Source of the DNA: Candidatus Paceibacter sp. | GTDB taxonomy: Bacteria > Patescibacteriota > Patescibacteriia > DYGC01 | Assembly: GCA_020724925.1 (NCBI GenBank) | Contig: DYGC01000005.1 | Coordinates: 1-35,497 of the forward strand | DNA length: 35,497 nt | Reading direction: 5' to 3' | Part shown: one piece after another, positions 1 to 35,497 of the stretch | Layout of the letters: the number at the start of each line of letters is the position of its first letter | Numbering within the stretch: position 1 is the stretch's first letter | Program-made: the position numbers and the translations under genes | The notes under the pieces: model-generated | What the model saw: only the letters and a program-made list of their open reading frames with translations | Databases searched by the model: none | Told to the model about the DNA's origin: nothing

Positions 1-10
1 GTAAAGATAA

Positions 11-75
11 ATCCCGCGTAGCTCCGTAGGAGCGAAGTGGGATCACCCCGACCAATCTTCGCTCGCGTTGCGAGC
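11..75. repeat. REP-like pair of short hairpins
   Basis: Two adjacent hairpins are visible. In the first, ATCCC (11-15) pairs with GGGAT (39-43), with an inner stem GCTCC (21-25) / GGAGC (29-33). The second is GCTCGC-gtt-GCGAGC (61-75). They precede tRNA-Gly and resemble the interspersed palindromes elsewhere in this window. No gene is visible in 1-101. Confidence 0.55.
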
Positions 76-101
76 TTCGACTGGCAAGCCGATCCATGCC
101 T

Positions 102-176
102 GCGGGTGTCGTATAATGGCTATTATGTCAGCCTTCCAAGCTGAAGACGGCGGTTCGATTCCGCTCACCCGCTCCA
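102..176 (+). tRNA. tRNA-Gly (anticodon TCC)
   Basis: A complete cloverleaf. The acceptor strands are 102-108 (GCGGGTG) and 166-172 (CACCCGC), followed by discriminator T173 and an encoded CCA at 174-176. The anticodon stem-loop is TCAGC-CTTCCAA-GCTGA, with anticodon TCC at 135-137, reading GGA/GGG glycine codons. The T-loop TTCGATT is canonical. Confidence 0.96.
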
Positions 177-184
177 CTAAAAAC

Positions 185-207
185 CCCTTCTCGCGAAGGG
201 ATTTTTT
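185..207 (+). terminator. Rho-independent terminator after tRNA-Gly
   Basis: The stem CCCTTC (185-190) and GAAGGG (195-200) closes a TCGC loop and is followed by ATTTTTT. It lies 8 bases after the tRNA 3' end, so it ends the tRNA transcript. Confidence 0.85.
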
Positions 208-229
208 ATTTGTTTGAAAATGTAAAATT

Positions 230-238
230 TGCTATAAT
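230..238 (+). promoter_or_regulatory. Extended -10 promoter for the 286-3915 gene
   Basis: TGC-TATAAT (TATAAT at 233-238) is a consensus extended -10 element. No good -35 is seen at the expected distance; TTGTTT at 210-215 is the best candidate. Transcription would start near 245, about 40 bases before the ATG. Confidence 0.5.
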
Positions 239-285
239 TTAGAAAGAAAATCTTGGAGATTTATTTTTAAATTTAAAATAAAAGT

Positions 286-3200
286 ATGCCTACACCTAAT
301 GAGCAAGAATTGCTTAATAAATCGGAATTGCCGGTTCAAAATCCTTCAAAGCCTCCAATAGCGGAGAGTTCTAACGTTCCTGGAACCGAGCTTTCCCCTG
401 AAGAAATTGATATTCCGGTTGGAGAAGTTCTACCCAGTGAGGAAAGTACTAGTCAAGAAAGAAAAGAAGTTTCTTTGGAAGGGCAGGCGGCCGTCGTTAA
501 AGAATCTTTGGATAGTATTAAGGGTGGTTTTGTTAATTGGAAACAAGGAATTTTAGATTCCCAACTTTTTTCTGCTGAAGAATTACCCGGTGTGGAGCAA
601 TGGTTTAGTGATTCTTTAAATCGTTTTAAGTCAATTGAACAAATTATCATTTCCGAGTTGTCGGTTTTGCAGGTTTTAAGAGAAGGTTACTCTGAACAAT
701 CTAAAGAAATTCAAAAAATCAGTGAACGTTTGCTTACCGTTAATAAGTTTGTCAAAGAACAACAAGAAAAAATTACTAGTTTGTTAGCTTCGTTGCGTTT
801 AATCAGTGAAGGTTTGTCACAAAATCCACAAGCCGCCAAAGACAACGTGGTTTCCAGTATGAAAATTGTTTTTAAGGCAATGAACGATTTATCTCGAAAA
901 TATTTAGCAGGGATGGATAAGCAAGGTTTATTGAGAGATTTGAGAGAATCAGAACTTTTAGAAAAGGCTAATAATCCTGAACAATTTTCGACAAAATTGG
1001 AAGAAAAAAAAGCTAACTTGAATTTGTTATATAATTGTTATAATCAAGCGAGTTTTTCCGAGATTGAAAAGGCTTTTGTCTTTGCGGACGTTTATTTTGA
1101 AAAAGAATCAATGTTTTTAACAGCTCAAGAGAATGAAACTTTACAGTCTTTGCTTTTGGCTAACAGTGATTTGGAGAAAACTAGAATTGGGAAAGACGGT
1201 CAGCTAAAACCTGTGATTCCCGATAATTTACGCCAGTTTTATACTTTGCGAGCGGCACTTGAAGATAGTGCTGAGAAATATCAAATTTTGGGAGCCAATT
1301 TTTCGGCGATGGAGTTTGTCGATCAAATTTTAAAGGATAAAAAAATTAGTGCTTTGGATAATTATGATCTACAACATTATACGTTAGGGGCTTTTCAGTC
1401 GCAGATTGGTCGTTTGTTGAGTGAAAATAAGGCCACAGAAATCCCTGCTTATTTGCAGAAAAATCTAAACGATTTAACCAATATTTTATCTGCTTTATTG
1501 AAGTTGCCGGTATCTGATGTGTCTAATTATTTGAAAACCAATCCTGCTGAGTTGCGAAAAATTATTCTTGAGGCAAGCGGTGGGGTGAGCGGGGAAGTAG
1601 AACTTACTGGTGCTGAAGATTTTCCAGTGCCAAAAACAGAGTCAGTTGTGCTTGATGATGTGATGGACGCCGATGACTTATTGGAAGAAGTTACTACTCC
1701 GGATGCTAAACCAAAATATTCAATGCCACCGTTACCGGCAATGGAAACGGTTAAACAAGCAATGAGTGCTTCTGAAAAAACACAATTGCTTGAAAATTTT
1801 TGGAAAGCGGAAGATACATTTAAGCAAGTTGTCAGTCGTAAAGTTGAATTGGGAGTATCAAGTGATTTGAAAATGATTGATAATATCAAAAACACTTTAA
1901 TTGAAAATGGGATTTTGGAAGTTGGAGGGGTATCTTTGTCTTCGCCAGAGTTTACGATTGATGTTAATACTTTACAAACAGAGCTTTGGGAGGGGATTAA
2001 TAATTTAATCGTCAGTGGCTTGGAATCAAAAAAAGAATTTTCAGAAATTGAATCTGAAATTAATAAATATATTAGTCAAAAAAGAGCAGAATTGGTTTTG
2101 CTTAAAGAAAAATTACAAAAAGCAATTACACCATTTATTGAGTTTAGGAAGCAACACCCTGATTTAGAACAGTTGATGGAGGCCAATATTAATTCAAAAT
2201 TAGTTGCTAAAGTTAATGCAATCGCCAGTTTAGTAAAGAATCAGTTTTTGAAAGCCGGCATTGAAGAAGTCGATGGCATTAATTTATTAGCGTTAGGTGA
2301 AATTTACGATGGTGAGGCAGCGACCATTGAATTTAAAAACAAAGTAAAATCAATCATTGAGGAAGAATTGGATAAAGGGAGTGCTCCTGATGAGGTGAAC
2401 GCGGCTCTTAACAAATTTATCAGTCAGACTGATGATAAACTAAGAAATTTGTATAAATTATTATTGGAAAATGTTCCTGGCCGGGGAGTTGATCGTGAAA
2501 GTCAATTAGTGGCAGACTTTTGGAAAAATCAAACGGCCTTGGCTAATCGTGTAAGTTATTATGAAACAATGTTTGCTGAGTTGCAAAAATTAGCACAGGA
2601 GAAAGCTGGTGAACCGTATTTGGATGACATGGTTAAAAATTTTAGAAATAATTTAAATCAGTCTTTAAAAGATGCTTTGTCGCAACAAAAAACTGAAGCC
2701 GAAATTGTTAAATGGTTAGAGGCTGAATTTAAACACGCGGATGAAATCATTGATAAATTGTCCGTGGATGTTTTATTAAAGAAGGATAAACCGCAAACGG
2801 TTGAAGAGGGTGGAGGAGATGATGCGATGAACGCCGATGATTTATTGGAAGAAGTTAATACTCCGGATGCTAAACCAAAATATTCAATGCCACCGTTACC
2901 GGCGATGGAAGCGGTTAAACAAGCAGAACAAAAATCTCCAGAAAAGCGAGAATTATCTTTGAAGGAAATGATTGCCAGTGCTAAATCTTTTGATGAATTG
3001 GCGGAAATTATTCAGAAAAATCAAATTGTGATTCAAGGTAGTGAAAAATTATATACGACCGATCAAGGTAGTCAAAAGTTATATACAACCCAAGACTTAT
3101 TAGACAGTATTGCGGTTGCTAAGGACGGTAAACTAGCTCCGAATTTTTGGTTTGCCCCGCGCACACATCAATTTAGAGAAAAATTAATATCATTGTCTAA

Positions 3201-3915
3201 CGCGCAACGTGCTAAAACGTCCGGTGAAGAGATGATTGAATTGAGCGATGAGGATGTTGAAGATATTACTGGAAAACCAGTAAAAGCCACGCCCCCACCG
3301 TTGCCACCGCATATCCAAAAATTGCAGGAGGAGGCTCGTAAACAAAAAGAAATGGCCGAAAAGGCACAAGTAGAAGCGGAGCCGATTTCTTTGACCGAAG
3401 ACATGAAGAAAAAACCAATTGATGAAACTAAACAAACACCGGACATGGCTACGTGGTTAAGTGAGCCAATCGTTGGCCCGCATGAACGAATGTTGGGTGT
3501 TTCTCGTTTGATTAAAGATTTGATTAAGACCGGTAAATATGTTGATGAAAAGAGATTGTTAATTGACATTGATAATAAGTTTAATCGTTTAGCAGAGAAT
3601 TTGGATAATCCGGAAACAATCACCGCTTGGGAACAATTTCAGGCTGAAAACAATGTGGAGATTGAAGATCCTTTAGTTTATTTTGTTGATAAAGTGCTTG
3701 ATTTAAATGGAATTAAAGCCGCCTATGATTCTAAAAATGGTTTTGAGTTTAGAAATGCGGTTGATATTGCTAATTTAAAAGTTAGCAATTTCATGAATGC
3801 TTTAAATTTGTCGGAGGATTATTTACCGGTTCCGACTCGTCGGTCGTCAGTGGATGCACGAGCTTCCTTAAAGCGTGGTGGTGGCATTAAAGTTCAGATG
3901 CCTGGCAGTTTATAA
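286..3915 (+). CDS. Large helical protein of unknown function with internal duplications (1209 aa)
   Basis: I do not recognise a family. The protein is mostly charged, predicted helical or coiled-coil sequence, with no signal peptide or clear membrane segment, so it is probably cytoplasmic. An Asp/Glu-rich linker ending in KPKYSMPPLPAME occurs twice, near residues 460-495 and 845-880. Its DNA copies (about 1660-1742 and 2825-2907) are nearly identical, so the duplication is recent or homogenised. Between the linkers, three related helical units of about 100 residues can be traced, each with a pattern like GxxxVxGxxL followed by long helices. A small tandem duplication, QGS(E/Q)KLYTT, occurs near residues 918-935, and a proline-rich stretch, TPPPLPP, near 1003. 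The ATG at 286 has no Shine-Dalgarno within range; the nearest purine tract, TTGGAGA, is about 25 bases upstream. Style and composition resemble the unassigned proteins at 29585 and 31757. A scaffold or surface-filament role is only a guess. Confidence 0.85.
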   Translation: MPTPNEQELLNKSELPVQNPSKPPIAESSNVPGTELSPEEIDIPVGEVLPSEESTSQERKEVSLEGQAAVVKESLDSIKGGFVNWKQGILDSQLFSAEELPGVEQWFSDSLNRFKSIEQIIISELSVLQVLREGYSEQSKEIQKISERLLTVNKFVKEQQEKITSLLASLRLISEGLSQNPQAAKDNVVSSMKIVFKAMNDLSRKYLAGMDKQGLLRDLRESELLEKANNPEQFSTKLEEKKANLNLLYNCYNQASFSEIEKAFVFADVYFEKESMFLTAQENETLQSLLLANSDLEKTRIGKDGQLKPVIPDNLRQFYTLRAALEDSAEKYQILGANFSAMEFVDQILKDKKISALDNYDLQHYTLGAFQSQIGRLLSENKATEIPAYLQKNLNDLTNILSALLKLPVSDVSNYLKTNPAELRKIILEASGGVSGEVELTGAEDFPVPKTESVVLDDVMDADDLLEEVTTPDAKPKYSMPPLPAMETVKQAMSASEKTQLLENFWKAEDTFKQVVSRKVELGVSSDLKMIDNIKNTLIENGILEVGGVSLSSPEFTIDVNTLQTELWEGINNLIVSGLESKKEFSEIESEINKYISQKRAELVLLKEKLQKAITPFIEFRKQHPDLEQLMEANINSKLVAKVNAIASLVKNQFLKAGIEEVDGINLLALGEIYDGEAATIEFKNKVKSIIEEELDKGSAPDEVNAALNKFISQTDDKLRNLYKLLLENVPGRGVDRESQLVADFWKNQTALANRVSYYETMFAELQKLAQEKAGEPYLDDMVKNFRNNLNQSLKDALSQQKTEAEIVKWLEAEFKHADEIIDKLSVDVLLKKDKPQTVEEGGGDDAMNADDLLEEVNTPDAKPKYSMPPLPAMEAVKQAEQKSPEKRELSLKEMIASAKSFDELAEIIQKNQIVIQGSEKLYTTDQGSQKLYTTQDLLDSIAVAKDGKLAPNFWFAPRTHQFREKLISLSNAQRAKTSGEEMIELSDEDVEDITGKPVKATPPPLPPHIQKLQEEARKQKEMAEKAQVEAEPISLTEDMKKKPIDETKQTPDMATWLSEPIVGPHERMLGVSRLIKDLIKTGKYVDEKRLLIDIDNKFNRLAENLDNPETITAWEQFQAENNVEIEDPLVYFVDKVLDLNGIKAAYDSKNGFEFRNAVDIANLKVSNFMNALNLSEDYLPVPTRRSSVDARASLKRGGGIKVQMPGSL

Positions 3916-3931
3916 AGATTGACTTTGTATA

Positions 3932-3967
3932 ACAAAAAATCCTCGTCATATGACGAGGATTTTTTTA
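3932..3967. terminator. Bidirectional terminator between convergent genes
   Basis: A perfect 22-base palindrome, ATCCTCGTCA/TATGACGAGGAT (3939-3960), is flanked by an A-tract on the left and a T-tract on the right. It can therefore terminate both the 286-3915 gene and infB, which converge here. Confidence 0.9.
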
Positions 3968-3972
3968 TAGGG

Positions 3973-6000
3973 CTATTTTAAGATTTTTTTCTTGCGTTTT
4001 TCCAAATAAATTTCCAAGATATCAGCCACCGCAATTTCCGGAGCGTTGGCGATTTGCACGCCACATTCTTGATTCTTTTGCACTTCCGTCACATCTTCTT
4101 TTCCGACTTTCAAACCGATGATTTTACCTTCAGTCACGAACGTCCCGTTGCGAAGGATGTTAGCTTTAATTGTGGTGTTGATATCACCTTGATAAATGAT
4201 TTTCCCTTCTTTTATTTTACAACCGACCACCAAAGTATTTTTTTCCTTTTTGAAAATCGCTAAGACTTCTGCTTTACCTAATTCTTCTTTAATGATTTCA
4301 TCACCTAAACTTTCTTCCATTTTTTTGCGAATAAAGGCAATCAAATCATAAATAATTTTAAAGTTTTGAATTGGTACTTTTTGTTCTTCGGCTAATAGTT
4401 TTAGATTGTTTGGCAATTGGACATGGAAACCGAGAATCAAGGCATTACCGGCTTGAGCTTGCCAAATATCACTTTCGGTAATATTTCCCAATCCTTGTTG
4501 AATGATATTAGCTTTGATTTCTTTGCTATCAATTTTGCTTAATGATTCGACAATTGCTTCCAAAGAACCAAGCACGTCGGCACGAATGATGATATTTAAT
4601 TTTTTCAAATCGCTGTTGCCAATATCCACGTTGGCCATGGAACTGCTCCCCATGAATTTACCTTCGTTGCTCTTGCGATCAATTTTATTTTTTAAAGTTT
4701 TTTTATCAATTTCTTTACGGCTTTCTACAATGTCTCCGATAATCGGGGCACTCTTTAAACCGATGATTTGCGCCGGCACGGATGGTCCAGCTTCTTCAAT
4801 GTTTTTGCCAGTGTGATCGCGCATCGCTTTGATTTTACCGTAATATTGTTCATTTAAAATCAAATGATCTCCTTGATGTAAAGTGCCACTGTGCACCAAC
4901 GCCGTGGCCACCGGGCCGATTGCTTTATCAACGTGGGATTCAATAATTGTGCCAACCGCATCAGCTTCGGCGGTGGCAACCAGCTTTTCTTTTTCCATTT
5001 CAGCAATTAACAAAATATTGTCTAATAATTCCTCAACGCCTTGTCCAAATTTCGCGGAAATCGGGACCATCAAAATTTTTCCACCCCATTCGGTTGGCAA
5101 AACATTATATTGCGTTAATTCTTGTTTGACTTTTTCAATATTGGATTCCGGTTTATCAACTTTGTTAATGGCGACAATCATCGGGATATTAGATTGTTGA
5201 ATGATTTTAATCGCTTCCACGGTTTGTGGTTTGACACCATCGTCAGCGGCCACAATCAAAATGGCGATGTCAGCGATTTTCGCACCACGCGAACGCATGG
5301 CCGTAAAGGCTTCGTGGCCGGGAGTATCAATAAAAGTTAGAACTCGATTTTTCTTTTTCACTTGATAGGCACCAATGTGTTGGGTAATGCCACCAGCTTC
5401 GGTATCAATGACATTGGTTTTTCTGATGGTATCCAATAATCTGGTTTTGCCATGGTCAACGTGTCCCATCACGACGATAATCGGCGGACGAGCTTTGCTT
5501 TTTCCTTCTTTGTGACTGGCAATAATAGTGGCCAATTTTTCATCATTGGTGGTATCAATTGTTTCATCTTCTACATCTAATTCTGGTTCAAAACCTAATT
5601 CCGTGGCAATAATGGCGGCGGTATCATAATCCAAACGTTCATTCATTGAAGCCAAAATTCCGTTTTTCATCAATTCGTTGATAATATCTTTTAACGGTAA
5701 TTTCAATAAATCGGAAAATTGTTTAACAGTGACGATTTTAGGAATTCGTACGTTTTTTTGCATTGGGAAATCAGTCATCGTGCCGGACGCTTGCAATTCG
5801 GCATCTGCCTTTTCTTTTTCGTAGGCTTTTTTCTTTTTGTAGTTATCCATTAAGCGCCCCCAGCTTTGAATGATTTCTTGGGCTAATTTATCATTGATTT
5901 TAATGGCTCGGCTGCCCACGTCAAAACCTAATTCCGGCAACAAGTCGCGCAATTCTTGGGTGGGAAGTTTTAAGCGTCTGGCCAATTCACTTACATTCAT
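3973..6000 (-). CDS. infB: Translation initiation factor IF-2
   Basis: This GTPase places initiator fMet-tRNA on the ribosomal P site. At 675 residues it is near the short Bacillus-type form and lacks the long E. coli N-terminal extension. Two IF2N-like helical modules are visible, near residues 1-50 ([13 protein letters not shown]...) and 88-130 ([20 protein letters not shown]). The G domain starts near residue 178 with G1 GHVDHGKT. It continues with G2 [13 protein letters not shown]3 DTPGHEAF, G4 NKVDKP and G5 SAKFGQG, then the EF-Tu-like domain and IF-2 domains 3 and 4. All GTPase motifs are intact. The gene stands alone, without nusA or rbfA next to it. A TTGACT-17-TACAAT promoter lies upstream on the minus strand, and no Shine-Dalgarno is seen before the ATG at 6000. 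Confidence 0.97.
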
Positions 6001-6083
6001 AGTTTTGCTAAAGTTAAAAATGGCGAGCTTGTGCCATTATGAGTTATAATTCTGAAAAATAAGACCTTTATTAAATTATTAAA

Positions 6084-6112
6084 ATTGTATAAGATTTGTT
6101 TGTTGAAGTCAA
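6084..6112 (-). promoter_or_regulatory. Sigma70-type promoter for infB
   Basis: On the minus strand TTGACT (6112-6107) is followed after exactly 17 bases by TACAAT (6089-6084). This leaves a leader of about 75 bases before the infB ATG. It sits in the divergent infB/truB gap. Confidence 0.7.
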
Positions 6113-6133
6113 GAATCATAATTTGAAATTTTT

Positions 6134-6814
6134 ATGCATAATTTCGGTTTTTTGTGGATAAATAAGCCGTTGGGGATCAGCTCTTTCGCGGTGGTGCGAC
6201 GATTGCGGAAAATCACCGGTGAAAAACGCATCGGGCATAGCGGTACTTTGGATCCGTTAGCGTCCGGCGTGATGATTTTGGCGATTGGGCGACCTTATAC
6301 TAAGAAATTGAATGAATATTTGAAACTTGATAAAACTTATGAAGCGGAATTGACTTTGGGTTACAACACTGCCACCTGGGACGCCGAAGGAGAAAAGATT
6401 TTTGTGTCTGATAAACAGCCGAGTGAAGCGGAAATCAAAGAGATTTTAAATTCATTTATCGGTGAACAAATGCAGGTACCACCGATTTTTTCCGCTTTGA
6501 AAATGGGCGGTCAGCCATTGTATAAAATGGCGCGACAGGGGACTGATTTGTTGGAAGAAAATTTGGGTGCGCGGCGTATTACCATATATGATTTGCGTTT
6601 GTTGTCTTATGAATATCCGCACCTGAAATTTGCGGTGGACGTTTCTTCCGGCACTTATATTCGGTCTTTGGCGCGGGATATTGGCAAAAAATTGGGCACT
6701 GGCGCCTATTTGAGCGGATTGGTGCGTAGCAAGTTGGGAACGGTCAATTTAGCCGATTGCGTGGATTTGGAAACGTTAACGGAGAAAAATTACCTTGATT
6801 ATTTGAAGGAATAG
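6134..6814 (+). CDS. truB: tRNA pseudouridine(55) synthase TruB
   Basis: TruB converts U55 of the tRNA T-loop to pseudouridine. The 226-residue protein begins with the family's N-terminal block GFLWINKPLGISSF. It carries the catalytic motif GHSGTLDPLASG with the nucleophile Asp40. Further TruB blocks include KTYEAELTLGYNTATWD, the PPIFSALKMGGQPLYKMAR motif and VSSGTYIRSLARDIG. It is shorter than E. coli TruB (about 314 aa) and lacks an obvious C-terminal PUA domain. It is divergent from infB, whereas many bacteria have the two in one operon. There is no Shine-Dalgarno; the ATG follows an AT-rich tract. Confidence 0.96.
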   Translation: MHNFGFLWINKPLGISSFAVVRRLRKITGEKRIGHSGTLDPLASGVMILAIGRPYTKKLNEYLKLDKTYEAELTLGYNTATWDAEGEKIFVSDKQPSEAEIKEILNSFIGEQMQVPPIFSALKMGGQPLYKMARQGTDLLEENLGARRITIYDLRLLSYEYPHLKFAVDVSSGTYIRSLARDIGKKLGTGAYLSGLVRSKLGTVNLADCVDLETLTEKNYLDYLKE

Positions 6815-6871
6815 GGTGGGGGGACGTTTTGTTATTCTGTTGTAAACTAAATGTAATATTGGGACTCTTGT

Positions 6872-7012
6872 GTAGGGGCGTTGCATTGCAACGCCCTTGA
6901 AACAAAAACGTTTGTTTAATATCATGAAAACGAATAAATATAAAATATTTTCATTAAAAATCACATAAAACGAAAAATCACGAAAAAGGGCGTTGCAATG
7001 CAACGCCCCTAC
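6872..7012. mobile_element. MITE-like element with 25-bp terminal inverted repeats
   Basis: A 25-base arm beginning GTAGGGGCGTTGCATTGC (6872-6896) is exactly reverse-complemented at 6988-7012. Each arm is itself palindromic (GGGCGTTGCA/TGCAACGCCC). The roughly 90-base interior is very AT-rich and contains no convincing gene. No target-site duplication is evident in the flanks. It fills the gap between truB and the next operon. Small ORFs running through it are artefacts of the repeat. Confidence 0.6.
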
Positions 7013-7097
7013 GGTAGAGATTGTATAACACGATTGGTTTCTTTTGTAGAGGTTCTGATATTAATCAGGATGACAAATGGTCCCCCTTTCTCTCGTA

Positions 7098-7126
7098 ATG
7101 ACCAAAATAATATGTTAAAATATAAT
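7098..7126 (+). promoter_or_regulatory. Candidate promoter for the ccdA-murG operon
   Basis: A perfect TATAAT (7121-7126) lies 28 bases before the ATG at 7155. A weak -35, ATGACC (7098-7103), sits 17 bases upstream. No other promoter is seen before the six closely packed genes that follow. Confidence 0.45.
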
Positions 7127-7154
7127 ATCAGTAAAAAAATAATTAAGAAAAACT

Positions 7155-7838
7155 ATGGGAACATTAAGTTTAGGGGCGATTATTGCGGCAGCCTTGATTG
7201 ATTCCATCAATCCCTGCGCTTTTGGTGTGATGGTCTTTTTATCAACATATTTGGCAGCGGTTGGATCCAAAGGACGTTTGTTAAAAGTTGGTTTAATTTA
7301 TGTTTTTACGGTTTTTTTGACTTATTTGTTGGCCGGTTTGGGCTTGCTTCAGTTTTTAAGCAGTTTCAGCAGCGTAACAGTGTGGATTTATAAGATTGCC
7401 GGTGCAATTTTGATTATTGCCGGTTTGATTAATGTGAAAGAATTGTTTTGGTATAAAAAGGGAGTGAGTTTGCAAATCTCAGAGGACAAAAAACCGTTGA
7501 TTGAAAAATTTATTTATAAAACATCAATTCCGGCAGCGATTATTTTGGGTTTTTTGGTCTCGGCTTTTGAATTGCCGTGCACCGGTCAGGTTTATTTGGG
7601 AATTTTGGCGATTTTGGCCAAGTCCGCTGCCAGTACGCAAATGTTAGGTTTTGTCTGGTTGTTTATCTATAATTTGATTTTTGTTGCCCCGTTAATCATT
7701 ATTTTGTTGTTATTTTATTTTGATAAGAAGAGTCATTGGTTCACTGATATGCCGGAAAAACGTAAAAAATGGTTGCGTTTTTTCATGGGATTGGGTATGT
7801 TAATTTTAGGTATTTTAATGATTTTAGGTAAATTATAA
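7155..7838 (+). CDS. CcdA/DsbD-family membrane thiol-redox transporter
   Basis: The 227-residue protein is almost entirely hydrophobic, with about six membrane segments, the size of CcdA. The two conserved cysteine motifs of the family are present: INPCAFGVM with Cys21 near the end of the first segment, and FELPCTGQVYLGI with Cys142. In CcdA/DsbD these paired cysteines carry electrons from cytoplasmic thioredoxin across the membrane to extracytoplasmic thiol proteins. It is the first gene of a run in which its stop is one base from the next ATG, linking it with two Fe-S redox proteins and cell-wall genes. No thioredoxin-like partner or cytochrome c gene is in the window, so the electron acceptor is unknown. 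The start ATG at 7155 is 29 bases after the -10. Confidence 0.88.
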   Translation: MGTLSLGAIIAAALIDSINPCAFGVMVFLSTYLAAVGSKGRLLKVGLIYVFTVFLTYLLAGLGLLQFLSSFSSVTVWIYKIAGAILIIAGLINVKELFWYKKGVSLQISEDKKPLIEKFIYKTSIPAAIILGFLVSAFELPCTGQVYLGILAILAKSAASTQMLGFVWLFIYNLIFVAPLIIILLLFYFDKKSHWFTDMPEKRKKWLRFFMGLGMLILGILMILGKL

Positions 7839-7839
7839 T

Positions 7840-8568
7840 ATGGGATTTTTTGATAAAATTCTCGGTGGCAATACTTTGTATTACCCCGGTTGTTCCACTA
7901 AATTTGTCGCCAAAGACGTGGAAGAAAGATATAAAACTTGGTTTAAAAAGTTAGGTTTGGATTTTGTGCAATTGTCCGATTTGGAAAAATGTTGCGGCTC
8001 TCCGGTTTTAAATGCTGGATATATTGATGATTTCAAGAAATTGGCGGAGGCTAATTGTGATTTGTTTCATCAACGGGGCATCAATCGGATCGTCACCAAT
8101 TGCCCGGGTTGTTATTTGCAATTTAAAAAAGTGTATTTGGAATATTTGGGGGAGAAGTGGGATTTTCAAGTGGATTATTTGTTGACGATAATGTTGGAAG
8201 CGGTTAAAGCCGGAAAGGTAAAATTGAAACAACAAAGTGGAAAAATCACTTACCACGATCCCTGCCACTTGGGACGCGCCGTCGGTGTTTACGACGAGCC
8301 ACGTGAATTGTTGCGTTTAAGCGGTTATGAATTGGTGGAGATGAAATCCAATCGTGAATATTCTTTGTGTTGCGGGGCGGGCGGCACGGCTAATATGAAC
8401 GCCACCGAAACCAGCCAAAAAATGGCCGGGGCGCGTTGGCAGCAAGCTGTGGACAGTGGCGCGCAGCAATTGGTCAGTCCTTGCGTGATGTGTACTTATC
8501 AGTTTAGACAAAATAATAAAAGTGCGATGGAAGCCAAAGAATTTTGTGAATTAATTGATTTTGAATAA
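7840..8568 (+). CDS. LutA/HdrB-like Fe-S protein with two cysteine-rich (CCG) domains
   Basis: A 242-residue soluble protein with the duplicated cysteine-rich domain of LutA, GlpC and HdrB. The first copy has YYPGCSTKF, then EKCCGSPVLNAGY and NCPGCYLQF. The second has TYHDPCHLGRAVGVYDEPR, then SLCCGAGG and SPCVMCTYQF. Such CCG domains bind non-cubane or [4Fe-4S] clusters and pass electrons in lactate-utilisation and heterodisulfide systems. It starts 1 base after the ccdA-like stop and is followed after 5 bases by a LutB-like gene, so the two probably form a complex. No LutC, lactate permease or lactate dehydrogenase is next to them, so lactate oxidation is not assured. LutA-like is the best family call; the substrate is open. 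Confidence 0.85.
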   Translation: MGFFDKILGGNTLYYPGCSTKFVAKDVEERYKTWFKKLGLDFVQLSDLEKCCGSPVLNAGYIDDFKKLAEANCDLFHQRGINRIVTNCPGCYLQFKKVYLEYLGEKWDFQVDYLLTIMLEAVKAGKVKLKQQSGKITYHDPCHLGRAVGVYDEPRELLRLSGYELVEMKSNREYSLCCGAGGTANMNATETSQKMAGARWQQAVDSGAQQLVSPCVMCTYQFRQNNKSAMEAKEFCELIDFE

Positions 8569-8573
8569 TTTAT

Positions 8574-9797
8574 ATGGACCATTTTAATCATTTGGTAAAA
8601 GTGTTTGATGAATATCGCTTGAAGCGCGATGTTTTTGATAAAAAAACTTTATCCGACGAATTGGCCGTTTTGAAAAAGAAAAATTTTGCCAAGCGGGACG
8701 AGCTTTTAAAAATCGCCGTGGATAATTTACAGAAACATGGTTTTGAAGTATTTATCGCTAAGGATAAAAATGAGGCGACCGATATTATTAAAAAATTGGT
8801 GACCGATAAAAAGAAAATCGTGAAGAGCAAAAGTAATGTCGGTAAGGAAATAAATTTGACCGAAGTTTTGGAAGCGCAAGCTTGTGACGTGAAGGAAACA
8901 GATTTGGGTGATTGGTTGTCGGTTGTTTGCCAAAGTGAAGAAATTCATCCGGTTTTGCCGGCTGTTCAATTGACGGAAGAATTTATTGTGGAAAAAATTA
9001 AAGCTAAATATGGCGTGGAAATAGAAGCTAAAGCGGAAGCGATTGCCGCCTTCGCGCGCGAGGAAATCGCCAAGTTCATCGCCGCCGCCGACGTTGGAAT
9101 CAGCGGGGTGAACGCCATTAGTGCCGATGGGGCTTTGATGATTTTGGAAAACGAAGGCAATATTTCCAAAGTGACGCGCTTGCCGGCGCACCATATTGCC
9201 ATTTCCGGCATTGAAAAAATCGTGGAAAATTTAACGGAAACTTTGCACGTCGCGAAGTGCGCAGCAGTGTGGGGGACGGGGCAGGATTGGCCGGCTTATG
9301 TCAGTATTATTGCCGGACCGTCCAAAACCGCTGATATTCAAAATAAAGTGGTGGTGGGGGTGCAGGGCGCGCAACGCGTCAGCCTCGTTTTGATTGATAA
9401 CGGTCGTTCGGCCATGGCCGCCAAGTATCCGGAATTATTGAATTGCATCAATTGCGGTGCTTGCGCCAATTTTTGCCCGGCTTATTATCAACTGTTGGAA
9501 AAATTCGGTTATAAATATTTGGGAGCCAAAGGAATTTTGTGGACGGCTTTTAATGAATCTTTGCAAAAAGCCAAAGAAGGCAATCTGCACGCTTGCACTT
9601 TGTGTGAATCCTGTGGCTTGAATTGTCCGGCACAAATTCCGTTACCACAATATATTCGTCATTTGCGTGAAGATTTGATTAAGTCCGGTGACGAAACCGA
9701 GGGGAACAAAGAAATGATGGAGCATGTTAGAAAATACGGTAATCCTTTCGGTGAAGTGAAAGAAGGTGAGATTCCCGATAAATTATATTGTTGTTAA
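8574..9797 (+). CDS. LutB-like LUD-domain iron-sulfur protein
   Basis: A 407-residue protein with an N-terminal LUD (lactate utilisation) domain over about residues 60-270, containing DVGISGVNAISADGALMILENEG and ISGIEKIV. A dicluster ferredoxin domain follows. The first [4Fe-4S] motif is CINCGACANFCP, with Cys291, 294, 297 and 301. The second is CTLCESCGLNCP, with Cys341, 344, 347 and 351. Order and spacing match LutB, which with LutA and LutC oxidises L-lactate in Bacillus. Here the partner is the LutA-like gene just upstream and there is no LutC. It is shorter than Bacillus LutB (about 470 aa), mainly at the C-terminus. Local GC rises around 9040-9090 and 9350-9390 without a change of reading frame. 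Confidence 0.88.
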   Translation: MDHFNHLVKVFDEYRLKRDVFDKKTLSDELAVLKKKNFAKRDELLKIAVDNLQKHGFEVFIAKDKNEATDIIKKLVTDKKKIVKSKSNVGKEINLTEVLEAQACDVKETDLGDWLSVVCQSEEIHPVLPAVQLTEEFIVEKIKAKYGVEIEAKAEAIAAFAREEIAKFIAAADVGISGVNAISADGALMILENEGNISKVTRLPAHHIAISGIEKIVENLTETLHVAKCAAVWGTGQDWPAYVSIIAGPSKTADIQNKVVVGVQGAQRVSLVLIDNGRSAMAAKYPELLNCINCGACANFCPAYYQLLEKFGYKYLGAKGILWTAFNESLQKAKEGNLHACTLCESCGLNCPAQIPLPQYIRHLREDLIKSGDETEGNKEMMEHVRKYGNPFGEVKEGEIPDKLYCC

Positions 9798-9798
9798 T

Positions 9799-10725
9799 AT
9801 GAAAAATCTTTTGCAGGAAAATTATCCCTTGCGTTCGCTCAGCACTTTTCTGATTGGTGGCACGGCCAAATATTTTGCGCGCAGCCGGGATCTGCAAGAA
9901 GTTTTGGATTTGATGAATTGGGCGAAAAGCGAGAATTTACCGGTCCATGTTTTGGGGCGCGGCAGTGATATTTTATTTGCCGATGGTGTGATTGAGGCTT
10001 TGTTTATCAAATATGAAAATCAGGAATTGGCAGCGCTCGGCGAGGGGCGTTATCGCGTGGCGTCGGCGCTACCTTTGAATTATTTGTTGATGCGTTTGGC
10101 GCGGGACGGTTGGGAAGACGCGCATTCATTGATTGGTATTCCCGGGACGGTCGGGGGCGCGGTTTGGGCCAATGCCGGAGCGTATGGGCAGGAGTTTGCC
10201 GATATCGTGGAGAGCGTGAAAGTGATTTTTTTGGATGAGCCGGAATTGCAAATCAAAGATTTAAAAAAAGAAGAATGTTTTTTTCAATATCGTGACAGTA
10301 TTTTTAAACATCGACCGGCTTTGGTTTTTGAAACGATTGTCCGTTGCCAAAATAAAACCGTTGATCAAGAAGCTTTGATGAAAAAAATGGTGGAGATTTT
10401 AAAATCACGCCATTGTAAGCAACCCTTGAATTATCCGAATGCCGGCAGTATTTTTAAAAACGTCTCCGTCACCGATGAAATTCAGCAGTTGTTGGGCACG
10501 AATTTTCCGCACAACAAAATCCCGGCTGCCTGGTTGATTGAACAGGTCGGTTTGAAAGGTTTTCGTATCGGGGACGCGCAATTTTCCGAGAAACACGCTA
10601 ATTTTATTGTCAATTTAGGTCAGGCGAAAGCCAATGATGTTTTGGATTTGTTGGCCTTGGCTAAACAAAAAGTTGAAGATCATTTTAAAATGAAATTAGA
10701 AGAAGAATTAATTTATATTAAATAG
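9799..10725 (+). CDS. murB: UDP-N-acetylenolpyruvoylglucosamine reductase MurB
   Basis: MurB reduces UDP-GlcNAc-enolpyruvate to UDP-MurNAc with NADPH and FAD in peptidoglycan precursor synthesis. I choose the ATG at 9799, one base after the lutB-like stop, giving 308 residues and the usual N-terminus NYPLRSLSTFLIGG. An in-frame ATG at 9766 would add 11 residues that overlap the upstream gene and do not look like MurB. FAD-binding motifs are visible: LGRGSDILFAD and SLIGIPGTVGGAVWANAGAYG. The catalytic region includes QYRDSIFK (Arg165), the proton-donor serine in NAGSIFKN (Ser217) and SEKHANFIVN near the C-terminus. It lies in the operon with murG. Confidence 0.95.
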   Translation: MKNLLQENYPLRSLSTFLIGGTAKYFARSRDLQEVLDLMNWAKSENLPVHVLGRGSDILFADGVIEALFIKYENQELAALGEGRYRVASALPLNYLLMRLARDGWEDAHSLIGIPGTVGGAVWANAGAYGQEFADIVESVKVIFLDEPELQIKDLKKEECFFQYRDSIFKHRPALVFETIVRCQNKTVDQEALMKKMVEILKSRHCKQPLNYPNAGSIFKNVSVTDEIQQLLGTNFPHNKIPAAWLIEQVGLKGFRIGDAQFSEKHANFIVNLGQAKANDVLDLLALAKQKVEDHFKMKLEEELIYIK

Positions 10726-10727
10726 TT

Positions 10728-11345
10728 ATGCGTGAGCTTTTGATGGATTTGATGGAAAATTTTGCCCAATATGGTTATTTGGTGATTTTTTTAGGTTTGT
10801 TCATTGAGGGCGAAGTTTTTCTTCTGGCCACTTCTTTGCTGGCGTATATGGCCGGTTATTCTTTGCCATTGGTGATTTTGGTGGCATTTGTTGCTTCTTG
10901 TTTGAGTGATACTTTGTGGTTTATGGCTGGTCGTTTAGTTGGAGAGGAAAGAATGAAAAAATATGGAAAATATGTTTTTATTCCCCCAGTGCGATATGAA
11001 GTGATGAAAAAGTTTTTTTGTGAGCATGGTAAAAAAACCTTATTTTTTGCCAAATTTATTTATGGAATCGGAAGAATTACGATTTTCGTTTCCGCCGTGT
11101 CCGGTGTTAAATTAAAAATGTTTATTTTGATGGATATTTTGGCAACGGCCGTTTGGTCAGTGGCCTTGTGTGGTTTTGCTTATTTGAGTGCTGATTATTA
11201 TGGATTGTCACCAAGTAAGTTGGTCCATTCTTTCCGGATTATTTTTGGAATCGTGTTGGCTTTGTTTGTTTTACAATTCGTGGCTCGTTGGGTATATTTC
11301 AGTGTTACCAAAAAGCAACAGCAATGTGATAGTCTTGAGAAATAA
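10728..11345 (+). CDS. DedA-family (SNARE-associated/VTT) membrane protein
   Basis: A 205-residue integral membrane protein with the DedA layout. It has a reentrant N-terminal region with an acidic motif (FIEGEVFLLATSLLAYMAGY), SDTLWFMAGRLVGEE (the family's Y/WxxGRxxG block), FFAKFIYGIGRITIFVSAVSGV (the family's FxxRFxPxxRxxxxxxAG block, degenerate) and two C-terminal helices. DedA proteins act in lipid scrambling, including recycling of the undecaprenyl-phosphate carrier, which fits its place between murB and murG. It begins 2 bases after the murB stop. A substrate cannot be assigned from sequence alone. Confidence 0.85.
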   Translation: MRELLMDLMENFAQYGYLVIFLGLFIEGEVFLLATSLLAYMAGYSLPLVILVAFVASCLSDTLWFMAGRLVGEERMKKYGKYVFIPPVRYEVMKKFFCEHGKKTLFFAKFIYGIGRITIFVSAVSGVKLKMFILMDILATAVWSVALCGFAYLSADYYGLSPSKLVHSFRIIFGIVLALFVLQFVARWVYFSVTKKQQQCDSLEK

Positions 11346-11356
11346 TTTTTAACAAT

Positions 11357-12436
11357 ATGGCTTTAAAAGTGATTTTGAGCGGTGGGGGAACCGGTGGTTC
11401 GGTATCGCCGTTAATCGCGATTTATCAAAGGATGAAAAAACTGCAACCGGAAGCGGAGTTTTTGTGGTTGGGCCAATATGATGGCGTGGAAAAACAGATG
11501 GTCGCTAAATACGGAATCGCTTATCAAGGAATCAGCAGTGGTAAATTGCGCCGTTATTTTTCTTGGCAGAATTTTGTTGATCCTTTTAAATTGATCAAAG
11601 GTTGGTGGCAAGTTCGAAAAATTATTAAGAATTTTAAACCAGATGTGATTTTGAGCGCCGGTTCTTTCGTGTCGGTGCCGGTGGCTTACGCCGCCAAAAA
11701 TTTGGGAATTAAATTTTTAGCGCATCAGCAGGATATTTCCGTCGGTTTGGCCAATCGTCTGATGATTAAAAAAGCTACTTGGCTTAATTTAACTTTAAGT
11801 GATTTAAAATATGATTTGCCGGCGGGCGTGGAAGTCTTGCATTTTGGCAATCCGATTCGTGAGGAAATTTTGCATGGCAGCAAGGAAAAATTTTGCACTC
11901 GTTTCAATTTGGATGCTTCCAAGCCAATTGTTTTGATTACCGGTGGCGGCACCGGCGCTTTGCATTTAAATCAAGCAATCGATCAACAATCTGAGCATTT
12001 GGCACAATCAGTGCAAATTGTTCATTTGTGCGGAAAAGGAAAAAATTTGCGAGATTTTGGTGCTTACTATGATAATCAATATCAGGTAGTGGAATTTTTT
12101 AATGCACGGGAGATGGGTGATGCTCTGGCCGCCGCCGATCTCGTGGTGACGCGCGCCGGTTTGTCAGCCTTGAGTGAAATCAGTGTTTTGGGAAAAGCAA
12201 CTATTATTATTCCTTTAATCAATACTCATCAAGAGGAAAACGCCAAATATTGGGAAAACAAAAAAGCCGCCGTGGTCTTGGCAGAGGATAAATTGGCGGA
12301 TTTATCAAAAACCATTATTTTTTTGTTAAACGATAAAAATCGCTCGGCGGAATTGGCAAGAAACATCAAAAATATTATGCCTGGTGACGCCGCGGAAAAA
12401 ATTGGGGAAATGTTGGCTGTCGTTAAATCCTGTTAA
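11357..12436 (+). CDS. murG: UDP-GlcNAc:lipid I N-acetylglucosaminyltransferase MurG
   Basis: MurG adds GlcNAc to lipid I at the inner face of the membrane, making lipid II. The 359-residue GT-B protein starts with a glycine loop, SGGGTGGSVSPLIA. The family also has a second loop, here ITGGGTGALHLNQAI, and an acceptor/donor region ADLVVTRAGLSALSEISVLG, followed by IPLINTHQEENAKYW. Oddly, the loop histidine of the usual GGTGGH motif is Ser15. The rest of the active site is intact, so I still call it MurG. It ends the six-gene operon, and the tandem GTCAT repeats begin directly after it. Confidence 0.93.
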   Translation: MALKVILSGGGTGGSVSPLIAIYQRMKKLQPEAEFLWLGQYDGVEKQMVAKYGIAYQGISSGKLRRYFSWQNFVDPFKLIKGWWQVRKIIKNFKPDVILSAGSFVSVPVAYAAKNLGIKFLAHQQDISVGLANRLMIKKATWLNLTLSDLKYDLPAGVEVLHFGNPIREEILHGSKEKFCTRFNLDASKPIVLITGGGTGALHLNQAIDQQSEHLAQSVQIVHLCGKGKNLRDFGAYYDNQYQVVEFFNAREMGDALAAADLVVTRAGLSALSEISVLGKATIIIPLINTHQEENAKYWENKKAAVVLAEDKLADLSKTIIFLLNDKNRSAELARNIKNIMPGDAAEKIGEMLAVVKSC

Positions 12437-12448
12437 AATCGTGGGGAT

Positions 12449-12540
12449 TGTCATACCGAACGTGGTTTTTGTCATGCGAAACGTGGGTCTTGTCATGCCG
12501 AACGTGTGGCTTGTCATGCCGAACTTGTTTCGGCATCTGG
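12449..12540. repeat. Four-copy tandem repeat, TTGTCATGCCGAACGTGG-type
   Basis: Four successive units start with TTGTCAT near 12449, 12470, 12490 and 12511, with period about 21 and variable ends. The last unit grows into the palindrome that is also found inverted at 13032-13063. It lies just after murG, within the gap 12437-12587. No gene is seen in that gap. Confidence 0.75.
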
Positions 12541-13063
12541 AATAGTGAGAAAAAACTTTAATAAAACCCCAAATATGACGAGAGAGATTATTTTGTATTT
12601 TGGAATTCCTCCCATTTTGAACTTAACTCTTTCAAATATGGATTTTTTGAACGAATAAGATTTAGTTTCCAATCACGATGCCAATTTTTGATTTGAGTTT
12701 CCCTACTAATTGCTTCATTTATGTTTTCATAATGTTCGTAATAAACTAGTTTTTTAATTTGATATTGCGCTGAAAATGATTTTGGATTTTTGTGATTACG
12801 ATGTTCTATGATTCGACGATATAAACTGTTTGTAACTCCAATATAAAAAACCGTATTATTAAAATTAGTCATTATATAAACATAAAAATTATACATTCTT
12901 AAAAATTTAATGTCTGGATTTTTATTTTAGCAAAACAAACATAAAATTAGCATAAATATTTGCTATTTTATCCACAGCTGTAATTGTCGTCGTTCGTGAT
13001 ATTTGTCGGTTAAATCATAAACATTGCTGGCATTCCAGATGCCGAAACAAGTTCGGCATGACA
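12512..13063. mobile_element. Candidate GIY-YIG cassette bounded by 32-bp perfect inverted repeats
   Basis: The 32 bases at 12512-12543 (TGTCATGCCGAACTTGTTTC...) are exactly reverse-complemented at 13032-13063. Each end also folds on itself: ATGCCGAA and TTCGGCAT around a short loop. The enclosed 488 bases hold one GIY-YIG nuclease gene and AT-rich DNA. A further copy with compensating changes (ATCCTGAA/TTCAGGAT) is at 25362-25387. Mobility is inferred, since no target duplication was identified. Confidence 0.5.
12588..12896 (-). CDS. Small GIY-YIG endonuclease (URI/YhbQ type)
   Basis: A 102-residue single-domain nuclease. The family core is visible: YVYIM in place of the GIY strand, then VFYIGVTNSLYRRIIEH with YIG at residues 18-20 and catalytic Arg27, and AISRETQIKNW with the metal-binding Glu66. 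The KNPKSFSAQYQIKKLVYYE segment is typical of the UvrC/URI group. The gene lies alone between 32-bp inverted repeats. It has an extended -10-like TGCTAAAAT (complement of 12924-12932) upstream and no Shine-Dalgarno. Related short GIY-YIG genes are common and often unplaced; processing of the flanking palindromes is a hypothesis. Confidence 0.9.
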   Translation of the reverse strand: MYNFYVYIMTNFNNTVFYIGVTNSLYRRIIEHRNHKNPKSFSAQYQIKKLVYYEHYENINEAISRETQIKNWHRDWKLNLIRSKNPYLKELSSKWEEFQNTK

Positions 13064-13090
13064 TTTACCATTATTTTACTAGAACGCTTT

Positions 13091-15073
13091 CTATTCCCCC
13101 AATAACATCTCCGGTAAATAAGCATCAATCGCTTGATTTAGCTCGGGGACAAGTTTTAAATAAGTATCCTTTTCTTCGTTTTTATCAAATTGATGAAAGA
13201 TCGAATATTCCTGGTTGGCAGAATTTCCTTTGATAATAATATTTTGATCAACATATTGAAAATTGTTGGTGCATTTAGTAATCGCTAAATTGCGGAAATT
13301 GCTATTGAATAAACTTTGGCCAATAAAATTTTCCGGAATTAATTCGTTTTGCCCTAATAAATCCAAGAGACTGGGAGCGATATCCAAATGTGAAGCCACG
13401 CTCGCCCCGCCTTGCCCGGTATTTTTGGGTAGCACCATGATAAATGGTACTTCATTGTAATTATAAAAATTTTCTAGAGTGTCAGCTGGTTTAAAATGAT
13501 AATAACGATGATCACCGTAAAGGAAAATGATGGTCTTGTCTAATAATTGGTATTCTTCCAGTTTATTGAAAAAATGTTCTAATGATTGGTCTAGGGCTTT
13601 TAATAAACTCAGATAATAATTAGTGGTGCTGCCCGTTAATTCAATGGAATTTTTTAGTTTGATTGGCAAATCATTTAAAGTAAAAACTGGAATATCAGGA
13701 TAATCAAAATTTTCTTGATTATATCGAGTGACATAATTTTCAGCGTGGGGGCTGTGGGAAGTAAAACTGATAAAATAGTTAAAGTTTGGTTCTTGGGCAT
13801 TTTTTAAATCATTGGCTAGTTTATCTAAAACCACGATATCACCAGTACGAACTCCAAATTCTGGGGAAACGTGGAGATTGTCAAAGCCCCAGCGCGGTGC
13901 CAATTGATCGCGACTCCAAAAGTCAGGATAGTTGGCATGATAGAGATTGGTTTTGTAGCCTAATTTGTCGCCAAGGATTTGTGGCAAACAATAATAATTT
14001 CCTTGTTTGTAGTTGTTGGGAATCGGTCCGCTACTGTCCACGGAAAAACTGCAGAGTGAGGAAAATTCGGCGTTGATGGTCTCGCAACTGTTGGCGAAAA
14101 AATGATTCACGGTTAGGTTGTCCTGTTTTAATTTTTTTAAAAATGGCATTACCGAAGTGGTTTGATCAAGTGCCCAGCTAGGTACAGATTCTAATTGGAT
14201 AAAGACGATGTGTGGTTTGTTAGTAAAATTTTCCTGATACAAACAACTGCGACGCAAATCTTGTTGATTTAATTTAGCCAATTTAGCCAAACGATTTTTG
14301 ATGATTTCTAATTGATTGTTTTCTGTTTGTTGCCTCTGTTCTTCGCTGGGGGAATCATCTTGCTGGATATTTTCAACAATAATGGTTTCTGAGGCCAAGG
14401 CCCTTTTTTTGTTGATAAAATTCCCCAGTGGTTCAAACACAGTTTTGTAAGTCAAGTCACCCCAAATGGTAAAATCTTGTTGCTGGGCAGAGCGTTCCCA
14501 CCAGTAATCAGCAGGTTTTTGGCTTAAATAGTATTGATAGGCATTATTGGTGATAAACAAGCCCAAACCAAAAAAAATCGTCAGTAACAAATAATATTTT
14601 TTTAGATTTTTTTTCCAAGTGTTGAAAATGGTCTCATTCATCATTGGTAGTTTTTCGGCATAAAGATATTTTGGGCGGTAACTGATAATAATGCCAATCA
14701 TTAAAAACATCCAAGCGAAGTTAATTACATAGAGCATTATGGGAATATCTTTTAAATAGGCACTGAAAAAACTTAGGTTTTTTGTGTCAATCACTGAGCC
14801 AAATTTCCAAACATTAAAAAATTCATGAAAGACTTTAAAAAACAAAAAATTAGCACTGTAGTAAAGAGCAATACTAATTATTAAAATAATATTGACAGTT
14901 TTCCAGATTTTTTTGGCTGAGAGGGTAATTAACCACCACAAAAATAACGAGAAAATGCTCGTGAAAATCAGATTATATTGATTAATGGGAGCACCACTTA
15001 AATAATAATAAAGAATGAAGTGGAGTAGGTTTATGCCAAAAATCAAAATTGCGTATAGGAGTAATAGAGGCAT
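13091..15073 (-). CDS. LTA synthase-like membrane sulfatase/phosphoglycerol transferase
   Basis: A 660-residue protein with about five N-terminal membrane segments (to about residue 185) and an extracytoplasmic alkaline-phosphatase-fold domain, the layout of LtaS. Motifs include HIVFIQLESVPSW with the metal-ligand Glu, ANSCETINAEFSSL with the nucleophile Thr332, and FLYGDHRYYHF with Asp521/His522. LtaS-like enzymes transfer glycerol-phosphate from phosphatidylglycerol to a growing polymer or a sugar. The length matches the family (about 650 aa). It is followed 3 bases upstream in transcription order by the membrane gene at 15077-16018, so they share a transcript. The exact substrate cannot be read from sequence. 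Confidence 0.9.
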   Translation of the reverse strand: MPLLLLYAILIFGINLLHFILYYYLSGAPINQYNLIFTSIFSLFLWWLITLSAKKIWKTVNIILIISIALYYSANFLFFKVFHEFFNVWKFGSVIDTKNLSFFSAYLKDIPIMLYVINFAWMFLMIGIIISYRPKYLYAEKLPMMNETIFNTWKKNLKKYYLLLTIFFGLGLFITNNAYQYYLSQKPADYWWERSAQQQDFTIWGDLTYKTVFEPLGNFINKKRALASETIIVENIQQDDSPSEEQRQQTENNQLEIIKNRLAKLAKLNQQDLRRSCLYQENFTNKPHIVFIQLESVPSWALDQTTSVMPFLKKLKQDNLTVNHFFANSCETINAEFSSLCSFSVDSSGPIPNNYKQGNYYCLPQILGDKLGYKTNLYHANYPDFWSRDQLAPRWGFDNLHVSPEFGVRTGDIVVLDKLANDLKNAQEPNFNYFISFTSHSPHAENYVTRYNQENFDYPDIPVFTLNDLPIKLKNSIELTGSTTNYYLSLLKALDQSLEHFFNKLEEYQLLDKTIIFLYGDHRYYHFKPADTLENFYNYNEVPFIMVLPKNTGQGGASVASHLDIAPSLLDLLGQNELIPENFIGQSLFNSNFRNLAITKCTNNFQYVDQNIIIKGNSANQEYSIFHQFDKNEEKDTYLKLVPELNQAIDAYLPEMLLGE

Positions 15074-15076
15074 TGC

Positions 15077-16018
15077 TTATTTTCGTTCACTGATGGTGTA
15101 ACCGTTGGGGTCGGCTTTTAATTCATAAGTAAAACAATTGTTACCGGCGTTGTGCGGGAACATTTCCGTTAGATAAGTATCATAAGTGACTTCTTTGATT
15201 TGCTCGCTGGATAATAAGAAATCAGCACAGATGGTGTAGCGGTTGGCTTCCAAGCGTTCATAGCTGATGACATGATCTTTATCAATGGTATTGAAATCTT
15301 CAGCGTAAATATAATATTTATCCCCTTGATTTTTTAAAGTAGCCAGGTCATTTGGCAAGTTCTTATCATTGTAATAATAAGTTTCCAAACCGCTCTTGAT
15401 TTGACTCATGGTGTTCATGGTTTTTTCATCAATACGACGAGAGCGTGCTTGGGTTGGAGATTCCACCAAAAAGAAAGCGATAATTAAGGAAATGATTGCC
15501 AATGGAATAACGACGCTATTGAAAACAATCCGTAAAATATTTTTCTTGGGCACATCTTGGCGACGAATATCAAAAATGTTGTAAAGTAAAATCATGGTGC
15601 TGATGGCTAACACCACCAATAATTCCAAGAACATGCGTAAGGTTAAATTACCGTCCAAATAATTGACAATAATGCCAATCAAAACACCAATAATAATACA
15701 GCTGGCAATGAAAATGGTGAGAAAGCTTAACCATTTACGGACTTGCGATTCCAAGCTGATCCGTTCACTTTTTATGTATTTTTGGATATAATTAGCAAGG
15801 ACAACAAATAATGGGGCAGTGATGATTAAGCTGGCGATAGAAAATTTTAAGTCTCGATAAGCCCAGGCGGTGTTGTCTAATAGTGGGTCCGGCACATACT
15901 TGGTGATTAAGGAGAAAAGAATGTCGCCGATGGCGAAAGCGGTAAAGCCGAGCGTGACCAAGGATAATAAATACAAGAAAGCGGTCACAGCGGAGTGCAA
16001 AGGTTTGCTGTTTGTCAT
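15077..16018 (-). CDS. DUF5671-like membrane protein with extracytoplasmic C-terminal domain
   Basis: A 313-residue protein. The first 190 residues hold about five hydrophobic segments, with the pattern of DUF5671 proteins of candidate phyla (AFLYLLSLVTLGFTAFAIGD near the start). The C-terminal part, about residues 195-313, has a pseudopilin-like flavour: MNTMSQIKSGLETYYYNDKN, then short strands and two Cys (ICADF, NNCFTYE). The function is unknown. It is the first gene of a two-gene unit with the LtaS-like enzyme, so an envelope role is plausible. Confidence 0.75.
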   Translation of the reverse strand: MTNSKPLHSAVTAFLYLLSLVTLGFTAFAIGDILFSLITKYVPDPLLDNTAWAYRDLKFSIASLIITAPLFVVLANYIQKYIKSERISLESQVRKWLSFLTIFIASCIIIGVLIGIIVNYLDGNLTLRMFLELLVVLAISTMILLYNIFDIRRQDVPKKNILRIVFNSVVIPLAIISLIIAFFLVESPTQARSRRIDEKTMNTMSQIKSGLETYYYNDKNLPNDLATLKNQGDKYYIYAEDFNTIDKDHVISYERLEANRYTICADFLLSSEQIKEVTYDTYLTEMFPHNAGNNCFTYELKADPNGYTISERK

Positions 16019-16048
16019 ATTATTTTTTTAAAAATTAATTCTGCCTAT

Positions 16049-16076
16049 ATTTTATCACATTATGAATAATTGTCGA
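16049..16076 (-). promoter_or_regulatory. Possible promoter for the DUF5671/LtaS-like pair
   Basis: On the minus strand TCGACA (16076-16071), a 16-base spacer and TAAAAT (16054-16049) form an acceptable sigma70 site. The site overlaps the start of divergent rnhB. The evidence is weak. Confidence 0.35.
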
Positions 16077-16685
16077 GAAAAAGAATTGTGGTTGACGCAT
16101 GAGATTATTGTTGGTTTTGATGAGGCCGGCCGCGGCCCGTGGGCGGGCCCACTGACGGCGGCGGCGGTGGCGTTCCCGCGCCATTTGACGGGCGTGCCGG
16201 CGGCGTTGGCCGCGGCCATCAATGATTCCAAAAAATTAACCGCCACCACGCGCGAAGCGTTGTTCACGGACATCGCCCAACACGCTTTGGCTTGGGAAGT
16301 CTTGTTTTTCTCTTCGGAAATGATTGACCAAATGGGAATTGGCGTAGCCAATCAGCAAATTATGATTCAGCTTTATCATAAATTATTGGCTAAACTAGGC
16401 AAGATTGATTGGGTGGTTTGTGATTATATTGGTCGCATGGCTTTTCCTCAACCTAATTTTTCCATTCACAAAAAAGGCGATTCGGAGTTTTTATCAATTG
16501 CCGCCGCTTCGATTATCGCTAAGGTCAGTCGGGATCGCTTGATGACTCGTTATGATGAGCAGTATCCGCATTACGCTTTTGCCAAGCATAAAGGCTATGG
16601 GACCAAAATTCATTTGGAGGCCTTAAAAGAGCATGGTCCCTGCCCGATACACCGTCGGTCTTTTTCCCCAGTAAAGGACCTTTGA
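16062..16685 (+). CDS. rnhB: Ribonuclease HII
   Basis: RNase HII nicks RNA in RNA-DNA hybrids and removes misincorporated ribonucleotides. The 207-residue protein has the signature VGFDEAGRGPWAGP, with Asp20 and Glu21, then CDYIG (Asp121) and KKGDSEFLSIAAASIIAKVSRDR (Asp140). These give the DEDD metal site and family length. A patch of very high GC (about 16125-16225, coding residues 22-55) stands out from the surrounding sequence, but the reading frame and family signature continue through it. The stop codon overlaps the -35 of the tRNA-Leu promoter. Confidence 0.95.
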   Translation: MNNCREKELWLTHEIIVGFDEAGRGPWAGPLTAAAVAFPRHLTGVPAALAAAINDSKKLTATTREALFTDIAQHALAWEVLFFSSEMIDQMGIGVANQQIMIQLYHKLLAKLGKIDWVVCDYIGRMAFPQPNFSIHKKGDSEFLSIAAASIIAKVSRDRLMTRYDEQYPHYAFAKHKGYGTKIHLEALKEHGPCPIHRRSFSPVKDL

Positions 16686-16710
16686 CAAAATAAAAAATAT
16701 TATCTACAAT
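16682..16710 (+). promoter_or_regulatory. Sigma70 promoter of tRNA-Leu
   Basis: TTGACA (16682-16687), a 17-base spacer and TACAAT (16705-16710) give a near-consensus promoter. It ends 13 bases before the tRNA 5' end. The -35 overlaps the rnhB stop codon. Confidence 0.85.
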
Positions 16711-16723
16711 GTTTTTGTTATAC

Positions 16724-16808
16724 GCCGATGTGGCGAAATTGGTAGACGCGCACGACTCAAAATCGTGTGTGGTAACACATGTCGGTTCGAGTCCGACCAT
16801 CGGCACCA
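16724..16808 (+). tRNA. tRNA-Leu (anticodon CAA)
   Basis: A class II tRNA with acceptor strands GCCGATG (16724-16730) and CATCGGC (16798-16804), discriminator A and an encoded CCA (16806-16808). The anticodon loop CTCAAAA gives anticodon CAA for UUG codons. The long variable arm (GTGTGGTAACACAT) is as expected for leucine. Confidence 0.96.
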
Positions 16809-16818
16809 ATAATAAAAA

Positions 16819-16844
16819 TTCCAGATTTAATCTGGATTTTTTTT
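16819..16844 (+). terminator. Rho-independent terminator after tRNA-Leu
   Basis: TCCAGAT and ATCTGGA around a TTA loop are followed by eight Ts. The stem lies between the tRNA and the RNHCP gene, whose ATG is 10 bases further on. Confidence 0.8.
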
Positions 16845-16853
16845 AAGAAAATT

Positions 16854-17159
16854 ATGAATAGTAAAAAATTCACTCGTTACCAGGAAGACTTCACTTGCGA
16901 AAAGTGCGGTTTTTCAGTTAAAGGTAATGGCTACACCAACCATTGTCCGCAGTGTTTATGGAGTAAGCATGTCGATATCAACCCTGGTGATCGGCAGGCC
17001 ACTTGTCAGGGATTGATGGAGCCGATGTCGGTAGAAATTAAAGGCCATGATTATATTTTGCTTCACCGTTGTCAGACTTGCGGGTTTATTAAAAAGAATA
17101 AAGTTTCCCCTGATGATAATCGTGAGATCTTGATTAAATTATCACAACAACCGTTTTAG
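16854..17159 (+). CDS. RNHCP-domain zinc-binding protein
   Basis: The 101-residue product starts at the ATG at 16854. A longer upstream frame would run through the tRNA and is not used. The motif that names the family is present as CEKCGFSVKGNGYTNHCPQCL (residues 15-35, RNHCP-like), and a second pair, RCQTCGF, is near residue 80. With TCQG and the first four cysteines this suggests a zinc ribbon. RNHCP proteins are short and of unknown biochemical role. The gene follows the tRNA-Leu terminator closely and has no clear promoter of its own, so read-through may drive it. Confidence 0.85.
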   Translation: MNSKKFTRYQEDFTCEKCGFSVKGNGYTNHCPQCLWSKHVDINPGDRQATCQGLMEPMSVEIKGHDYILLHRCQTCGFIKKNKVSPDDNREILIKLSQQPF

Positions 17160-17217
17160 AAATTTTCACCTGTGGATAAATCGTGAAAATTTTATGTTAT
17201 TTTTATGTTCATTGTGC

Positions 17218-17223
17218 TATAAT
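17218..17223 (+). promoter_or_regulatory. Extended -10 promoter of the response regulator
   Basis: TG-C-TATAAT is a perfect extended -10 (TATAAT at 17218-17223, TG at 17215-17216). No good -35 is seen. It predicts a leader of about 135 bases before the ATG at 17366. A single DnaA-box-like TGTGGATAA lies upstream at 17171-17179. Confidence 0.6.
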
Positions 17224-17287
17224 ACTCTGTTATGCATTGACTAAGTACTTTAGCAATGCGATCTCTTCTTATTGTGCTCGTCTTTTG

Positions 17288-17336
17288 CTCTCAGTTTGTT
17301 GGCGTGATGCCTGTCTGCATCACCAACCTTTGAGAG
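17288..17336 (+). promoter_or_regulatory. Leader hairpin upstream of the response regulator
   Basis: CTCTCA (17288-17293) pairs with TGAGAG (17331-17336). Inside, GTTG (17298-17301) pairs with CAAC (17124-17127 offset of the same line, i.e. 17324-17327), and GTGATGC (17304-17310) with GCATCAC (17317-17323) around CTGTCT. There is no T-run directly after it, so it is a leader structure rather than a simple terminator. Its function is unknown. Confidence 0.55.
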
Positions 17337-17365
17337 TGCTTATTAAAAATAAAAATCCGCATAAT

Positions 17366-18076
17366 ATGAAGATTTTATATTTTGACGATTGTCATTATTT
17401 ATATGCCAGCATTCGCCAACATTGTCGGCAGGTTTCTTACGTGGTGGATATTGTCTCTACGGAAAAGCAAGCTTTTTTTCAATGGAAAAGCAATGCTTAT
17501 GATATTTTGATTATTGATTTACAGGCGGATTTTGAAGCAGGACTGCGTTTAATTGAAAAAATTCGGGCGCTGGATTTAGATGTGCCGATTATCGTCACCG
17601 CGCGCCACGCTAATCGTGAAACCAAGTTGCGTCTCTTGGAAAATTTTGTTGATGATTATTTGGAAAAACCGTTCAACTGGGAAGAGTTGATTGCTCGTTT
17701 GAAATGCATCGGGCGCCGCGCCCTCCGGCAAAGTGAAGGTAAAAATGCCATTTTTGATTACGGTCCGGTGAAATTGGATCAAAATAATTTATTGGCTAAA
17801 ATTTATGATCAGGAGGTGGAACTTGGTCCGAAAGAATTTTTGATTTTAAAATATTTGATGGACAACTGTGATCATTTGGTGACACGTGAGGAATTGTTTT
17901 TTAATTTGTGGGATGCTAACGCCGACGTTTTCAGCAATTCCGTCAATGTGCACCTGGCTAAATTGAGTCGTAAAATCAATGCTTTGTTTTCGGAAAAGCC
18001 TTTGATTCAAAATTTGCGTGGCCGGGGGGTTAAGCTTTGGTTGCCGGAATTGTCTTTGTGTGAAGCAGTTGGCTAG
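17366..18076 (+). CDS. OmpR/PhoB-type response regulator (orphan)
   Basis: A 236-residue two-domain transcription factor starting at the ATG at 17366. An in-frame GTG at 17183 would translate the promoter and hairpin and is rejected. The receiver domain has the acidic pair Asp7-Asp8, phospho-acceptor Asp51 (ILIIDLQ), Thr78 and Lys101 (YLEKPF). The DNA-binding winged helix, residues about 140-232, has LGPKEFLILKYLMDN, REELFFNLW and the recognition helix SVNVHLAKLSRKI, ending in LRGRGVKLWLP. No histidine kinase is adjacent. Its 3' end overlaps the convergent O-antigen-ligase-like gene by 47 bases. The long structured leader suggests post-initiation control. Confidence 0.93.
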   Translation: MKILYFDDCHYLYASIRQHCRQVSYVVDIVSTEKQAFFQWKSNAYDILIIDLQADFEAGLRLIEKIRALDLDVPIIVTARHANRETKLRLLENFVDDYLEKPFNWEELIARLKCIGRRALRQSEGKNAIFDYGPVKLDQNNLLAKIYDQEVELGPKEFLILKYLMDNCDHLVTREELFFNLWDANADVFSNSVNVHLAKLSRKINALFSEKPLIQNLRGRGVKLWLPELSLCEAVG

Positions 18077-19361
18077 CGGCAATCAGAAAGAAAAATAATA
18101 AGGCCAAATCATTTTTTAAAATCGGAACATCCACTAAACCATGAATCACCAAAACTATTAATGATAAGGAAATAATCAATAAATATTCATCTTTGTTGTG
18201 CCACCACGCTCGCCAGCCATCCACGAGCGTCAAAATTATCAGGCTGCTCATGGCAATCAAGCCCAGCAAGCCCAGCTCAGTCCAAAAATTAAAAAATAGA
18301 TTATGCGGATACATATATATTTCCACCGTTTGTTCAAATAATTTTCCGGCTTCATCGCGAAAGATCATCACTGGCCAATGATAAGCTGCGACGGCTGTTT
18401 GGTAGGCTCCTAAACCGGCTCCCAGTAAAAAATGATCTTTTAACATATCACCGGTTTCCAAAATCATTTGTCGGCGGATTTGTCCGGAAAAATCTTGTAA
18501 AGATATTTTGTTGATGATTTTTGGCCAAAATTGATAATACGTAATCGCTCCAAGCATTAAAACTCCGCCGATTAAAGCCAGATACATTCCTTTGGGACGA
18601 CTTAAAATCCATAAAGCTAAACCAGCGAAAAGTGCCAAAATGGCCGCTTCACTTTGGGCTAAGAAAATTAAAATTACATTTGCGATTAACAAGAAAATCA
18701 AAGCACCGGCCAGCCACCATTTTTTGTTTTTAAAAAAATCTTGAATCAGAATCAGTAATAACAAACTGGCAGGAGCGAGAAACAGTCCCAAAGCGTTGGG
18801 GTAGGGATATGGACCGGTGGCTCGCCAATTGGCATCGTTGCCGGCCATTTCCAAAAACGCGTAACCATTAATTACTTGATTAAACACCAAAATATTAAGA
18901 AAAATAAAAGTGGGAATTAACAAGAGTAGGGCCGTTTTTAGATCTTTTTTCTCCCAGTACATTAAGATTAAAAACAAGTAAATCAGTGGTTCCCACAGGT
19001 AAGCTTTGGCTAAACCCAAGGCACTTAAAATATTGGGAGCAATTATGATACTGCTGAGACTAGCTATAAAGATTAATAAGCAGAGAAAAACTAAAAGTTT
19101 TTTTTCTTGATAAAAAGTTTTCCAGCGTTTGCTAAAATCCGTTCGAAAATTTTTTTGGAAAATTAATGAACTGAGGACGGCTATAATAATTCCGATGATG
19201 GCCATTTCTAACCAAGTACTTGGTAAAATTCCGCCCAACTTAAATCTCATCAGGTATGCCGGACTGATTGCCAAGAGCGTTGCCAACGCCAAATTCAAAT
19301 GCCGGCTCGCCAAGATCCAGAAGCTTATAAAGATTAAACCGGCGCCGATTGCTATCATCAT
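18030..19361 (-). CDS. O-antigen ligase/polymerase-like membrane protein (Wzy_C)
   Basis: A 443-residue membrane protein with about 11-12 hydrophobic segments. The large extracytoplasmic loop has the family pattern FLLGAGLGAYQTAVAAYH and then YMYPHNLFFNFWTELGLLGL, where the conserved PHN(x)F motif is plain. Members join O-antigen or related glycans to a carrier lipid or protein, or polymerise them. Its start is 4 bases after the flippase stop, so the two act together in exporting a surface glycan. In a cell without an outer membrane, a protein O-glycosylation or glycan-polymerising role is more likely than LPS ligation. The 3' 47 bases overlap the response-regulator gene antisense. Confidence 0.88.
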   Translation of the reverse strand: MMIAIGAGLIFISFWILASRHLNLALATLLAISPAYLMRFKLGGILPSTWLEMAIIGIIIAVLSSLIFQKNFRTDFSKRWKTFYQEKKLLVFLCLLIFIASLSSIIIAPNILSALGLAKAYLWEPLIYLFLILMYWEKKDLKTALLLLIPTFIFLNILVFNQVINGYAFLEMAGNDANWRATGPYPYPNALGLFLAPASLLLLILIQDFFKNKKWWLAGALIFLLIANVILIFLAQSEAAILALFAGLALWILSRPKGMYLALIGGVLMLGAITYYQFWPKIINKISLQDFSGQIRRQMILETGDMLKDHFLLGAGLGAYQTAVAAYHWPVMIFRDEAGKLFEQTVEIYMYPHNLFFNFWTELGLLGLIAMSSLIILTLVDGWRAWWHNKDEYLLIISLSLIVLVIHGLVDVPILKNDLALLFFFLIAASQLLHTKTIPATKA

Positions 19362-19365
19362 AAAA

Positions 19366-20802
19366 TTATCGCCAAATTAGCATCATTTTTAAATGTTTCA
19401 GTTGTCGCCACTGCAAAGCACCCAGTGCCAGCAGGGCAACAATATAAATAATAATTCCTAGAACAATATTGGCAAGTAAATGATTAAAGTTCAAGGCGAA
19501 CAAGCCTGCTCCCATCACTCCGGCCGCGAGCAAGCTTTTAATCGCGATCGCCCAGTTAAGTTTGATTTTACTGACGTGTAAGACAATTCCGTAACTGGCA
19601 ATGGCAATAATCATTTCCGAAATAATGGTAATGATGCCGGCGGCCCAATAGCCGTAAATCGGAATGAAGTAAATGTAAGTAGCTAAAGAAATTAGGGCAG
19701 TCGTCCCATAAACCCACATCATGGTTTTTTGTTGATTGATAGCGACAATCGTATAACTGGCTAAACCGCCGATAAACAAAGCGATAATCGCCCAAATTAA
19801 CAAACGTAAAATATTAGCCGCGCCCAAAAACTCCGCTCCGGAAATCCAATTGATAATTTGTGGCGCGGTGACCATGACTCCGGCGACAATCGGAAAAGCA
19901 AAAAGGGAAAACAAATTAAATGATTGTTGGAAATAATAAGTGAATTCGGTTTTTTCACCGCGTTGCCAATGCCGACTGAGAATCGGCAAAACCACGCCCA
20001 TCAGTAAGGGCGCCATCATGGTGAGAATATCCAAGAATTTATAACTTAAACCATAGAGTCCGACTTCTTCTGGACTGCGCGTTAAAGACAACACAAAAAC
20101 ATCAGTGCGCAAATACATTAAATTGAAAATCACGGAAATCGCTAGAGGCCAGGCATATCGTAAAATTTGTTTTTGGCAGTTTTTATCCCAAGCGAGTTTT
20201 AATTGAAAATATTTTAAACCGTTTTTTAATAATAAAATTACATTTAAACCATAACTCAAAGCCATGGTGATTAAAATCAAATATAAATTTTTGGGGAAAA
20301 AATAAAAAATCGCCAACAAGGCGAATAAATAAAATAATGATCGGTAAATTTCCGCTTTGATGACGGCAATCATTTTTAATTGCATTTGGAAAATGCCGGT
20401 TAACAATTGAATAATGCCGTTAAACAACGTTGAAAATGAGATAATGATAATTCCGATTTTTACGGTTAGGGTATATGGTAAAAACCAAGCGACAATAATC
20501 CCTAAACTTAAAGCCACGCCGGCACTGATTAATCTTAAGGTCAAAATATTTTGAATGATTTTTTCTTTGGCACTTTGCTCGGCTTCGCGTTCTGTCAGTT
20601 GAATCATTGTTAAATGTAAGCCACCATCAATTAAAACGCCGACAATCAATAAATAATTAATAATCGTGGTGTAGTGGCCATAATCAGCCACGCCCAGCGA
20701 GCGCGTAATCAAAGCGATACTGGCAACGCCAATCAGCACGGATAAAACTTTTCCCGCGATTTGCAGAATCGTGTTTTTTAAAATTTCAGGAAATAAATTC
20801 AT
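19366..20802 (-). CDS. Polysaccharide flippase (Wzx/MATE-like, MOP superfamily)
   Basis: A 478-residue protein with about 14 membrane segments. It has the polysaccharide-transporter N-terminus ILQIAGKVLSVLIGVASIAL followed by RSLGVADYGHYTTIINYL, the GxxxYGxY block of the family. The central LRTDVFVLSLTRSPEEVGLYGLSY block is the other typical signature. It would move undecaprenyl-linked oligosaccharide across the membrane. It lies between the PH-domain gene and the O-antigen-ligase-like gene on the same strand. No glycosyltransferases are in the window, so the glycan is unknown. Confidence 0.9.
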   Translation of the reverse strand: MNLFPEILKNTILQIAGKVLSVLIGVASIALITRSLGVADYGHYTTIINYLLIVGVLIDGGLHLTMIQLTEREAEQSAKEKIIQNILTLRLISAGVALSLGIIVAWFLPYTLTVKIGIIIISFSTLFNGIIQLLTGIFQMQLKMIAVIKAEIYRSLFYLFALLAIFYFFPKNLYLILITMALSYGLNVILLLKNGLKYFQLKLAWDKNCQKQILRYAWPLAISVIFNLMYLRTDVFVLSLTRSPEEVGLYGLSYKFLDILTMMAPLLMGVVLPILSRHWQRGEKTEFTYYFQQSFNLFSLFAFPIVAGVMVTAPQIINWISGAEFLGAANILRLLIWAIIALFIGGLASYTIVAINQQKTMMWVYGTTALISLATYIYFIPIYGYWAAGIITIISEMIIAIASYGIVLHVSKIKLNWAIAIKSLLAAGVMGAGLFALNFNHLLANIVLGIIIYIVALLALGALQWRQLKHLKMMLIWR

Positions 20803-20820
20803 TATGAAAGTTTAGAATTC

Positions 20821-21417
20821 TTATTCGTTTTGAGAAATGACTAGTGGCTTTTCCGGTTTTTGTTCATCATCATCCAAATCCAATTCGAATTTGATGCGGT
20901 AACGTTCGGCGGCGTCAGTAATGGCGTGGACGGTGCGACGAGGATTAGGAATTTGTTTGAAAACAAAACGTTCTACGCTACCGGCAGTTTGAATGTGAAC
21001 ATCACCATAATTGAAAATAGTGGCCCAAAAACCTTTAGCCACGACCGTAATGTCTTGCATTTTATCCAATTGCTTTTCGGAGATTAAGCGTGAAAATAAA
21101 TTAATTTGTTCGACATTGATGATTCTTTCATTGGTGACAATCCAAACATCAAGATAATGATCAAGTAAACTGTTGAATAAAAACAACCAGACATATAAAT
21201 AAAACAAACTGCTTCCCAAAATAAATAATAATCCGCTGAGGCCTTGCCATTCCAAAACACCTTGAAGCATCAGCCCCCAATAAACGATGATTGGCAAAAC
21301 AATCAAACTTAATGATTTTAAAATACTGGCAAATAAAATAATCCAATGGCGATGAATGTATAAGATGATATATTCACCGGGGCGTGGATTGTGGAGCCTG
21401 TCCGCGAGATTGGCCAT
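20821..21417 (-). CDS. PH-domain membrane protein (bacterial PH, YdbS-like)
   Basis: A 198-residue protein. The N-terminus has a short cytoplasmic segment with RPGEYIILYIHRHW, then two hydrophobic hairpin segments (about residues 28-90). A bacterial PH-like domain follows, with the diagnostic WIVTNERIINVEQINLF, KMQDITVVAKG and IFNYGDVHIQTAG. The tail is acidic. Such proteins are membrane-associated and of unknown function. It is transcribed in the ruvB-flippase unit, with an 18-base gap to the flippase. Confidence 0.88.
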   Translation of the reverse strand: MANLADRLHNPRPGEYIILYIHRHWIILFASILKSLSLIVLPIIVYWGLMLQGVLEWQGLSGLLFILGSSLFYLYVWLFLFNSLLDHYLDVWIVTNERIINVEQINLFSRLISEKQLDKMQDITVVAKGFWATIFNYGDVHIQTAGSVERFVFKQIPNPRRTVHAITDAAERYRIKFELDLDDDEQKPEKPLVISQNE

Positions 21418-21446
21418 ATTGTTAATTGATTTTATTTTTTAAAGTT

Positions 21447-21707
21447 TTAAAAAGGATTGGGGATGCTATCCATATTACCGGCTTCAAAAATAGTGATTTT
21501 TTGTGATAAATCAATATCTTGAATTAAGAAAGCGGTGAAGGCAACAATGGCGATGGTCACCAGAAAATAGGCGAACATTAAAATTTTACCACCCAAGGCC
21601 CCTTTGGCGTATTTAAAAAGATGATAGACATTCATTAAACTGATAATAAAGAAAGCGAGCAGGCCGACAAAGTAGATGCCCAGGAAAAAAGTAAATTGGA
21701 TTTCCAT
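21447..21707 (-). CDS. Small membrane protein of unknown function (86 aa)
   Basis: Two hydrophobic helices are visible, residues about 5-25 (FFLGIYFVGLLAFFIISLM) and 42-62 (ILMFAYFLVTIAIVAFTAF), joined by YHLFKYAKGALGG. A short polar tail ends in DSIPNPF. I recognise no family. The gene sits 10 bases after ruvB and 29 before the PH-domain gene on the same strand, and its coding composition matches its neighbours, so I accept it as real. Confidence 0.75.
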   Translation of the reverse strand: MEIQFTFFLGIYFVGLLAFFIISLMNVYHLFKYAKGALGGKILMFAYFLVTIAIVAFTAFLIQDIDLSQKITIFEAGNMDSIPNPF

Positions 21708-21717
21708 ACTTTTATTT

Positions 21718-22740
21718 TTATATTAGATTAATTTGTTCGAAATTAGCCGGTGGATTGATACCCAAATGTTTATAGGCGTTGAGCGTGGCCATGCGCCCGC
21801 GAGGGGTGCGTTGAATAAAACCTAATTGCAGTAAATATGGTTCATAAACATTTTCAATGGTATCTTGATCTTCACCAGTGGAGGCGGCCAAAGTATTTAA
21901 ACCAACCGGCCCGCCATTAAATTTTTCAATGATGGTTCTAATTAATAAACGATCTTGTTCGTCCAAACCGGCTGAATCAATGCTTAATAGTTTTAAAGCT
22001 TCTTGCGTTAAGGCTTCATTAATCATAGCAACATTTTGCACCGCAGCGAAATCACGAATTCTTTTTAGCAAACGATTGGCAATGCGTGGCGTGCGACGGG
22101 CTCTTTCAGCAATCAATTTTAGGGCTTGTTCATCTAATTGTACATTTAAAATTCCGGAAGCACGTTTAACGATTTGTTCAATTTCATTATTTTCATAAAA
22201 ATTTAAATGATAGATATGTCCGAAGCGATCGCGTAGGGGATTGCTTAACATACTGATTTTAGTAGTGGCCCCGATAATCGTGAAAGGTGGTAAATCAATG
22301 CGAATATTTTTAGCACCAGCCCCTTTCCCAAGAATAATATCTAAAGCGTAATCTTCCATGGCCGGATAAAGAATTTCTTCAATGTTCTTATTTAAACGAT
22401 GGATTTCATCAATAAAGACAATATCATTGGCTTCTAATCCGGTTAAAATTGAGGCCAAATCGCCGGCTCTCTCAATGCTTGGTCCGGATAATAATTTGAT
22501 ATGACTGGCAGTTTCATTGGCGATAATATAAGCCAAAGTAGTTTTTCCTAAACCCGGGGAACCATATAATAGGATATGTTCCAATGGCTCTGAGCGTTGT
22601 TTAGCAGCCTGAATGGCAATATCAAGGCTGGTTTTAATGGTTTCTTGTCCAATATATTGCTGAAAACTCTGCGGTCGTAGACTGGTTTCAATAATTTCTT
22701 CTTCTTGGTTATTTAATTGTGCCTGACTCAAATTGTCCAT
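21718..22740 (-). CDS. ruvB: Holliday junction DNA helicase RuvB
   Basis: RuvB is the AAA+ motor of branch migration, working with RuvA and the RuvC resolvase. The 340-residue protein is of normal length. It has SLRPQSFQQYIGQ, Walker A GSPGLGKT (Lys66), Walker B DEIHRLNK, the sensor block IGATTKISMLSNPLRDRFG and the C-terminal winged helix ending in LGFIQRTPRGRMATLNAY. ruvA and ruvC are not adjacent. It leads a minus-strand run of five genes. Its ATG is preceded by AT-rich sequence with no Shine-Dalgarno. Confidence 0.97.
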   Translation of the reverse strand: MDNLSQAQLNNQEEEIIETSLRPQSFQQYIGQETIKTSLDIAIQAAKQRSEPLEHILLYGSPGLGKTTLAYIIANETASHIKLLSGPSIERAGDLASILTGLEANDIVFIDEIHRLNKNIEEILYPAMEDYALDIILGKGAGAKNIRIDLPPFTIIGATTKISMLSNPLRDRFGHIYHLNFYENNEIEQIVKRASGILNVQLDEQALKLIAERARRTPRIANRLLKRIRDFAAVQNVAMINEALTQEALKLLSIDSAGLDEQDRLLIRTIIEKFNGGPVGLNTLAASTGEDQDTIENVYEPYLLQLGFIQRTPRGRMATLNAYKHLGINPPANFEQINLI

Positions 22741-22853
22741 ATTTCTTATAAATTCTGTTAATCAAAAATATCACTGATTTAGATATCTTATGTTCATTTT
22801 ATAAAAAAAGGAGAATAAAAGCAATGGAGGGGGAAAGAGGGGGGATTGGGGGG

Positions 22854-23130
22854 TCATTCTGGAAAAAGCGTAAGTGTCATCCTGGAAAAAGCGTAAGTGT
22901 CATCCTGAGAGAACATTGGGCCCTTCAGTAGTCATTCCGGGGCTGAGCCACAGGCGAAGAGCCCGGAATCTCGTGATAGTAAGTATCTCTACGTTCACGA
23001 GATCCCGGACAAAAATTTTTTTCAAAAATTTTTTCCGGGATGACTACATTACAGCCGATGTTTTCCTGATGACTACCTTACAGCTGATGTTTCGTATTAT
23101 CCGCACCCTTACCCCCGCCCCAGGATGACA
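22854..23130. repeat. Array of tandem and palindromic intergenic repeats (left of the GC-rich genes)
   Basis: The gap 22741-23233 holds no convincing gene. A 23-base unit, TCATYCTGGAAAAAGCGTAA..., is repeated at 22854-22876 and 22877-22899, with a truncated third copy. A nested palindrome follows: TAGTCATTCCGG (22929-22940) pairs with CCGGGATGACTA (23035-23046), and inside it CCGGAATCTCGTGA (22963-22976) with TCACGAGATCCCGG (22995-23008). A direct repeat, TGACTACMTTACAGCYGATG, is at 23041 and 23070. The core TCATCCTGG/CCAGGATGA recurs at 25362 and across 27800-28190. Confidence 0.8.
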
Positions 23131-23233
23131 AGTCATCATCCTCCCAACAAACCCTTGACAAACATAATAATAATTGATAAGAAAGAGGCGTAAGCGTTAA
23201 TGTTTAAAAATATTGTAGTGTTTTTGTAAAGTA

Positions 23234-23262
23234 TTGACAAAAAAGATTGCTTATGCTACAAT
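23234..23262 (+). promoter_or_regulatory. Strong extended -10 promoter of the first GC-rich gene
   Basis: TTGACA (23234-23239), a 17-base spacer ending in TGC, and TACAAT (23257-23262). It has the same design as the promoter at 25262-25290, and both are followed by a conserved leader. Confidence 0.9.
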
Positions 23263-23268
23263 ATGAGC

Positions 23269-23293
23269 GTTAGAATAGTTGTTTGACAACTGA
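23269..23293 (+). promoter_or_regulatory. Conserved leader with GTTGTTTGACAAC hairpin (copy 1)
   Basis: The 25-base segment GTTAGAATAGTTG...ACTGA differs from the one at 25297-25322 by one insertion and one substitution. It contains AGTTGT-TTG-ACAACT, a 6-bp hairpin. Both copies begin 6 bases after the -10, so they lie at the transcription start. The sequence recalls the boxA-like TTCTTTGAAAACT leaders of Firmicutes rRNA operons; that link is inference. Confidence 0.75.
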
Positions 23294-23314
23294 ATTAATA
23301 TTGAGAATATAAAG

Positions 23315-23376
23315 AACTCATCGGGTGAAATAAGCCGGTTTTCAAAGAAAAAGCGGTTTGTTTCACCCCGTGAGTT
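23315..23376 (+). promoter_or_regulatory. Long hairpin in the leader of the first GC-rich gene
   Basis: The 22-base arms 23315-23336 (AACTCATCGGGTGAAATAAG...) and 23355-23376 pair with 18 Watson-Crick pairs, three G-U pairs and one mismatch around an 18-base loop. There is no T-run after it, so it is not an obvious terminator. Confidence 0.75.
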
Positions 23377-23392
23377 TATAACCCAATTTTTC

Positions 23393-23420
23393 GCCCCCAT
23401 GGGGGCAAAGGAGTACGATC
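23393..23420 (+). promoter_or_regulatory. GC hairpin abutting a strong Shine-Dalgarno (copy 1)
   Basis: The palindrome GCCCCCATGGGGGC (23393-23406) is followed at once by AAAGGAG (23407-23413) and, after 7 bases, the ATG at 23421. The same order and a 22-base near-identity recur at 25608-25637. Strong Shine-Dalgarno sites are otherwise rare in this window. Confidence 0.85.
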
Positions 23421-25037
23421 ATGTTGAAGCAATTGGAACATCACTTTTTTCTCCTGGTGATGGTGGTTTTCGCCATCGTCACCTTCACCTCCAACCCTGT
23501 GTTCGCCGCCCCCGCCCGCAAGGGCGAGGACCCGCGGATCATGGACAAGGCCTTCGCCGAAGCGGCGGGCCTGGTCTGCGGATCCGGGTTCAACAAGACC
23601 CCGGCTGTGGGGAACTACGCCGTAGGAGATTCCTTCTGCATCGGCGAACTCCCCTTGGGAAAGACCATTTCCCAGTCACCGGGTTTCGGCCCGGGAAGCA
23701 AAGGGGAGGAGTCTTTGGTGGATTTCCTGAGCGAAATCCCCGACGATTCGGACTTGATCATCGGCTGCTTCAACGATGAAGTGGCCGTTGTCGGGTGCCA
23801 GAACGCATTGAGCGGCAAGGCCAATGCGTGCAACACCGGCATGGCCGCGGCGCGTTGTCAAAACGCGTTCAACTTGGCCATCCAGGCCAACCCCGGGCTG
23901 TTTGGAAGAACGACCCAGGTGCTGTCCTCGATCAAGGGGGTCCGGCAGGTGGTGTTTTTGGTAAAGAAACGCCCCGTTGCCCCCGCCCCCGCATCCGGCA
24001 GCGAACGCTGCACGGCTGATGAGGTCGCCGCAGCAGCCAAGATCAAATTGGCGGGCGACCACACGGAAGCCTTCAAGGCTCGTGTGGTCGTGATGATCGA
24101 GGGTCAACGCCTCCCCGCCGGCGTCATGGAACGGGTGGTCACCCTGACCATTCCCGGATACGATGAAACCGGCAAAGGTTTCATCGTGAGGCATCCCGAG
24201 CAGGTTAAATCCTGCCGGGTGGGCCTCGTTTCCGCGGGCTCGCTGCCCCCGAATCCGCCCGACGTTCAAGATACCCCCCCGGATCCTCCGGGTGGATATC
24301 CCAAGGAACTGCAGCCCGCCCCCACCCCCGCCCCCGCCGAGCGTGAGACCAACTGCACCGACGGCGTCGACAACGACGACGACGGCAAGATCGACTGCGC
24401 CGACTCCGACTGCCGCGAGCACGCGGCTGTCTGTCAGCCGCAGGACGAGATCTGCGACGACGGCCGGGACAACGACCGCGACGGGTTCACCGACAAGGAC
24501 GATTCGGACTGCCTCAAGCGGCCCGATCCGCCGTCGAAGATCAACCTGGTAGCTTATATCATGGGTTACCAGGAGCGTCCGCCCCGGGAGGAATTCAAGA
24601 ACATGGAGGACCCGGGCCTCCGCTGGAAGGACTATTTCAACTTCCAGATGGGACTTGGTGTCCCGTTCCACGTCGGCAAAGACGTGGTCCTGGTGCCGAG
24701 CTTCGTGGTGGCAACTCGCACCACGCAATACACGGCCGAAGAGACGGTGGGTCCTCTCTTGGGCGACAAGCACGCCTGGGTGGTCGGTGGAGAAATCTCC
24801 CTGCTCAAGAAGGTCGGCAAGACCTTGTGGGCAGGCGTCGAACCCGGGTTTTACTATGGTTCGAGTGGGGTCGATCCCTACTTGAACGGTAAGATCCAGT
24901 ACATGCTCACCCCGCGCGTGGGGGTGGCCGTGGTTTTCGGCGTTCGCGTCGTGAAAAACCACCTCACCGAGGAAGCGGTGTTCATCCCGCGCCTCGGGTT
25001 CCAACTCTCGTTTTCACTGGATCCGATCTTCCAGTGA
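23421..25037 (+). CDS. GC-rich secreted protein with Asp-rich MopE-like modules and beta-rich C-terminus
   Basis: A 538-residue protein of unknown function in a gene much richer in G+C, especially at third positions, than its neighbours. The signal peptide is residues 1-30, ending NPVFAAPA. Residues about 40-190 form a Cys-containing domain. One stretch, LIIGCFNDEVAVVGCQNALS, loosely recalls OmpA-C spacing but cannot be assigned. A Pro-rich linker (PAPTPAPAE) leads to two Asp-rich modules near 310-350 (CTDGVDNDDDGKIDC and ICDDGRDNDRDGFTD), of the putative metal-binding MopE type common in Myxococcota and relatives. Residues about 375-538 alternate Gly and aromatic residues and end LGFQLSFSLDPIFQ, like an outer-membrane beta-barrel. 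That would be odd in a cell with a single membrane. It has its own promoter, structured leader and terminator. Transfer from a GC-rich donor is likely; a chimeric assembly is a less likely alternative. Confidence 0.88.
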   Translation: MLKQLEHHFFLLVMVVFAIVTFTSNPVFAAPARKGEDPRIMDKAFAEAAGLVCGSGFNKTPAVGNYAVGDSFCIGELPLGKTISQSPGFGPGSKGEESLVDFLSEIPDDSDLIIGCFNDEVAVVGCQNALSGKANACNTGMAAARCQNAFNLAIQANPGLFGRTTQVLSSIKGVRQVVFLVKKRPVAPAPASGSERCTADEVAAAAKIKLAGDHTEAFKARVVVMIEGQRLPAGVMERVVTLTIPGYDETGKGFIVRHPEQVKSCRVGLVSAGSLPPNPPDVQDTPPDPPGGYPKELQPAPTPAPAERETNCTDGVDNDDDGKIDCADSDCREHAAVCQPQDEICDDGRDNDRDGFTDKDDSDCLKRPDPPSKINLVAYIMGYQERPPREEFKNMEDPGLRWKDYFNFQMGLGVPFHVGKDVVLVPSFVVATRTTQYTAEETVGPLLGDKHAWVVGGEISLLKKVGKTLWAGVEPGFYYGSSGVDPYLNGKIQYMLTPRVGVAVVFGVRVVKNHLTEEAVFIPRLGFQLSFSLDPIFQ

Positions 25038-25059
25038 ACGAGAGGTGTTCAATATCAAG

Positions 25060-25122
25060 ACATCAAAGGAATTTTAGCTTAAAGAAAGGAGTCAAATCAT
25101 GAGCTAAATTGAACTTTGGTGT
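25060..25122 (+). promoter_or_regulatory. Downstream hairpin displaying a Shine-Dalgarno and a two-codon reading frame
   Basis: ACATCAAAG...AATTTTAGCT (25060-25079) pairs with AGCTAAATT...CTTTGGTGT (25102-25122), with one G-U pair and a bulge. The loop carries AAAGGAG (25085-25091), 7 bases, then ATG-AGC-TAA (25099-25107). The Shine-Dalgarno and spacing copy those of the two GC-rich genes, but only Met-Ser is encoded. The loop shares ATCATGAGC with the hairpin after the second gene. Confidence 0.6.
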
Positions 25123-25134
25123 TTCAAGTCTTTC

Positions 25135-25177
25135 GAGCCCTGTACACAATGGTGTGTACAGGGCTCAGTTTATTTCT
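25135..25177 (+). terminator. Terminator of the first GC-rich gene
   Basis: A 13-bp perfect stem: GAGCCCTGTACAC (25135-25147) pairs with GTGTACAGGGCTC (25154-25166). It is followed by AGTTTATTTCT. The U-run is modest but the stem is very stable. Confidence 0.75.
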
Positions 25178-25261
25178 AGAGCTTTATTGACAAAGCATTT
25201 TTTGAGTGTTAAGACCAAATTATAATTAGTGTATTTTTAAATAATGTTAAGCTCAATTTAC

Positions 25262-25290
25262 TTGACATTATTTTGCCAATATGCTATAAT
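25262..25290 (+). promoter_or_regulatory. Consensus extended -10 promoter of the second GC-rich gene
   Basis: TTGACA (25262-25267), 17 bases ending in TGC, and TATAAT (25285-25290) match the sigma70 consensus at every hexamer position. It predicts a leader of about 340 bases. Confidence 0.93.
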
Positions 25291-25296
25291 ATATCT

Positions 25297-25322
25297 GTTA
25301 GAAAAAGTTGTTTGACAACTGA
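25297..25322 (+). promoter_or_regulatory. Conserved leader with GTTGTTTGACAAC hairpin (copy 2)
   Basis: GTTAGAAAAAGTTG...ACTGA matches the segment at 23269-23293 at nearly every base, at the same distance from the -10. The AGTTGT-TTG-ACAACT hairpin is unchanged. Confidence 0.75.
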
Positions 25323-25361
25323 TTGATTGGGTTATTTTGAGTAGTTATCATGAACAAGTGT

Positions 25362-25387
25362 TAGGTCATCCTGAACTTGTTTCAGGA
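25362..25387. repeat. Single palindromic repeat, GTCATCCTGAACTTGTTTCAG type
   Basis: A palindrome, ATCCTGAA-CTTG-TTTCAGGAT. It matches the ends of the GIY-YIG cassette at 12512 and 13032 except for paired changes (GC-to-CT and GG-to-AG) that keep the stem. It lies inside the leader of the second GC-rich gene. Confidence 0.7.
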
Positions 25388-25417
25388 TCTCTTTAATAAT
25401 CATTATCAATCCATTCC

Positions 25418-25584
25418 CTTGCCACTTTCAACCGCTGATGGACGAGAATTCTTATTTTGAGCAGACTTTCGTTTAATCTTTAAGGATTAACATGAGACAA
25501 GCAATAAAATTTTAGACATAGTAAATCAAATTGATTAAACAATGTTTTGTTCAAAATAGTCAATCAGTGATTGAAAGTGGTAAG
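25418..25584 (+). promoter_or_regulatory. Very long imperfect hairpin in the leader of the second GC-rich gene
   Basis: Three nested stems are visible. 25418-25439 pairs with 25563-25584 (22 bases, core CCACTTTCAA/TTGAAAGTGG, with two G-U pairs and one mismatch). 25453-25463 pairs with 25549-25559 (TATTTTGAGCA/TGTTCAAAATA). 25471-25478 pairs with 25533-25540 (GTTTAATC/GATTAAAC). The sequence differs from the leader hairpin of the first gene, but the position, between the conserved leader and the Shine-Dalgarno hairpin, is the same. Confidence 0.7.
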
Positions 25585-25607
25585 ATATTTTTCTGAAATT
25601 CAAAACC

Positions 25608-25637
25608 GCCCCTTTTGAGGGGCAAAGGAGTAGGATC
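25608..25637 (+). promoter_or_regulatory. GC hairpin abutting a strong Shine-Dalgarno (copy 2)
   Basis: GCCCC-TTTTGA-GGGGC (25608-25623) is followed by AAAGGAG (25624-25630), 7 bases and the ATG at 25638. The stretch GGGGCAAAGGAGTA(G/C)GATC is shared with 23402-23420. Confidence 0.85.
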
Positions 25638-27611
25638 ATGGTACGCTTTTCTTTTGGTCTGTTTTTTTTGATGATGGTGGTCGCCGCCTGCTCGGAGACC
25701 GGCGGGGCACTGACCCCCGAGGAACTCTGCGGCAACGGCGCCCTCGACGAGGGTGAGACCTGCGACGGCACCAACTTCGGCGGCAAGACCTGCGTGACGC
25801 AGGGCTTCGTCGGCGGCACCCTCGCCTGCACCGCCGCCTGCAAGTTCGACACGACGGGGTGCGAAACCCCGCCGGTGGAGGACTGCGACGACAACGTCGA
25901 CAACGACGGCGACGGCGACATCGACTGCGATGACGCCGACTGCGCCGAGGACCCGGCCTGCACGGCCGAGGACTGCGGCAACGGCAGCATCGAGACCGGC
26001 GAGCACTGCGACGGCGAAAACCTGGGCGGCAAGACCTGCCAAACCCAGGGCTTCGCCAGCGGCACGCTGGCCTGCACCACGGCCTGCAAGTTCGACACCA
26101 CCGGGTGTCGGGCGGCCGAGGATTGCGACAACGGCGTCGATGACGACGGCAACGGCGCCATCGACTGTTTCGACGACGCCTGCTTCGGCCACACCGCTTG
26201 CATGGGTGTGGTCTGCGGCGACGGCATCGCCGACGAGGGCGAGGTCTGCGACGACACCGATCTGGGTGGTCGGACCTGCGTATCCCTCGGATACGCGGGG
26301 GGCACGCTGGCCTGCACGGCCAGCTGCCTGCTGAGCACCGCCGGCTGTACCGGCGTTCCCGCGGTTTGCGGCAACGCCGTCTGTGAGACCGGCGAGACCG
26401 AACTTTCCTGCCCCGCGGACTGCGGTGGCGGGGCCGTCTGCGGCAACGGGGTTCTCAACCCCGGTGAGAACTGCGACGGCAGCGCCCTGGGCGGAAACAG
26501 CTGCGTCTCCCTGGGTTACACCAGGGGCACGCTGAGCTGCAACTCCGCCTGCCAATTCAACACGTCCGGCTGCACGCGCTGCGGTAACGGCGTCTGCGAG
26601 AGCGGTGAGGACTACAACTCCTGCCCCGCGGACTGCCAGGCCCCGGTGCTGTGCGGCAACGGCATGTTGAACGGCAGCGAGGTCTGCGACGGCTCGAACC
26701 TGAACGGCCAGACCTGCGCCTCCCTCGGTTTCGTCGGCGGCACCCTGGCCTGCAACGCCAGCTGCACCTTCAACACGGCCAGCTGCACGATGTGCGGCAA
26801 CGGCCTGCTGAACGGGTCCGAGGTCTGCGACGGCTCGAACCTCAACGGCCAGACCTGCGTGTCCCGCGGCTACGCCGGCGGGACCCTGGCCTGCAACTCG
26901 ACCTGCACGGCCTTCGTCGTCACCGGTTGCTCGAGCAGCACCGGCGAGACCATCTGCAACGATGGCCTCGACAACGATGGCGACGGCCGCATCGATTCCC
27001 AGGACCCCGACTGCGGGGTCTTCTCCGGGATCGAGCAGAACTGCACCGACGGCATCGACAACGACAGCGACGGCTACGTCGACTGTTGGGACTACGATTG
27101 CGTCGGGGCCGACGCCTGTCGCCCGGCCTCCCAGGCGGGCGTGAATTCATACTTTGTCTGTCTTCCCGGAGTGAACACAACCGAGTTCGGTTGTGTCTGT
27201 TCCGACGACCTGACCAACTGGTCAGGTCACCATGCCACGGGGCGCGTGTGCATGGGGAATGCAAAACGAAACAACGTGTATGAGATCGCATGGTCTCAGG
27301 GAGGGTGCTCGCCCTCGGAGATCCTGAGATACATGGATCAGGATGGAAACCGGGATTTCTCGGTCCTCCGTTTCATGCACGTCAGCAACGTTTACGGCGC
27401 CGCCGACAACATGGCGCTGATCGTTGGTTGCTCCATCAACCCGTCCACAGGGTTGAGGACGCAGGCCAACATGATGGTCCTGGAGAACCGCTATGACGCG
27501 GCCCAGCAGACCATCCGGAACCAGCTGTTCGGCAGCAGCTGGCTCCAAGTCTCCACCGGCACCGCTGCGGAGGACGCAGTGGATTGGTGGTCGACGTTCT
27601 ACCCCCGGTAG
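25638..27611 (+). CDS. GC-rich Cys-rich repeat lipoprotein with Asp-rich MopE-like modules
   Basis: A 657-residue putative lipoprotein. The lipobox VVAAC (Cys18) follows a short hydrophobic segment, so the mature protein should be lipid-anchored outside the cell. Residues about 28-440 hold six copies of a Cys-rich unit with the pattern CGNG-x-L-x-x-G-E-x-CDG ... GGTLAC ... C. Two shorter CGNxVCExGE...CPADC units are interspersed, plus two Asp-rich modules (DNVDNDGDGDIDC and NGVDDDGNGAIDC). Two further Asp-rich modules at about 437-490 (DNDGDGRID and DNDSDGYVD) lead into a unique C-terminal domain of about 160 residues with Cys and Trp. The Cys-rich units resemble repeats of Myxococcota surface proteins and the Asp-rich ones MopE-type calcium or copper sites; ligand and role are unproven. 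GC content is far above the flanks. Several perfect inverted repeats lie inside the coding sequence near 27003, 27175 and 27207. Confidence 0.9.
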   Translation: MVRFSFGLFFLMMVVAACSETGGALTPEELCGNGALDEGETCDGTNFGGKTCVTQGFVGGTLACTAACKFDTTGCETPPVEDCDDNVDNDGDGDIDCDDADCAEDPACTAEDCGNGSIETGEHCDGENLGGKTCQTQGFASGTLACTTACKFDTTGCRAAEDCDNGVDDDGNGAIDCFDDACFGHTACMGVVCGDGIADEGEVCDDTDLGGRTCVSLGYAGGTLACTASCLLSTAGCTGVPAVCGNAVCETGETELSCPADCGGGAVCGNGVLNPGENCDGSALGGNSCVSLGYTRGTLSCNSACQFNTSGCTRCGNGVCESGEDYNSCPADCQAPVLCGNGMLNGSEVCDGSNLNGQTCASLGFVGGTLACNASCTFNTASCTMCGNGLLNGSEVCDGSNLNGQTCVSRGYAGGTLACNSTCTAFVVTGCSSSTGETICNDGLDNDGDGRIDSQDPDCGVFSGIEQNCTDGIDNDSDGYVDCWDYDCVGADACRPASQAGVNSYFVCLPGVNTTEFGCVCSDDLTNWSGHHATGRVCMGNAKRNNVYEIAWSQGGCSPSEILRYMDQDGNRDFSVLRFMHVSNVYGAADNMALIVGCSINPSTGLRTQANMMVLENRYDAAQQTIRNQLFGSSWLQVSTGTAAEDAVDWWSTFYPR

Positions 27612-27628
27612 AACGTCAAAATCCCCCT

Positions 27629-27655
27629 GGTTAAGATCATGAGCAAATCTTAACC
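27629..27655 (+). promoter_or_regulatory. Downstream hairpin with ATGAGC loop after the second GC-rich gene
   Basis: A perfect 9-bp stem, GGTTAAGAT (27629-27637) with ATCTTAACC (27647-27655), closes the loop CATGAGCAA. The sequence ATCATGAGC is also in the loop after the first gene. There is no T-run; the real terminator follows at 27712. Confidence 0.65.
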
Positions 27656-27711
27656 TCATATCCCTTCGCTCATTCATTTTGCCCGCGTCTGGGCAATTCC
27701 CAAAATCAAGA

Positions 27712-27757
27712 CCCCCCCTTTGTTTACTAACACTAAACATTGCGGGGGGTTTTGTCG
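27712..27757 (+). terminator. Terminator of the second GC-rich gene
   Basis: The outer stem CCCCCC (27712-27718 tract) with GGGGGG (27744-27749) and the inner stem TGTTTA/TAAACA are followed by TTTTGTCGTTTT. Confidence 0.8.
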
Positions 27758-27799
27758 TTTTAGGGGGTAAAACAACAAGAGGCGTATCATCTTGCGATT

Positions 27800-28190
27800 T
27801 GTCATCCTGGAGGTTGTTGCTTTGTCATCCTGGAAAATTTTGCTGAAAGCAAAATTTATCCAGGTAGTTTACCCCGGTATATGAATTAGTAAAAACAATA
27901 AATAACAGCCGGGGCCCATAGTATGAACGTTCCTACCCCCGGCTGATAATTCATACAATTGCTAATTGTCATGCCGGGGCAGGCTATGTGAGATCCTTGG
28001 TTCTAATCCTCATTGCATTCGGATTAGCCCCAGGATGACAATACACCATTATCCCTAGCAATAAAGTTCGTCCATACTATAGGCGAGATCCTGGGTTCGC
28101 TTGTTACACAAGCGCCCCAGGATGACAGAACCCAACCCCTTATCCTGAAACACCCCGGACTTGACCCGGGGCAGGATGACGCAATCCCTA
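27800..28190. repeat. Array of imperfect palindromes with GTCATCCTGG/CCAGGATGACA ends (right of the GC-rich genes)
   Basis: The 700-base gap 27612-28312 contains, apart from the hairpins above, only repeats. Visible are GTCATCCTGGA at 27801 and 27825, and AAATTTTGC-tgaa-AGCAAAATTT near 27836. A two-stage palindrome has TATGAATTA (27880-27888)/TAATTCATA (27947-27955) around CAGCCGGGG (27906-27914)/CCCCGGCTG (27937-27945). Stems ending in CCAGGATGACA lie near 28030 and 28112, and CCCCGG-acttga-CCGGGG near 28163. I see no gene here. They resemble REP elements. Confidence 0.8.
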
Positions 28191-28312
28191 CTCTGAAACA
28201 CTATGGCATGACAAAACCCCCTTTTATCCTTCAGTATCCCCGCCCCCTTTCTTTTTTATTTAATATATGTCAAAATAAACCCATTAATTTATTTATTCAT
28301 CATATTAAAAAT

Positions 28313-29053
28313 ATGGGAGATTTTAATCGAGGCGGAAGCCGAGGTGGTAGTAGAGGTGGTCGTTCTTTTGGTGGCGATCGCAAATCTAGTTTTGGTGGTC
28401 GAGGGGATCGTGGGGGGCGTGCTAGTTTTGGTGGACGTTCTCAAATGTTTAGCGCGACTTGCAGTGAGTGCGGTGATGATTGTGAAGTGCCTTTCAAACC
28501 GACTGGTGGTCGCCCGGTTTTGTGTAGCAAATGTTTTGATAAACAAGGTGGCGGTTCTGATCGTTCCAGCCGTTTTGGCGGTGATCGACGTGATCGTTCT
28601 GATCGTCCGAGCAAATTTACTCGACCGCGTTTTGAAGACAAAGCAATGTTTTCCGCTGTCTGTGATAGTTGTGGAGCGGACTGCCAAGTTCCTTTTAGAC
28701 CAAGTCCTGGTAAGCCTGTTTATTGTGATAACTGTTTTTCTCAAGATCGTCGTGAAAGTAGCGCCCCGGCTCGTAAAGATGGCGGTGAGCTAGCCGAGCA
28801 AATCAAGGCGTTGCATGCCAAAATGGATAAGATTTTGAAATTATTAAATATTCATGGGGTGGAAGTGAAAGAAGAAAAAGTTGTTAAAAATGATAAAGCC
28901 GATAGTAAGAAAAAAGAAGATAAGAAAGAAGATAAAAAAGCTATTGAAGTGAAAACAGCGGAAGTGAAAAAATCTCCAGTAGCTAAGAAAGAAAAAGCTC
29001 CTGTTAAAGCCAAAGTGACGGCTAAGAAAGTTGTTGCCAAAAAGAAGAAATAA
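28313..29053 (+). CDS. Zinc-ribbon protein with Gly/Arg-rich N-terminus and Lys-rich tail
   Basis: The 246-residue product starts at the ATG at 28313; an in-frame ATG at 28208 would read through intergenic DNA and is not chosen. The N-terminus is RGG-like (NRGGSRGGSRGGRSFGGDR). Two near-identical zinc-binding units follow, with the pattern MFSA-x-C-x-x-CG-x-DC-x-VPF-x-P ... PV-x-C-x-x-CF, near residues 44-82 and 112-145. Each holds two CxxC pairs. A coiled segment (LAEQIKALHAKMDKILKLLN) and a Lys/Ala-rich tail complete it. CxxC-type proteins of this layout are frequent in candidate-phyla genomes and are thought to bind nucleic acid; the role here is unknown. A terminator follows. Confidence 0.88.
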   Translation: MGDFNRGGSRGGSRGGRSFGGDRKSSFGGRGDRGGRASFGGRSQMFSATCSECGDDCEVPFKPTGGRPVLCSKCFDKQGGGSDRSSRFGGDRRDRSDRPSKFTRPRFEDKAMFSAVCDSCGADCQVPFRPSPGKPVYCDNCFSQDRRESSAPARKDGGELAEQIKALHAKMDKILKLLNIHGVEVKEEKVVKNDKADSKKKEDKKEDKKAIEVKTAEVKKSPVAKKEKAPVKAKVTAKKVVAKKKK

Positions 29054-29070
29054 TTTTGCTAGTATAATAA

Positions 29071-29109
29071 AAAAGACCAATCTTTATAATTTGATTGGTC
29101 TTTTTTTAT
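29071..29109 (+). terminator. Terminator after the zinc-ribbon gene
   Basis: AAAGACCAATC and GATTGGTCTTT form an 11-bp stem around TTTATAATTT, followed by a T-run. The leading A-run gives it some bidirectional character. Confidence 0.88.
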
Positions 29110-29118
29110 AAGTTTTGT

Positions 29119-29147
29119 TTGACAATAAATGAGAATTTTCATATTAT
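29119..29147 (+). promoter_or_regulatory. Promoter of the tRNA-Ala/tRNA-Val unit
   Basis: TTGACA (29119-29124), a 17-base spacer and TATTAT (29142-29147). It lies about 100 bases before tRNA-Ala. Between them is a REP-like segment with the hairpin TCTTGAT-gaaa-ATCAAGA (29204-29221). Confidence 0.65.
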
Positions 29148-29245
29148 ATCTTTGTTTGAAAAACAAGGGCTTGCCCGCCGTCGCCCTTACGAGGCGGCGC
29201 TTGTCTTGATGAAAATCAAGAGCGCGGCACAGTAGAATTGTTTTT

Positions 29246-29320
29246 GGGCTTGTAGTCTCAGCTGGTTAGAGCGCCTGCTTTGCAAGCAGGAGGCCGGGGG
29301 TTCGAATCCCCCCAAGTCCA
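29246..29320 (+). tRNA. tRNA-Ala (anticodon TGC) with one extra base in the D-arm
   Basis: Acceptor strands GGGCTTG (29246-29252) and CAAGTCC (29313-29319) include the G3-U70 pair that marks alanine tRNA, with discriminator A29320 and no encoded CCA. The anticodon arm is CCTGC-TTTGCAA-GCAGG with TGC at 29281-29283. The T-arm is GGGGG-TTCGAAT-CCCCC. The 5' side reads TAGTCTCAG where TAGCTCAG is usual, so position 10 or 11 carries one extra base and the D-stem is reduced to three good pairs or has a bulge. Confidence 0.9.
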
Positions 29321-29324
29321 CTCT

Positions 29325-29379
29325 GCGCATTTAGCTCAGTTTCAGCCATAGGCTGATCCGCCTTTGGCGGAGGTTAGAG
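29325..29379 (+). pseudogene. tRNA-Val 5' fragment interrupted by a 30-bp double hairpin
   Basis: GCGCATTTAGCTCAGTT (29325-29341) equals the first 17 bases of the intact tRNA-Val at 29418. It is then split by two perfect hairpins, TCAGCC-ata-GGCTGA (29342-29356) and TCCGCC-ttt-GGCGGA (29357-29371). The tRNA sequence resumes with GGTTAGAG (29372-29379) and is then lost. This looks like a duplicated tRNA with a 30-bp insertion in its D-loop. Confidence 0.7.
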
Positions 29380-29417
29380 GAGTTAAGTTTTGCATAGGAG
29401 GAGAATCGTTTTATTTT

Positions 29418-29491
29418 GCGCATTTAGCTCAGTTGGTTAGAGCGTCTCGTTTACACCGAGAAGGTCAGGGGTTCAACTCCCTTAATGCGCA
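29418..29491 (+). tRNA. tRNA-Val (anticodon TAC)
   Basis: Acceptor strands GCGCATT (29418-29424) and AATGCGC (29484-29490), discriminator A29491, no encoded CCA. The anticodon arm TCTCG-TTTACAC-CGAGA gives TAC for GUA codons. D- and T-arms are canonical. A T-run follows immediately. Confidence 0.96.
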
Positions 29492-29500
29492 CTTTTTTAT

Positions 29501-29529
29501 TTGTATCACTTTTATTTTTTTGTTATAAT
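29501..29529 (+). promoter_or_regulatory. Extended -10 promoter for the 29585 gene
   Basis: TTGTAT (29501-29506), 17 bases, and TG-T-TATAAT (TATAAT at 29524-29529). The AT-rich leader, including AAATTTAAAAATAAAA, resembles the one before the large gene at 286. Confidence 0.7.
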
Positions 29530-29584
29530 ACAAGAAATCTTTTGACAGATTATTTTATTTAAATTTAAAAATAAAAAACGTTTT

Positions 29585-31735
29585 ATGAGCAAGCAACCTG
29601 GAGGCAATGGCCCTAAAGGACCAGAAGACAAGTTCGGTTCATTTAGTGAATTAAATGAAAAATTGGCAGCGGAAAGAGAGGCGGAGAGACAAAGGGTAGA
29701 AATGTCTTTGTTGGAAAGATCAAGTCAGTCACTTACTAATGATTTATATTTTCGTTCAAAAGAAATTAAGAACAGTCGAGAAATTTGTCATTTTTTGGAA
29801 GAGCAAAAAGGGCTTGTTGATGGTAAATCATTAATGTTCGAGTTGCGCAATTACTACCGTGATGACAAAGAAGGAAATGCTGTCTACGAAGGCGTTGATT
29901 TGCTAGCCGAGAGTGGTTTCGGTCCGCAATTGGAAGAATTATTTCAAAAAAATGAATTCAATGAAACCTATAAAGCGGGAAAGGCTTTGCTGAAAAAAGT
30001 GTTAGGGTCGGTTAACAAAGCGATTGATGATAATACTGAAATTTTAAGTCGTACAGATAGCATTAAGGATTCAAAATTCATTGTGGAAATTTTAAATAAT
30101 AGTGTTAATGATTGGAAAGAGGTGGCTAGAAAATTACCAAAAAAGTTAGGAGATAAATTGTTATCTTACTTGCAAAGTCTTTTTGGTGAGGGGGGAACTA
30201 TTGTTAATTATTTAATAAAGGAATTTAGAAATAAACAAAGGCAAGCGATTGATCCTCAGGCTTTAAAATCCTTAATGAATGATGAATTGTTTCCTAGGAC
30301 AGAAGATGTTCTTTTAAATAGTTTGTTGGAATGGAAAACCAGTCCAAATTCGCCAATCATGGTTAATTCATCGGAATTTGCAAAACTTACTCGTGAAAAT
30401 GAGTTGTCAATTACTGATGTTGATTCGAAAAAATTATTGGAAGGCCCGTTGTTGGCATTATTGGAAAATGGACATTTTGAAAAAAATAAAGTTGACTTGT
30501 CGCAATTGGTAAATGTTTTGCGAAGTCGTTACAGTCCTATTTTGGATGCTAAAAAAGATTCAGAGGAACGTGAGGCATTTTTAGATGTTTTGACAGAAGG
30601 AAATGAGGCAGCCTTTGGGAAATATAAAAATCAGTTAGCTCAAATCAAATCGGTGTTTGATGCTTATGTTGATAATAATTTTGATCGTGACCTTAAGGAT
30701 TGGTTGGACGGCAAAGAACCTAAAAAAACACCTTCGTTGAAAGCTCAAGCTAAAGTGCTTTTCTCTGTTAAGCAAATGTTGGATATGGGTGATCAGTATT
30801 TTACTAATTGGCTTTTGATTAGTTTGAATGATTATGCTGAAAAATATGAAAAGGAGCCCAGCCTTCCTGGTAAAAAGGATTTTGATGGATTCTTTTTTTT
30901 ATGGACTAATTTGAAAAATAAGAAATTGTTAAATGAAAAAAATTATAAGGCCTCTTTGTCTGCTAAATTTGGCGTCCGTGATCAACAAAAAATCGGAGAA
31001 TTAATTGAATCCGAGGATGAGCATAAGTGGTCAGCTTTGGAAAGTTTATTTAGACGCAAATTTAATTTACCTGATAAAAAATATAAGTCAGTTAAGTCTG
31101 CTAAAAAAGAAACTACTCCCGCCCCTGTTCCTGAAACCACGAATGCTGAAATGCCAGCGGTGGTCTTGAGTCCGGAGAACGAAGCACAAGCTGAGAAAAT
31201 TAAAGTTTTAATTAAGTCTTTGGCTGATGAAGATTTCCCGTTGCTACCGGCTATTTTTGGAAAATTTGATTTTAAAAATAAAAATGAGTATTGGGATGAA
31301 TTGGTAACCAGAATAAGACCGGAGGATTATCCGGCATTGGTGGAAATGTTAGAGATTTTGGAAACAATTGGCGAGCGGTTTAACAAAACAATTGATTTGG
31401 GTTTTTCTTCTGGGTCTATTGGGAATTTAGATAAAATCTTTTTTGGTGACGAATCATTTAAAAAATTATTTGTTATTGATCCAAAAGATAAAATTACAAT
31501 TATTTTTGACAAAGCCTCTTTGGATGCTTGGCAAAAATTGTATACTCGTTATGTCAATAAGTTTTTGAAATTATTGGAAGACCCGTTGTTCCCGGAAGTA
31601 AAAGAAAACTTAAAGTTAAACTTGGAAGAGTTGGTAAACAATGATGGCAAGATTAATGAACAATTGCTGAACGCTGCTTTGTCGGAATTAAAAAAAATAA
31701 AAAAAGCCCAAGTTGGTCCGGAGGAAAAGAAATAA
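29585..31735 (+). CDS. Large helical protein of unknown function (716 aa)
   Basis: No family is recognised. The sequence is soluble, highly charged and largely helical, without a signal peptide or membrane segment. It opens with a Gly/Pro-rich leader (MSKQPGGNGPKGPEDKFGS) and a coiled stretch (LAAEREAERQRVEM). A low-complexity linker near residues 500-520 (KKETTPAPVPETTN) separates an N-terminal from a C-terminal helical region. Composition and promoter layout recall the 1209-residue protein at 286. The next gene begins 21 bases after its stop, so the two are probably co-transcribed and may interact. Confidence 0.85.
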   Translation: MSKQPGGNGPKGPEDKFGSFSELNEKLAAEREAERQRVEMSLLERSSQSLTNDLYFRSKEIKNSREICHFLEEQKGLVDGKSLMFELRNYYRDDKEGNAVYEGVDLLAESGFGPQLEELFQKNEFNETYKAGKALLKKVLGSVNKAIDDNTEILSRTDSIKDSKFIVEILNNSVNDWKEVARKLPKKLGDKLLSYLQSLFGEGGTIVNYLIKEFRNKQRQAIDPQALKSLMNDELFPRTEDVLLNSLLEWKTSPNSPIMVNSSEFAKLTRENELSITDVDSKKLLEGPLLALLENGHFEKNKVDLSQLVNVLRSRYSPILDAKKDSEEREAFLDVLTEGNEAAFGKYKNQLAQIKSVFDAYVDNNFDRDLKDWLDGKEPKKTPSLKAQAKVLFSVKQMLDMGDQYFTNWLLISLNDYAEKYEKEPSLPGKKDFDGFFFLWTNLKNKKLLNEKNYKASLSAKFGVRDQQKIGELIESEDEHKWSALESLFRRKFNLPDKKYKSVKSAKKETTPAPVPETTNAEMPAVVLSPENEAQAEKIKVLIKSLADEDFPLLPAIFGKFDFKNKNEYWDELVTRIRPEDYPALVEMLEILETIGERFNKTIDLGFSSGSIGNLDKIFFGDESFKKLFVIDPKDKITIIFDKASLDAWQKLYTRYVNKFLKLLEDPLFPEVKENLKLNLEELVNNDGKINEQLLNAALSELKKIKKAQVGPEEKK

Positions 31736-31756
31736 TAATTAGCTAACATAATTTTT

Positions 31757-33145
31757 ATGACAGATGATAAGACAACTCCAAAGAGGCCACCAAAATTTGT
31801 TTCCAGGAATATCGACGAATTGTTTACCAGTGGCGTGATTGATATGCCTGAGGGGGAAACAGAAGAAAAATTGGCGAAGCCCCAGGAGTCCTCTGCTTTA
31901 GCACGACCGGAATTTGCAGACAAAGCTGCTAAAATTAAGAATCCCTTGTTGAGACATTTTTGGTTTGGAAAAAAAGGACAGTACGACCGATTGATTGAGC
32001 GTGCACAAGCAGCTAAGAAAAATAAAGAAGCCCAAGGAGATTTGGCTTATTTTGAGAATCTTTTAGAACGGACACCCCTTCCTTTGTTGGACTTGGTAAA
32101 TTTCACTAATAATTGGGAGTATCGCCAATTAGGGTCTTTAGCACAACGTTTGGAAAGGCAATTTTCTAAACAGTTTGATGCGGCGACTATCAGTCAGTTG
32201 ATTTTGGCTATTCGCGATAAATTTGATCAAGAGTCAGAGATTTTTGATCAGGATGGCTGGGAGTCTGAAGTAAATGTTTTTACGCGTCGTTGGTTGGGAA
32301 CGGAAGAAAATCGCAAGTATGGTTTTTTAATTAAAATTTTTGATCTGGTTAGTGCTTTTTGGCGAAAAGCGGACAAGGCTAAAGATCTTGAGGCCTTGAA
32401 AAAAGAAGCAGAAGCGTTACGTGGGTTTTTAAGTGAAATATTGCAGGATGTTGAAGGTCAGAAGAATGTTACTGGTCCGGCAGTGGAAAATGTTCCGGTC
32501 AAAAAACCGGCTCCGGTGCAAACATTGGCGGAACAAGATTCGGATGAAGACGAATTTGTATTTGATGATGATGAGCCAATTTTGCCGGAAGAGGAAGAGG
32601 AAATAGAAGAAGGTGGTGAGGAGGAAGAGGAGGAAGAGGAGGAAGAGGCTGCTGTGCCCACGTCCCCGGCAAATCCTTTAGTCGGTGCTCCGGTCAAGGA
32701 AACTTTGCCGGAAAGAAAAACTTCGGAATTTGCTTTTAATAAGGATAATTTTGAATTTTTGTCCACGGCTTTGCAAGATGATGTGATTGCCCAATCTTTT
32801 AAAGAACAATTAGCACTTGCTCAAAAGAGTGCTTTGTTTTATCTGATTGTTAATTATAAAACAGGTGATGCTTTGCCGGATTTGAATCAACACTGGGATG
32901 ATTTGTCTAATATTTTGGCCTCAATAATTTCGGAGAGCTTGGAAGCCTTGTATAAAAAATATGAACATGAGGAATGGTTGAGTGTCTTGGAACCTTATTG
33001 GAAGCCTGCCGGTCAAGTTGATGCTTCGGTGGCGGGCAATGTTCAAGAAACAAAACGTTTTCCGGTTAGTGCAAAACCGACTATTATTAGGGGTTATTGG
33101 GATCTTTATCGGGCTTTGTTGCGCTTGGAATCATCTCAAAAATAG
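31757..33145 (+). CDS. Acidic two-domain protein of unknown function (462 aa)
   Basis: No family is recognised. A basic N-terminal part (residues 1-80) and a helical domain to about residue 240 lead to an extremely acidic linker near 255-300 (DSDEDEFVFDDDEP and a run of Glu). A second helical domain covers about 320-462. There is no signal peptide or membrane segment. It is the second gene of a unit with the 716-residue protein. The long Glu tract makes the antisense strand appear open (a Ser-rich frame), which is an artefact. Confidence 0.85.
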   Translation: MTDDKTTPKRPPKFVSRNIDELFTSGVIDMPEGETEEKLAKPQESSALARPEFADKAAKIKNPLLRHFWFGKKGQYDRLIERAQAAKKNKEAQGDLAYFENLLERTPLPLLDLVNFTNNWEYRQLGSLAQRLERQFSKQFDAATISQLILAIRDKFDQESEIFDQDGWESEVNVFTRRWLGTEENRKYGFLIKIFDLVSAFWRKADKAKDLEALKKEAEALRGFLSEILQDVEGQKNVTGPAVENVPVKKPAPVQTLAEQDSDEDEFVFDDDEPILPEEEEEIEEGGEEEEEEEEEEAAVPTSPANPLVGAPVKETLPERKTSEFAFNKDNFEFLSTALQDDVIAQSFKEQLALAQKSALFYLIVNYKTGDALPDLNQHWDDLSNILASIISESLEALYKKYEHEEWLSVLEPYWKPAGQVDASVAGNVQETKRFPVSAKPTIIRGYWDLYRALLRLESSQK

Positions 33146-33148
33146 GCT

Positions 33149-33177
33149 TTGACATTTTCCTAAAAGCATACTACAAT
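33149..33177 (+). promoter_or_regulatory. Promoter of the Fe-S assembly operon
   Basis: TTGACA (33149-33154), a 17-base spacer and TACAAT (33172-33177). The predicted start lies inside the palindrome that follows. Confidence 0.88.
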
Positions 33178-33202
33178 AAATCCGACCTGTATGGTCGGAT
33201 TT
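33178..33202 (+). promoter_or_regulatory. IscR type-1-like operator at the start site
   Basis: AAATCCGACC-TGTAT-GGTCGGATTT is a perfect 10-bp inverted repeat. Its core CCGAC, 7 bases, GTCGG fits the YYGAC-N7-GTCRR frame of E. coli IscR type-1 sites and sits just after the -10, where bound repressor would block RNA polymerase. As RNA it could also act as a small attenuator, since TTT follows. Confidence 0.65.
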
Positions 33203-33219
33203 TAAATAACTGAAATTTT

Positions 33220-33633
33220 ATGCAATTTTCCGTTGCCAGTGCCTATGGCCTGCAAGCAATGATTAAAATGGCCGAAGCCCAAAAGTATCAAGGGGCGCTT
33301 TTGTCATTGCCGGAGTTGACCGACGAGCATTATTTTTCCGACGACTATATGGAAAGAGTTTTGCGTCAGTTGCGCGTCGCCGGTTTGCTAAAGAGCGGAC
33401 GAGGTCGTTACGGCGGTTATGCTTTGGCAAAACCGGCCAAGCAAATCACCATTAAAGATATTTTTGAGGCGCTGGAAAGTGATTTGTATCCCTATAAATG
33501 CCAAGCGGAAAAGTGCCAAGCCAGTCATTGTTTGGCCAAAGAAGTTTGGGATCAAGTTTATGTGGCGATTGATAAATCTTTGCAAAAATTAAATTTACAA
33601 TCCTTAGTCAATAAGAAAATTAATCATAAGTAA
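33220..33633 (+). CDS. Rrf2-family Fe-S-sensing regulator (IscR-like)
   Basis: A 137-residue winged-helix regulator. The N-terminus QFSVASAYGLQAMIKMAE and the recognition region HYFSDDYMERVLRQLRVAGLLKS, then GRGRYGGYALAK, are the Rrf2 core. Three cysteines, Cys94, Cys99 and Cys104 (YKCQAEKCQASHC), match the cluster-ligand region of IscR (C-x5-C-x5-C there, C-x4-C-x4-C here), so it probably holds an Fe-S cluster. It heads the iscU-nfu-iscS operon, as IscR does, and a fitting palindrome overlaps its promoter, suggesting autorepression when clusters are abundant. Confidence 0.92.
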   Translation: MQFSVASAYGLQAMIKMAEAQKYQGALLSLPELTDEHYFSDDYMERVLRQLRVAGLLKSGRGRYGGYALAKPAKQITIKDIFEALESDLYPYKCQAEKCQASHCLAKEVWDQVYVAIDKSLQKLNLQSLVNKKINHK

Positions 33634-33640
33634 AAAATAT

Positions 33641-34009
33641 ATGTACAACGAAAAAGTGATTGATCATTTTAAGAATCCGCGCAATCAGGGTTCCATGGAA
33701 AATTCTGATGCCAGCGCCCAAGTCGGCAATCCGGTCTGCGGTGATATTATGAAATTATACTTGAAAATCGTGGATAATCGGATTGAAGACATTAAGTTTG
33801 AAACTTTGGGTTGCGTGGCGGCGATTGCCAACACTTCGGTTTTGACCGAATTGGCCAAAGGAAAGACTTTGGAAGAAGCCAAGCAAATCAATCGTGATAT
33901 GGTGGTGGCGGAGTTGGGCGGTTTGCCGGACGCGAAAATTCACTGTTCAATGTTGGCTATTGATGCTTTGCACAACGCCATCAAAGAGTATGAAGAAAGT
34001 CATAAATAA
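33641..34009 (+). CDS. iscU: Fe-S cluster scaffold protein IscU/NifU N-terminal type
   Basis: A 122-residue scaffold on which new Fe-S clusters are built with sulfur from the cysteine desulfurase. It starts MYNEKVIDHFKNPRNQGSM, typical of the family. The three cluster cysteines are Cys33 (NPVCGD), Cys58 (LGCVAAIA) and Cys102 (HCSMLA), and Asp35 is in place. The gene begins 7 bases after the regulator stop and is followed by the Nfu and IscS genes. Naming as IscU rather than NifU is by size; NifU would carry extra domains, which here are a separate gene. Confidence 0.94.
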   Translation: MYNEKVIDHFKNPRNQGSMENSDASAQVGNPVCGDIMKLYLKIVDNRIEDIKFETLGCVAAIANTSVLTELAKGKTLEEAKQINRDMVVAELGGLPDAKIHCSMLAIDALHNAIKEYEESHK

Positions 34010-34031
34010 TTATTCATAAATATTCAAAATT

Positions 34032-34298
34032 ATGAACGATCAATTGAAATTGGAAGAAAAAATTGAAAATATCATTGAAGAAAAAGTTCGTCCGACTTTA
34101 TTGATGGACGGCGGTGATATTCAATTTGTGGATTTTGATAAAGAGAGTGGCGTGGTGTCCGTAAAATTAAGCGGTCACTGCCGCATGTGTCCTTTCCGTC
34201 AAATGACTTTGAAAGCCGGTATTGAAGCGCCGTTGCGTGACGAAGTGCCGGAAGTCAAAGAAGTGCGTTTGTTAGAGGATGAAGCTGAATCAGTTTAA
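34032..34298 (+). CDS. NifU C-terminal domain (Nfu-type) Fe-S carrier
   Basis: An 88-residue stand-alone Nfu domain, with RPTLLMDGGDIQFVDF and the cluster-binding pair Cys50-x-x-Cys53 (GHCRMCPFRQMTLKAGIE). Such proteins receive clusters from the scaffold and pass them to targets. It lies 22 bases after iscU and 11 bases before iscS. The small size is normal for a single-domain Nfu. Confidence 0.93.
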   Translation: MNDQLKLEEKIENIIEEKVRPTLLMDGGDIQFVDFDKESGVVSVKLSGHCRMCPFRQMTLKAGIEAPLRDEVPEVKEVRLLEDEAESV

Positions 34299-34309
34299 GC
34301 GTTAAATTT

Positions 34310-35497
34310 ATGAGTAAATTAAGAAACGTTTATTTGGATTTTGCCGCCACTTCGCCGTTGGATGAACGAGCACGCGATTTGGCTTTGCCATATTTGTGTG
34401 AAGATTTTGGCAATGCTAATTCTTTGCATACTTTTGGTAGACGGGCACAAAGTGCTTTGGAAGATGGTCGTAAAAAAATCGCCGAGTTTTTGGATTTGGA
34501 AAGTTCTAATATTTATTTCACTTCAGGCGCGACCGAAGCCAATAATTGGGTTTTGCAGGGTGTCTATAAAATGATGCGCCAAGCGCGGCCCAATCAAGTT
34601 TTGCATTTTGTCATTTCCGCTTTTGAGCATCCGTCCATCATGGAAGCGGCTCGTCATTTTTTGGCCAAGCAGTCGCAAGTGGAAATTACTTATGTGCAGC
34701 CGACCGCCGAAGGTATTATTGAAGCGAGTGCGGTGGAAGCGGCTTTGCGTGATGAAACGGTTTTGGTGTCAGTGATGTTTGCCAACAATGAAGTGGGCAC
34801 CATTCAGCCGATTAAAGAAATCGGCGAAGTTGTGGCGCAACGTAAGGCTAAGGGGCAACAACTTTATTTTCACAGTGATGCCAGTCAAGCGGCCTTGTAT
34901 TTGCCATTGAATATAAAAGATAATCATTTGGATTTTACGACTGTTTCCGGTCATAAATTATATGGCCCGAAAGGCATTGGTGTTTTGGCGGTAAACGGTA
35001 AAACCGTGCCGGCTAATTTGATGTTCGGCGGTCACCAGGAACGTGGCAAGCGCCCGGGAACATCCAATGTCTTCGCGAGCGTGGCGATGGGCGAGGCCTG
35101 CCGCGTGGCGCGCGCCGAGCGAGAAGCCAATTATAATGCGGCTAAAGAATTGCAAGATCATTTGTTGAAGTTGTTGGAAAATAATTTGAATAATTACCGT
35201 GTCCATGGATCTTTGTCCGCTCGTTTGCCCAATAATTTGAATTTGGGCATTGAGGGCGTGGAAGGGGAATCATTATTATTTATTTTGGATGATGCGGGAA
35301 TCGCTGTGTCCACCGGTTCAGCTTGTGCTTCCGGGTCTTTGCATGGTTCGCCGGTTTTGGCGGCCATGGGAATTCCGCCGGAGAAAACTCACGGGAGTTT
35401 GCGCATTTCGTGGGGGCGGGGTGTGAGCAAGGAAGATTTGGATTATTTTGTGTCGGTGTTGGCGCCGGCGGTAGAGCGCTTGCGGGGGATTTCGCCG
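34310..35497 (+). CDS. iscS: Cysteine desulfurase IscS/NifS (3' end beyond the window)
   Basis: A PLP enzyme that takes sulfur from cysteine for Fe-S assembly and tRNA thiolation. The frame from ATG 34310 stays open through the last base, giving 396 codons, close to the usual 380-405, so only a few residues are missing. Landmarks are VYLDFAATSPLD, TSGATEANNW, His107 (AFEHPSI), the PLP lysine Lys216 (SGHKLYGPKG), RPGTSN and the active-site Cys339 (STGSACASGS). It is the fourth gene of the regulator-iscU-nfu-iscS operon. A local GC rise at about 35085-35120 does not disturb the frame. Confidence 0.95.
   Translation, partial: MSKLRNVYLDFAATSPLDERARDLALPYLCEDFGNANSLHTFGRRAQSALEDGRKKIAEFLDLESSNIYFTSGATEANNWVLQGVYKMMRQARPNQVLHFVISAFEHPSIMEAARHFLAKQSQVEITYVQPTAEGIIEASAVEAALRDETVLVSVMFANNEVGTIQPIKEIGEVVAQRKAKGQQLYFHSDASQAALYLPLNIKDNHLDFTTVSGHKLYGPKGIGVLAVNGKTVPANLMFGGHQERGKRPGTSNVFASVAMGEACRVARAEREANYNAAKELQDHLLKLLENNLNNYRVHGSLSARLPNNLNLGIEGVEGESLLFILDDAGIAVSTGSACASGSLHGSPVLAAMGIPPEKTHGSLRISWGRGVSKEDLDYFVSVLAPAVERLRGISP

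Follow-up and report, generated by a model that had tools for sequence, protein, structure and literature searches.

Two GC-rich genes for probable surface proteins lie behind rRNA-type, boxA-like leaders in a Candidatus Paceibacter genome

Two single-gene units with a common plan

The window, by which we mean the whole 35,497-nt stretch analysed, is the entire contig C27 of a Candidatus Paceibacter sp. genome (681,849 bases in 31 contigs, 80% complete, contamination estimate 0.01). The collection we used holds no other genome of the host's family, and the genomes of relatives in the same phylum measure 0.4–2 Mb. Two genes in the window each occupy a transcription unit of their own, with the following features.

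23234..23262, plus strand: promoter of unit 1, TTGACA-N17-TACAAT with an extended −10 TG (from the sequence)
23277..23293, plus strand: boxA-like leader element AGTTGTTTGACAACTGA of unit 1, 14 nt past the −10; also found in 16S/23S rRNA leaders
23314..23377, plus strand: long leader hairpin of unit 1 (by folding)
23393..23406, plus strand: GC hairpin of unit 1, GCCCCC-AT-GGGGGC, abutting the Shine–Dalgarno (SD) sequence (from the sequence and folding)
23407..23413, plus strand: SD sequence AAAGGAG of unit 1, 7 nt from the ATG (from the sequence)
23421..25037, plus strand: gene 1, predicted 538-aa secreted protein, GC3 0.79 (N-terminal signal, repeats)
25135..25177, plus strand: intrinsic terminator of unit 1 (from the sequence and folding)
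25262..25290, plus strand: promoter of unit 2, TTGACA-N17-TATAAT with an extended −10 TG (from the sequence)
25306..25322, plus strand: boxA-like leader element AGTTGTTTGACAACTGA of unit 2, 15 nt past the −10 (by motif search)
25419..25584, plus strand: long leader hairpin of unit 2 (by folding)
25608..25623, plus strand: GC hairpin of unit 2, GCCCC-TTTTGA-GGGGC, abutting the SD sequence (from the sequence and folding)
25624..25630, plus strand: SD sequence AAAGGAG of unit 2, 7 nt from the ATG (from the sequence)
25638..27611, plus strand: gene 2, 657-aa putative lipoprotein, GC3 0.87 (VVAACS lipobox identified by eye, repeats)
27629..27655, plus strand: trailer hairpin of unit 2, GGTTAAGAT-CATGAGCAA-ATCTTAACC (by folding; likeness to unit 1 not significant)
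27712..27759, plus strand: intrinsic terminator of unit 2 (from the sequence and folding)

Both units thus run from promoter through AGTTGTTTGACAACTGA, a long hairpin, a GC hairpin and AAAGGAG-N7-ATG to the coding sequence and a terminator, and folding confirmed the long and GC hairpins in each. The distance from the end of the leader element to the SD sequence is 113 nt in unit 1 and 301 nt in unit 2 (127 and 315 nt to the ATG). When the two units were aligned, their promoter and leader halves scored 54 against a best score of 29 among 300 dinucleotide shuffles, and their SD halves, which contain GGGGCAAAGGAGTANGATCATG, scored 39 against a best of 24 among as many. A genome search for the 22-base segments that end at the two ATGs, proposed in the initial annotation, returned exactly two matches to the block GGGGCAAAGGAGTANGATCATG at up to three mismatches, namely units 1 and 2. 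The shared cassette described in that annotation therefore holds for promoter, leader, hairpins and SD block, but not for the ATCATGAGC trailer, whose score of 21 was reached by 12 of 300 shuffles and is at chance level; a clean 9-bp stem is present at the trailer of gene 2 only.

Short inverted repeats of the form GTCATCCTGG...CCAGGATGAC are dispersed intergenically, in the window at 22880–23140, 25365–25392 and 27790–28180 and also at two other loci (L048 and L056); one copy lies inside the gene 2 leader.

Composition changes at the edges of the coding sequences

The coding sequences have an overall GC content of 0.62 (gene 1, 23421–25037) and 0.66 (gene 2, 25638–27611), and their GC3 values are the two highest among 411 ORFs sampled from 437 kb of the genome (31 stretches, including the window). 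The genome median is about 0.38 and the remaining genes of the window lie at about 0.2–0.5. GC3 already stands at 0.70 and 0.65 in codons 1–20 of genes 1 and 2, respectively, and the 150 nt upstream of each ATG are 17–40% GC, the GC hairpin excepted, so the shift in composition falls at the coding edges. This agrees with the earlier description of GC-rich coding sequences with G or C in third positions between AT-rich control regions.

The leader element resembles the boxA of rRNA operons

In the host genome AGTTGTTTGACAACTGA has two exact copies, those of units 1 and 2, and one further match at two mismatches; a reversed control motif gave none. The third match (C12:1309–1325, 15 of 17 positions identical) is in the leader of the host 23S rRNA, where it lies 16 nt past the −10 of a TTGACA-N17-TATAAT promoter, as compared with 14 and 15 nt in units 1 and 2. 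Allowing one mismatch, five matches were found in other genomes of the class, four of them ahead of rRNA genes: 16S at three loci (L009, L010 and L011) and 23S at a fourth (L013). In rRNA leaders, boxA is the RNA site bound by NusB–S10. The consensus described for gamma-proteobacteria is GYTCTTTAANA (PMC5725501). By its place and its form, AGTTGTTTGACAACTGA is a boxA-like leader element of the rRNA type, an identity that escaped the earlier reading. Rfam matched no known leader RNA, and our literature search turned up nothing published about boxA leaders of Patescibacteria. A search of the host bin, which is 80% complete, did not find NusB; since it is present in 54 of 57 genomes of the class, its gene is probably in the fifth of the genome that the bin lacks.

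In the host (C12, 1–1325), a protein gene and a terminator come first, followed by a promoter and boxA that belong to the 23S rRNA gene alone; the latter is not directly preceded by a 16S gene, which is absent from the bin. The 23S locus L013 (G040) has a similar arrangement. In a phylum-wide search for the exact boxA, one match (L033) fell within a coding region, and at another locus (L035, G004:C11:25643) a promoter and GTTGTTTGACAATTGA precede hairpins and no ORFs other than very short ones, with no clear gene; this may be a boxA-led non-coding RNA or else a chance match. The exact 17-mer also occurs in two viral contigs, which are unrelated GC-rich phage.

The fifth class match, in a genome of another family (G224), precedes protein genes. 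There a promoter, the boxA element and a long hairpin are followed by an operon for a 382-aa secreted protein and a 522-aa putative lipoprotein, with an SD sequence before each gene; the 382-aa protein has no relative among 272 sampled genomes of the class. Taken alone, this motif match could be due to chance, as the reversed control gave four matches in 286 genomes in the class search, but given what surrounds it we count it as a good candidate for a boxA-led protein unit. Downstream of this operon, on the minus strand at about 6250–6900 of L024 (G224:C2), are several hairpins and a second boxA-like sequence, TCGTTCTTTGAAAATTGGACC; the region is possibly a structured RNA and has no Rfam match.

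The two genes belong to a dispersed class of SD-led, GC3-rich genes

A strong SD sequence precedes 34 of the 411 sampled ORFs (control motifs, 16), and these SD-led ORFs differ from the rest in codon composition, with a median GC3 of 0.53 versus 0.38 (p 3e-10). Every ORF whose GC3 reaches 0.6 is SD-led: there are 12 of them among the 34, as compared with none among the 377 ORFs lacking a strong SD sequence (Fisher 1e-14). Genes 1 and 2 are therefore the extreme members of a set of SD-led, GC3-rich and mostly orphan genes scattered over many contigs, a wider class that the initial annotation had missed. Among its members are a putative lipoprotein with an M23 peptidase, a PAS/HATPase protein, a CDP-alcohol phosphatidyltransferase and a hexapeptide-repeat protein. 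As a whole it is not phage-like. Only 1 of the 19 members whose GC3 reaches 0.5 has a homologue in the sample from G056, a genome of another family, versus 118 of 377 other genes.

The same coupling is found in G056 itself, where GC3 is 0.65 in SD-led ORFs and 0.49 in others (p 7e-6) and 12 of 22 SD-led ORFs reach 0.6 as compared with 12 of 369 others (p 6e-11). The SD-led ORFs of G056 often lie close behind promoters of their own, and no boxA leaders were found before them. G023 shows a weak coupling (p 0.01); G224 lacks it, and none could be shown in G001, G005 or G230. The initial annotation would have taken a lack of these leaders on any other gene of related genomes as refuting its reading: for the exact leader this is nearly the case, only the G224 operon being a comparable protein unit, but it is not so for the broader SD-led, GC3-rich class.

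A boxA-like GTTCTTTAA lies soon after a −10-like hexamer at two further SD-led genes of the host, an STPK gene (GC3 0.68) and a gene for a 311-aa orphan (L046:9144, GC3 0.71). The STPK leader fits the consensus GYTCTTTAANA, which comes from a group other than the host's, the gamma-proteobacteria (PMC5725501). Within 160 nt upstream, a span that the boxA of gene 2 exceeds, GTTCTTTAA precedes 3 of 34 SD-led and 1 of 361 other genes (p 0.002), a count that involves few genes and a motif picked after looking. Elsewhere in the genome (L054 on C16, 5817–7373) three short SD-led orphan genes are clustered, one with a GC hairpin abutting its SD sequence like those of units 1 and 2. A 7-kb contig of another genome (G005:C2, L088) has GC3 values up to 0.9 where the genome stands at about 0.45, and is probably contamination or a foreign element. 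Our literature search found no paper that treats the SD-led genes of CPR bacteria as a class.

Encoded proteins and origin of the coding sequences

The gene 1 protein has an N-terminal signal, two acidic double-disulfide repeats and a C-terminal region without a known fold, putatively barrel-like in appearance; the gene 2 protein has Cys-rich and acidic double-disulfide repeats. Both exceed the curated cutoff of NCBIfam NF033662 (57.8 and 73.7 bits for genes 1 and 2, cutoff 41). Gene 1 matched no Pfam family above cutoff, no homologue of known function was found for either protein, and AF2 models of both C-terminal regions (pLDDT about 34) were too poor for a fold search.

The initial annotation had taken the repeats to be typical of Myxococcota-type surface proteins. 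This attribution is not supported, since the acidic repeat is widespread in the host's own class (40 of 272 sampled genomes) and gene 2 has a paralogue (L025 on C5, 9830–10933; 34% identity over 397 aa) with a host-like GC3 of 0.39 and no boxA. A donor search for gene 1 across 84,980 genomes, a scan that detects close relatives only, matched just the repeat region, in Myxococcales, Deltaproteobacteria, Micrarchaeota and Peribacteria, and no plasmid match was found for gene 2. A phage origin, also considered, was rejected: there was no PHROGs match and no support from viral contigs.

Basic, mostly ribosomal proteins of the host have a GC3 of about 0.35, so high expression alone does not explain the composition of genes 1 and 2, and acquisition from GC-rich sources is the likelier cause. 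Of the earlier proposal that foreign coding sequences sit in a dedicated high-expression cassette, the plan for strong expression, the host-type flanks and a GC3 change precise to the coding sequence are supported; the Myxococcota link is not.

Discussion

On balance we think it somewhat more likely than not that genes 1 and 2 are accessory surface genes, with coding sequences that were probably acquired, on strong, rRNA-like, antiterminated single-gene units. Each gene would be transcribed alone from a strong sigma70-type promoter, and its product, secreted (gene 1) or a lipoprotein (gene 2), would be an accessory protein of the cell surface. The leader appears to copy the plan of an rRNA leader, with boxA about 15 nt past the −10 and then a stable hairpin; NusB–S10 bound at boxA would load an antitermination complex, and this would make polymerase fast and Rho-resistant through a long GC-rich message. 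The leader hairpins may shield the 5′ end of the mRNA, and the strong SD sequence, missing from most genes of the genome, would drive initiation by ribosomes and yield abundant protein. The control regions are of host type. For the coding sequences, we infer that GC-rich relatives or partners are the most likely source and that amelioration has not taken place.

The leader element could instead serve regulation rather than processivity, with Nus factors bound to the leader repressing or tuning the genes with ribosome supply, such that surface-protein synthesis tracks rRNA synthesis. Escherichia coli suhB offers a precedent, since boxA in its 5′ UTR causes repression, but that boxA lies 6 nt from the SD sequence and blocks it sterically (PMC5725501). 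In units 1 and 2 boxA does not adjoin the SD sequence: the 113 and 301 nt between them hold hairpins, as in rRNA leaders, and this distance makes suhB-type repression the less likely reading; we regard a regulatory boxA as quite unlikely. We put slightly less weight again on the idea that a repressor of surface genes uses the 17-base leader as its operator, in DNA or RNA, and that the resemblance to rRNA leaders is only incidental. The perfect 5+5 inverted repeat AGTTG-N5-CAACT in both units, which folds as a small hairpin, would suit an operator; however, the host 23S copy (CAATT) and several rRNA leaders of the class depart from the inverted repeat yet retain GTT(G/A)TTTGACAA, and the element is placed behind the −10 just as it is in the 23S unit.

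For the high GC3, selection is the more serious competitor of acquisition, albeit a minority one in our judgement: G/C-ending codons might arise from the translation mode or mRNA structure of SD-led genes. The switch falls exactly at the coding edges and is tied to SD sequences in two families, and because neutral amelioration should affect UTRs and third positions equally, codon selection keeps some plausibility. It is countered by the low GC3 of the basic, mostly ribosomal proteins, which are expected to be highly expressed, by the mostly lineage-specific nature of the SD-led genes and by the gene 2 paralogue at 0.39. That GC-rich pieces of another organism were joined into the contig by misassembly or contamination is most improbable. 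The genome is indeed a fragmented bin, but host-type promoters, leaders and terminators flank both genes, as the initial annotation had argued, the contamination estimate is low, and we see no sign of a misjoin, since genes that couple GC3 and SD in this way are spread over many contigs and recur in G056, whose contigs measure 139–622 kb.

To our knowledge, only a few proteobacterial genes have been shown to produce mRNAs under boxA/Nus control; here, rRNA-type leaders precede surface-protein genes of an uncultivated bacterium with a reduced genome. The link between SD use and GC3 provides a simple computational handle on accessory, probably contact-related genes in such genomes, and with it a practical route to surface proteins with a possible role in attachment to partner cells. 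More speculatively, and we think it unlikely, members of the class might harbour a second stratum of genes amid SD-less housekeeping genes: single-gene units with strong sigma70 promoters, strong SD sequences, G/C-ending codons and terminators. Partner cells would continually resupply this stratum, or it would be tuned to their translation machinery, and some lineages would have added boxA leaders of the rRNA type, which would place surface proteins among the most transcribed messages.

Comparison with known systems

Like the boxA leaders of rRNA operons, which act in NusB/NusE antitermination, units 1 and 2 have a strong promoter, boxA soon after the −10 and a 15/17 match to the host 23S element; unlike them, they drive single protein genes with a strong SD sequence and have long stable hairpins between boxA and gene. 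The known boxA-regulated mRNAs, E. coli suhB (repressed) and Citrobacter koseri CKO_00699, come from work that surveyed mRNAs for boxA within 50 nt of the start (PMC5725501). They too are protein-coding and have boxA in the 5′ UTR, whereas in units 1 and 2, which serve surface-protein genes of a Patescibacteria-like genome, stretches of 127 and 315 nt with hairpins separate the end of boxA from the ATG. The two products resemble acidic double-disulfide proteins in scoring above the curated NF033662 cutoff and differ from them in that the rest of gene 1 matches nothing and GC3 is far from that of the genome. Finally, as with horizontally acquired genes of atypical codon usage, the set is atypical in GC3, lineage-specific and dispersed; what distinguishes it is that the atypical genes are the SD users of an SD-poor genome and that their control regions are host-like.

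Follow-up and report, generated by a model that had tools for sequence, protein, structure and literature searches.

Results

The tRNA-Val(TAC) locus and its surroundings

The window, which denotes the whole 35,497-nucleotide stretch of DNA analysed here, is contig C27 of a draft genome of 0.68 Mb, comprising 31 contigs with 80% completeness. Two complete tRNA genes, a broken tRNA fragment and two adjoining hairpins lie in close succession at the locus under study:

29246-29321: tRNA-Ala(TGC), identified by ARAGORN and Rfam
29325-29341, + strand: 5' fragment of tRNA-Val(TAC), positions 1-17 (GCGCATTTAGCTCAGTT), covering the acceptor 5' strand, the D-stem 5' strand and the start of the D-loop; 17/17 bases equal to the intact tRNA at 29418
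29342-29356, + strand: hairpin 1 (TCAGCCATAGGCTGA), TCAGCC-ATA-GGCTGA, with a 6-bp stem and a 3-nt loop, from pattern search and fold
29357-29371, + strand: hairpin 2 (TCCGCCTTTGGCGGA), TCCGCC-TTT-GGCGGA, with a 6-bp stem and a 3-nt loop, from pattern search and fold
29372-29379, + strand: displaced copy of tRNA-Val positions 18-25, the remaining D-arm (GGTTAGAG); 8/8 bases identical
29380-29417, + strand: linker of 38 nt without an ORF, at the place where fuller units in relatives have a GIY-YIG gene
29418-29492, + strand: intact tRNA-Val, anticodon TAC, identified by ARAGORN and Rfam (73.3 bits)

The fragment comprises tRNA-Val positions 1-17 and 18-25, interrupted by a double hairpin of 30 bp in total with no bases lost or duplicated at the junction, and is separated by 38 bp from the intact tRNA-Val(TAC). 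Folding of 29326-29379 gives a D-stem that encloses both hairpins (z = -3.17), and each 15-base hairpin pattern has a single match in the window, where 0.01 would be expected by chance. The tRNA-Val match, the two back-to-back perfect hairpins and the resumed tRNA described in the first-pass annotation are borne out base for base, and the precise insertion of a short palindrome into the D-loop of a tRNA copy that it reported is likewise confirmed. Its further description, an insertion into a structured RNA gene beside an intact copy, holds for the intact neighbour but not for the interrupted gene: the duplicate covers tRNA positions 1-25 only, so that it is a partial copy and not a full gene with an insertion. 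Joining the flanks of the double-hairpin copies restored no full tRNA, because the tRNA copies are partial.

The arm completion represented here by positions 18-25 is also present in other units. The intact tRNA-Val(TAC) at 29418-29492 is best read as a rebuilt copy, and the 38-nt linker before it contains AGGAGG, which may correspond to a ribosome-binding site that it resembles. A group I or II intron within a tRNA was considered and rejected, as Rfam at its gathering threshold reports only tRNA in the window and ten related loci, and an intact tRNA adjoins.

Two other regions of the window were recorded. Upstream of tRNA-Ala(TGC), at 29167-29235, GGGCTTG (the first seven bases of that tRNA) is followed by palindromic CCCGCCGTCGCCCTTACGAGGCGGCG..., and the segment is perhaps another worn unit, the 7-base match being weak. 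Two ORFs rich in Asp/Gly/Cys repeats occupy 23421-27611 and have no Pfam match; their repeat units are GC-rich, whereas the rest of the contig is AT-rich.

Other units in the same genome

Another complete double hairpin occupies C4:7699-7728, within a fragment of tRNA-Val(CAC) covering positions 1-31 upstream of the intact gene, and a decayed one is found at C17:5844 within a tRNA-Pro(CGG) fragment. The loop order of the two full copies in the genome, ATA then TTT, is constant, with the stems swapped. A survey of 30 of the 33 tRNAs identified partial self-copies at nine of them (three Val, one Pro, one Ser, two Glu and two Gln), mostly broken by palindromes; in the Glu, Gln and Ser copies the inserts lie in the T-loop and consist of other palindromes. 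These T-loop inserts, about 20-190 nt in length (L028, L033, L037, L030 and L038), have a common palindromic core, AATCAAG..GAAGCGAGCGAAATGG..CATTTCCGAGCGAACGCAGATT, and form a hairpin family distinct from that of the window.

Several additional observations concern the surroundings of these units. The linker of the Val(CAC) unit on contig C4 ends in ATG TAT TGA immediately 5' of the tRNA (L014, 2069-2077), possibly the first two codons and the stop of a deleted GIY-YIG gene. On contig C17, the tRNA-Pro(CGG) associated with the decayed double hairpin has a 23S_rRNA_IVP gene (PF05635; L007, 1127-1477) downstream, of a family known from rRNA insertions. Contig C4 also has a long hairpin, TTCTTCGTTCGCCTTTGGCGAACTTCG..., common to tRNA-Ile(TAT) and tRNA-Val(CAC) and directly 3' of each (L012, L006), and a masked array of ~32-bp repeats near tRNA-Val(GAC).

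Distribution, target and protein insertions of the double hairpin

The core double-hairpin pattern was detected in 34 of 57 class relatives, with up to 20 copies per genome and low counts for the reversed-pattern control; in GC-rich genomes, part of the pattern matches are due to chance. A broad contig scan yielded at least 80 loci, mostly in Patescibacteria and also in Omnitrophota, Kiritimatiellae, Ignavibacteria and others, at intergenic sites, within genes and within tRNA fragments. The first-pass annotation had staked its reading on the hairpins having further copies in this and related genomes, and many exist, with the same 30-bp architecture recurring at other tRNA loops of this genome and its class and in protein genes. 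At other insertion points, which it suggested inspecting for a common target, the flanks are T-rich 5' and A-rich 3' of the insertion, giving the logo TTT^AAA, and the sites within tRNAs are the D-, anticodon and T-loops. Direct repeats of at least 5 bp accompany 24 of 131 copies, against about 3.3 expected, and the tRNA copies have clean junctions. The flank composition is without a GTAG or CGTC tag, and a REP/BIME element was rejected on that ground.

Within protein genes, the double hairpin is read in a single frame, as SAxGGSAxGG. Comparison with solved homologues shows that cysteinyl-tRNA synthetase and Mfd each carry it as an insertion of exactly 10 residues. Because such exact 10-codon insertions occur in protein genes, the double hairpin moves as a 30-bp unit, and its mobility is well supported. 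In-frame SAxGGSAxGG was also observed in conserved proteins at L163, L172, L137, L181, L151, L190 and others, and the insertion in cysteinyl-tRNA synthetase adjoins a KMSKS-like motif. The Rickettsia palindromic elements are likewise short palindromes lying in frame within conserved protein genes; their sequence differs, and to our knowledge they have neither a tRNA-fragment layout nor a linked nuclease.

Position and direction of the tRNA insertions

Of the 54 copies found in the relatives and in the genome of the window, about 18 are located within tRNA fragments, 14 assigned by a score of at least 13 and the others by eye, and in the broad scan 7 of 83 listed copies do so by score, with a few more by eye. 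The assignment relied on junction-anchored extension, as local alignment, restricted to the top alignment, missed true cases; 345 control positions scored at most 11, with clear matches ranging from 13 to 42. The junctions fall at tRNA positions 12-17, 35 and 54-56, within the D-, anticodon and T-loops or at their edges. A direction rule is followed, with fragments containing the tRNA 5' end placed upstream of the intact tRNA and 3'-end fragments downstream. Most fragments end a few bases beyond the broken arm, and in most nothing outside the mature tRNA ends is included. Plain tandem duplication was rejected, given that nothing outside the tRNA is duplicated and that direction and boundaries are fixed. 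On sequence comparison, the layout of the window, with a hairpin in a partial tRNA, an exact 5' end and an intact tRNA close after, is seen to recur across many tRNAs and species and to be mirrored at T-loops.

Nested arrangements were also encountered in class relatives. At L040, L042 and L044, complete tRNAs with flanking inverted repeats lie inside the D-loop of another, broken tRNA; the outer tRNA at L040 has an additional inverted-repeat insert in its anticodon loop, and one outer tRNA among the nested loci carries the double hairpin in its T-loop.

A GIY-YIG gene between the tRNA copies

At L097, L105 and L188, the gap of ~280 nt between fragment and intact tRNA is filled by a complete GIY-YIG gene of 84 codons. 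The gap ORFs match PF01541 with E-values of 1e-14 to 1e-16, the GIY-YIG motifs are kept in the protein alignment, and in the full units examined this is the only gene between the tRNA copies. The association was assessed in a set of 86 GIY-YIG genes from a protein-based search blind to tRNAs, including three genes chosen for other reasons: 46 adjoin a same-strand tRNA, 39 of these being directly upstream of it and 29 having a 5' fragment of the same tRNA before the ORF, and the other 40 do not adjoin a tRNA. For 37 distinct genes located immediately before a tRNA, the 5' part of the tRNA concerned precedes the gene in 27 cases and a 3' part in 1, and 24 of the fragment matches start at tRNA position 1. 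In 22 of the 27 fragments, a stem of 6 bp or more begins at the break, compared with 20% of shuffled sequences, and in 20 the tRNA sequence continues beyond the stem. The plugs at GIY-YIG units comprise 15+15 double hairpins with unrelated stems (TCAATC/TCAGTC, CCCGGC/TCCGGC) and other palindromes, and L243 presents a mirror-image unit in the order tRNA-Gly, GIY-YIG, hairpin-plugged T-arm.

Nearest-neighbour GIY-YIG proteins are associated with the same tRNA identity in 10 cases against 2.8 by chance (p = 0.0016), as expected for target-bound nucleases. A second query clade displayed a weaker tie to tRNAs, indicating that GIY-YIG nucleases are not all alike in behaviour. Across the 57 genomes, the double hairpin is present in 34 and absent from 15 of those with a GIY-YIG match, and absent from all 8 without one (Fisher p = 0.0003), with a Spearman correlation of 0.54 between the two, calculated on raw genomes with shared ancestry ignored.

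The window genome has five GIY-YIG genes, none of which lies in a tRNA unit of the window layout; two are located ~110 nt downstream of a tRNA, without fragments. A nuclease ORF is absent from the unit in the window, whose 38-nt linker contains no ORF, and present in the fuller units of relatives. One of the five genes lies in the window itself at 12588-12896 on the - strand (PF01541); it has no adjacent tRNA, and tandem 21-bp repeats, CGTGGG..TTGTCATGCCGAA, are found nearby at 12440-12523.

Empty sites and units without the nuclease

Two species of the same genus as G050, G095 and G096, have an identical tRNA-Glu(TTC) without fragment, hairpin or GIY-YIG, and stretches of the upstream flank are common to the G050 locus and one of the two. 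In this comparison of G095 and G096 with G050, the target alleles of the two relatives are uninterrupted. In G097, two units stand in tandem upstream of one tRNA: the first carries GIY-YIG, and the second, immediately after it, has no such gene but the same double hairpin. This second unit, made up of fragment, double hairpin and a linker of 20 nt ahead of the intact tRNA, has the layout seen in the window.

Discussion

Interpretation of the locus

The feature in the window is best read as a nuclease-less unit of a tRNA-rebuilding insertion element, and it is probably the scar side of a very small element that invades tRNA genes. In the proposed mechanism, a GIY-YIG protein would cut an uninterrupted tRNA gene within a loop, and donor-templated repair would bring in the hairpin, the nuclease gene and the missing piece of the tRNA. 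An intact tRNA would thereby be rebuilt, with the old end left behind as a hairpin-plugged fragment. The unit in the window would have lost its nuclease, or never had one, and would rely on a nuclease supplied elsewhere through trans mobilisation; any role of the hairpin in the element is one we infer. The features expected under this cut-and-repair model are all observed: fragments bounded exactly by the tRNA ends, breaks located in loops, a fixed direction, tandem arrays and empty sites. A difficulty is that the rebuilt tRNA would again offer a cleavage target, which requires some restraint on the nuclease. Also weighing against this reading are the absence of a nuclease gene from the unit in the window and of this layout around the five GIY-YIG genes of its genome, the 40 of 86 GIY-YIG genes that do not adjoin a tRNA, and the many double hairpins outside tRNAs, some with short direct repeats, unlike the tRNA copies.

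The first-pass annotation had regarded the feature as the record of an insertion event. The precision of that event stands, but an insertion alone leaves unexplained the directional partial copies, the hairpins at most breaks and the GIY-YIG gene in the gap. Rather than a bystander, the partial tRNA copy seems to belong to the footprint of the element.

Independent mobility of the hairpin combined with survivor bias is the main rival. Here, the double hairpin would be a mobile palindrome for T-rich/A-rich sites, which tRNA loops offer (TTC^GAA, TT^CAA); landing in a lone tRNA would be lethal, survivors would be found in spare, decaying duplicates, and the GIY-YIG gene would be a separate guest near tRNAs. 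Such mobility agrees with the many copies outside tRNAs, including those in frame in proteins, with the target logo TTT^AAA, and with G018 and G049, which have 10 and 14 pattern matches and a single GIY-YIG match each. However, it predicts neither the exact tRNA ends and the upstream/downstream direction rule, nor the hairpins, different in sequence, that stand at the break in most fragments with a GIY-YIG gene, nor fragments identical to the adjoining tRNA without duplicated flanks, and we consider it rather unlikely.

That the hairpin-plugged 5' fragment is a selected RNA leader, controlling for example the processing or folding of the downstream tRNA or guarding against mispairing of the tRNA 5' end, is improbable. 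The stable fold of the fragment, the hairpin geometry that stays constant while the stem sequence varies, and the perfect tRNA match of most fragments would suit such a function, but the units are present or absent inside one genus, most tRNAs of the window genome are without such a fragment, and mirror-image units occur downstream of the tRNA. Highly improbable is an origin as leftover attL/attR half-sites of ordinary integrase-type elements whose middle was lost. The geometry, with a loop breakpoint, a kept arm, a rebuilt tRNA, a displaced end piece and tandem arrays, resembles integration at tRNA attachment sites, and an archaeal case with a putative recombinase has been published (PMC3293823). 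Nevertheless, no integrase gene lies between half-site and rebuilt tRNA in the window linker or in the full units examined, where GIY-YIG is the sole gene between the copies; the spacing, mostly 7-60 bp without an ORF and ~280 bp with one, is tiny for integrase elements, and hairpins stand at most breaks. Chance, replication slippage or an assembly artefact in a single draft genome of 31 contigs and 80% completeness has a practically negligible probability, a chance palindrome being ruled out by the expectation of 0.01 per hairpin and the class-wide occurrence, and an artefact being unlikely because three contigs of the window genome and many independent genomes have the same layout.

Relation to known systems

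Tyrosine-integrase islands at tRNA genes have, as here, a loop-centred target, a rebuilt tRNA, a displaced half-site and tandem arrays; the present units differ in being without an integrase, in their extremely small size and in the hairpin at the junction. The nearest known systems are the double-hairpin elements of Allomyces and sponges, the GIY-YIG insertions in rRNA genes of the CPR and a tRNA-Thr locus of Caldiarchaeum, none of which describes these units.

The repetitive hairpin-forming elements of Allomyces and sponge mitochondria also consist of two adjacent short hairpins; they are dispersed between and inside genes, with stems kept and loops varying, and movement has been suspected (PMC2800124). 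Taking them as a descriptive class, the present element shares with them adjacent perfect hairpins of fixed size and dispersed copies at unrelated sites. It differs in being bacterial, in its fixed 6-3-6 arrangement repeated twice (30 bp), in entering proteins as 10 codons and in its strong tie to tRNA loops and a GIY-YIG gene, and no common origin is claimed.

The rRNA genes of the CPR contain GIY-YIG insertion sequences that are not group I or II introns and have short ORF-less relatives, many neighbours of the insertions lying at the top or base of stem-loops (PMC11270868). The broad bacterial group, the nuclease family and the stem-loop sites in structural RNA genes are shared with the present units. 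In contrast, that paper concerns rRNA only, does not mention tRNA and reports no rebuilt host gene, displaced fragment or hairpin plug, and it judges that GIY-YIG is not spread by homing there (PMC11270868). The Caldiarchaeum tRNA-Thr locus has the same order of 5' tRNA fragment, mobile element (1.8 kb) and intact tRNA, but is archaeal, involves a putative recombinase and intron gain, and affects one tRNA only, with no hairpin at the break (PMC3293823). In the open-access literature, neither GIY-YIG/tRNA units nor the present double hairpin were found to have been described for these bacteria.

Significance

Taken more widely, the units may, as we tentatively propose, represent minimal selfish elements of a class not described before, present in Patescibacteria-like genomes: a putative GIY-YIG protein of ~80 aa that would cut tRNA loops, duplicate the end of its target, rebuild the tRNA and leave the old copy plugged by a hairpin, accompanied by nuclease-less units and a self-moving 30-bp double hairpin that adds 10 in-frame codons to proteins. 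If this is right, elements ranging in length from some tens to some hundreds of bases would routinely invade the essential tRNA genes of a large bacterial group, with host survival maintained by rebuilding of the tRNA. Such invasion would explain many unannotated tRNA fragments and palindromes and would suggest a likely function for the small GIY-YIG genes that abound in these genomes. It would also provide a bacterial counterpart of the mitochondrial double-hairpin elements, and the way in which such hairpins move, a long-standing question, would become directly testable.
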